Shown: in pieces, positions 1 through 37,660 of the stretch
Layout of the letters: every line of letters begins with the position of its first letter
Position numbering within the stretch: the stretch's first letter is position 1
Assembly (NCBI GenBank): GCA_027487685.1
Contig: JAIYDC010000012.1
Span: 1 to 37,660 of the forward strand
Reading direction: 5' to 3'
Length of the DNA: 37,660 bases
From: Pseudomonadota bacterium
GTDB taxonomy: Bacteria > Bdellovibrionota > Bacteriovoracia > Bacteriovoracales > Bacteriovoracaceae
The notes under the pieces: model-generated
The model's database searches: none
What the model saw: only the letters and a program-made list of their open reading frames with translations
Told to the model about the DNA's origin: nothing
Program-made: the position numbers and the translations under genes

Positions 1-150
1 CCTATCATTGAGTCGCTTAGGGAGCTACTAGACAACGCTGACGACCAACGCCGCAGGATCAAAAACCTCGAATCTGATAGTAATAACCTTCGCACCTTCC
101 TTTGCCAACGAAGCCATGATCCAGAATATTGTGTAAGGGAGCGTCCATGA
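1..150 (+). CDS. C-terminal end of a fibre-like protein with S74-type chaperone tail (partial)
   Basis: The window opens inside a reading frame whose last 49 residues end at the TGA at 148-150. It begins PIIESLRELL, continues as a charged, probably coiled-coil stretch and finishes with two cysteines eight residues apart. The next gene ends the same way: PIVEAVKQL, a charged helix, then Cys-x8-Cys. In S74 (endosialidase-type intramolecular chaperone) proteins this is the helical end of the chaperone domain. I infer that this is a tandem paralogue of the next gene. Its stop codon overlaps that gene's ATG as ATGA, so the two are probably translationally coupled. Most of the protein lies outside the window. 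Confidence 0.7.
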   Translation, partial: PIIESLRELLDNADDQRRRIKNLESDSNNLRTFLCQRSHDPEYCVRERP

Positions 151-1805
151 GAGATGAATGCAAACAAAGAAGACCGGCCGGCAAAGTAATTCTTTCACAA
201 GCTGGTGTCGGTGTCATCGAGGCCATGGTCGCCGCTGGGTTACTCGGGGTAACTGCTATCGGGGTCATAAAGGTCAGTGAGACGATGAACAAAGGCAATG
301 CGAAGGCGCGAACCAACTCAGAGGTCCTACTTGCAACTAATGAGATTACCTCCTTCCTCGCTGACCCAGAAAACTGCCGGGCGACAATCCCCGCAGTCAC
401 AGACTCGATCTCACGTGTGAAGTTCAAAGGGGCGGATCGCTTCCAGACTGGTGAACTCTTAATGGGTACAACAACCAAGGTATCAGGTTACCAGCTCATC
501 TATCCGGCAGGATCGCCAACAAGTGCCGACTTAATCGTTTCTTTCGATAAACGTGCAGTCAACGGTCCGGGGACCAAAACTCGGAAAGTGAACCTCTACG
601 TCGAAGTGAATCCCGATAAGACTGTAAAACATTGCCGGGCCGTGGCGGCCGATAATGATTTTTGGACGCGTGGAAGTGGTGACTGGGCCGACGATATATT
701 TTTTACAGGTCGAGTGGGAATAGGTTCAGAAACTCCTCGTTACCAGCTCGAAGTAAAAAATGAGATGGCTACGGTAAGTTTGGGGGGGAAATACGCTGTA
801 GAGCATGCTTTAACTTTTGACGACACTGGCAAACCACAGGCCGATGGAGGTCATCCGGTCTTTTTTGGTCTTCGCTCGCGTGGAACGATTGAGACCCCGG
901 CTTTTTCAAAGAAGGGCGACATCCTTGCAAGTTTCTTAGGGAGAGATTTTAAGTCCCATTCAGATGCCCAAGGTAAACCAGCACCTGTGAGCGGTGAACC
1001 CGTAGGTGGTGCGTCGATCTACATGATTGCAACTGAGGACACAACGAGCTCTGCCAAGGGAGCGCAAATGATCTTTCAGACAACTAAGAATGGTACTGAC
1101 ACATCACTATGGCGAATGGTGATAAACCATAATGGAAATGTGAATATCCTGAATCCTGAACAGTCACGAGTCCACCTTGTAGGGGGTGGGGATACCGGAA
1201 GTATGTCAGCATTTTCGGGGCTCTACCTCGGAGGTCCACATGAGGATCAAAAAGAAAATTCTTGGTTTATGCTTCATCGTATGAGTGGGGCCTTCCACAT
1301 CGGTAAATGGACTGGTGGTTCATCCACGTCAGTTATCAGTATGACCAAAGGGAAAAGCGTCGGCATTAATACTCTCACTCCCTCCGAGACACTTCATGTA
1401 GGCGGTAACATTCTTAGTTCGGGGATCGTAGCAAGCTCATCAGATGAACGACTTAAGACAGAGATAAAAGGCATCTTCGATCCGCTGCCTCGATTGCTTA
1501 AGATTAGAGGCGTGAACTTTGAATGGAAAGTGCCGCCGTCCGGTGCGGAAGGAACACAACTAGGAGTCCTAGCACAAGAAGTAGAGCAGGCCTTCCCAGA
1601 GGCAGTCCGAACCGGCATCAATGGCCTTAAATCCGTTGCTTATGGGGCCCTTATTGCTCCAATCGTCGAAGCAGTGAAACAACTCGCAAACCGGAGCGAC
1701 AAAGTCGAAGAGCGTCTTCGCCTTGCGGAAGAAGAAAATCGCTATTTAAGAAGACTGGTGTGTGCCACAACCCCTGACGCACCAACGTGTCTTGATCGGG
1801 AGTAA
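147..1805 (+). CDS. Prepilin-like fibre protein with C-terminal S74 self-cleaving chaperone
   Basis: This 552-aa protein is probably a surface fibre or adhesin. I start it at ATG 147, six bases after the ribosome site AAGGGA, rather than at an upstream TTG. Residues 16-40 form a type IV prepilin (class III) signal: Gly20, cleavage before Val21, Glu25 at +5, then a hydrophobic helix. The middle has beta-rich tail-fibre phrases such as VGIGSETP and VGINTLTP. The C-terminus matches the peptidase S74 chaperone, with Ser432-Asp-x-Arg-x-Lys437 (the spacing of the known Ser/Lys cleavage pair) followed by GVLAQEVEQAFPEAV. In phage tail spikes this domain aids trimer folding and cuts itself off. Bdellovibrio uses S74-tipped chimeric fibres to recognise prey. 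The pilin-type start suggests membrane anchoring or export by a pilus-type machine, which is inference. Confidence 0.85.
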   Translation: MRDECKQRRPAGKVILSQAGVGVIEAMVAAGLLGVTAIGVIKVSETMNKGNAKARTNSEVLLATNEITSFLADPENCRATIPAVTDSISRVKFKGADRFQTGELLMGTTTKVSGYQLIYPAGSPTSADLIVSFDKRAVNGPGTKTRKVNLYVEVNPDKTVKHCRAVAADNDFWTRGSGDWADDIFFTGRVGIGSETPRYQLEVKNEMATVSLGGKYAVEHALTFDDTGKPQADGGHPVFFGLRSRGTIETPAFSKKGDILASFLGRDFKSHSDAQGKPAPVSGEPVGGASIYMIATEDTTSSAKGAQMIFQTTKNGTDTSLWRMVINHNGNVNILNPEQSRVHLVGGGDTGSMSAFSGLYLGGPHEDQKENSWFMLHRMSGAFHIGKWTGGSSTSVISMTKGKSVGINTLTPSETLHVGGNILSSGIVASSSDERLKTEIKGIFDPLPRLLKIRGVNFEWKVPPSGAEGTQLGVLAQEVEQAFPEAVRTGINGLKSVAYGALIAPIVEAVKQLANRSDKVEERLRLAEEENRYLRRLVCATTPDAPTCLDRE

Positions 1806-1848
1806 ACTCTCGTGAATGACAGATTAATCATATTTCAGGAGAGTCCGT

Positions 1849-2217
1849 TTGAAAAAATCACCTGCGCTTATAATCTCATTCCTCGCAATTATCAGTCTCC
1901 CTACCCAAGCGCTCGTAACCTGCACCCCAACCAGCTGCTCTCCCGCCTGCGACTCAAGCTGCAGCTACCAGGCCTGTGATAAGGTCCAAACCCACGTCTT
2001 CGATGTTAAAAAACTAGAAATCGAAACCGACGATGACCCCTCTAGCGCCTGCGAGCATGACAAAGTCCTCCACCGGCAGGTCCCCTTTAACGTTGATGGG
2101 ACAAGCTATGGGACTATTCCTGCATCGGTTACCCACCGTTACAAGATCTGTGACACCAAAGTGATTTACGGACCACCTTGCCCGCCACCAACTAAGACTC
2201 CTTCAGTTACTCCCTAA
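1849..2217 (+). CDS. Small secreted cysteine-rich protein
   Basis: A 122-aa protein of unrecognised family. The start is TTG 1849, chosen because AGGAGAG lies five bases upstream at 1837-1843. Residues 1-21 form a signal peptide (Lys-Lys, then a hydrophobic run ending near TQA). A cluster of six cysteines follows within about 20 residues (CTPTSCSPACDSSCSYQAC), with more later, suggesting a disulfide-stabilised periplasmic or surface protein. The tail is proline/threonine-rich. It lies 43 bp after the fibre gene on the same strand and may be co-expressed with it. Its stop overlaps the stop of the convergent HAD gene by two bases. Confidence 0.65.
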   Translation: MKKSPALIISFLAIISLPTQALVTCTPTSCSPACDSSCSYQACDKVQTHVFDVKKLEIETDDDPSSACEHDKVLHRQVPFNVDGTSYGTIPASVTHRYKICDTKVIYGPPCPPPTKTPSVTP

Positions 2218-2852
2218 AGCTTAAGAAGAGATCGCCCTTCAGTAAAGTCATGAAGGATGAGGTCGGTCATAACTTTGAGTTCACTCGCTCGGTGAGACGT
2301 AGCAACGGCTACGATGCGACAACCGGCGCGCTCACCAGATTCTAATCCTGCCAAAGAGTCCTCAAACACCACGCAATCTTTGGGGTCAAGACCAAGTTTC
2401 ATAGCGCAGAGCTGGTAGACCTGGGGATCCGGCTTGCCACGTTCCACCATGGAGCCATCAACGATAACTTCAAAGTAGGACCGAAGTTTGAGGGAATCCA
2501 AGGTGAAGTCTACGTTACTAGTCGGGGCCGAGGTTCCGAGAGCGATGCGGATGCGAAGCTTCCGAAGAAGCTCTAGGAAATCAAGAAGACCAACGTGAGG
2601 GCGCATCTGTGCCGCGTAGAGCTTCTGATACAGGCCCTCCTTCTCTTCTGAAAACCGTCTCGCCTGCTCCGGCGTGATAGCACCGAAGATCATATTAAAG
2701 AGGTCAGCATTGGTCTTGCCGTTAAACTTCTCGCGGTAGATTTCTTCATTGAGTTTAAAATGGTGCTTGTCCGCGAAAGACATCCACGCTTGGAAGTGGT
2801 ATTGGTGGTTGTCGACGACCACGCCGTCCATATCAAAGATCGCTGCCTTCAT
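2214..2852 (-). CDS. HAD-superfamily hydrolase, beta-phosphoglucomutase/phosphatase type
   Basis: This 212-aa cytoplasmic enzyme is probably a sugar-phosphate phosphatase or beta-phosphoglucomutase relative. The HAD nucleophile motif FDMDGVVVD (Asp7, Asp9) opens the protein. The alpha-helical cap characteristic of this subgroup follows, then motif II (LGTSAP) and the C-terminal motifs GKPDPQVY and VFEDSLAGLESG. Its length is normal for the group and the substrate cannot be read from the sequence. The start has a very strong ribosome site (GAGGAGGGG). It lies 61 bp after the GNAT gene at the end of the isocyanide-type operon, but an inverted repeat in that gap may give it its own promoter, so membership in the pathway is uncertain. 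Confidence 0.85.
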   Translation of the reverse strand: MKAAIFDMDGVVVDNHQYHFQAWMSFADKHHFKLNEEIYREKFNGKTNADLFNMIFGAITPEQARRFSEEKEGLYQKLYAAQMRPHVGLLDFLELLRKLRIRIALGTSAPTSNVDFTLDSLKLRSYFEVIVDGSMVERGKPDPQVYQLCAMKLGLDPKDCVVFEDSLAGLESGERAGCRIVAVATSHRASELKVMTDLILHDFTEGRSLLKL

Positions 2853-2864
2853 TCATCCCCTCCT

Positions 2865-2881
2865 CATGATAATTAATCATG
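2865..2881. promoter_or_regulatory. Inverted repeat upstream of the HAD gene
   Basis: CATGAT and ATCATG form a perfect 6-bp inverted repeat around a 5-bp A/T spacer, a few bases upstream of the HAD gene's ribosome site and within the 61-bp gap after the GNAT gene. It could be an operator or part of a promoter. No regulator can be assigned. Confidence 0.3.
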
Positions 2882-2913
2882 CCTCACGAAGAGCGAGACG
2901 GCCATCTCCACTC

Positions 2914-3486
2914 CTACTGGAGGATAAAATACCCGTAGACCTGATCTGCTCCGAGAAAGAAACCGTAGTGCCGAGTCCAGTAAAAAGAAGGTCGTGACGG
3001 ATGGCCGGAACGTGCGCCGATCAAAAGTTTATGGGCAAGACCTCTTCCACGCTCTGACGGTGCCACCGCGCAATTAAACAAAAACTTTGCTTCCGAGGTC
3101 TCACCTGAGAGAAGCGAGGCAATGATCCTACCGTCTTCCTCAAGCCAAAGGTGCCGGTGAGGAAGATTGTGGGAAACGAGAAAAGGAACCAGGCGCCGAA
3201 GGAAGGGAATCCCTTCGGGATTCGCTTCCTCATGAAAGCTCCAGAAGGCATCTCTTCTGTTCGTCAAAGGGAGCTCTTCACTCTTAAGATCTGGATCTCC
3301 AGGGCCGGTCAAAGGGGAGAAGCAGCAAAGCCAGCGATCGACGGAATCAGATGAGGTAACAGGTCTAACCTGATTTAGGGTTCCGAACCTCGGTGACATG
3401 AGGAGTTCAGGAAATCCTGGCAAATCAAAATTAAGCCCATCCACACTCCAAGCTCCAAACATCTCCCTCCAGTACGCCTCAATCAC
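2914..3486 (-). CDS. GNAT-like N-acetyltransferase in the isocyanide operon
   Basis: A 190-aa protein whose C-terminal half fits the GNAT acyl-CoA transferase fold: a beta strand with FNCAVAPSERGRGLA, the motif A pyrophosphate-binding loop (R-G-R-G-L-A), then a helix and a final strand FYWTRHYGFF. The N-terminal half (about 90 residues) is not recognised. The start is GTG 3486, with GGAGC in the leader. It overlaps the P450 stop codon as GTGA, so translation is almost certainly coupled. An attractive but unproven role is acylating the oxidised isocyanide product, or self-protection of the producer. Confidence 0.7.
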   Translation of the reverse strand: MIEAYWREMFGAWSVDGLNFDLPGFPELLMSPRFGTLNQVRPVTSSDSVDRWLCCFSPLTGPGDPDLKSEELPLTNRRDAFWSFHEEANPEGIPFLRRLVPFLVSHNLPHRHLWLEEDGRIIASLLSGETSEAKFLFNCAVAPSERGRGLAHKLLIGARSGHPSRPSFYWTRHYGFFLGADQVYGYFILQ

Positions 3487-4742
3487 ACAAGCTCCAGCGG
3501 CAGTACGGCAAAACCCGAAAAAGACAGAGAATAATGATCACGGACGGCCTTGGCCGTGGTGCCAATCCTAAACTCAGGTAGCTCACGCAACAGTTCTTCA
3601 AAGAGGGACTGCATCTCCATCCGGGCAAGCCTCGCTCCGATGCAGTAATGGGCACCGTGCCCGTAAGCAAAGTGCGGCGCCTTACGGCGGATATCAATTT
3701 CCTCTGCTCTCTCCTCCGTCGGTAAATCACGGTTCACGGCATGGGAGGAGATGAAGACAACTTCTCCGGGGAGAATCTCCTGCCCTCCAATCACAGCTCT
3801 TTCTCGTGCCACCCGAAAAATAAAAGTCACTGCCGGATCGAGTCGCTTAAACTCTTCCAGCATCCCTGGAATGAGTTTGGGATCCTGTCGCACATGGGCC
3901 TGGATCTCCGGATGAGAGGCCAGGAGGAACATACAGTTGTTCATCTGATCCGTTGTTGTGGCCATGCCCGCTACCAGCATCATGATGAGCTGAGAGACGA
4001 CCTCGTCATCGCCCAGGCCCGTCTCCGTTTGCATCCGAAGGATCAAGGACACATAATCATCGGCCGGTGACCGCCTTCGATCTTGAACCAGTCCGGTGAA
4101 GTAAACTTTGAGTGACCGCGCAGCTGAATTAACTTCGATCCCATCTTCGTTTCTGTACTGAGACGCCCCTCCGAAGAAGCCGGTCATAACGTTTGACCAG
4201 TGGAGGAAATCCGCCCGGTCTGCCGCTGGAATTGAAAACAAGTCAGCAAGGACAGTCGCCGGCAAACGCTTCGAAACCATCTCGACAAAATCGAAAGACT
4301 CAAGGCCCTTGACCTCTGCCACAAGGTCTCGGATGGCCCCATGCATGACTGACTTAAAACGCTCGAGGACGTGGTCTTCAAAACCCGCTGCGGCCGCACG
4401 CCTACGACGGGCATGGTCCTCATCGTCGCTCATGACCATCATTTTTTTGACGACACCGAAGAAATCCTGGACCAGTGAAAGATCAAGGTTGGGCATTCTT
4501 GAAACAAAGAATGAACCTCGGTCCGCTGAAAAGGCCCGTGAAGTAAGAATCTCCCGGGCATGGGCGGCACGAGTGATGACGTGAAAATTTCCCTTCTCCC
4601 AAAAGTAGATTTCTCCGAAACTTCGGACGTGGTCCACAAACTTCTGAGGAAAATCTTCTGGCGCTGAGGCCTTCTTAAAATCGTGGAAACCGGCGCCGCT
4701 TTTTGTGATACGGCGTGATTGCTCCATTACCTCTTGTGTCAT
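3483..4742 (-). CDS. Cytochrome P450 of the isocyanide operon
   Basis: A 419-aa soluble, bacterial class I-type P450, a haem monooxygenase needing separate ferredoxin and reductase, neither of which is in the window. Visible landmarks are the I-helix LVAGMATTT (about 256-264), the K-helix ExxR (Glu297-Arg300), an R-V-A-R-E beta region, and the haem loop FAYGHGAHYCIG with proximal Cys367. The I-helix threonine (Thr262) is kept, but the usual acidic partner before it is Ala261, so oxygen activation may be atypical. The start has GGAGC six bases upstream. It lies 8 bp after the 2OG oxygenase gene and overlaps the GNAT gene by 4 bp. By context it should oxidise the vinyl isocyanide or related aromatic product. 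Isocyanide synthase plus P450 recalls yeast DIT1/DIT2. Confidence 0.95.
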   Translation of the reverse strand: MTQEVMEQSRRITKSGAGFHDFKKASAPEDFPQKFVDHVRSFGEIYFWEKGNFHVITRAAHAREILTSRAFSADRGSFFVSRMPNLDLSLVQDFFGVVKKMMVMSDDEDHARRRRAAAAGFEDHVLERFKSVMHGAIRDLVAEVKGLESFDFVEMVSKRLPATVLADLFSIPAADRADFLHWSNVMTGFFGGASQYRNEDGIEVNSAARSLKVYFTGLVQDRRRSPADDYVSLILRMQTETGLGDDEVVSQLIMMLVAGMATTTDQMNNCMFLLASHPEIQAHVRQDPKLIPGMLEEFKRLDPAVTFIFRVARERAVIGGQEILPGEVVFISSHAVNRDLPTEERAEEIDIRRKAPHFAYGHGAHYCIGARLARMEMQSLFEELLRELPEFRIGTTAKAVRDHYSLSFSGFAVLPLELV

Positions 4743-4750
4743 AGTAGCTC

Positions 4751-5419
4751 CTATAGTATTTGGATCCGTTTAAAGCTTCTGTGCCGATTATTTCCTAGTG
4801 CCCGCCGACCATGGAGGTACTTAAAGTTATCAATAATCACGAGGTCTCCCGACTCCCAGCAATGCTCCGTGAGGTACTCTTCACGGTAAAGCATCTGGAC
4901 CAGCCCATGAAAGAACTCCTCACAGCCAGGAAACCCGGCAACAGTGAGTTCAACAGGGTTCAGGGCGGTCTCGACTTTTTCCGCTATCCGAAGAATCGGC
5001 CTCTTTGTCACCGGGTGGGACTGGAGGAGCGGCACCTTGATCTCGCCCCCATAGTGAGCAAGTTTCTTTGTGCGGTAAGTGAGCTGTATCTTTTCACAGC
5101 GGGCTCGATCATCAACAGAGAGCGACTCCCAAATCTTCTCCGTGTCCGCGAAGAGCGTCTCTCCTCCTCCCCCTTCGCTTTCTAAGCAGTAGAAAAGGAG
5201 AAAGCGAGGCTCTCGGTAGAAAGCACCATCCCAGTGGAATGGAACCGCCTCGTCAGAGAAGAGATAGTTTGTCGCGGCCGGATCAAACTTCATCGTCATG
5301 ACTGCACCAAAATCCCAGTGAAGGAGCTGCTCACGGATGTCGCCGTTGAACGAACTAAGGCCCCGTGCGAAATCGATGAGCTCGTCGTCACTAAAATTCT
5401 TACACTTCAAAATACGCAT
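4751..5419 (-). CDS. Fe(II)/2-oxoglutarate-dependent oxygenase, PvcB/IsnB-like (TauD family)
   Basis: This 222-aa non-haem iron oxygenase shows the facial triad: His62-x-Asp64 in PFHWDGAF and His203 in YLHGRRAL, with nearby arginines for 2-oxoglutarate. TauD-family phrases FYCLESEGGGGETLFAD and GDLVIIDN also fit. It is somewhat shorter than typical PvcB proteins (about 290 aa). In PvcA/PvcB and IsnA/IsnB systems this enzyme oxidatively decarboxylates the amino-acid isonitrile to a vinyl isonitrile, or desaturates it. Assignment to that role rests on the gene directly upstream: its last 20 bp overlap this gene, with GGAGCG before this ATG, which points to translational coupling. The amino-acid substrate is unknown. 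Confidence 0.9.
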   Translation of the reverse strand: MRILKCKNFSDDELIDFARGLSSFNGDIREQLLHWDFGAVMTMKFDPAATNYLFSDEAVPFHWDGAFYREPRFLLFYCLESEGGGGETLFADTEKIWESLSVDDRARCEKIQLTYRTKKLAHYGGEIKVPLLQSHPVTKRPILRIAEKVETALNPVELTVAGFPGCEEFFHGLVQMLYREEYLTEHCWESGDLVIIDNFKYLHGRRALGNNRHRSFKRIQIL

Positions 5420-6293
5420 ACCGCTCCTTCTCTAGCTTCAGAACGGCATTAAGGGCCAGTGCCTCGCTTTTGTGCATAAGCTCGAAGCGGTCTCGGATCT
5501 TCACCACAACGTTATGCCAAGGAGTGGCCCACTTCGATGAACTCGCCACGAGCTTTATACCAAACTTCTCGTGGGCCGGATCATGAGGATGAATCGAAAG
5601 CCGTAGGGCGCCCATGAAGTGGGTTCCCAGAAGCTCGGACCAGGCCTCTGAGCGCCTCAGAAGCTCATAGGCATTGTCTTTAGACTGCTTCTGCACTTGA
5701 GTGCGCGAACAGTCCGGAGACAAGGTCACTGCATCTTCAAACAAAAAGCGGTGGAGCCCGTTAAAAAGAGTCCTATACCCTGGCTCCGAAACAATCCGCG
5801 CCTTCACTTCGGAAAGTTCTTTTCCGTAAGTCAAAAGGAGGATCTCCCGAAGTTCTTCCGGTGTTTTCCCAGGATAAAGGTCATCCATGGTGAAGACACT
5901 CAAGGCACTGAGTTCGAATTCTTGAATGATTTCTTTAATGCCATCGTTGTAACGGTCAATAACAGGATCGGCCACGTTAACAACATCGCTGAAAGCACGC
6001 CCATCGGAGCAAATCAAGAGCCTAGCTCCGGGAGGATAGACCTCCCCTATCCGATCACAAAGGTTCTGGAGGTTTTTTAGGGCCAATACCTCACCCAAGT
6101 CCGGAAGGGCCCCGGAGGTTTTTTCACCACTCGGACTCTTCGCCGGAAAGGCCGGCAGAATAAAGAGAAGTTCTTCACTGACCGCCACTTTCTCCTCAAT
6201 TCGTCTGAGGAGTGGCACCTCACTGGCCCGAAAGGTTTGTTTCTGCAAACTGTATTCCCGTAGGATTTCTCCAATCATCTCGACGACACCCAT
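5400..6293 (-). CDS. Isocyanide (isonitrile) synthase, PvcA/IsnA/Dit1 family
   Basis: A 297-aa enzyme of the DIT1/PvcA family, which turns an amino-acid amino group (Tyr or Trp in known members) into an isocyanide using ribulose-5-phosphate carbon. Family signatures are LPAFPAKSPSGEKTSGALPD, a following LGEVLALKNL, the loop PGARLLICSDGRAFSDVV, a short LSIHPHD and a C-terminal WATPWHNVV. I start at ATG 6293, just after AGGGGGGA. An extended frame to 6401 runs through the promoter region and is unlikely. This is the first gene of the operon, followed by oxygenase, P450 and GNAT genes. The divergent LysR gene mirrors Pseudomonas, where LysR-type PtxR is encoded near and controls pvc genes. Product identity cannot be deduced. 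Confidence 0.93.
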   Translation of the reverse strand: MGVVEMIGEILREYSLQKQTFRASEVPLLRRIEEKVAVSEELLFILPAFPAKSPSGEKTSGALPDLGEVLALKNLQNLCDRIGEVYPPGARLLICSDGRAFSDVVNVADPVIDRYNDGIKEIIQEFELSALSVFTMDDLYPGKTPEELREILLLTYGKELSEVKARIVSEPGYRTLFNGLHRFLFEDAVTLSPDCSRTQVQKQSKDNAYELLRRSEAWSELLGTHFMGALRLSIHPHDPAHEKFGIKLVASSSKWATPWHNVVVKIRDRFELMHKSEALALNAVLKLEKERYAYFEV

Positions 6294-6315
6294 ATGTCCC
6301 CCCTGTTGTGAGGCA

Positions 6316-6358
6316 GTTATAAGCGCAATTTGAATATTTATGAATTCAATGATATAAA
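6316..6358. promoter_or_regulatory. Divergent promoter and candidate LysR operator
   Basis: Between the isocyanide synthase start (6293) and the LysR start (6385) lies TTGAAT-N8-ATTCAA at 6330-6349, a perfect inverted repeat containing a T-N11-A core as in LysR boxes. Its left arm is also a good -35 for lysR (TTGAAT, 17 bp, TATAAA at 6353-6358). On the other strand, TTCATA (6344-6339) and TATAAC (6321-6316) are 17 bp apart and suit the operon. One regulator could therefore control both directions. These are pattern matches, not measured sites. Confidence 0.5.
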
Positions 6359-6384
6359 TTTTCACCATAGGTAAAGGCAAATGC

Positions 6385-7209
6385 ATGAAAATAACCTTCA
6401 AAGATCTTCAAAACTTCGTAACCTGCGCGGAATCAAAGACCCTCTCCGAGGCAGCCGAGAAGCTCGACATGGCACAGCCCTCTCTCTCCCTTGGAATCAA
6501 AAAGCTCGAAGGAGAGGTCGGAAATGCCCTTTTCCTGAGGAGCAAAGAAGGACTGAAACTCACCCCTCACGGAAAACGTTTACTCCCGGAGGCCCGAGAG
6601 GCCTTGCGTAGTTTAGATCGCCTACGAGGCGGTGCCACCAGCCTCAAGTTCCGCATCGGCTGCCATCCGTCCGTGGGGATGTTCGTTCTGGGATCGTTTC
6701 TACGCCTGATGCACCTCTCCCACCCAGAGATTGACTTCGAGATTGTGAACGGATCCTCCCATGAGGTGAATAAGCTAGTCGCCCAGGGTAGTGTTGATTT
6801 CGGAGTCGTGATGAACCCTGCTTCCTTTCAAGGCCTGATCATCAAATCCATAGGCGAGGATGATGTCTATGTCTGGGAATCTAAGACGCGCTATCAGAAC
6901 AAGCTAATATATAATCCAAACATGCTCCAAGCACTCTCTATTATCTCCCGATGGAAAGCGGCACCCGTCCAGACAGTCGACGTCCAGAACCTCGAGCTCC
7001 TGGCCCATCTTACGGATTCCGGTGCTGGTTTCGGCATCCTTCCCTCCCAGGTGGTTAAGGCCCAGCGCCTTCAGCTTAAGCGAGTGTCGGGGACCCCTTC
7101 ATTTAAGGATCACCTCACTCTCGTCTGCTACCCAGAAATGATCAAATCATTAGAAGGAAAAACAATTTTCGACGCCCTCAAAAAAGTCTTTCATCAACCT
7201 TCACTTTAA
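6385..7209 (+). CDS. LysR-family transcriptional regulator of the isocyanide operon
   Basis: A 274-aa LysR-type regulator. Residues 1-60 form the winged helix-turn-helix (DLQNFVTCAESKTLSEAAE, with QPSLSLGIKKLE as the recognition helix), followed by a linker helix and the inducer-binding domain from about residue 90 (FRIGCHPSVG). It is slightly shorter than the usual 290-300 aa. It is transcribed away from the isocyanide synthase gene across 91 bp, the classic arrangement for a LysR protein controlling its neighbour. The effector is unknown, possibly the product or an intermediate. Its stop lies 9 bp from the end of the convergent DUF481 gene, with no obvious terminator between. Confidence 0.93.
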   Translation: MKITFKDLQNFVTCAESKTLSEAAEKLDMAQPSLSLGIKKLEGEVGNALFLRSKEGLKLTPHGKRLLPEAREALRSLDRLRGGATSLKFRIGCHPSVGMFVLGSFLRLMHLSHPEIDFEIVNGSSHEVNKLVAQGSVDFGVVMNPASFQGLIIKSIGEDDVYVWESKTRYQNKLIYNPNMLQALSIISRWKAAPVQTVDVQNLELLAHLTDSGAGFGILPSQVVKAQRLQLKRVSGTPSFKDHLTLVCYPEMIKSLEGKTIFDALKKVFHQPSL

Positions 7210-7217
7210 GGAGAGGT

Positions 7218-7919
7218 TTAAAACTTTGCAACTAAGGCCGTGGTAACTAAGGTGTCGGTTCGATACAAGATCCCAGGTGCTGGAACCTGATCATGTCGCA
7301 GTAAAGCACCAGTCTTTAATGAGAAGATCTTACTCAGAACCGCCGATAGAGAGAACTCAGTGTTGAACTGCCAATCCCTGTTTTCTGAAATATTGGGGAG
7401 ATATTCCGCCCAATACTTTGTTGAAAAATTAGGATTCCACTTACGCTCCCACTCCACAAATACTCGCCCGTAGCTGCTAAGAACAGATGAATCATCAATC
7501 CGATTCTCATCCATATACCGGTAACCAAGTTCAGAGAAAAAGTCTGTCACCTTAGATTCGATGTAACGAAATCTGCCACCAAAGTCCGTGATCAACCTGT
7601 TATCAATCCCTGCAAACTTATCTTTTTCCCATGTTTCACCCAAGAAAAGCCCGAAGTTACTTGACAGCTCTCTCTCATAGCGTAGCGCACTCGAGACGTA
7701 CCTTGCCGTCTCTTCGCCGTTCCCCTTAGCATTAAGATACCTGGACTTAAAACTCGCGAGGTTCATATCCCAGTGATAGTCGTTACTCTGCTTCAAATTA
7801 TAGGTCTGAATTTTACTATTGCCGTTCGCAGAAGCAATACCCACTTCCGAATCATTCGTTAACTGGGCCCGTACTCCCGAAGAAATCAAAACAAGGTATA
7901 AAACGAAAAAAACTTTCAT
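7218..7919 (-). CDS. DUF481/YdiY-like outer-membrane beta-barrel protein
   Basis: This 233-aa protein has a cleavable signal peptide (residues 1-19, ending VRA) and then alternating beta strands rich in aromatic residues and Asn/Asp turns, for example VGIASANGNSKIQTYNLK, and ends in Ala-Lys-Phe, the terminal aromatic typical of outer-membrane barrels. The pattern of repeated strands with YERELSSNFGLFLGETWEKD matches the DUF481 (salt-induced outer-membrane protein) family, whose biochemical role is unknown. I start at ATG 7919, which begins the signal peptide. A TTG seven codons upstream is possible but adds a poor N-terminus. It is a single gene, convergent with lysR. Confidence 0.8.
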   Translation of the reverse strand: MKVFFVLYLVLISSGVRAQLTNDSEVGIASANGNSKIQTYNLKQSNDYHWDMNLASFKSRYLNAKGNGEETARYVSSALRYERELSSNFGLFLGETWEKDKFAGIDNRLITDFGGRFRYIESKVTDFFSELGYRYMDENRIDDSSVLSSYGRVFVEWERKWNPNFSTKYWAEYLPNISENRDWQFNTEFSLSAVLSKIFSLKTGALLRHDQVPAPGILYRTDTLVTTALVAKF

Positions 7920-7973
7920 AGGATTCTCACAGGGTTCCAAGCCAACACTCTTTTACGTAAGCAGCACGTTAAA

Positions 7974-8594
7974 TTAGGGTAAACGGTCATTCCGGAAGGG
8001 ATCAGTTAATCGCATGTAACTCAGTAGTTCCTCATATCCAGGCCTGCCGCTCAGGCCCTCCACCAAACGATCATAGTCCTCCCGCTTTCGATTCTGACTA
8101 AGCTTGAACTTTCCTTCAATCTTAGTCACCCGGATACGCAGCCAGACGATGGCCGCTAGGAGTTGGCGGTGAAAATCCTCCGGGAGCTCGTACTTCCAGT
8201 CCGTTCCAGAGTGCGCCTCATGGGTATTCACCAACTCATTCATTCTTTGCTGCGCAAGAAGTGGATCTGCTACGATTGAAACCTCCCCGCGGGCATGGAC
8301 AGCGGTGTAACTCCAGGTCGGGACATTGAGTGGATTTACATAATGACCTGGAGAGATATACCCGTGAGGCCCAGAAAAGACCACTAGGCATGACTGACCT
8401 CCGAGATCCCTCCACTGTGAATTACTACGGGCCAGATGAGTCCAAAGCACCAAATCTTCTCCTTCTTCAGTGAGGAGAAAGGGGTAGTGGTTCGCATTAA
8501 GGTCCGGGCCCACGAGGGTGCCGAAACTATGCTCTCGGATGAACTTCAGAAGGAAAGGTAGCTCCTGTACGGAGGCATAAGCAGGAATATACAT
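7974..8594 (-). CDS. PaiB-family FMN-binding protein
   Basis: This 206-aa cytoplasmic protein closely follows the PaiB/FMN-binding split-barrel family: start MYIPAYAS, then HYPFLLTEEGEDLVLWTHLA, VVFSGPHGYISPGHY, VPTWSYTAVHARG and a C-terminal IVWLRIRVTKIEGKFKLSQN. In Bacillus PaiB is described as a negative regulator of sporulation and degradative-enzyme genes, but most homologues have no demonstrated target and are simply flavin-binding. Length is normal. It appears to be a single gene; 54 bp separate it from the DUF481 gene on the same strand. Confidence 0.9.
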   Translation of the reverse strand: MYIPAYASVQELPFLLKFIREHSFGTLVGPDLNANHYPFLLTEEGEDLVLWTHLARSNSQWRDLGGQSCLVVFSGPHGYISPGHYVNPLNVPTWSYTAVHARGEVSIVADPLLAQQRMNELVNTHEAHSGTDWKYELPEDFHRQLLAAIVWLRIRVTKIEGKFKLSQNRKREDYDRLVEGLSGRPGYEELLSYMRLTDPFRNDRLP

Positions 8595-8704
8595 TTTAAA
8601 AGTGTAAGCCTTATGGCATTAAACGGGAAGACCTACATGTTTTAGAAATTGAGCAGTCGCCCTGCGAAGGCCCGAGAATTAAAAAAGACAAGCACCAGCA
8701 CCAA

Positions 8705-9139
8705 TCATATCTTTTTCTTATAGACGACCGCTCTCAGTGACCAGAGATTCCTCTCATAAAACCTCTTGCCGCGGTCGTTATCGATGCCCGTACAAAGCCG
8801 AAGATTGGTGCAATTGTGTTCTTTGGCAAGGTCTTCAGCATGCTTCAACAACATCGCACCATAACTCTGGGATCGGTGGTTCTCTGACGTCACGAGGTCA
8901 TCGACGTATATATGCTTCCCATGAACAAAATCATAACTGATCCGATAACCCATCAAAGCAACGAGCTCACCTTCAGATGACTCGATACCTACAAGCTGAT
9001 ACCCTCCGCTTTCATGGGCCTTTATGTAGAGGTCGAGGAATGCCTCAAAGACCAGATGAGGTCTAAGCTGTCAAAGGAGTCCAAAGAAGTCCTGGGCCTT
9101 ATCTTCGGAATATTTAATGACGAGTGACGAGGTAGACAT
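8705..9139 (-). pseudogene. GNAT acetyltransferase interrupted by an in-frame TGA
   Basis: Translating back from ATG 9139 gives an N-terminus MSTSSLVIKYSEDKAQDFFG, then a TGA at 9073-9071, then in the same frame LRPHLVFEAFLDLYIKAHES and a normal GNAT body: GYQLVGIESSEGELVALMGY, VDDLVTSENHRSQSYGAMLL (motif A, with S-Q-S-Y-G replacing the usual Q/R-x-x-G-x-G/A) and a final RFYERNLWSLRAVVYKK. The whole is 143 residues plus one internal stop, close to family length, so one base substitution appears to have broken the gene. A downstream start near 8956 would give only 83 residues without the first strands. It ends the cassette-like island and lies just after repeat copy A. A sequencing error is the main alternative. 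Confidence 0.75.
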
Positions 9140-9177
9140 TGAAGATCCATCCCCATTAAAAATTTTGTTATCAGACT

Positions 9178-9222
9178 AATGGCAAACACCCGAATGATGG
9201 ACTTGGCACCCGCATGCCTTGG
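9178..9222 (-). repeat. tRNA-3'-end-like repeat, copy A
   Basis: This is the most diverged of five copies. Read on the minus strand it contains GCGGGTGCCAAGTCCATC and ends TTTGCCATTA, matching the AAGTYC and GCCA blocks of the other copies. It starts directly after the stop codon of the 9223-9573 gene. Stem pairing is poor in this copy. Confidence 0.55.
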
Positions 9223-9573
9223 TTAACGCACTTCACAGTTCAAAGATAGCCTCGGGCCATTTGGAATATTCAAATCTGTAAAAGCTTCAGGATGATTTTC
9301 GGTAGGAACTCTAGCTGTCGTAAAAAGAACATTTTTTCTGTCTTTCTTGATCAGAGTGTAAAGAGTCGTGAGTTCAAAATGCCACTTAACTTCAAACTCA
9401 AAACCTTTGAATGAAGTTGTGAAGATTATCTGCTCATTTGTAATGGATGTCACATCCAACAACTGCCTCTCTATAGCGGTCCCACTTTCTTGGAACCAAG
9501 CTTCGCAGACTAGTTCCCCCGCAAAACAATTGAGAGATGCTAATGAAACTAAAAAAATGAATAGATTTTTCAT
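9223..9573 (-). CDS. Small secreted protein, island cassette gene
   Basis: A 116-aa protein of unrecognised family. Residues 1-18 form a clear signal peptide (Lys-Asn, hydrophobic core, CFA). The mature part begins GELVCEAWFQE and ends with NGPRLSLNCEVR; cysteines near both ends could form one disulfide. The body is beta-rich (TTSFKGFEFEVKWHFELTT), suggesting a small periplasmic beta protein. No good ribosome site precedes ATG 9573. Codon and base use is visibly more A+T-rich than the housekeeping genes. It is transcribed like all other genes of the array and its stop codon abuts repeat A. Confidence 0.6.
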   Translation of the reverse strand: MKNLFIFLVSLASLNCFAGELVCEAWFQESGTAIERQLLDVTSITNEQIIFTTSFKGFEFEVKWHFELTTLYTLIKKDRKNVLFTTARVPTENHPEAFTDLNIPNGPRLSLNCEVR

Positions 9574-9655
9574 GAAAAAGTATTATCGCAACTGGATATG
9601 GGTATGGAATGTTTTAGAGGAGAAATTGGTTCTAGTAACAATCACTCTGTCGATA

Positions 9656-9696
9656 TGTGGCACACCAGAGCGGTGGACTTCACAACCGCATGCTTG
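9656..9696 (-). repeat. tRNA-3'-end-like repeat, copy B
   Basis: On the minus strand GCGGT and ACCGC form a perfect 5-bp stem around the 10-base loop TGTGAAGTCC, followed by TCTGGTGTGCCACA. It lies about 20 bases after the stop of the 9717-10163 lipoprotein gene, and shares the loop AAGTYC and the GCCA end with the other copies. Confidence 0.65.
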
Positions 9697-9716
9697 CAAC
9701 GCCAGGTCAAAAAAAC

Positions 9717-10163
9717 TTATTTTTTAGAATGAAGCCGAAAGGGTTGTACAATGGACACATATTTGAATCCAATCAACTCTTTCCGGCCCCTGAGCTCTGA
9801 CAAGCAAGTTTTAAACTCTTTAGACAACTCAATTTCATGAGTTGAAAATTCAAAATAATCCATTTCTCCGCGACTAGAGTACCCAGCAACAAAGCATAAA
9901 TTGAAGGAATGATATTTACCAGTTCTTTCCATTTCGTCCTCGTAGCATTTCCTTATCGATGGTTCCAAGCTCAACATTCGAGGGTATATCTCTTCCTCCA
10001 AAACCTTCTCATTAAGGTGAGGATGAGCAGAACTCCTCTCTAAGTATGCCAATGATTCATCGGAACATACCTTTTCTTTTGAGAAAGGAGGAATGGTATC
10101 TTGCACCCTATTCGATGAACAGGCCGTAAGGGTAAGTAGAGACACTAGAGTCAATGCTTTCAT
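9717..10163 (-). CDS. Lipoprotein with AgmX/PglI-like C-terminal pattern
   Basis: A 148-aa lipoprotein. ATG 10163 opens a type II signal peptide with lipobox LTAC (Cys15) and a Ser-Ser after it. An upstream in-frame start would only add residues before this signal. The C-terminal half has IRKCYEDEME, a beta strand with a central glycine (FVAGYSSRGEMDYFEF), LSKEFKTCLSELRG and a last strand VSIVQPFRL. That order resembles the AgmX/PglI (TonB-C-like) domain common in predatory and gliding bacteria, but the likeness is by eye only. It belongs to the A+T-rich array, between repeats B and C. Confidence 0.6.
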   Translation of the reverse strand: MKALTLVSLLTLTACSSNRVQDTIPPFSKEKVCSDESLAYLERSSAHPHLNEKVLEEEIYPRMLSLEPSIRKCYEDEMERTGKYHSFNLCFVAGYSSRGEMDYFEFSTHEIELSKEFKTCLSELRGRKELIGFKYVSIVQPFRLHSKK

Positions 10164-10214
10164 TTGTAAGAAATCCTTGAATTGAAAGTTTCCAGAACTA
10201 CCACTCTGCCATGA

Positions 10215-10256
10215 AGATGGCGCGACCAAGAAGTGAACTTCGCAACTGCCTGCCTA
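10215..10256 (-). repeat. tRNA-3'-end-like repeat, copy C
   Basis: On the minus strand GCAGT and ACTTC form a stem with one mismatch around loop TGCGAAGTTC, then TTGGTCGCGCCATC. It begins a few bases after the TGA of the 10266-10754 gene. Confidence 0.65.
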
Positions 10257-10265
10257 AATCCATCA

Positions 10266-10754
10266 TCACTTAATGCCTAGAATTGTCCCGGTTCTAAACA
10301 AATCACTCATTATGACGGTTAGTTCGTCTCGACTGTCTCTTTTGAAATTAAAAGACCCCATGTTTGCGCAACTATACAATCTTTTCCCGTCGGGACAAAA
10401 GAATCTCTTCTTATAGCCATATCCACTTTTCCCTTCAAAAATCTCCACCTTCAGGAGCAAGTCCTCCCTAAAAAAATCTTTGTTCCACTTAAGTTTATCC
10501 ATAGGAGTATAAGGCAAGAAACGAGCGCAGAGATTTTCAAAACCTGAAACATTTATTCCAAAATCAGAGACTCTCCAGCAAGTCCTTCCGTTTACCTTGC
10601 TTTTAAACGCTTTCTTCATCTTTTCTGTAAGATCACTCTGAGTACCGCTTATTTCATAGAATATCGTTTTAGTCGGTGTTTCACTTGGATGAACTTCCGC
10701 CAAGGCTTGCGCAATTAGAACAATAAAAGACGAGATCAAAATGTTAATTCTCAT
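10266..10754 (-). CDS. Small secreted protein, island cassette gene
   Basis: This 162-aa protein is not recognised. A signal peptide covers residues 1-19 (MRINILISSFIVLIAQALA). The mature part is mixed charged and aromatic, with conserved-looking cysteines in NGRTCWRV, FENLCARFL, RFFCPDGK and YSCANMG, so two disulfides are possible in the periplasm. No convincing ribosome site precedes ATG 10754, as for several genes in this array. Repeat C follows its stop at once. Repeat D precedes its start by about 80 bp, so the gene plus repeat C forms one ~620-bp unit. Confidence 0.6.
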   Translation of the reverse strand: MRINILISSFIVLIAQALAEVHPSETPTKTIFYEISGTQSDLTEKMKKAFKSKVNGRTCWRVSDFGINVSGFENLCARFLPYTPMDKLKWNKDFFREDLLLKVEIFEGKSGYGYKKRFFCPDGKRLYSCANMGSFNFKRDSRDELTVIMSDLFRTGTILGIK

Positions 10755-10835
10755 AAGGCCAACACGTTAGAATTTAGAGAGACGTTTCTTAAAAGCTTAG
10801 CACTTAGAAGTTGCGATATCCAGCACTCAGGCGGA

Positions 10836-10876
10836 AAATGGCGCACCCAAGTGGTGAACTTCTCAACCGCTTGTCG
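10836..10876 (-). repeat. tRNA-3'-end-like repeat, copy D
   Basis: On the minus strand CAAGCGGT and ACCACTTG pair with one mismatch around loop TGAGAAGTTC, followed by GGTGCGCCATTT. The last 11 bases equal the 3' end of the tRNA-Arg plus its first flanking bases. It starts four bases after the TGA of the 10882-11475 gene. Confidence 0.7.
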
Positions 10877-10881
10877 CTTTA

Positions 10882-11475
10882 TCATCTAATAAAAAGTCTA
10901 GTATCTGTTAAGCAACTTTCAGGACCTTTCGTGAATTCAAAAACGTCGCCTTTGATATACCCAATCGTGATATTTGCCCAAAATGCCTCAGGCTTGAAAA
11001 CTGATGGAATCCCCTGACTTCTTGCGCGCAAATTTGCTTCTTGAGCTAAGTCATATCTTATAGAAGTAAGCTCAGGTGATTTCACAACGAGGTAAAAGAC
11101 CTGATTTTGACAATTACTACTTTTTCTAGATCCAACGCACTCAATTTCAAAAGGGAGCTGCTGGATATTGTGACTGTATCGATTAAGCATTTCGTTTACT
11201 GTAAAGACCTTCGACAGAGATAATTGAAATTCTGGAGGGGTGATAATAGTTATATGCGCTTCTCGACGATCTTCCAGATTCAGTTTATAGAGCGAATTAA
11301 GCTGTGGGATTAAAGCATTCACAGATGGATAATGAATGCTTCTGATTAAAGCTCCATCCTCACTGTACTGGGAAGAAAAAGGTACGTTCTGAAATACATC
11401 ACGACTTAAATCCAGTGTCGCCGCAAAAGAACAAACAGAGATCAAAAAGAAATTTATAAAGATGAATGTTTTCAT
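10882..11475 (-). CDS. Secreted protein with degenerate 2H-phosphoesterase-like motifs
   Basis: A 197-aa protein with a signal peptide (residues 1-19, CSFAA). I prefer ATG 11475, six bases after AGGGA, to the ATG two codons upstream. The sequence EAHITIITPPEF (His74-x-Thr76) followed about 90 residues later by FWANITIGYI (Asn168-x-Thr170) matches the spacing of the paired HxT/S motifs of 2H phosphoesterases, including the secreted Swiss-Army-Knife subgroup. The second histidine is Asn here, so ordinary catalysis is doubtful. A cysteine pair lies in ECVGSRKSSNCQNQ. The family call is from motifs only. It belongs to the A+T-rich array, between repeats D and E. Confidence 0.6.
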   Translation of the reverse strand: MKTFIFINFFLISVCSFAATLDLSRDVFQNVPFSSQYSEDGALIRSIHYPSVNALIPQLNSLYKLNLEDRREAHITIITPPEFQLSLSKVFTVNEMLNRYSHNIQQLPFEIECVGSRKSSNCQNQVFYLVVKSPELTSIRYDLAQEANLRARSQGIPSVFKPEAFWANITIGYIKGDVFEFTKGPESCLTDTRLFIR

Positions 11476-11568
11476 GCGCATTCCCTACTGTACGGGAAAG
11501 TTTAAGTCTATAAGTTCGAGAGTGATCAATGACAGGCCGTGTAGGTTTTTGAAATCAAAAAGGATTTT

Positions 11569-11608
11569 AAATGGCGCACTCGAGTGGTGGACTTCAGAAC
11601 TTCTTGTA
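11569..11608 (-). repeat. tRNA-3'-end-like repeat, copy E
   Basis: On the minus strand it reads GTTCTGAAGTCCACCACTCG, then AGTGCGCCATTTA. The last 13 bases are identical to the end of the nearby tRNA-Arg with its flank, and GTTC-TGA-AGTCC resembles the tRNA T-loop GTTCGAGTCC. It lies about 90 bp beyond the ORF6N stop, after that gene's terminator hairpin. Confidence 0.7.
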
Positions 11609-11659
11609 TAAAATGGTCTGCACATTATCCATACGAACAATATACTTTCAATAAGTTAT

Positions 11660-11692
11660 AAACTTGATGTGCCAAATTGGCATATCAAGTTT
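11660..11692 (-). terminator. Terminator-like hairpin after the ORF6N gene
   Basis: AAACTTGATGTGCCA and TGGCATATCAAGTTT form a 15-bp stem with one G-T position and a 3-base loop, starting about six bases after the ORF6N stop. A/T-rich runs flank both sides, so it could work in both directions. The T-run on the minus strand is short (TTTATAACTT). Confidence 0.6.
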
Positions 11693-11698
11693 ATTTAT

Positions 11699-12214
11699 TT
11701 ATGACTTTTTGAGCCCGATCTTTTTCTTGGTTGAAGGTAATTTTGAATCAACAGTTAGCTCAATAGCATCCAATCTTTCAAAAAAAAAAAAAAAAATTTT
11801 ATTCGTTCCAGATTCTAGGCTACTCATTCTTTCATTCAATCCTTTCTCCAAAAGTAAAAAACTTCTTAGTTTCGTGAAAATCCTAATAATCGCAATGTTA
11901 ATCAGTATAGCTTTATCCGAATTAAGAACGCTTGAAAGCATTGCTACTCCATTTTCAGTAAACACGTGCGGATTTTTTCTTTGGCCTCCATATTGCTCAA
12001 CTGCATTTTTTATCTTTTGAATTTCCCTAAATTCATTAGAAGTTAGCTGAAACATAAAATCTTCTGGAAATCGTAAAATGTTTCTTCTTACTTGTCGGTT
12101 GAGCTGACTCGTTTCGACTTCATACAGATCGGCAAGATCAGAGTCCAACATCACTTTTTGACCTCGTACCATATAGATCATATTTTCAATTTTAGATAAA
12201 CTGACATCGTTCAT
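11699..12214 (-). CDS. ORF6N-domain (phage antirepressor-like) protein with a poly-T tract
   Basis: A 171-aa protein with a classic N-terminal ORF6N domain: IENMIYMVRGQKVMLDSDLA, LYEVETSQLNRQVRRN, RFPEDFMFQLT and NPHVFTENGVAMLSSVL. These DNA-binding domains occur in phage antirepressor-type proteins and on mobile elements. The C-terminal third is a helical, charged tail. ATG 12214 is chosen because AGAGGAGA lies seven bases upstream. Codons in the tail include 17 consecutive T residues on the coding strand (11780-11796), encoding five Phe; slippage there would change the C-terminus, which suggests phase variation or a decaying gene. It is the only phage-type gene in the island and may be a remnant of the element that built it. 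Confidence 0.85.
   Translation of the reverse strand: MNDVSLSKIENMIYMVRGQKVMLDSDLADLYEVETSQLNRQVRRNILRFPEDFMFQLTSNEFREIQKIKNAVEQYGGQRKNPHVFTENGVAMLSSVLNSDKAILINIAIIRIFTKLRSFLLLEKGLNERMSSLESGTNKIFFFFFERLDAIELTVDSKLPSTKKKIGLKKS
11780..11796. repeat. 17-base homopolymer (A on +, T on coding strand)
   Basis: A run of 17 A on the plus strand inside the ORF6N coding region. In its present length the frame stays open across it. Tracts this long are slippage-prone in replication and also in sequencing. Confidence 0.9.
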
Positions 12215-12322
12215 AAAATTCTCCTCTTGAAAAATGGAGAACCTTACAATCATAACAAGAACTCTTAAAGAATGAAGGTCGACTGTGAGATGAAATTTCC
12301 AGAAATGAATCTTTGAATAAAC

Positions 12323-13279
12323 TTACTTACGGAAATATAACTTCGCTCCTGAATAATCAGCAATGATTTCAAAATGTTTAAAAAGATTGCCGCCCACGGC
12401 ACCATCAATATGGGCATCCATGATTTCCTTAGAGTACTTGTCATAAATGGAATCTTTCCGAGTCGCAAACCAAATAGGTCCTACTTCGTAATTGGCAACT
12501 TTTATTAGAGGAACCTCAACTAGAAAGCCTCCACCCCCAAACTTGTCTCCGTTTTCAATAACCCTCCATTGAGGATTGGACTTTAACCACTTACGAGCAA
12601 CGGACTCTCGTATGAATGAAGATGGATTGATTTGATGATTGAGTTTGAGCTGGGCCACTGCCTCTTTCGAATAAAAAGATGTTGCACCTGTATCAAAAAG
12701 CACAGGGACTTTAGTCCCTGTGATTTCTATTTCCATTCGAGGCTGATAAGTGTCACGAACACCTTTAGTCGTCTTAAAATGTATGTCCAAGACCGCAAAG
12801 TCTTTAGTGACTGAAAACGAATCACAAAACCAAAGCTCTTGCTTAAGATAGTTCAAACGCCAGACTTTCCCCGCAGCAAAAAAAGTCGCTCCAAAGAAAC
12901 CATCGTGTATGAAGAATTTTATTTGTGAAGGTTCATCCTGAGCATTCTCCTTCGGAGTAAATACTTTCACGCTGCCTTTCCATTCTGAATACGAAGGAAT
13001 ATGTTGTGCTCCCAATGAAGATGGGAAGGTAGAGAATCCAATTTTCAACCCATCATCCTCGATAATTTTTTCAATTTTCATGCCTAGCTTTTCCGCAGCC
13101 TCGCTATAAATAAATGGATAGAGACCACCGCCTGAATCAGTATAAAAAAGAAGAGGTCCCTTGGGACTATCGATCTTCAGATAAATGCGATTGTTATCAA
13201 AAAAGGCTGGAGCCTGGAGGCATGATGACCATGAAAGAGATGAAAAGAAGGTAATTAGAGCAGAGATGAAGATTTTCAT
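12323..13279 (-). CDS. Secreted retropepsin/pepsin-like aspartic protease homologue
   Basis: A 318-aa protein with a signal peptide (residues 1-19). It has two aspartic-protease-like halves. The second has VPVLFDTGATSFYS, with the D-T-G-A catalytic triplet at Asp196, preceded by a beta strand MEIEITG as in retropepsins. The first has LLFYTDSGGGLYPF (Asp48-Ser-Gly-Gly), a possible variant D-S/T-G site. A late GAVGGNLFKHFEIIADYSGAKLYF matches the G-x-x-G-N-x-x-L/F block and final strand of bacterial periplasmic aspartyl proteases. It is probably a periplasmic or secreted peptidase, or an inactive relative. It is the first gene downstream of the tRNA on the same strand, with no strong ribosome site (AGGT only). 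Confidence 0.7.
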   Translation of the reverse strand: MKIFISALITFFSSLSWSSCLQAPAFFDNNRIYLKIDSPKGPLLFYTDSGGGLYPFIYSEAAEKLGMKIEKIIEDDGLKIGFSTFPSSLGAQHIPSYSEWKGSVKVFTPKENAQDEPSQIKFFIHDGFFGATFFAAGKVWRLNYLKQELWFCDSFSVTKDFAVLDIHFKTTKGVRDTYQPRMEIEITGTKVPVLFDTGATSFYSKEAVAQLKLNHQINPSSFIRESVARKWLKSNPQWRVIENGDKFGGGGFLVEVPLIKVANYEVGPIWFATRKDSIYDKYSKEIMDAHIDGAVGGNLFKHFEIIADYSGAKLYFRK

Positions 13280-13321
13280 ATGATGAACCTGAGTTCGAGA
13301 TCATCCACTCTGGTGTATAAA

Positions 13322-13398
13322 TGGCGCACTGGACAGGACTCGAACCTGTGACCTACCGATTAGAAATCGGTTGCTCTATCCAGCTGAGCTACCGGTGC
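13322..13398 (-). tRNA. tRNA-Arg (anticodon UCU)
   Basis: 77 nt on the minus strand. The acceptor 5' arm GCACCGG pairs with CCAGTGC apart from one C-A mismatch. The D arm is GCTC/GAGC and the anticodon arm ACCGA/TCGGT, with loop TTTCTAA giving anticodon TCT, which reads AGA/AGG. The T arm is ACAGG-TTCGAGT-CCTGT, with discriminator G and an encoded CCA at 13324-13322. Its 3' end faces the A+T-rich island, the usual side for integrative elements, and the same end sequence recurs in the five island repeats. Confidence 0.95.
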
Positions 13399-13465
13399 GC
13401 TGACATCACAGAACTAAAAAAGCCATTGATTCCAAGGGGTTTTGACGGTCTGGGATTAGTTGAAC

Positions 13466-13494
13466 ACTTTAATGTCCCTAATGAAACTTGTCAA
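13466..13494 (-). promoter_or_regulatory. Promoter for tRNA-Arg and possibly the island
   Basis: On the minus strand TTGACA (13494-13489) and TAAAGT (13471-13466) are separated by 17 bp, a good sigma-70 type match. Transcription would begin about 60 bases before the tRNA. Confidence 0.55.
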
Positions 13495-13529
13495 TCGAAG
13501 CGGCCGGCTTTTTGTGGTACCTTGTCAAA

Positions 13530-14495
13530 ATGACCATCCGCGCCCGCATTTTCCGATCCTCCAAGAGACATTTCGACTGCCAGCGTGAGGATACCAAAGA
13601 AGTGGTTCAAGCGACGGCATTGGCGATGCTCCTTAAGGGAGAGGACCATCTGGTCGTTGGTGACTGGGTCGATCTCTCTCCACCACCGACGGGGGGAGAA
13701 TGGAAGATCGAGTCAACAGAAGAACGAAAAAATGCGATCTTCCGGAACCTCCCTCGAGAGCAAAAGAAAAAGGTTATCGCGGCCAATGTCGATGTCATGA
13801 TCGTGGTGATGAGCGCTGGGAAACCTTCCTACAAGCGTGGCCTGGTTGACCGGTACCTCGTTCGCTCAGACTTCTGGAACGTTCCTGCCTATGTGGTCTT
13901 TAACAAAATGGACATGCACGATCCAACGGAGTTTGATCTGGCCTATGAGGCCGATCGTCTCAAGTGGCTCAACGTAAAGTGTTTTGAAGTTTCTGCTGAA
14001 GATCCGACCTATCAACCAAGATTTCTTTCCGCCGGATTCGAAGAACTTCACCGGGACCTGCGAGGTAAAACAACGATCCTTCTCGGACATTCCGGAGTCG
14101 GTAAGAGCAGACTCATAACCGCACTTTCTAGGGGACGAGTTGAACTCTTAAGTGGTGAGTTGGGAAAAATCGGCAAAGGGGCCCACACAACAACCTGGGC
14201 CGAGCTCATCGACGCCGAAGATTTCACTCTCATCGACTCCCCTGGTGTTCGCTCAATGTCTCTCGGGGACTTAACTAGGCAAGATCTTCTCTACTGCTTT
14301 TCCGATATTAATGAGTGGTCTTCAAGGTGTCGTTTTTCGAGCTCCTGTCAGCATGACTCTAACTCTAAGGGGTGTTTCTTCGGGGAGCTCGATCAAATGA
14401 AAAGAGAGGACCTGATGATCCTCTCCCGATTGGACTCCTATAAGCGAATTCTCGACGAGGTCTCGAATATCCCCGATTGGCAAAAGAAGTCCTAG
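13530..14495 (+). CDS. rsgA: Ribosome small-subunit-dependent GTPase A
   Basis: This 321-aa GTPase assists late maturation of the 30S subunit. Order of domains: an N-terminal OB fold (residues 1-75), then the circularly permuted GTPase with G4 (FNKMDM) before G1 GHSGVGKS (186-193), the G2-like GKGAHTTTWAEL, G3 (IDSPGVR) and a C-terminal zinc knuckle with C-x-C/H-x-C residues (SRCRFSSSCQHDSNSKGC). Permutation order and zinc site are diagnostic for RsgA/YjeQ. ATG 13530 is chosen because the family starts here; a TTG 14 codons upstream is open but adds nothing conserved. The ribosome site is weak. It is divergent from the tRNA and convergent with a small lipoprotein gene whose stop overlaps its own. 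Confidence 0.96.
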   Translation: MTIRARIFRSSKRHFDCQREDTKEVVQATALAMLLKGEDHLVVGDWVDLSPPPTGGEWKIESTEERKNAIFRNLPREQKKKVIAANVDVMIVVMSAGKPSYKRGLVDRYLVRSDFWNVPAYVVFNKMDMHDPTEFDLAYEADRLKWLNVKCFEVSAEDPTYQPRFLSAGFEELHRDLRGKTTILLGHSGVGKSRLITALSRGRVELLSGELGKIGKGAHTTTWAELIDAEDFTLIDSPGVRSMSLGDLTRQDLLYCFSDINEWSSRCRFSSSCQHDSNSKGCFFGELDQMKREDLMILSRLDSYKRILDEVSNIPDWQKKS

Positions 14496-14632
14496 CGAGA
14501 GAAATTTGCCCGCTCGTAGTAACCATGAGCCTTTTCTTGCTCATCCACTGAAGAGATTCCGCGATCATTGTGATAGGATGCGCAGCTGACCATTAGTCCT
14601 AAGATAAAAAAGAGAGCGACTGTTTTCGCCAT
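14492..14632 (-). CDS. Very small lipoprotein
   Basis: A 46-aa lipoprotein. ATG 14632 follows a strong ribosome site (GGAGG, seven bases upstream). Residues 1-16 form a lipoprotein signal (Ala-Lys, then LFFILGLMVSC) with lipobox MVSC and acylated Cys17. The mature part is only about 30 residues, polar, and contains DEQEKAHGYYERANFS. It resembles entericidin-type or other tiny lipoproteins only in size; no family is recognised. Its stop codon overlaps the rsgA stop tail to tail by two bases. Confidence 0.75.
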   Translation of the reverse strand: MAKTVALFFILGLMVSCASYHNDRGISSVDEQEKAHGYYERANFSR

Positions 14633-14741
14633 GGGATGCCTCCGTAATGGTTTTTCCACCTGCTTACCGTATCGGTTTTATCGGCTTTTCCATTAGGAAA
14701 AAATTTCCTCTCCAAGAGACCCCATGTTTCGGGAACTTAAC

Positions 14742-15353
14742 TCAAATCGGCACATCAGATGAGGAAGGCTTAAGAGGTTTTCGACCGTCCTTCGGTGGCA
14801 AATTTGTCTTGGCTCCGAGGTAGGGAAACTGAACGAGGATGCGCCCATCTTTTTGATCAATTTTGACCTTCGAGGCATCACAATCCGGCGGCACCGATAG
14901 GCTATTGGAGAAGTTCGATTGAGTGACACCATTAGCCGTTATTTGCTCGTTCTTACCTTTAATGGTTACGAGGCCATCAGCGACGTTGATATCCAACTGA
15001 TCTTTAGAATTATTAGGAGTGATCGCAAGAATTCGTCCCGTTGCATTCTCAACCCACTCCATTTTGAAGTGAGTACTTGGCCCGGCCCCCATGGCCCCCG
15101 AATTACCGAATGAGTCCTTCAGAAGGTCATTCATCATCCCTTCCATGTCGCTGAACATGTCCTGGTCAGGCCCTGTTCCGTTCAGGAGGTTCTCCATCAT
15201 CCTCCGGTGCATTTCCAAGCGAAGCTTAAGGACCTGGTTAACGTGGGTCTCTTGCTGGTCTTCGACGGCCTTTGTGCCCTGTTGACCTAGGAGCGCACCG
15301 GCCCAAAAGACAATCACAAACATAATAGCAAGAACGATGTACATGCGTTTCAT
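14742..15353 (-). CDS. Membrane-anchored Hsp20/alpha-crystallin-like protein
   Basis: A 203-aa protein. An N-terminal membrane anchor (residues 4-24, MYIVLAIMFVIVFWAGALLG) is followed by a helical region rich in Gln, His and Met, and a C-terminal alpha-crystallin-like domain: LDINVADGLVTIKGKNE, then SLSVPPDCDASKVKIDQKDG and ILVQFPY, the strand order of small heat-shock proteins. The final 20 residues are Pro/Ser/Lys-rich. I start at ATG 15353 (GGAA before it) rather than an upstream in-frame ATG at 15401, which would overlap the preceding gene. It lies 17 bp after the BtuF-like gene. Membrane-tethered versions are unusual and suggest a role facing the periplasm, which is inference. Confidence 0.75.
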   Translation of the reverse strand: MKRMYIVLAIMFVIVFWAGALLGQQGTKAVEDQQETHVNQVLKLRLEMHRRMMENLLNGTGPDQDMFSDMEGMMNDLLKDSFGNSGAMGAGPSTHFKMEWVENATGRILAITPNNSKDQLDINVADGLVTIKGKNEQITANGVTQSNFSNSLSVPPDCDASKVKIDQKDGRILVQFPYLGAKTNLPPKDGRKPLKPSSSDVPI

Positions 15354-15370
15354 ACGTTCCAGTATGGGAT

Positions 15371-16159
15371 CTAATATATACTCGTCAAGGTCAGGGCACA
15401 TTTAATCTTTTCGAGCATTTGATCAAGTCCGTCCACGAACAGAGCGGGCCCAGGTTGCAAGAAGACCGCAGGATCAAGTTCCCAGACCTGTTGATTACGA
15501 ACGGCCGTGACTTCCGGGTAGCGGTGCGAGAAGGATTCGAGCTTCACTTTTTTTCCGCACCAGCAACCGAAAATAATTTCTGGATCAAGGGCCTTGACCT
15601 CCGCGTCCGTCACTTCGCGATCCCGGGCCAGTGGTCCGGCGCGATGGGCAAAGATATTCTCCCCACCGCAGGCCTCAATAAGCTCTGAAACCCAACCTAT
15701 TCCACTATAACGGGGCTGATCCCATTCTTCGAAATAAACCCGTGGTCTCCTAGAAAGGCCCGCGACAATCCCACGTGTCTGCTCAAGCTTTTGGGAGAAG
15801 CTTGAAACCAAATCGCGCGCCTTGGCCTCCTCTCCGATAATGCGCCCTAGGAGCAGGATGTTTTCAAGGATCTCTGCTAAAGAGCGCTGGTTTGTGACTA
15901 ACACCGATAGACCCCGGCCAATAAGCTGGGAGGCAATCTCCCGCTGAAGATCGGAGAAACCGATCACAAGATCAGGCCTCATCTCCACAATTTTCTCAAT
16001 ATCGGAGCGAATAAATTGGCTCACAACAGGATGACACTTCGCTTCGGGAGGTCGTTCCACGTATTGGCTTACACCGACGATCACGTCGGCCCTGCCAAGG
16101 AGGTAGAACGTCTCGACGGTTTCTTCTGTGAGGCATATAATTCTCATACCGCTAATCAT
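15371..16159 (-). CDS. BtuF-like helical-backbone metal/cobalamin-binding protein without signal peptide
   Basis: A 262-aa protein of the type III periplasmic-binding fold (BtuF/FhuD/ABC substrate-binding). It shows RIICLTEETVETFYLLG at the N-terminus, IVGVSQYVERPPEA, IVEMRPDLVIGFSDLQ, the long backbone helix region, then YFEEWDQPRYSGIGWVSELI and ALDPEIIFGCWCGKK. It resembles the cobalamin-binding subset common near B12 genes. No signal peptide is present, so it may be cytosolic, or the true start may differ (ATG 16147 is an alternative). No ABC permease or ATPase is adjacent. Its start is only 11 bp from the divergent dsbD start. Confidence 0.82.
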   Translation of the reverse strand: MISGMRIICLTEETVETFYLLGRADVIVGVSQYVERPPEAKCHPVVSQFIRSDIEKIVEMRPDLVIGFSDLQREIASQLIGRGLSVLVTNQRSLAEILENILLLGRIIGEEAKARDLVSSFSQKLEQTRGIVAGLSRRPRVYFEEWDQPRYSGIGWVSELIEACGGENIFAHRAGPLARDREVTDAEVKALDPEIIFGCWCGKKVKLESFSHRYPEVTAVRNQQVWELDPAVFLQPGPALFVDGLDQMLEKIKCALTLTSIY

Positions 16160-16170
16160 AAAGGATTCTT

Positions 16171-18270
16171 ATGTTGAAAGCCATTTTTCTCCTCCTCCTC
16201 TCCTTGACCGCCTGGGGGACAGAGGAGCATGCAACCATCTCCGTCCAGCGGTGGCAGAAAAAGCTGGTTGTGACCATTAATCACGATGAAGGATGGCATA
16301 CATACTGGAAGAACCCAGGTGACGCAGGAATAGCCTCGACGTTCAAATTCTCTCGGGAAGCGAAGGCCTACGAATGGCCGGCCCCAAAGAAGTATGTGGA
16401 GGCGGGCGATATCCTGACCATCGGGTACGCCGGGGTCAAGCACTTCTTCTTCGATGACCTGCCAGGTTCTTTCGATCTTCAAGTCGGCGTGCTCATTTGT
16501 AAGGACATCTGCATACCGGGTGAGGCCAAGCTGAGGCTTGGGGAAAAAGATGAGTTTGTGGCCAACCGGATGGCAAAGCCTTTCGACTCTTCAACGCTCG
16601 AGACTGCATTCAAAGAACTTCCATCTATAGCAAAGCTTCCCCCCACCTTCGAATTCTACCTGACTAGAACCAAGGGGCAACCCAACCTCACACTTCATTA
16701 CACCTATAAGAATGTAAAGACCCCCACTCTGCCTAAGGAAATCAATTTTCTTACTCCTTTTCCTCAGGCACCGTGGGGCTTCAAGCGTGAATCTCTCTTT
16801 TACAAGGATGGGACACTCTATGGCAAAACAGAGATTGAATGGGACGGCGAATACCAAGAACCAGCTGTCGCTCTTCCAGAGTCCGGAAAATTTGAGCGTC
16901 CGTACCAGCTTCAGTTTCTCCTCAATGCTCCAGGCACCGCCGCTGTAACCGTTGTGACCCTTACTGCCGAGAACTTTTCCCTTGCAACGCCAACTCTGAA
17001 CGAGTTCTATAAAAACCTTTCTCCTTTCACAGGTAAAGGGACAGTGGCCGCAGGGACCGTCTCCGGTGAGGAAGGAAGCATTTTCAAGTACCTCCTGTTT
17101 GCATTCCTCGGAGGACTTATTCTAAACCTCATGCCCTGTGTTCTGCCAGTCATCTCACTCAAACTGTTCGGACTGATTCAGCATAAAGGCCTTCCTCGCA
17201 GAAAAATTCTCTCGCACAACCTAAGTTACACCGCCGGAGTCATTTCAACTTTCATGGCCCTCGCTGGGGTCATCGCCGCCATTAAGTATAGCGGGGAAGA
17301 AATCGGATGGGGCTTCCAGCTCCAATCACCTGCGTTCATCCTAGTGATGATGCTGATCCTCTTTATACTTTCTTTGAACCTCTTCGGGCTCTTCGAGTTC
17401 GTGACTCCAGGCGGAGCAAAGTTAGGATCAGCGGAGCTCAAAGACGGTCTTGCAGGTGATTTTTTCTCAGGAATTCTCACTACAGTCCTCTCTACGCCCT
17501 GCTCTGCTCCCTTTCTTGGAACGGCCCTCACCTTTGCCTTCACCACATCGACAGCAAACATATTCCTGATGTTTTTCTTCATTGGCCTGGGTCTCGCCTC
17601 GCCCTTTCTCATGACTGCGGCAGTCCCCTCCTCGCTGAACATTTTCCCAAGGCCCGGCGCCTGGATGGAGAAGCTTAAATACTTTCTGGGCCTCTCCCTG
17701 ATTGTGACGGTCATCTGGCTCTATGATGTCTTCGTGTCACTCGTGCAGTTCGATCTCATTAGCTGGCGGCTGAACCTCATCTTCGTACTCTGGTTTTTCG
17801 CCTTCTTCTTTGCCCAGAGAATATCCCGCTCTAGGATAGCCCAGTTTCTCGTCTTCGCATTGCCTCTGAGTCTCACTCTTCTTACCATCCAGAATCTTGA
17901 GCTCCGCCCCTCGACCTCCACCGAAGCAGCACTTGTTCAGAGTGAGTGGAAACCGTGGTCTGAGTCCAAGCTAGAGAGCGAGAAAGGAAAGCTCATCTTT
18001 ATGGATTTCACGGCGGAATGGTGCCTGACCTGTAAGGTGAATAAGAAGCTCGTGCTTGAAACCGACAGCTTTAGGGAGCTCACAGAGAAATACAATCTCG
18101 TGCTCCTGCGCGCGGACTGGACTAAACGCGATGATAACATCACCCAGTTCCTCAAACGCTTTAAGATCGTAGGAGTTCCGGCCTATTTCGTGCAGAAAGC
18201 CGATGGTACTATCCTCTCTTTAGGGGAAACGATCTCCGTTGGAAAGATTGAGAATAACCTCAAGATCTAA
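16171..18270 (+). CDS. dsbD: DsbD-type thiol:disulfide interchange protein (protein-disulfide reductase)
   Basis: A 699-aa inner-membrane protein that carries electrons from cytoplasmic thioredoxin to periplasmic thiols. A signal peptide (1-16) leads into an N-terminal periplasmic domain with the ScsB/DsbD-like phrases KNPGDAGI and Cys110-KDI-Cys114-IPGEAKL. A multi-span membrane domain carries the two redox cysteines in LMPC323VLPV and STPC444SAPFLG. The C-terminal thioredoxin domain has W-Cys618-LT-Cys621. All redox cysteines expected for the family are present, and length is close to usual (560-720 aa). The ribosome site AAAGGA precedes the ATG. The stop lies 6 bp from the convergent gpsA stop. 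Confidence 0.95.
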   Translation: MLKAIFLLLLSLTAWGTEEHATISVQRWQKKLVVTINHDEGWHTYWKNPGDAGIASTFKFSREAKAYEWPAPKKYVEAGDILTIGYAGVKHFFFDDLPGSFDLQVGVLICKDICIPGEAKLRLGEKDEFVANRMAKPFDSSTLETAFKELPSIAKLPPTFEFYLTRTKGQPNLTLHYTYKNVKTPTLPKEINFLTPFPQAPWGFKRESLFYKDGTLYGKTEIEWDGEYQEPAVALPESGKFERPYQLQFLLNAPGTAAVTVVTLTAENFSLATPTLNEFYKNLSPFTGKGTVAAGTVSGEEGSIFKYLLFAFLGGLILNLMPCVLPVISLKLFGLIQHKGLPRRKILSHNLSYTAGVISTFMALAGVIAAIKYSGEEIGWGFQLQSPAFILVMMLILFILSLNLFGLFEFVTPGGAKLGSAELKDGLAGDFFSGILTTVLSTPCSAPFLGTALTFAFTTSTANIFLMFFFIGLGLASPFLMTAAVPSSLNIFPRPGAWMEKLKYFLGLSLIVTVIWLYDVFVSLVQFDLISWRLNLIFVLWFFAFFFAQRISRSRIAQFLVFALPLSLTLLTIQNLELRPSTSTEAALVQSEWKPWSESKLESEKGKLIFMDFTAEWCLTCKVNKKLVLETDSFRELTEKYNLVLLRADWTKRDDNITQFLKRFKIVGVPAYFVQKADGTILSLGETISVGKIENNLKI

Positions 18271-18276
18271 CTGCTT

Positions 18277-19302
18277 TCAGTCCTCAAACTTCGGAGGCAG
18301 AAGCATGATCTCCTGGACAACTTTGCGGGGATCCGCGTCCTCATACAAAACGGCATAAAGACCAGAGAAGATCCGAGCACGAATATTCATTTTCTTCGCC
18401 AGAAGGAAAGCCGCCTTTGTCGTCTTGTAACCCTCGACCACGCTCTTTGAGCCCGCGATGATCTCTTCTGGCCTGCGCCCCTTGGCCAGCTCGAGACCAA
18501 AAGATTTGTTTCGAGAGAGCTCACCGGTCGTTGTAAGGATCAGGTCCCCCATCCCCGAGGGCCCATAGAAGGTTTCAGGACGAGCACCAAATGCGGTACC
18601 GAAGCGAAGCATCTCAACAATTCCCCTGGTGATGAGGGCAGCACGGGTGTTGTGATTATAGCCCTGTCCTTCAAGAATCCCACCGGCGATGGCGATGACG
18701 TTCTTAAGGGATCCCCCTAGTAGAACGCCCTTCACATCAGTTGTAGGGACGGCCTTGAAGAAATCCGTCCCCAGCATGTCGCAGATTTGGAGGATTTGAT
18801 CGCGGTCCTCACCGGCCAGCGAGACGAGTGTAATCTGTTTGTCGATGATCTCTTTGGCAAATGAAGGTCCGGAGAGGTACATGAGTTGGGAGCGGTAAGC
18901 TTCAAAGTATGATTTGAAGAGTTCATCCGGGAGCTTTAACGTCTCATGGTCGATGCCTTTGGCAAGATTCACTAGGCATACCCCACGATCGAACAGTTTT
19001 CGAAGCTCGCGCTCGTTGCGGGCGCAAAAGTCTTCAATCGCCGACATCGGAAGCCCCGAGACGATGAGTTCAATACCACCTTCGGCAAGAGTCTCTACCT
19101 CTCCCCAGTTACGAGCGGCCCGGATGGTTTCGGGTAACTTCTGACCTGGCAGATAGGTTGTGTTCTCGCCCCGGTTAATTTCTCGGAAGTTCTCTTCCGA
19201 TCGCACCAGGACAATGACTTTCTGAAAGTTTTGGGTCAGTACAAAGCCAATCGCCGTACCGAATGCACCCCCACCGAGGACGAGCGCTGTCTTATACTTC
19301 AT
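18277..19302 (-). CDS. gpsA: NAD(P)H-dependent glycerol-3-phosphate dehydrogenase
   Basis: A 341-aa cytoplasmic enzyme reducing dihydroxyacetone phosphate to sn-glycerol-3-phosphate for phospholipid synthesis. The Rossmann motif GGGAFGTAIG is near the start. Then come NLAKGID, LSGPSFAKEI, the catalytic-lysine region GGSLKNVIAIAGG, and GYNHNTRAALITRGIVEM, all conserved in GpsA, with ETFYGPSGMGDLILT in the C-terminal helical domain. Length is normal. It lies 13 bp downstream of the DUF493 gene on the same strand, so the two probably share a transcript. Confidence 0.96.
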   Translation of the reverse strand: MKYKTALVLGGGAFGTAIGFVLTQNFQKVIVLVRSEENFREINRGENTTYLPGQKLPETIRAARNWGEVETLAEGGIELIVSGLPMSAIEDFCARNERELRKLFDRGVCLVNLAKGIDHETLKLPDELFKSYFEAYRSQLMYLSGPSFAKEIIDKQITLVSLAGEDRDQILQICDMLGTDFFKAVPTTDVKGVLLGGSLKNVIAIAGGILEGQGYNHNTRAALITRGIVEMLRFGTAFGARPETFYGPSGMGDLILTTTGELSRNKSFGLELAKGRRPEEIIAGSKSVVEGYKTTKAAFLLAKKMNIRARIFSGLYAVLYEDADPRKVVQEIMLLPPKFED

Positions 19303-19315
19303 GGAACCCCTGGGG

Positions 19316-19570
19316 CTATAAACTGATCACACCTTTAATAGTACTCATCAACTTGTAAATCTCGAGGACTTCTTCGGCACTTGCCATAAGTTTTCTGGCC
19401 GATACAGAGGTGTAGTTCCCCATTTTGGAAGGGGTTTCATGGATCCGAAAGCCGGTGAGCCTCTCAATAATCAGGTGTTTATCATCTGTTTTGATGATGA
19501 ACTTGAATTCATAATAGTCAGGCCACTGATAACTTTCCTCTAAAAGCGCCTTAAACTTTTCATTCTCCAT
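19316..19570 (-). CDS. DUF493 (YbeD-like) small protein
   Basis: An 84-aa protein of the DUF493/YbeD ACT-like fold: YYEFKFIIKTDD, an RIHETPSKMGNYTSVSARKL block matching the conserved S-x-x-G-x-Y-x-S core, then VLEIYKLMSTIKGV. Function is unknown; the fold resembles allosteric amino-acid-binding domains and YbeD is often near lipoate genes, though not here. Its length is typical. It is upstream of gpsA by 13 bp. Confidence 0.85.
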   Translation of the reverse strand: MENEKFKALLEESYQWPDYYEFKFIIKTDDKHLIIERLTGFRIHETPSKMGNYTSVSARKLMASAEEVLEIYKLMSTIKGVISL

Positions 19571-19733
19571 AGTCTCTCCACTTTCTTCAAATATTTCATC
19601 TCAACTCATCGTTATCCCGAAGGAGCACAGCAATTTCAGGACCTTAGTTAAGCTGGGGTGATTAACTTTAATCTCATAAAGATCCGATGCAGATTCCAAT
19701 GTAAAAGGCGACTGATTGCCTAGGGGGTACCCG

Positions 19734-21839
19734 ATGAAAGTATGGATGCTGATTATTCTCGCCTTGCCTAGTTCGGCATTTTCCTCTGAGTTTTCGCGCA
19801 TCAAACTACGACCGGATTTTGAACAACATATTACAAGCTCAGGCCCGAAAAGTAACGCCCCTCTGTCTCAGCGTCTAAAATCACTTCGTGCTGTGAACTC
19901 CCAAAATGTGCCGCCTTCTGCCTCAGGCGCCAATCTTCAGTCCCGGATGCTATCGGCCGTTCTAGGGGTTTCAAATCCTTTGCCCGTAGATGGAGAAGAG
20001 TCTCCCCTTTATGAGGAAATTCGTCGCCACCTTGAGGCATCACACCGAAGCATAGGTCTATCTGAGGTCCAGAACCTTAATCGCTTAAACCAACAGTTTA
20101 ACTTGGGAAGTTCAAACTTCTCCGGCTTCTCGTGGCAACGCCCCTTCGGTGCGGTTCAAGTTTACGCCGACAGGCAAGTCACACCGAATATTTTTACCGA
20201 AAATTGGTTAGTGATGGATACCTTCACCTTCGAAGTTGAAGCCGCTACCTTCCTTGAACGGCTAACTGAAGCTGGCCTATCGGCCATGTCGGCGACAGAA
20301 ATTGGTGCATTCGCAGGGATTAAGTTCCGACGTTCCTACAGCTATTCGCATTACGCTGCCTCCTATCAGGAAGGACTCTCCGCTGACTTTAGCCGACTCT
20401 TTCTTTCCTTTTTGTCATTCAACCAAAATTTCATGGAAAAGATGGGCAAGGAAGAGATTTTAAAGCGCGAAGATGTCTGGACTGCGAGCACCGGTGGTCT
20501 TATCTCTACTCCACCACTCTATAACATTTCATTTAGCGCGGGTGTCTTAGCGCAATATGACTACCAGAACGTCACAAGCATGCGAAACACTCAGGCCGGT
20601 GAACACCGCTATCTGGTCGGAGTGGAGGCCAAGAAAACAACAACTGCCGGTGCCACACTCGAACTCCAGCTCGACTTCTTTAAGCTTTTAAAGCTGACTC
20701 TCCTTCGCTACGACATCGATTATGAGTACGCATCCGGGAAGGAGTTTACTCTCGGCTTTAAGCCTGAGGAGTGGGAAAAAATAAAGAGCGACACAGCACT
20801 CGGGGGTGAGTTACGAGGGCTACTCAAGGGAGCTGGTACGGTCAAGCAGTTGGAGCCATATGTCGTAAGGCTAGATGAATCAAATTCATCCGCCCTCCAG
20901 CAACAAGGAAGTCTTCTCATTTGGGGCCGGATTCAGAAACAAAAAACTGAGCAAATTCGAGTCATCAAAGATAACCTTGTTAAGGTATTCTACAAAAACT
21001 ATGCCCAGAATGTTAGAGCAGTCCAGAACGTTGTGAGTCGGCTGTTCTCTGCGGTGATCTACAAACTACTCAAGCTTCCATTGCCGGTTAATAACGCCGC
21101 CGTTTACTCGAAGCAATTTACCATCGAATATGAAGCGACTCACCCCCAGGCGACGGATCCGAAGGTCATCCGGGTAGAGAGTGGGGAGCAGTTCTCTTTC
21201 GTGCTCTCTCAATACTACAGCGCGGCTCGAACTGACCGTTGGATTGACCGCCGTTTTAAGAATGACCTCGCCTGGTTCGCCGACAACTATACGACCCTGC
21301 CGAAGTCCTTTAAAGAGGACATTCAAAACGAAGTCTTAAAGGGGCCAATGCAGATCGAAAGTACTCTGCGGGTCGAGAAGAGTGGATTTAACTACCTCGT
21401 CAATGCCCCAATGGACAATGTCTTCGGGCATTTAGCGCGTATCTGTAATTCGGCGAAAGCTCAGCAGTGGTCTCTCGAGGGTTCACGCCGCGAGCTTCTC
21501 CTCGAAAAGCAGACAGGGCCTGAGAAGTGTGTTAAAGACCTGGGTCTTGTCTTTGTGGATTTTAAGGGTGATTACGCTAATAATTTCCTCAGACCATCGC
21601 TTGCAAAGTTTGGAGACTTTCTCAAAAAGTACTATAAAAAATCGACATCCTTAGCAGATATCCAGGCACTCTTTGGTGCAGAAAATACCTTCGTTAATGG
21701 AAGAATCCAGGCGCAGTCCAACGTCGGTGTGGCATTCAGCACTACCTTTTCCGCTGGACAATTTCGAGGCCTAGGAGTTATTGATACATTCAAACGCAAA
21801 ACCGGCGGAAGGACCCCTGCCAGCATCGTAAGTGAGTGA
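19734..21839 (+). CDS. Large secreted protein of unknown function
   Basis: A 701-aa protein, not recognised. ATG 19734 lies six bases after TAGGGGGT. Residues 1-18 form a signal peptide (KVWMLIILALPSSAFS). The mature protein starts with a polar, probably disordered region (to about 100) and continues as a long mixed alpha/beta body with amphipathic strands such as FKRRSYSYSHYAASYQEG and ISFSAGVLAQYDYQNVTS, with several aromatic-rich stretches that could belong to an outer-membrane or surface beta structure. The C-terminus is not a barrel-type aromatic. Cysteines are few and late (RICNSAKAQQ, EKCVKDLG). The gene runs directly into the Sua5 gene with a GTGA overlap, but no functional link is evident. 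Confidence 0.75.
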   Translation: MKVWMLIILALPSSAFSSEFSRIKLRPDFEQHITSSGPKSNAPLSQRLKSLRAVNSQNVPPSASGANLQSRMLSAVLGVSNPLPVDGEESPLYEEIRRHLEASHRSIGLSEVQNLNRLNQQFNLGSSNFSGFSWQRPFGAVQVYADRQVTPNIFTENWLVMDTFTFEVEAATFLERLTEAGLSAMSATEIGAFAGIKFRRSYSYSHYAASYQEGLSADFSRLFLSFLSFNQNFMEKMGKEEILKREDVWTASTGGLISTPPLYNISFSAGVLAQYDYQNVTSMRNTQAGEHRYLVGVEAKKTTTAGATLELQLDFFKLLKLTLLRYDIDYEYASGKEFTLGFKPEEWEKIKSDTALGGELRGLLKGAGTVKQLEPYVVRLDESNSSALQQQGSLLIWGRIQKQKTEQIRVIKDNLVKVFYKNYAQNVRAVQNVVSRLFSAVIYKLLKLPLPVNNAAVYSKQFTIEYEATHPQATDPKVIRVESGEQFSFVLSQYYSAARTDRWIDRRFKNDLAWFADNYTTLPKSFKEDIQNEVLKGPMQIESTLRVEKSGFNYLVNAPMDNVFGHLARICNSAKAQQWSLEGSRRELLLEKQTGPEKCVKDLGLVFVDFKGDYANNFLRPSLAKFGDFLKKYYKKSTSLADIQALFGAENTFVNGRIQAQSNVGVAFSTTFSAGQFRGLGVIDTFKRKTGGRTPASIVSE

Positions 21840-22774
21840 ACTTGAAGACCGTCGACGTAGCCGAGGCCCGGAAGCTTCTCCTGAGCGGAGACGTGGTCGC
21901 CATTCCCACAGAGACGGTCTACGGTCTGGGTGGCTGGATTCATTCGGAGGTCGGTCTTAGGAAGATTTTTTCCATCAAAGAGCGACCGTTTTTTGATCCA
22001 CTAATCGTGCATGTGGCCTCAGTGACCGAGGCCATGCCTCTTGCCAGAGAATGGACTGAGATCCATGAGGCACTTTCCAGAAAGTGCTGGCCAGGGCCGC
22101 TGACTCTCATCGCAGCCAAGGCAAAAGCAGTTAATCCCCTCATTACCTCAGGACTTGATTCCGTAGGCCTCCGTTGCCCAAGGCACGAGATCACACTCAA
22201 ACTCCTTGCTAGTATAGAAGGTGGAATCGCAGCTCCTAGTGCTAATAAGTTTGGAAGAACGTCGCCCACAAGTGGCCAGCACGTATTTTCGGAGTTTGGG
22301 AATAACGTCGAAATTTTGGATGGCGGCCCTTCGGAGATAGGAATTGAGTCGACAGTTGTCGGTATCATCGGCAACAGAGTCGAAATCTTCCGGCCAGGCG
22401 TCTATACGGCATCGATGCTCAAAAAAATTCTCAACGAACAAGGACTTCGCGTTGAGGTGATTTATGCCGAAAGCCCGGTGGCGCCCGGTCAGCTGAAGCA
22501 CCATTACATGCCAAAAATTCCCCTTGTAATCGTTCCCACAGGATTTAATTGGAACAAAGACATGTTCGTTGTTCCTTTCCCAATAACAAACCCAGTTCAT
22601 TGGCGTCAACCCCCGACAGCAGAGTTAGCAAGCCGACAGCTCTACCAGAAGATGCGGGAATTTGATGAAGCAGGGTACGACGTTATTTTTGCCGAACGCA
22701 ACTCATTCCACGACGCCGAGGAGTGGAAAGGGATCTGGAATAGACTTGAGAAGGCAAAAAGCTACTCCATTTAA
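21836..22774 (+). CDS. Threonylcarbamoyl-AMP synthase, Sua5/YrdC/TsaC family
   Basis: A 312-aa enzyme making L-threonylcarbamoyl-AMP from threonine, bicarbonate and ATP, the first step of t6A37 tRNA modification. YrdC-domain signatures are AIPTETVYGLG, KERPFFDPLIVHV, WPGPLTLI, VGLRCPRHE, AAPSANKFGRTSPTS and IESTVVGI. A linker HHYMPKIPLVIV and a C-terminal ~90-residue domain make it the longer Sua5 form rather than short TsaC. The GTG start at 21836 overlaps the preceding stop; a TTG two codons on is an alternative. Its end overlaps the convergent membrane-protein gene by 4 bp. Confidence 0.93.
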   Translation: MNLKTVDVAEARKLLLSGDVVAIPTETVYGLGGWIHSEVGLRKIFSIKERPFFDPLIVHVASVTEAMPLAREWTEIHEALSRKCWPGPLTLIAAKAKAVNPLITSGLDSVGLRCPRHEITLKLLASIEGGIAAPSANKFGRTSPTSGQHVFSEFGNNVEILDGGPSEIGIESTVVGIIGNRVEIFRPGVYTASMLKKILNEQGLRVEVIYAESPVAPGQLKHHYMPKIPLVIVPTGFNWNKDMFVVPFPITNPVHWRQPPTAELASRQLYQKMREFDEAGYDVIFAERNSFHDAEEWKGIWNRLEKAKSYSI

Positions 22775-23340
22775 CGAAAGAAAAAACCTAACTTTTTCAG
22801 CGTAAAAACAATCACCGAGAAACTCAAAACTACGAGCACAAACTTCCGAAAGTTCATAAGCAGATTAGCGTAGTCGTCCCGGGCAAGATCGCCAAAAATA
22901 TTGTGCTGATCAAGGATTGCGATAACTCGCTCCACGGAGTTATCCGCGATGAGGAACACGTCTCCTGCTTTGGTATGAATCGCTATGATATGCTGAGGAT
23001 GAAGGAGCTTATAGGTTTTAACATCTTCGTAGCGAACCTCTCGGTTCATAAAGGGTAAGCCGCGGTTGAAGCGAAATCCTGTCTCGCAGAAAACAGCACC
23101 GCGGATGAAGGCGTAGTAGAGGGCAGGGATAATGATTAGGAAAAGAAACGAGACTGCCTCAAATGGGTAGCGGTAGTGATACTGGACCACGTCGATGATC
23201 CGGAAGCGACCATCCGCCTGAAACTTTTCGTAGGTGTAAGTCTCAAGGATGAAGTCATTCACAAAAAAGACCACGATCGCCAGAACTACGAGGCGAAAAA
23301 GATTAAGCATCGATGTCTTATAGAGCTTTTTACCGAGCAT
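22771..23340 (-). CDS. Membrane protein with PH-like domain, end of the Kdo operon
   Basis: A 189-aa inner-membrane protein. Hydrophobic spans lie near residues 12-31 and 63-80, with a third near the C-terminus (KFVLVVLSFSVIVFTL). Between the second and third spans a soluble segment (GFRFNRGLPFMNREVRYEDV, YKLLHPQHIIAIHTKAGDVF) has the strand pattern of bacterial PH-like domains. The function is unknown. Its ATG overlaps the kdsC stop as TAATG, so it is co-translated with the Kdo genes and may act in envelope biogenesis, which is inference. Confidence 0.65.
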   Translation of the reverse strand: MLGKKLYKTSMLNLFRLVVLAIVVFFVNDFILETYTYEKFQADGRFRIIDVVQYHYRYPFEAVSFLFLIIIPALYYAFIRGAVFCETGFRFNRGLPFMNREVRYEDVKTYKLLHPQHIIAIHTKAGDVFLIADNSVERVIAILDQHNIFGDLARDDYANLLMNFRKFVLVVLSFSVIVFTLKKLGFFFR

Positions 23341-23876
23341 TAAAAATCTTCATTCTCAGGAAATATACCCTGAGCATAACGGACAAGATCAATAACTTCA
23401 CGGGCACAGCCCTTACCGCTTTCGCGTTTGGTGACATAGTCCACGACGGCAATGACCTCATCACATGTATTCGGGACGGTAGCGGAGAAACCCGCCTTTT
23501 TTAAGAGTGGGATGTCAAAAAGCTCGTCACCCATGTAGAGGACCTCGGAGGCATCGACCTCATATCGGCGTAGGACATCTAAAAATGCTTCCCGTTTATC
23601 CTCATTCCCAGCATAGCAAAAATTTAGGCCTAGCTGCTCGACCCGCTTCTGAACCGAGACACTGTTCCCCCCCGTGATCACGCCGACCTTAAGTCCGGCC
23701 TTCATGAGGAGCTTCATGCCGTAGCCGTCATAGATGCAGAAGGTCCGGTTAAACCCAACTTCCTCGCTTGCCCACCACACATGGGCATCAGTGAGAATTC
23801 CATCGAGATCAAAGATCACTATTTTAATCCGCCGAAGTTTATCTTCTAGCTTTTTGGCCGTATCCCGCTGGCTCAT
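23340..23876 (-). CDS. kdsC: 3-deoxy-D-manno-octulosonate-8-phosphate phosphatase
   Basis: A 178-aa C0-type HAD phosphatase (no cap) that removes phosphate from Kdo-8-phosphate. The nucleophile motif is FDLDGILTDAHVWW, followed by DGYGMKLLMKAGLKVGVITG, the lysine region, and YMGDELFDIPLLKKAGFS, all as in KdsC. Length matches the family (about 170-190 aa). Its ATG overlaps the kdsA stop as ATGA, and the order kdsA-kdsC supports the assignment over other HAD phosphatases. Confidence 0.93.
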   Translation of the reverse strand: MSQRDTAKKLEDKLRRIKIVIFDLDGILTDAHVWWASEEVGFNRTFCIYDGYGMKLLMKAGLKVGVITGGNSVSVQKRVEQLGLNFCYAGNEDKREAFLDVLRRYEVDASEVLYMGDELFDIPLLKKAGFSATVPNTCDEVIAVVDYVTKRESGKGCAREVIDLVRYAQGIFPENEDF

Positions 23877-24673
23877 TCGGTCACCGCTCGGCGAATTTTA
23901 AGAAGCTTCTCCACAATACCTTTCACGGAATCAAGAGGAAGGGCAGTCGCAGCATCAGAGAGTGCCTTATCCGGATTCGGATGGCATTCCATAAAGATCC
24001 CGTCGGCTCCAGCAGCAACAGCAGCTCTCGCAAGGACCAGGATCTGCTCGCGCTTACCACCCGTCGCAGTACCAAGCCCGCCTGGCCGCTGAACACAGTG
24101 TGTAGCATCATGAACCGTCCGTACTCCGAAGGATTTCATGACCTGAAACGATGCCATATCGACAACGAGGTTATTATATCCGAAGGACGAACCACGCTCA
24201 GTCAGAATAATTTTCTCTTTTGGAAGGAAGTGGGACGCCTTATCGACGATATTCTTCGTTTCTTCCGGTGAGAGGAACTGACCCTTCTTCACTTTCAGTT
24301 CCCGGTCATACTTCTTACACGCTTCAGCGCCAGCAAAAATCATATCCGTTTGACGGCATAGAAAGGCAGGAACCTGAAGAACACTTACCGCCTCAGCAAC
24401 CGGCAGGGCTTGGTCCGGGGTATGAAAATCAGTGAGAGTAGGGAGACCGTATTCCTTATTAATCATCTGAAGGATTTTCAAACCCTCGTCGATGCCAGGA
24501 CCGCGGTAAGAGGTGAAAGAGGAGCGATTCGCCTTATCAAATGAACCCTTGAAGTGCAGGTTAATTTCGTTTCGAAAGGGTGCCAGATCCTCGAGGAGTT
24601 TTTCAGTGATCTGTCGGGCAAGGTCTGCGCTCTCAATTACGCACGGGCCAATATAGAAATCCATCTTTGTCAT
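23873..24673 (-). CDS. kdsA: 3-deoxy-8-phosphooctulonate synthase (Kdo-8-P synthase)
   Basis: A 266-aa enzyme condensing phosphoenolpyruvate with arabinose-5-phosphate. Signatures include FYIGPCVIES, HFKGSFDKANRSSF, FHTPDQA, LQVPAFLCRQTD, LTERGSSFGYNNLVVDM, a histidine in VRTVHDATHCVQ and FMECHPNPDKALSD. The Cys in IGPCVIES suggests the metal-dependent class may apply. AAGGAAA lies just before the ATG, and the gene starts 9 bp after pyrG. It is the second enzyme of the Kdo branch encoded in this operon. Confidence 0.96.
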   Translation of the reverse strand: MTKMDFYIGPCVIESADLARQITEKLLEDLAPFRNEINLHFKGSFDKANRSSFTSYRGPGIDEGLKILQMINKEYGLPTLTDFHTPDQALPVAEAVSVLQVPAFLCRQTDMIFAGAEACKKYDRELKVKKGQFLSPEETKNIVDKASHFLPKEKIILTERGSSFGYNNLVVDMASFQVMKSFGVRTVHDATHCVQRPGGLGTATGGKREQILVLARAAVAAGADGIFMECHPNPDKALSDAATALPLDSVKGIVEKLLKIRRAVTE

Positions 24674-24682
24674 AATCTTTCC

Positions 24683-26278
24683 TTATAGTTTAGCGCTCGC
24701 CTTTACGAAGGCAGCGAAGATCGGGTGGGGTTGAAAAGGCGTTGATTTAAACTCTGGGTGGTACTGGCAGGCAATAAAGAAAGGGTGATCAGCAAGTTCG
24801 ATAACCTCGACAAGGTTTAAGGCAGGATTTTTGCCGGAGACCACGAGACCACGCTCCGTTAACTGCTTCACGAAGTCGTTATTGACCTCAAGCCGGTGGC
24901 GGTGCCGCTCACTGATCGTAGTGGTTCCATAGACCTTCTCCCCTAATGACCCGGGGGCAAAGACACATTCGTAAGCGCCAAGACGCATACTTCCGCCCTT
25001 CTGGGCCTCACGCTGCCCTGTCATATAGTGAACGACGAAACTTCCCTTCTCGGCGAACTCCATAGATGTCGCTTCTTTCATACCCACGACGTTCCGAGCG
25101 AACTCAATGACTGAGAGCTGAAGGCCAAGACAGATTCCGAAGAAGGGCTTATTTTTCTCACGGGCGAACTGAATCGCCTTGATCTTTCCTTCGGTCCCTC
25201 GAGAGCCGAAACCTCCCGGTATAAGGATACCGTCGACTTTCTCAAGGAGATCCGTTTTGACTCCTTTCTCAAGATCTTCGGCGTCGATGTAGATTCGATT
25301 GAGTTTGACCTGATTTACGATGGCCGCGTGGCAAAGCGCTTCATCCAGAGACTTATAGGATTCGATCAGTTCGGTGTATTTCCCGACGATCCCAATGTTC
25401 ACTTCTTTGAGCGGGTTCTCGGCGTTAAAGATCACTCGATTGACTTCGTCCATCTTCGGTTCAGCGGTCCACATGCCCAGAAGCTCAGTGATCCGGCGAT
25501 CAAGACCCTGATCATGGAAGGCCTTCGGAACCTTATAGATGAGGTCTAGGTCAATGGATTGGAAGACGTTTTGCTTAGGGACATTACAAAAGAGCGAAAT
25601 CTTATCCAGAATCGATTGATCGATCTCGCGATCAGCACGGCAAAGGACGACGTCGGGGAACAAACCAATCGAACGCATCTCCTTAACTGAATGCTGCGCA
25701 GGTTTTGACTTCAACTCACCGGCCGCGTCTATATAGGGAACGAGTACCAAGTGCAGGAAAAGAACATTCTCTTTACCTACATCCAGGGCAAACTGCCGGA
25801 TAGACTCTAGGAAGGGAAGCGACTCAATGTCCCCAACTGTTCCACCAATCTCACCAATTAGAAGGTCACAGTCTCGAGCGGCGACGTGAATCCGACGCTT
25901 AATCTCGTCAGTGATGTGCGGAACGACCTGCACAGTTTTTCCAAGATACTTTCCTTCACGCTCATTTTCTATCACCTGAAGATAAACTTTTCCGGTGGTG
26001 AAGTTATTCTCTTTCGTGAGTTTCAAGCTCGTGAAGCGCTCATAGTGGCCCAGATCAAGATCAGTTTCGGCGCCATCGTCAGTAACGAAAACCTCTCCAT
26101 GCTGAGTCGGGCTCATGGTGCCAGGGTCGACGTTGATGTAGGGGTCCATCTTAAGCATGTTGATTTTGATTCCCCGGCGCTCAAGGAGGCAGCCGATGCT
26201 AGCGGCCGCGAGGCCCTTTCCGAGGGAACTCGTCACTCCGCCGGTGATGAAAATATACTTTTTATTGTGCTTGTTCAA
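24683..26278 (-). CDS. pyrG: CTP synthase
   Basis: A 531-aa enzyme converting UTP and glutamine to CTP. The N-terminal synthetase domain has KYIFITGGVTSSLGKG (P-loop), DPYINVDPGTMSPTQHGEVF and EIGGTVGDIES. The C-terminal class I glutaminase has IPGGFGSRG, FFGICLGLQ (catalytic Cys) and CQYHPEFKS (His/Glu). The start is TTG 26278, overlapping the kdsB stop as TTGA, with GAAGGGG upstream. Placement with kdsB is meaningful because KdsB consumes CTP. Confidence 0.97.
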   Translation of the reverse strand: MNKHNKKYIFITGGVTSSLGKGLAAASIGCLLERRGIKINMLKMDPYINVDPGTMSPTQHGEVFVTDDGAETDLDLGHYERFTSLKLTKENNFTTGKVYLQVIENEREGKYLGKTVQVVPHITDEIKRRIHVAARDCDLLIGEIGGTVGDIESLPFLESIRQFALDVGKENVLFLHLVLVPYIDAAGELKSKPAQHSVKEMRSIGLFPDVVLCRADREIDQSILDKISLFCNVPKQNVFQSIDLDLIYKVPKAFHDQGLDRRITELLGMWTAEPKMDEVNRVIFNAENPLKEVNIGIVGKYTELIESYKSLDEALCHAAIVNQVKLNRIYIDAEDLEKGVKTDLLEKVDGILIPGGFGSRGTEGKIKAIQFAREKNKPFFGICLGLQLSVIEFARNVVGMKEATSMEFAEKGSFVVHYMTGQREAQKGGSMRLGAYECVFAPGSLGEKVYGTTTISERHRHRLEVNNDFVKQLTERGLVVSGKNPALNLVEVIELADHPFFIACQYHPEFKSTPFQPHPIFAAFVKASAKL

Positions 26279-27009
26279 ATGAGTGCCCCTTCTACTTTTT
26301 TAATATCTTCAGGAACGTCAACGCCGATAAGTTTCTGAGTCGTAAGGATCGCTCCGAGAGTCATCCGATTCTCAAGGGCCCGAAGCTGCTCGAGTTTCTC
26401 CATGTCCTCCAAACGCGACAGTGGCAACTTCACAAACGCCGAAAGGGCCTGAGGCCGATAGCTGTAGACTCCAATGTGCTGATGCCAGGAGTATGATCGT
26501 CCGCCTTCGCGGTCAAAGGGCAAGGGCTGACGAGAGAAGTAGAGACACTGCTGTGATGTCGGTGCGTAGACCGCTTTGACAACGTTTGGATTCCGAAAGT
26601 CCTCCTCTGCCGTCGATCGCTCCCGCAGAAGCGTTGCCACATCAAAGCTACTGGAAAGATGGAACTCGGCCAGCTCCCTCAAGACACGACCACTCAGGAG
26701 TGGCTCATCACCCTGGACGTTGATCACAAGATCCAGAGAGTTGGCCGCGAGGAAGCGCTCGTAGGCAAGGGCAATCCGTTCTGATCCAGAGGGGACATCA
26801 TCGTCGATCCGTAGAACTGAGCCTCCGAAGTCCCTCACATGGGCCTCGATGCCATCATGGTCGGTGACAACGTGACTTTCAAAGCCACTCTGACGGCAGT
26901 TTTCGAAAACCCGCTTAATCATCGATTGACCCTTGATCAACGCAAGTGGTTTTCCAGGGAAGCGCGACGAAGCAAAGCGGGCGGGAATGAGGATTGCAAC
27001 TCTTGCCAT
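26275..27009 (-). CDS. kdsB: CMP-Kdo synthetase (3-deoxy-manno-octulosonate cytidylyltransferase)
   Basis: A 244-aa enzyme activating Kdo as CMP-Kdo for lipid A core assembly. Signatures are ILIPARFASSRFPGKPLA, VVTDHDGIEAHVR, VPSGSERIALAYE, VINVQGDEPLL, YFSRQPLPFDR, HIGVYSYRPQAL and LEDMEKLEQLRALENRM. I start at ATG 27009 directly before RVAILIPAR; an extension to 27042 is not conserved. It is the first gene of the operon kdsB-pyrG-kdsA-kdsC-membrane protein. The promoter should lie in 27010-27131, shared with the divergent secreted-protein gene. Confidence 0.96.
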   Translation of the reverse strand: MARVAILIPARFASSRFPGKPLALIKGQSMIKRVFENCRQSGFESHVVTDHDGIEAHVRDFGGSVLRIDDDVPSGSERIALAYERFLAANSLDLVINVQGDEPLLSGRVLRELAEFHLSSSFDVATLLRERSTAEEDFRNPNVVKAVYAPTSQQCLYFSRQPLPFDREGGRSYSWHQHIGVYSYRPQALSAFVKLPLSRLEDMEKLEQLRALENRMTLGAILTTQKLIGVDVPEDIKKVEGALI

Positions 27010-27131
27010 AACGACGTTACCTACGAATTTAAATTTGACCACTCATCCTACGTTTTTTGATCGTATCCGACAATCAATTGAGGGGGAAATTCAAGTTTCC
27101 GTAAGTCAATTCCCATGCTAGCCTCCTTATT

Positions 27132-27476
27132 ATGAAGAGCATTCTTACTGTCATTGTTTTGGCGCTTTCAGCGACCACTTACGCCCAAGATGAGGCACTG
27201 CTGCAAGATGCCATTACTAAACCCGTGCTCAGCCAACGGTGCCGAGAACTATTTAAAGAGAGGGCCGACAAGATCAAGGTTCAGCAGCGATTAAATGGTC
27301 TACTCCAGCGCAACGATGAGCTTCTCAAAAAGTCGCCCAAAGCAAAGGGAACAATTCATGCCAGACTCAATTCCACGCGGGTGAAAATCAGAAATGAGCT
27401 GTATCTGACGAATCTCCAGGTGGAGTCTATGGAAGAGACCATAGTCCGTTCCGGTTGCCCAGGCCTCTCTCTTTAA
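27132..27476 (+). CDS. Small secreted helical protein
   Basis: A 114-aa protein of unknown family. A signal peptide (1-18, TTYA) is followed by a highly charged helical stretch (LFKERADKIKVQQRLNGLLQ, then RNDELLKKSPKAKG, then LNSTRVKIRNELYLTNLQVE) that is probably coiled coil, and two cysteines (Cys37 and near the end in SGCPGL). No good ribosome site is seen. It lies 77 bp upstream of the TolC-family gene and may be a periplasmic partner. Confidence 0.65.
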   Translation: MKSILTVIVLALSATTYAQDEALLQDAITKPVLSQRCRELFKERADKIKVQQRLNGLLQRNDELLKKSPKAKGTIHARLNSTRVKIRNELYLTNLQVESMEETIVRSGCPGLSL

Positions 27477-27553
27477 GAATCTGATTTTACTTCTCTAAAA
27501 TTCTAATGCTACACTTTACCCGCACACAGTAATCAGGTTTCGGGAGACGCGCT

Positions 27554-29083
27554 TTGGAGAAGGCCTTAGTTCTATTTATTCTGCTCGTCGGCGGCACCGC
27601 AGTCTTCGCTCAGGATGAAGACCTCTCAGCACTTGAGACGGCGATCGACGAGGACCGGCTCGGGACAACAAAAGAAGCACCGAACGTTGAACCTGACATC
27701 AATGCCGCTGATAACCGCCCAAAGAGGTGGACCCGCAGGGATAACATAGACCCCAAAGACGCAGAAACTCAGGGACGCGTGCTTGACCTACGCTCGGTTA
27801 TCGAAGAGGGCTTCCGGAGAAATCCCTTCGAACGCATCAGGGGGCAGCAAAGGGAGCAGATCGAGCTTTTGAAGACCGACGTCTGGCAACGCTTTTGGTT
27901 ACCAAAAATCTCCCTCGAGCTAGACACTAACAACCACCGAATCGATCGTTTCCATGAGTCGAATCAGTCGTCACAGGGAATGGGTGCCCAACAAGCACCA
28001 ACTGGAAGTTTGGGCCTAGTTATTGACCGCTATACAATCTTCAACTGGGGCCGAGACTATCTCAAGTACCAGAACGAACGTCAGACCCTCACTCGCTCTA
28101 ACCAGCAACTCAGTGAGGCGCGCCGACGGTTAAAGTTCAGTCTGATTAATCAATACTTCAACATGATCCGGACCAAAGAAATAAAACGCATCCGCCAGGA
28201 ACAGCTCCGACAAACTTCGTTTATTCATCGTCTCGCGCGAGAGAAACTCCAGCTCCGGAAAATCCGAGCTCAAGAATATTATCAGACACGTTCGGAGTAC
28301 CTTCGTGCTCAAACCGAGTATCAAGAATCTCTGTACGATGTAGGGCTACAGGAAGAAGATATGGCCAACCTCCTCGGAGACGAGTGGCGTGGATCCTATC
28401 GGACGGTGGAGCAACTTAAATATGTCGCCGTCAATGCCTCACTCGATGAAGCCCTGAAGCTCGCCGAGGAACAATCGGTCGAATTCAGGGACGCCAAGCT
28501 CGCTTATGACAACGCCAGCAGGAGTTACGAACGGGCCCTGAAAGAAAACCTTCCCCTGCCTGAGTTTAGTTTTAACTTAGGGACCTATCGGACGGGCTTT
28601 GACCCGAATGGAACAACCTGGCAGTACCAGACAGCATCCGGGAATCGCAACATAGAGCTCGTCGCCGCTATCGACATGAGCTGGACCCTTCTTGGGGAGG
28701 GAGGCTTCTTCAACTCTCGAGTTAACCAGCAGGCCTACCTTAATAAGCGCATCGCAGAGATTAGCTTCTTTAACGTAAAGCGCCTCCTCGAAGTCAAGAT
28801 CCGGACCATTTACAAGACCCTCCGTTTTCTCGAGCAGAAGGTGGAGATCGCTAGCTTCCAGCACAAAAACGCTCAAAGCAACTATGACTCAGTCCTCGAC
28901 AATTATATCGCTGGCCGGGCCACCTACGCTGACATCAAATTTGCCGTAGACAACCTGGTGATCTCCCATGTGAACTCTGAGAACGTGAAATACGAGCACC
29001 TCCTGAAAAAGCTCGAGCTCGCCGACTATATGGGGCTCGAGGATTTCCCAGGAGAAAACTTCGAGCAGCTGGCCCAGAGGTAA
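27554..29083 (+). CDS. TolC-family outer-membrane efflux/secretion channel
   Basis: A 509-aa outer-membrane factor. The TTG 27554 start has GGGAG upstream, and a signal peptide covers 1-19. An N-terminal acidic linker (to about 70) is followed by two TolC repeats: first the helical LDLRSVIEEGFRRNPFERI with LEL barrel strands, then YTIFNWGRDYLKYQNERQ, long helices (LRFSLINQYFNMIR-type and QEYYQTRSEYLRAQTEYQES), a second barrel strand region (FSFNLGTYRTGF, IDMSWTLLGEGGFF) and the final helical pair. This is the tripartite exporter exit duct. No periplasmic adaptor or inner-membrane pump is encoded nearby, so the cargo is unknown. Four bases separate it from the next gene. Confidence 0.88.
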   Translation: MEKALVLFILLVGGTAVFAQDEDLSALETAIDEDRLGTTKEAPNVEPDINAADNRPKRWTRRDNIDPKDAETQGRVLDLRSVIEEGFRRNPFERIRGQQREQIELLKTDVWQRFWLPKISLELDTNNHRIDRFHESNQSSQGMGAQQAPTGSLGLVIDRYTIFNWGRDYLKYQNERQTLTRSNQQLSEARRRLKFSLINQYFNMIRTKEIKRIRQEQLRQTSFIHRLAREKLQLRKIRAQEYYQTRSEYLRAQTEYQESLYDVGLQEEDMANLLGDEWRGSYRTVEQLKYVAVNASLDEALKLAEEQSVEFRDAKLAYDNASRSYERALKENLPLPEFSFNLGTYRTGFDPNGTTWQYQTASGNRNIELVAAIDMSWTLLGEGGFFNSRVNQQAYLNKRIAEISFFNVKRLLEVKIRTIYKTLRFLEQKVEIASFQHKNAQSNYDSVLDNYIAGRATYADIKFAVDNLVISHVNSENVKYEHLLKKLELADYMGLEDFPGENFEQLAQR

Positions 29084-29086
29084 CCT

Positions 29087-29842
29087 ATGACTTATATCCT
29101 CCTCCTCCTTCTGCCCCTCACCGCCTTTGCTGATTTCTTCGATCTTCCGGAAGAAGAACTCAATCCTGATTCAGAGGAAGTCCTGATCAAAAAGCCGGAG
29201 AAGTACCTTCGGCACGAAAGCATGATCTATGATCTCGATACGGATCTTGGGATCAAGGATCAGCGCCGCTACACAGGTGAGGACCGTAACCGCCTCTCCA
29301 TCTCAGGCCACGTATCCGCTAACTATGAACAGTTCGGGGATCTTTTTGGCGGAGACATCGCCTACCTCAGACGCTCGACTCGCTATCACCAATTATGGTG
29401 GGGGGCCCAGTTTTTTCAGCACAGAACGTATTTCGATGCCATCACACAGAACCCGGCGAACAGTGGGACAAATAGTGAAGGGAGCTTTCAGCGGCCCGGA
29501 GACGTTCGAAATACTGTCATGGGAGTGGGCCTCGGTGTGGGCCACAGATTCAAACTTCTTCTCGATTTTTTTCCCACAGAGGACGTGTATGAAAACATCG
29601 ATGTCTTTGTGAACGGCGTTCAGCTTAATGAATCCTTCGTTGACCGCCAATACCGCGGCTATGGGCTCACGGCCAACTACGGAATACACAAGCGCACGAG
29701 CACAAGTTTTTTCTGGGGTGGAAAAATGTCCTACAACGTTGCAAGTGTAAGCAGAAGGCCTATCGCCAATGAGCCAAGGAAAGCACGAAGCCTTACCCTT
29801 GGATGGCTTGCCTTCGCCCTCGAACTAGGGATCTTTTTCTAG
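29087..29842 (+). CDS. Secreted, probably outer-membrane beta-barrel protein
   Basis: A 251-aa protein with a signal peptide (TYILLLLLPLTAFA). After an acidic linker, the region from about 65 on alternates strands and turns: RLSISGHVSANYEQFG, DIAYLRRSTRYHQLWWGAQF, GVGLGVGHRFKLLLDFF, YGLTANYGIHKRTSTSFFWG and a last strand LGWLAFALELGIFF ending in Phe-Phe, as in outer-membrane barrels. The specific family is not recognised. It lies 3 bp after the TolC-family gene, so a functional link is likely. It is convergent with the SPOR-protein gene 4 bp away. Confidence 0.65.
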   Translation: MTYILLLLLPLTAFADFFDLPEEELNPDSEEVLIKKPEKYLRHESMIYDLDTDLGIKDQRRYTGEDRNRLSISGHVSANYEQFGDLFGGDIAYLRRSTRYHQLWWGAQFFQHRTYFDAITQNPANSGTNSEGSFQRPGDVRNTVMGVGLGVGHRFKLLLDFFPTEDVYENIDVFVNGVQLNESFVDRQYRGYGLTANYGIHKRTSTSFFWGGKMSYNVASVSRRPIANEPRKARSLTLGWLAFALELGIFF

Positions 29843-29846
29843 ACCA

Positions 29847-30458
29847 TCAACGAATCTCTGAGATGACGTGATCCTGACCTGAAAAGAGGCTCTGTTCCTG
29901 CTTGATATAGGCCTTTGCTTCGTCAACATTGCTAAAAACTCCCAAGCTTACACGATACCAGGTCCCCTTGTCGGCGATCTTAACCTCGTTAATGATTGGG
30001 CTATATCCTCGAACCGTGAATCCTTCTGCAAACTGCTTGGCCTCATCGATGGTGTTATAAGAGCCAAGTTGAATCGTGTACTTTCCCGCCATACTTGAGA
30101 TAGGCGTCCCCCCGGATGCGGCAGGAGTACTCATCGGCGCAGTAGGTTTGTTATCCGAAGAAAACTTTTCTAGCTCATCGCTAAGCCGAGTCTTGGATTC
30201 GTCCATGAGCTTCTTGAGTTTTTCTTCGTCGCTGAGCTTTGCATCTTGTGAGATTGTCGCTTCGGCATCTTCTTCAACCGCAGATTTAAGTTCCACCGTC
30301 TTCTCGTCCTCGGGCTTGAGCCCCGCCTCATTGAAAGCGAGCTTTCGGCCCAGACGGATGCCTAATGTGAAGCTCGTAATAATCAGCACCACCACAAAGA
30401 TCAAAACCAGGATGATTTCTTTTTTTTCAAAAATGATGACTTTATTATTTTCTTCCAT
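29847..30458 (-). CDS. SPOR-domain membrane protein
   Basis: A 203-aa bitopic inner-membrane protein. A short cytoplasmic start (MEENNKVIIFEKKE) precedes one membrane span (about 15-34), then an acidic/Ser-rich linker (to about 120) and a C-terminal SPOR domain from about 128: YTIQLGSYNTIDEAKQFAEG, YSPIINEVKIADKGTWYRV and FSNVDEAKAYIKQEQ. SPOR domains bind denuded peptidoglycan at the septum, so a role in cell division or cell-wall dynamics is likely. Length and layout match FtsN/DedD-type proteins, although no other division genes are nearby. Confidence 0.9.
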   Translation of the reverse strand: MEENNKVIIFEKKEIILVLIFVVVLIITSFTLGIRLGRKLAFNEAGLKPEDEKTVELKSAVEEDAEATISQDAKLSDEEKLKKLMDESKTRLSDELEKFSSDNKPTAPMSTPAASGGTPISSMAGKYTIQLGSYNTIDEAKQFAEGFTVRGYSPIINEVKIADKGTWYRVSLGVFSNVDEAKAYIKQEQSLFSGQDHVISEIR

Positions 30459-30597
30459 GTCAATATTTTAGGGGTTTACCCCATTTTGCGCCACACATTT
30501 TCATACCTGAACAAATCACTCTCTTTCTCTCCCCAACCACCTGACACTCTCCCAGTACAACCGTAGAACGAGGACCTACCCCATAAGGAGGACACTC

Positions 30598-30780
30598 ATG
30601 AAAACAATTTTTAACAATCATCAGGGCCAGGGAATCATGGAATACGTCATTATTTCTAGCCTCATCGGAATCTGTTGCCTGGTTGCCGTCAAACAGTTCG
30701 GAGAAGTGATTCAGAAGCGGATTGAAAACATGAAATCCCAAGTCGCCAACGAAATATCTCTCAGGGACACTCGCCGGTGA
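30598..30780 (+). CDS. Flp-type pilin (Tad pilus subunit)
   Basis: A 60-aa prepilin. The Flp motif is clear: a leader ending at Gly10, then QGIMEY with Glu at +5 and Tyr at +6, and a hydrophobic helix VIISSLIGICCLVAV. After cleavage the mature pilin would be about 50 residues, normal for Flp. The ribosome site AAGGAGG is six bases before the ATG, one of the strongest in the window, as expected for an abundant subunit. It opens the Tad-like locus and overlaps the next gene (GTGA). Confidence 0.88.
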   Translation: MKTIFNNHQGQGIMEYVIISSLIGICCLVAVKQFGEVIQKRIENMKSQVANEISLRDTRR

Positions 30781-31049
30781 ATGCCCTCTCTACTGCCGCT
30801 GCGCTCGCGCTCCTGATCATTCTGGGTGCAGAGGCCGTAGACTTCCAGCGGAGTGCAGTTTGCCGGCAAGAGGCCTGGCTTCGGGCGATTGAAATGCTGA
30901 CCGAGGCAAAGCTTTCCAAGGTTCCAAACCTAAAAACATCCAGGCACTTAAAATGCGTGATGAGGGTCTGGAGACTTGGAAACAAGTCACAATGGCAGAG
31001 ACGAGGTAGGACTCATCTTGTAGGTCTCGAACTTCCGGGGACGTTATGA
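30777..31049 (+). CDS. Small membrane-anchored protein of the Tad-like locus
   Basis: A 90-aa protein with an N-terminal hydrophobic helix (ALSTAAALALLIILGAEAV) and a basic, Arg/Lys-rich tail with cysteines in SAVCRQEA and LKCVMRVWR. The family is not recognised; placement suggests a minor pilin or TadE-like component. GTG 30777 overlaps the pilin stop, and its own stop overlaps the next ATG (ATGA). Confidence 0.65.
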   Translation: MNALSTAAALALLIILGAEAVDFQRSAVCRQEAWLRAIEMLTEAKLSKVPNLKTSRHLKCVMRVWRLGNKSQWQRRGRTHLVGLELPGTL

Positions 31050-31633
31050 ATCAGCGCGGGGAAACAACTCTTATTGCAGCATCGCTTCTCTTCGGTCTCA
31101 CAGGCCTGGTTATCCTCGCTTCGCTGGAGCTGCAAAGCTCGTATCGACACCTCGTGCGAAGGACTAACCTGTTTCTCTGCGTTAAAGAAACGAATGGGGA
31201 ACTCAATCTGCTCTTGCGGTCAACTGGACAAGCAAACTGGGGCATCCGCAATGCTCAGCGGGCCTCAGTGGTTGCTATCTTTATCCCTGGTCTTCAAGGG
31301 GTAACTGCGAGTGCCCAGAAAGTGAAAGCCTTTCTTCAACACTTTCAAAATGCCAAGATCGCCGCCTACCTAAGAAACCTTGCGCTCCTGAAAAATCGCG
31401 GATGCCCTCTCGACCCGCGGATGCTTGGAACACCCTTCACATTATCTCGGGATAACGAGGGCGCCTTACGCTTAAAGGATAAAAAATGGTCTTACATTTA
31501 TTTTTTAAACCCCTATTTACTCACTATCGAAACCAAAGCACCAAGTTGGGAGAGCACAAATCCAAAGTTCAATTATCAGTCCAGCGAGAAAAGGGTGAGG
31601 TCACTCTCTCCCTCATCCTGGTCCTACTATTAG
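31046..31633 (+). CDS. TadE/TadG- or pseudopilin-like membrane protein
   Basis: A 195-aa protein starting MNQRGETTLIAASLLFGLTG, a short basic leader and one hydrophobic helix as in TadE/TadG-type minor pilins, although Glu is at +1 after the Gly rather than +5. The rest is soluble, Arg/Lys-rich, with cysteines in FLCVKETN and NRGCPLDP. Its last ~50 codons (31486-31633) overlap out of frame with the next gene, an unusually long overlap. The present frame looks the more protein-like across that stretch (NPYLLTIETKAPSWES). Confidence 0.7.
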   Translation: MNQRGETTLIAASLLFGLTGLVILASLELQSSYRHLVRRTNLFLCVKETNGELNLLLRSTGQANWGIRNAQRASVVAIFIPGLQGVTASAQKVKAFLQHFQNAKIAAYLRNLALLKNRGCPLDPRMLGTPFTLSRDNEGALRLKDKKWSYIYFLNPYLLTIETKAPSWESTNPKFNYQSSEKRVRSLSPSSWSYY

Positions 31634-31752
31634 GGAGCGTCCTTTTCACTGGACTCTTATGGCTAAACCTACACTTCGAAACGAAAACTAAGGAGCACCT
31701 ACGTGATTTTCAAAAAAATTGGAAAGCTCTTGCAACAAAATACAAAGCCTAA
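31486..31752 (+). CDS. Small membrane protein overlapping its neighbours
   Basis: An 88-aa protein. AAAGGAT lies six to seven bases before ATG 31486, which supports this start, although the first ~35 residues lie in the out-of-frame overlap with the previous gene. From about residue 36 it reads REKGEVTLSLILVLLLGSVL, similar in layout to RGETTLIAAS of the previous gene: basic residue, Gly-Glu, Thr-Leu, hydrophobic helix, then a charged helix. This suggests a duplicated minor-pilin-like pair. A TTG start at 31546 would shorten the overlap. Its end overlaps the CpaB-like gene by 50 bp. Confidence 0.55.
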   Translation: MVLHLFFKPLFTHYRNQSTKLGEHKSKVQLSVQREKGEVTLSLILVLLLGSVLFTGLLWLNLHFETKTKEHLRDFQKNWKALATKYKA

Positions 31753-32140
31753 ACTTTGGTGGATGAAGCTCGGCGTATCCTTGGTGGCATCCAACCTGTT
31801 TTTCTACCTACTCTTTGGCAGTCATCCACCAGGGACTTCAGCACCAGCACCAATACCGGGCCCGCTCGCCGGATGGGTAGCTGTTCAGATCGACGCAGAA
31901 TTACAGACTCCATTTCAAGTTGGAAAAAAAGTACTCCTTATCAATCGAGACAAACGATTAAAAGTAGAAGGAGTGCTAGATGGTGAGAGGCCTGAAGGAG
32001 ACGGCAAGCTCACTTTTCTCGTTCATGAGAAAGACGCTGCCGTCCTCTTTCACTACCGGAACTGGGAGATTCTCCCGTTCTTAAGGCACTTAACATTTAA
32101 GGCATTAACAAAAGGAAAAACTCATGAAATTTCTTATTAG
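31703..32140 (+). CDS. CpaB/RcpC-like pilus assembly protein (short)
   Basis: A 145-aa protein with a membrane span (about 20-40, WWMKLGVSLVASNLFFYLLF), a Pro-rich linker PAPIPGPLAG, and a domain with VAVQIDAELQTPFQVGKKVL and LTFLVHEKDAAVLFHYRNW. That last part resembles the end of CpaB/RcpC proteins, where a strand is followed by E/KDAxxL and a hydrophobic helix. It is far shorter than CpaB (about 250-300 aa), so the SAF part may be reduced. The start is GTG with AAGGAG seven bases upstream. Moderate confidence in the family, helped by the secretin and ATPase downstream. Confidence 0.55.
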   Translation: MIFKKIGKLLQQNTKPKLWWMKLGVSLVASNLFFYLLFGSHPPGTSAPAPIPGPLAGWVAVQIDAELQTPFQVGKKVLLINRDKRLKVEGVLDGERPEGDGKLTFLVHEKDAAVLFHYRNWEILPFLRHLTFKALTKGKTHEISY

Positions 32141-32411
32141 CTTGATTCTAACTTTAGGAACTGCACAAGCAACTCCCATCATCATTAGTTATGAGGGAGA
32201 GAGAGAAGATGCACAGATTTTCTTCGACATTCTCAGGAAGGATTATCATGTTCCTTCACAACTCATGGACCTTATTGCCAGTAATGATTGCGAGGGGATA
32301 AAGGCTAAAGGAAAGATAGATCTTTGCGTAAAAAGCAACGGAGACCTTCATATAGTCTCCGTTGATCGTTCGTTCATTGAAGAATCTTTGAAAGTATTCC
32401 GTGCCCCTTAG
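32124..32411 (+). CDS. Small secreted protein of the Tad-like locus
   Basis: A 95-aa protein with a short signal peptide (MKFLISLILTLGTAQA), then TPIIISYEGEREDAQIFFDI and two cysteines (NDCEG, DLCVK). The family is not recognised. It overlaps the CpaB-like gene by 17 bp and precedes the secretin region on the same strand, so it may be a pilotin-like or periplasmic helper; this is inference only. Confidence 0.6.
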   Translation: MKFLISLILTLGTAQATPIIISYEGEREDAQIFFDILRKDYHVPSQLMDLIASNDCEGIKAKGKIDLCVKSNGDLHIVSVDRSFIEESLKVFRAP

Positions 32412-32424
32412 GAGGAGCTATGAA

Positions 32425-32649
32425 TTATTTCGTCGTAGCTTTCTTAGCAACTTTCTTTGTCACTTTAGCAGCTTTAGGAGCAGCAACTTTTGTTGCTTTG
32501 GCCACCTTAGGCGCGGAAGTGGTGGCTTCTTCATGGATCGCAAACTTAGGAGTAGTACCTTTATTGCGGTTTGCTGCCTTTCTCTTGGCACCCATAGCTC
32601 TGTGCTTAGCTTTACGACGGTTTTCGGTTACTGCGGTTCTAGAAGCCAT
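32425..32649 (-). CDS. Histone H1-like Lys/Ala-rich DNA-binding protein
   Basis: A 74-aa very basic protein. The N-terminal half (ASRTAVTENRRKAKHRAMGA, KRKAANRNKGTTPKF) is polar and Arg/Lys-rich. The C-terminal half is a Lys/Ala/Val repeat (VAKATKVAAPKAAKVTKKVA) like the tail of histone H1 and bacterial H1-like nucleoid proteins. ATG 32649 has an excellent ribosome site (GAGGAGA), which argues that this is the real gene here rather than the antisense frame. It is the only minus-strand gene in the Tad-like locus and sits between two plus-strand genes. A nucleoid-compaction role is plausible but unproven. Confidence 0.75.
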   Translation of the reverse strand: MASRTAVTENRRKAKHRAMGAKRKAANRNKGTTPKFAIHEEATTSAPKVAKATKVAAPKAAKVTKKVAKKATTK

Positions 32650-32686
32650 AGGTATCTCCTCAAAGAAAAATCATAAGTTATCAAAA

Positions 32687-33967
32687 ATGAAGCTCCTCAA
32701 TTTAACGGTAACCCTTTTATTTGTCAAAACCTTCCTTCTGTTGCCCGTCGCAGCAGACGCCTCCCTTTTGCAGAGTGACATAATCCTGGCCAAAGGAGAG
32801 CAAAAAGAAATTAGCCCAGGAGGCTTAACAAACTTCTCCGTCGGGAACCCAGAGGTGATTTCCTACAGGTACATTCCAAAAGAGCAAAAGCTACTGGTAA
32901 AAGGTAAGAAAGTAGGATTCACAGACCTAGTTATTTGGAATGGCAAAGGTAAACAGGTCTATAGCATCTACGTCCTTTCAAAGCAGAAGTTCCTCAAGAC
33001 CTTCCAGCTTGCCGATGCCTTGAAAAATTTAAACCTTTCTATCGACATTAAAGGACCCGTGATGACCGCCTCGGGAACACTCGGGGATTTCGCTGATTAT
33101 CTCTACCTCCAGAAGATCAGAGCGCAGTTCCAGGAGCAAGTATTCTTTAAAATCAGGATTTCGCGGGAGCTCCGGAACCATATCATAGGCCAGCTCTATC
33201 ATAAGCTTTACTCTAATGGCTTTTCCAGCGTCGCCTGCCAGGTCGACTGGCTCGATATTACCTGTTTCTACGAAGGCCAGAAAAATGAACATCTCTTAAA
33301 GCAGCTTGCTAGCTTTTACAAAGTTGCTTTCATAGCTCAGGACTCTCGCCAACAGCGGAAGAACTACCGAATCAAGCTTAAGATCATACAACTCGAACAA
33401 ATGGAGGGACGTGAAATTCATCTCGGCTTGGACAAGTTATCGGGAAAAATATCTGATCTCTTTGAGTTTGGGTTGAGGAAGCTTGTTGATGACAACGCCG
33501 TACTTTTGGCGAGGTCAAAACTTGATCTTTCGACATTAGCCGAGCCAGAACTTGTCGCAAATCTTAATGCAAATCAGCTTGTGGAGATTGGCTCCCAGAT
33601 CCCCTATCAAAATGTCTCCGTTCAGGGGGCGACAGTCATCGCCCCAATCGACTGGCGCTTTGCAGGGCTTAAAATCAAGACTAAGCTTACCGAATCGTAC
33701 GGGAAGCTCCTGCTCGACTACGAAACGGAGTTCTCCAGACCCGTCGACCAAGCGATCAGCGGAAGCAAAGAAGTCTCATCCGCATTCCTTGAGGTCGGTG
33801 TGCCTTTGAAAATTTTCCAGATTGGATTTCAAACGACCAGCCGAGATCGGCGAGGCATCCCTCTCATATCTGAGATTCCCGTTCTTCGACACCTGTTTGA
33901 ATCGAAGTCAGACCAGAAAACTTACAAACACATCTATGGGTACGCTGTACTCGAAGAGGCGGAATAA
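32687..33967 (+). CDS. Pilus secretin, CpaC/RcpA type
   Basis: A 426-aa outer-membrane secretin. ATG 32687 starts a signal peptide (MKLLNLTVTLLFVKTFLLLP, cleaved near ADA). The N-terminal part has the CpaC/RcpA-type domain (ILAKGEQKEISPGGLTNFSV, KVGFTDLVIWNGKGKQ), then KIRISRELRN and the secretin domain: LSTLAEPELVANLNANQLVE, IGSQIPYQNVSVQG, GLKIKTKLTESYGKLLLDYE and RRGIPLISEIPVLRHLF, the classic G-x-P-x-L-x-x-I-P-x-L-x-x-L-F ending. This ATG has no ribosome site. An in-frame ATG at 32420 preceded by AGGAGG would add 89 residues antisense to the H1-like gene. Confidence 0.88.
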   Translation: MKLLNLTVTLLFVKTFLLLPVAADASLLQSDIILAKGEQKEISPGGLTNFSVGNPEVISYRYIPKEQKLLVKGKKVGFTDLVIWNGKGKQVYSIYVLSKQKFLKTFQLADALKNLNLSIDIKGPVMTASGTLGDFADYLYLQKIRAQFQEQVFFKIRISRELRNHIIGQLYHKLYSNGFSSVACQVDWLDITCFYEGQKNEHLLKQLASFYKVAFIAQDSRQQRKNYRIKLKIIQLEQMEGREIHLGLDKLSGKISDLFEFGLRKLVDDNAVLLARSKLDLSTLAEPELVANLNANQLVEIGSQIPYQNVSVQGATVIAPIDWRFAGLKIKTKLTESYGKLLLDYETEFSRPVDQAISGSKEVSSAFLEVGVPLKIFQIGFQTTSRDRRGIPLISEIPVLRHLFESKSDQKTYKHIYGYAVLEEAE

Positions 33968-33968
33968 A

Positions 33969-35069
33969 ATGTTAAGTTTATTTGCGAGCGAAGTCGCACC
34001 GCTATCTTCATCTGAAGCGCGGAACCGTTCCCGTGAAATTCTCGTCTCGGCCCTCAACAAGGGAATCATTCCTACTTGGGAGTCTCATATGATTGAACTT
34101 CCGGTGATGGGTCCAGAGGACCTGAGCGCGGTTGAAGAAAGCTTTAAGAAGCTTACAACCTGGACCTTCCTCCCTGGAGTATTGGATGTGGATGCAACAG
34201 AGTTTCTCTTCCACGCACCAGATCTCATTCAAATAATCCGTAATAATGGGCAGAGGGAGGTCAGATCCGTGCCTCTCTGCGATGAAGAATGGCAGCTCTG
34301 GCTCGAGATTGTCTCACTCGCCTTTCACCAGAACTGGAACTTAAGACATCCGTTTTCTAGCTTCTACGGCAAACTCTTTGGTGTCTCCTATCGGCTAAGT
34401 CTCATCCATGGTTCGACGTCTCCAGAGGGACGCTCAAAGCTAGTTCTACGGAAGTTGGCAGAGACTCCATACCAATTATCCGACTTCGGGAAGGCCGAGC
34501 TGCTCGAAGAACTAGTTAAACAAAAGAAAAATATTCTTATCGCCGGCGCAACAGGCTCAGGGAAGACTTCTCTCCTAGCGAGTTTGACCCATTTTTTCAG
34601 GCCAACTGAGCATGTAGTGGTTCTGGAAGATACCTTCGAAATTTTCTCACACCACCGCTTCCTCACTCGTTTCCTGGCCGGATCAACTCCCGAGACGGAG
34701 CTGAAGGCATATCTGGCCTACAGCCTCCGTATGAGCCCAGATCGCATTCTTTTAGGGGAAATGCGCTCTCATGAAGTCATTCCATTTATGCTCGCTATGA
34801 ATACCGGGCATCGTGGTCTCATGGGAACGATTCACGCCGCGAGTGCACCCGATGCCATCAATCGCGTGGCACTTCTCTTTTCTCTCTATGCAGGTGATGG
34901 TGGGTTGAATTTCGACCGGGTCACTGAGCTCGTGTGTCGAAACCTGGAGTATGTAGTCTTTTTGGAGCAGCGAAGGGTCAAGGAAGTCATCCGGATCCTT
35001 GGGTCGGATCGGGGTATACCTTTTTTTGAAACCATCATTTCCGGGCCCCTTGAGGAGGCAACCAGTTGA
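33969..35069 (+). CDS. Type IV pilus/T2SS-type ATPase, TadA/CpaF family
   Basis: A 366-aa cytoplasmic hexameric ATPase driving pilus assembly or secretion. The N-terminal domain is followed by Walker A GATGSGKT (193-200), the Asp box VVLEDTFEI, an arginine-rich loop, Walker B-like PDRILLGEMRSHEV, and the His box GHRGLMGTIHAASAPDAINR. It starts one base after the secretin stop. TadA normally needs TadB/TadC platform proteins, which are not in this stretch. Length is a little under the usual CpaF (about 450 aa), with a reduced N-terminus. Confidence 0.93.
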   Translation: MLSLFASEVAPLSSSEARNRSREILVSALNKGIIPTWESHMIELPVMGPEDLSAVEESFKKLTTWTFLPGVLDVDATEFLFHAPDLIQIIRNNGQREVRSVPLCDEEWQLWLEIVSLAFHQNWNLRHPFSSFYGKLFGVSYRLSLIHGSTSPEGRSKLVLRKLAETPYQLSDFGKAELLEELVKQKKNILIAGATGSGKTSLLASLTHFFRPTEHVVVLEDTFEIFSHHRFLTRFLAGSTPETELKAYLAYSLRMSPDRILLGEMRSHEVIPFMLAMNTGHRGLMGTIHAASAPDAINRVALLFSLYAGDGGLNFDRVTELVCRNLEYVVFLEQRRVKEVIRILGSDRGIPFFETIISGPLEEATS

Positions 35070-35077
35070 AGGATTTT

Positions 35078-35155
35078 TTGACAGGTGAATACAAAAGTTA
35101 CGGAATTCAAGAGGTTCCTAACCCCTAAAGCTCTTAGGCATGGCACGAAGCTTGC
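35078..35155 (+). promoter_or_regulatory. Upstream element and sigma-54-type promoter, metallopeptidase copy 1
   Basis: TGGCAC at 35141-35146, five bases, then TTGCT at 35152-35156 is a full match to the sigma-54 -24/-12 consensus. TTGACAGGTG at 35078-35087 lies 53 bp before it and recurs upstream of copy 2, so it could be an activator site or a second promoter. TTGC ends exactly 13 bases before the ATG. Confidence 0.6.
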
Positions 35156-35168
35156 TCGTGAGTAAAGC

Positions 35169-36041
35169 ATGAAAAATACAATCGCCTTTATTCTATTTGC
35201 CTCCTCGATGAACACTTTTGCACAGACTGTCGTACGAGAATTTTGTGAAGAGCTACCGATAGACAGAACCATTCGGGTTGCGGTGTCAAGATTTCGAAGC
35301 AAGACAAAGGTGGAGCAGAAGTACAGCCTCCGTAGGGCAAGTAGGAACATCTACGATGTCTTCTTAAATTTAGAGTTCAAACCTGCTCGCTCCTACGATG
35401 GCACCCCCGAGGAGAGACCTCGGCTTAACGACTTCTACCGCAACAGAATGAACCGTTGTTTCAAGGAATTTGATGTTTACCTTACAGACGAACATAACCG
35501 AAAAATTCGACTCAATATTTATAACCAGGAAATCCACAAACTTCAGGAGGCTCCACCTTTGGTGCGAATTAAAGTCGAGGGAGGTCAGCATCGATCTAAC
35601 AGTGGAGCCTACGAGAGGAACATCGACTGTCGCACCATGATTCATGAAGCTTTCCATCTTCTTGGACTCGTCGATGAGTATGAAGAGAAATGGATGGGTT
35701 ATAATCATAATTTTTTCTCATTGGGATTTAGACCCTACGTAGATGTGGACAACCAAAGGGTCAAACCCGCATTCGATTGTAGGGCGATAAGTCCGGTAGA
35801 ATCGGTGATGCACAACCAACGCTACTTGGGCACAGGTCAATCAGTGTATTCTGCACATGCAAACATGATCATCTATCCCAATTGTTTACAGAAAAATGAA
35901 AAATACATTTCATGCGCTAAGTTTGCGTATAAGACAAGTTTCCGAAACAATAATGGTGCGGTGGCCCTTAGGGACTGTGCTCAACGAATCCCCGATTATT
36001 GCAAAACTAACGAGTGGCTACGAGTTGATAGACTAGACTAA
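35169..36041 (+). CDS. Secreted metallopeptidase-like protein, paralogue 1
   Basis: A 290-aa protein with a signal peptide (1-19, NTFA). The zinc motif is H159-E-A-F-H163-L-L-G166-L-V-D169-E-Y: HExxHxxGxxD plus DEY, as in metzincin-like peptidases of the M64 and related groups. The N-terminal part (FCEELPIDR, RRASRNIYDVFLNLEFKPAR) is shared with the next two genes, and C-terminal cysteines are numerous. It is probably a periplasmic or exported protease, and prey degradation is a tempting reading. Its promoter looks sigma-54 dependent, and a terminator follows. Confidence 0.75.
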   Translation: MKNTIAFILFASSMNTFAQTVVREFCEELPIDRTIRVAVSRFRSKTKVEQKYSLRRASRNIYDVFLNLEFKPARSYDGTPEERPRLNDFYRNRMNRCFKEFDVYLTDEHNRKIRLNIYNQEIHKLQEAPPLVRIKVEGGQHRSNSGAYERNIDCRTMIHEAFHLLGLVDEYEEKWMGYNHNFFSLGFRPYVDVDNQRVKPAFDCRAISPVESVMHNQRYLGTGQSVYSAHANMIIYPNCLQKNEKYISCAKFAYKTSFRNNNGAVALRDCAQRIPDYCKTNEWLRVDRLD

Positions 36042-36046
36042 TGACC

Positions 36047-36077
36047 ATAGAGGCCCCAACAGAGCGCCTCTATTTTC
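36047..36077 (+). terminator. Rho-independent terminator after paralogue 1
   Basis: ATAGAGGC and GCCTCTAT form a perfect 8-bp stem around an 11-base loop, followed by TTTTCT. It starts six bases after the stop codon, so paralogue 1 should be a single-gene transcript. Confidence 0.8.
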
Positions 36078-36163
36078 TAAGTGAATAAACTCCCTTCAAA
36101 TCAAATTCCTAGCACCAAAAGTGCCTACATCTTGATCAGCTAGACAGAAAATCGTAACTTTGG

Positions 36164-36243
36164 TTGACAGGTGGCAAACGGGCTTACGAAAATTCCCTGA
36201 TGTTCCTTGCAGTTGAAGGTTCTGAGACCGGCATGACGATTGC
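36164..36243 (+). promoter_or_regulatory. Upstream element and sigma-54-like promoter, metallopeptidase copy 2
   Basis: TTGACAGGTG recurs at 36164-36173. CGGCAT-N5-TTGCT, with GG at 36230-36231 and GC at 36242-36243, keeps the diagnostic GG/GC pair and spacing, with two changes from TGGCAC. TTGC again ends 13 bases before the ATG at 36257. Confidence 0.5.
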
Positions 36244-36256
36244 TTTATATCATCGC

Positions 36257-37123
36257 ATGAAAAACATTATAGCCCTGATTCTGCTCGCCACCTCCACGTA
36301 CTCCCTGGCCCAGGTGGCAGTTCGTGAATTCTGTGAAGAGCTCCCGATAGATAGCGCCATCCGCGTTCGGGTACCACCCTTCCGCAGTAAGACTACGACA
36401 CAGAAGTACAGCCTTCGGCGCGCAAGTACAAACGTTTACGATGTCTTCTTAAACCTAGAATTTAAACCCGCTCGCTCTTTTGAAGGATCAGCCGAGGAGA
36501 AAATCCAGCTTAACGACAATTACCGAGCACGGATGAACAGTTGTTTTCGAGAACTTGAATCAACGCTTAAAGACGAGCATGGGAGACAACTACGGCTACA
36601 TATCTATAACCCAGAACTCCACAAACTTCAGGACGCCCCTCCTTTAGTTAAGATAAAAATCGAGGGCGGGATTCATCGCTCGAACAGTATGGCCTACTCC
36701 TATAATATCGACTGCCCAACCATGATCCACGAGGCATTTCATCTCCTTGGACTCATCGACGAGTATGAGGAACATTGGAAAGGCTATAACCATAATTTTT
36801 TCTCGCTGGCCTTTAGGCCCTACGTCCCCGCGGACAATGGGGTCAAACCGGCATTCGACTGTCGCGCCTTAGGTCCCTGGGATTCGGTCATGAATAGCCA
36901 GTGGTCTCTTGGCAGAGGTCAGGGACTTTACTCGGCACATGTGAACATGATCATCTATCCCCATTGCCAGCAAAAAAACCAAAAATACCTATCATGCGCT
37001 CGGTTTGCATACAGAACGAGTTTCCAAAACAATAACGGTGCAATCGCCCTTAGGGACTGTTCGCAACAGGTTCCTGATTATTGTAAGAAAGACGATTGGC
37101 TACGAGTTAAAAGAGGAAACTAA
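36257..37123 (+). CDS. Secreted metallopeptidase-like protein, paralogue 2
   Basis: A 288-aa paralogue of the preceding gene, clearly similar along its whole length. It has a signal peptide (KNIIALILLATSTYSLA), the shared FCEELPID start, YSLRRASTNVYDVFLNLEFK, and the zinc site TMIHEAFHLLGLIDEYEE with the same HExxHxxGxxD spacing. I start at ATG 36257, where the signal peptide begins, not at a longer in-frame ATG at 36164, because the upstream bases form the promoter-like block. Differences from copy 1 cluster in loops, as expected of duplicates under selection. Confidence 0.78.
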   Translation: MKNIIALILLATSTYSLAQVAVREFCEELPIDSAIRVRVPPFRSKTTTQKYSLRRASTNVYDVFLNLEFKPARSFEGSAEEKIQLNDNYRARMNSCFRELESTLKDEHGRQLRLHIYNPELHKLQDAPPLVKIKIEGGIHRSNSMAYSYNIDCPTMIHEAFHLLGLIDEYEEHWKGYNHNFFSLAFRPYVPADNGVKPAFDCRALGPWDSVMNSQWSLGRGQGLYSAHVNMIIYPHCQQKNQKYLSCARFAYRTSFQNNNGAIALRDCSQQVPDYCKKDDWLRVKRGN

Positions 37124-37131
37124 TGACAGCA

Positions 37132-37151
37132 GAAGGCCGGTTGGAGCCTTC
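37132..37151 (+). terminator. Weak terminator-like hairpin after paralogue 2
   Basis: GAAGGC and GCCTTC pair around an 8-base loop, followed by GTTGCTTTG. The short T-run makes termination less certain than after paralogue 1. Confidence 0.45.
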
Positions 37152-37277
37152 GTTGCTTTGTAAGGAATAGCTTAAAAACAAATAGCTATTGACCTAAGTT
37201 GGTCGCTTGTTTGTAAGACATCCAACCATATTATAGACAGCCCCCGGTCCTGATTATTGAAATGACATGCTTGCTTG

Positions 37278-37293
37278 TGGCACCCCACTTGCT
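37278..37293 (+). promoter_or_regulatory. Sigma-54-type promoter, metallopeptidase copy 3
   Basis: TGGCAC-N5-TTGCT matches the -24/-12 consensus fully. TTGC ends at 37292, 13 bases before ATG 37306. The implied start (about 37304) would leave out the AAGGA ribosome site at 37297-37301. Confidence 0.6.
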
Positions 37294-37305
37294 TTGAAGG
37301 AACTC

Positions 37306-37660
37306 ATGAAAAAGATTTTACCTGTCCTTCTTCTGACCATCACGACTCTAACCCATGCTCAAAGCACTGTGAGCACTCTGTGTGAGGACCTCCCCATCAA
37401 CGGGTCAGTTAGAGTTCTAGCCTTTCCTTCACGCAACAACCCACTTGCGCAACAGTATGGTCTTCGCCGCAGCGGAGAGCGTGAATACGAGGTCTACGTC
37501 AATATCGATTTTAAGGCTGCAGCAAGCTATGATGGAAACCTCCAAACGAAAGAGGCGATAAACAACCATTACAAGAGATTTATGCGCCAATGTTTTCGCA
37601 GGAATGAGAACAACCTTGTAGACGAATACCAGCGCAAAATAAAATTAAAGCTCTATGAAG
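37306..37660 (+). CDS. Secreted metallopeptidase-family protein, paralogue 3 (partial)
   Basis: The first 118 residues of a third, more diverged paralogue; it runs off the window. A signal peptide (KKILPVLLLTITTLTHA) is followed by LCEDLPINGSVRVLAFPSRN, QYGLRRSGEREYEVYVNIDF and a region equivalent to the N-terminal half of the other two. The zinc motif would lie beyond the window edge. AAGGA is five bases before the ATG. It makes a tandem family of at least three. Confidence 0.72.
   Translation, partial: MKKILPVLLLTITTLTHAQSTVSTLCEDLPINGSVRVLAFPSRNNPLAQQYGLRRSGEREYEVYVNIDFKAAASYDGNLQTKEAINNHYKRFMRQCFRRNENNLVDEYQRKIKLKLYE

Follow-up and report, generated by a model that had tools for sequence, protein, structure and literature searches.

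A prepilin signal, a MAT-like fibre body and an S74 domain in a single protein: a probable modular minor type IV pilin in Bacteriovoracaceae

An open reading frame at the left end of the DNA analysed here (the window, a stretch of 37,660 nucleotides that forms contig C96 of a 3.79-Mb Bacteriovoracaceae genome) begins like a type IV prepilin and carries an S74 domain near its end. This raises the question of what kind of structure such a protein could build, and of whether the two parts belong together at all. Bacteriovoracaceae are relatives of the predatory Bdellovibrio, which implies nothing about the lifestyle of the source organism itself. The features of the locus are collected in Table 1.

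Table 1. Features of the prepilin-S74 locus and its surroundings in the window
Feature	Position	Strand	Basis or remark
3′ end of the preceding prepilin-S74 gene of the tandem, encoding a coiled coil and a Cys pair at the C-terminus	1..150	+	putative join with contig C20
Prepilin-S74 fibre protein gene (ATG at 147, stop codon ending at 1805)	147..1805	+	ORF listing and Pfam; 552 aa
Prepilin leader, residues 1-20, last residue Gly20	147..206	+	Gly20 invariant in 26 relatives
Predicted α1 spine helix, residues 21-71, Glu25 at +5	207..359	+	AlphaFold2 helix 24-71; weak pilin profile matches
Pilin globular module, residues 72-165, predicted four-stranded sheet	360..641	+	invariant Cys pair; AlphaFold2
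Cys77 codon; Cys163 codon	375-377; 633-635	+	invariant in pilin module
MAT-like trimeric fibre body, residues 166-425	642..1421	+	165-359 matches 8OML; also present in 12 S74 proteins of the family that lack a prepilin start
S74 intramolecular chaperone/protease; predicted self-cleavage before Ser432	1440..1610	+	PF13884
Ser432 codon; Lys437 codon	1440-1442; 1455-1457	+	invariant
C-terminal coiled coil and Cys539/Cys548 tail, presumably released together with the excised chaperone	1611..1802	+	
Small Cys-rich protein, 122 aa, Sec-type signal peptide	1849..2217	+	ORF listing
GNAT	2914-3486	-	isonitrile-type cluster
Cytochrome P450	3483-4742	-	isonitrile-type cluster
TauD oxygenase	4751-5419	-	isonitrile-type cluster
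DIT1/PvcA synthase	5400-6401	-	isonitrile-type cluster
LysR regulator, divergent	6385-7209	+	isonitrile-type cluster

Prepilin signal and its recurrence

The N-terminus of the protein reads MRDECKQRRPAGKVILSQAG|VGVIEAMVAAGLLGVTAIGV, with a Glu at +5 of the predicted cleavage site. On its own it falls below the Pfam cut-off for N_methyl, and in NCBIfam it gives a weak match to the minor pilin ComGE (E 0.043). A single sequence below library cut-offs is suggestive only, and the signal was therefore tested with relatives. The S74 loci of relatives yielded 61 S74 ORFs, 26 of them with a prepilin N-terminus. The rest comprised MAT-like proteins bearing Sec or lipoprotein signals, proteins of other kinds, and ORFs truncated by the end of a contig. 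When the 26 prepilin-S74 proteins are aligned, position -1 is Gly in every one, and at +5 there are 22 Glu, 3 Gln and 1 Ala. N_methyl (PF07963) is matched at E ≤ 0.05 by 12 of the 26, the TIGR02532 and N_methyl models are matched by sister proteins, and a paralogue in the same genome (contig C105) scores above the curated thresholds for PF07963 as well as PF13884. On the strength of the N_methyl matches and of this paralogue the signal is accepted, and the class III prepilin signal first noticed in the DNA alone (Gly20|Val21, Glu25 and a hydrophobic helix) is confirmed by the relatives. The protein thus has the N-terminus of a modular type IV pilin, namely Gly at -1, a hydrophobic tract and, usually, Glu at +5. 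A chance signal is rejected, since only 11 of 200,000 shuffles of the N-terminus passed a strict signal filter and the fibre ORF is the sole one to pass it among 96 in the window and contig C20; a count of 48 in 489 from the same analysis is biased, the loci having been fetched for prepilin matches.

An earlier note on this DNA had taken the assembly for an unusual one. That view does not hold: a search for a prepilin N-terminus together with PF13884, which the note had proposed as a check, finds the same architecture in 26 proteins from 12 of 36 Bacteriovoracaceae genomes, all of them matching PF13884, and the pairing was already listed in 2021. The architecture also extends to four or more further families in the phylum (e.g. 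G054, G113, G121, G123, G128), so the join did not arise by chance. S74 proteins are present in 71 of the 144 genomes sampled from the phylum, and the source genome has seven S74 ORFs, five of which start with a prepilin signal. The 26-row alignment has a mean column identity of 20%, and its invariant columns are Met1, Gly20, Cys77, Cys163, Ser432, Asp433, Lys437, Gly473, Ala476 and Gln477. By their place in the sequence these are residues of the predicted prepilin cleavage, of a likely disulfide in the pilin head, and of the S74 catalytic site and core.

Pilin module, fibre body and S74 domain

Modelling of residues 1-185 with AlphaFold2 from three sequences gave, at a mean pLDDT of 58, four strands at 110-172 preceded by a helix at 24-71 whose part before residue 49 is of low confidence. 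A long helix followed by four strands is the order of elements in a pilin, here at modest confidence. A profile search with the N-terminal module matched pilins alone, weakly (E 0.008-0.9); a Foldseek search with the module's model returned no significant neighbour and no pilin among the 50 matches listed. The pilin fold is therefore supported by sequence and by element order, short of proof, and Cys77 and Cys163 are likely to form the disulfide of the pilin head.

The fibre body has a different kinship. Residues 165-359 match the Bdellovibrio MAT fibre tip Bd1334 (crystal structure 8OML, E 2.7e-8), the body also matches 8ON4 (E 6.4e-7), and 8OND appears in the profile search. The only Pfam domain in the protein is PF13884, Peptidase_S74 (residues 432-488, E 3.2e-14, above cut-off), and the S74 region further matches MyRF 7DC3 (2.9e-7) and the phage long tail fibre 6F45. 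At the start of the domain stands the SDxxxK catalytic motif of S74 (SDERLK), in which Ser432, Asp433 and Lys437 were placed by translation and alignment; their invariance in all 26 proteins upholds the earlier assignment of Ser432/Lys437 as the cleavage dyad. S74 self-cleavage in Bd3182 and trimeric fibres have been shown for the Bdellovibrio MATs (PMC10769870), in a paper that does not speak of pilins. Both PF13884 and the MAT-like body are extra domains not specific to type IV pili, as is usual for a modular pilin. The Cys539/Cys548 motif of the tail is common to the MAT-type S74 proteins of the family. A low-confidence AlphaFold2 model of the full-length monomer, too poor for use (pLDDT 36), has a helix at 492-541. 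Such a poor model is expected of an obligate trimer, and a shallow alignment alone could also explain it. MATs and phage fibres are trimers.

The modules differ markedly in how widely they are shared. In counts that include the window protein itself, residues 1-165 match 22 S74 proteins, every one of them prepilin-S74, residues 166-425 match 6 prepilin-S74 and 12 other S74 proteins, and residues 426-552 match 25 and 35, respectively. In three paralogue pairs elsewhere the pilin module is kept while the fibre diverges (identity of pilin versus fibre 95 vs 63%, 88 vs 59% and 61 vs 26%), which fits a constant anchor with variable tips; in the window's own tandem the fibre shows no faster divergence (55/52/53%). 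Five prepilin-S74 proteins of 363-376 aa (L094, L104, L111, L112, L086) have almost no fibre between pilin and S74. Relatives also encode prepilin-type proteins of 290-800 aa without an S74 match (L140, L142, L143, L145, L146), of which L143 has a pilin module resembling that of the window protein (36% identity); from their sequences these may carry other tips on the same anchor.

Phage and plasmid proteins match only the fibre/S74 part, from residue 184 onward among the matches listed, and a viral scan gave two weak matches, both to the S74 region. That the entire protein came from a phage or plasmid is rejected, as no match listed covers 80% of it and all start at or after residue 184.

Tandem genes and pilus machinery

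The fibre gene is not alone, a point that the earlier note had missed. An ATGA overlap at 147-150 places the stop codon of an upstream gene on its start codon, and contig C20 ends in the same 20 bases with which the window begins. If the two contigs are joined on this overlap, as we infer, the joined frame encodes a 546-aa prepilin-S74 protein ending at window position 150. Together with the member before it (L008:14802-16448), the tandem comprises three prepilin-S74 genes with 4-base ATGA overlaps, the window gene being the third. The other two chains are 45-52% identical to the window protein, and the three carry Gln, Ala and Glu at +5. The relative G015 likewise has three such genes in tandem, overlapping in the same way, and many prepilin-S74 genes stand alone. 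The gene at 1849-2217, whose product has no family match in Pfam or NCBIfam, is possibly the last of the operon, with a putative link to the fibre.

The genome encodes one PilD with an N-methyltransferase-type domain (contig C126), an ATPase-ATPase-PilC-like-PilA cluster (contig C120), T2SS pseudopilins (C24), as well as further minor pilins and several other secretion ATPases. None of this machinery adjoins the S74 genes. For PilY1 the genome gave no match, in a search that likewise picked up none of its controls. Elsewhere in the genome, a minor-pilin operon (L134:517-5014) opens with a gene for a 980-aa protein that has a pilin-like start and no Pfam match. Near the window end, at 32420-35069, lies a Tad-type pilus locus with a secretin carrying a pilus-formation N-terminal domain and a TadA-like ATPase, and 2914-7209 holds an isonitrile-type biosynthesis cluster.

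Proposed assembly, alternatives and known systems

We propose that the window protein is probably a trimeric modular minor type IV pilin with a MAT-type adhesive tip, in which S74 would serve as a trimerising, self-excising chaperone. The precursor would be inserted in the inner membrane, where the prepilin peptidase PilD would cut after Gly20. Three chains would then trimerise in the periplasm with the S74 domain as template, after which S74 would cut before Ser432 and depart, taking its coiled coil along. Residues 21-431 would remain as the mature trimer and cap or prime a type IV pilus, and pilus extension would present the fibre tip to a candidate target such as prey, host or glycan. The position at the tip is suggested because filaments assemble from the tip and because three bundled α1 helices would fit best there. 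The trimer, both cleavages, the tip position and the ligand are inferred from homologues (MATs, S74 spikes and CofB/TcpB). The earlier picture of a prepilin-processed fibre that cuts itself is well supported by the conservation of just these sites, and both cleavages remain predictions. In favour of the pilus-tip reading stand the invariant residues, the distribution of the modules, the matches to MAT, phage-fibre and MyRF structures, the modelled order of elements, the three paralogue pairs, and the PilD and pilus cluster of the genome. Against it count the Foldseek search without a pilin, the poor full-length model, the position of the genes away from the pilus machinery, the lack of Glu at +5 in two of the three tandem members, and the tandem's fibres diverging no faster than its pilin modules.

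The machine that such a prepilin serves could be another one. It might be processed and then used in a T2SS pseudopilus, in a Tad pilus or as an inner-membrane fibre, and the T2SS pseudopilins, the additional secretion ATPases, the Tad-type locus in the same window and the location of the S74 genes outside the pilB-pilT-pilA cluster would all agree with this. However, the form of the signal, G-xxxx-E-hydrophobic, is that of type IVa prepilins, and modular pilins often occur as orphans, which makes the position of the genes weak evidence; we consider another machine unlikely. It is less likely still that the three coupled genes each give one chain to a single hetero-trimeric fibre instead of forming three homotrimers. 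The 4-base overlaps here and in G015 do suggest matched synthesis, the differing +5 residues look as if the chains held different places, and the minor pilins KilLMN and GspIJK form heterotrimers (PMC12075869, PMC8179133), but S74 fibres and MATs as known so far are homotrimers, many of the prepilin-S74 genes occur singly, and the chains resemble the window protein only to the extent given above.

Two further readings touch the ends of the chain. A simple transmembrane anchor or Sec signal at the N-terminus, never cut by prepilin peptidase, would suit the scores below the Pfam and NCBIfam cut-offs and the long leader (20 aa, against 7-16 in the others), yet the Gly at -1 throughout, the predominance of Glu at +5 and the matches of sister proteins to pilin signal models make this very improbable. 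A role of S74 as a pilus-borne peptidase effector that cuts other proteins would follow the predicted-peptidase wording of the 2021 survey (PMC8179133), but we give it hardly any credence, because the S74 domains of phage spikes and of Bd3182 excise themselves from their own chain (PMC10769870) and S74 here is C-terminal, directly after the MAT fibre.

The reading as a self-trimming minor pilin places the protein among several known systems. PilV tip adhesins of conjugative type IV pili are likewise minor pilins with a variable adhesive end; none is known to carry S74, and Pfam gave no match between the PilV (shufflon) family and the window protein. Neither CofB, TcpB nor PilV matched it in sequence at the thresholds used (Pfam, structure-sequence and profile searches). 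The trimeric minor pilins CofB and TcpB sit at pilus tips (PMC8179133, PMC9565799) and resemble it in being large, with a β-rich C-terminal trimer at the tip, but have other C-terminal folds and neither an S74 domain nor self-excision that is known. In the predator Myxococcus xanthus, the KilLMN tips of Tad pili are also built of interchangeable modular minor pilins, but form a Tad-type heterotrimer of other domains without S74 (PMC12075869). The MAT fibres of Bdellovibrio bacteriovorus (PMC10769870) have a homologous fibre-tip module and an S74 domain, and the genomes with prepilin-S74 proteins also hold S74 fibres with Sec or lipoprotein signals. MATs carry a Sec signal and a conserved β domain of about 130 aa at the N-terminus, whereas the window protein has a pilin module there, and in comparisons its N-terminus matched prepilins only and none of the MAT proteins examined. 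Since the MAT N-terminal domain is absent, membership of the MATs is rejected, and the link to Bdellovibrio fibres seen earlier stands for the body and not for the protein as a whole.

The protein belongs instead to the modular type IV pilins with a prepilin signal and S74 on one chain. An InterPro survey in the 2021 S. sanguinis PilB paper lists this combination (IPR012902+IPR030392) among the 15 commonest modular-pilin architectures and takes S74 as a peptidase, without anatomy or mechanism (PMC8179133). The present analysis adds the MAT-like body, the Cys pair, the tandem operon and the chaperone reading. A search of the literature for a prepilin with S74 and for a minor pilin with an intramolecular chaperone found no account of either, the modular-pilin literature being the prior art; the pairing is thus already known, and the MAT-tip-on-pilin anatomy and the chaperone mechanism are undescribed as far as this search reached.

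An unexplained architecture would thereby gain a mechanism, chaperone-driven trimerisation with self-excision, in place of a peptidase effector. The presumed role of MAT fibres in Bdellovibrio is recognition of prey surfaces, and the authors who described them bring up a possible connection with type IV pili (PMC10769870). It is quite a speculative extension, and an improbable one, that a hetero-trimeric self-trimming tip sits on a retractable type IV pilus and that swapping of MAT tips between fixed surface fibres and pilins retools specificity. More simply, adhesive fibre tips have probably been put on retractable pili by pilin-fibre fusion, and with MAT tip and pilin in one chain, it becomes possible to test directly whether a retractable pilus pulls on prey or surfaces through a phage-type tip.
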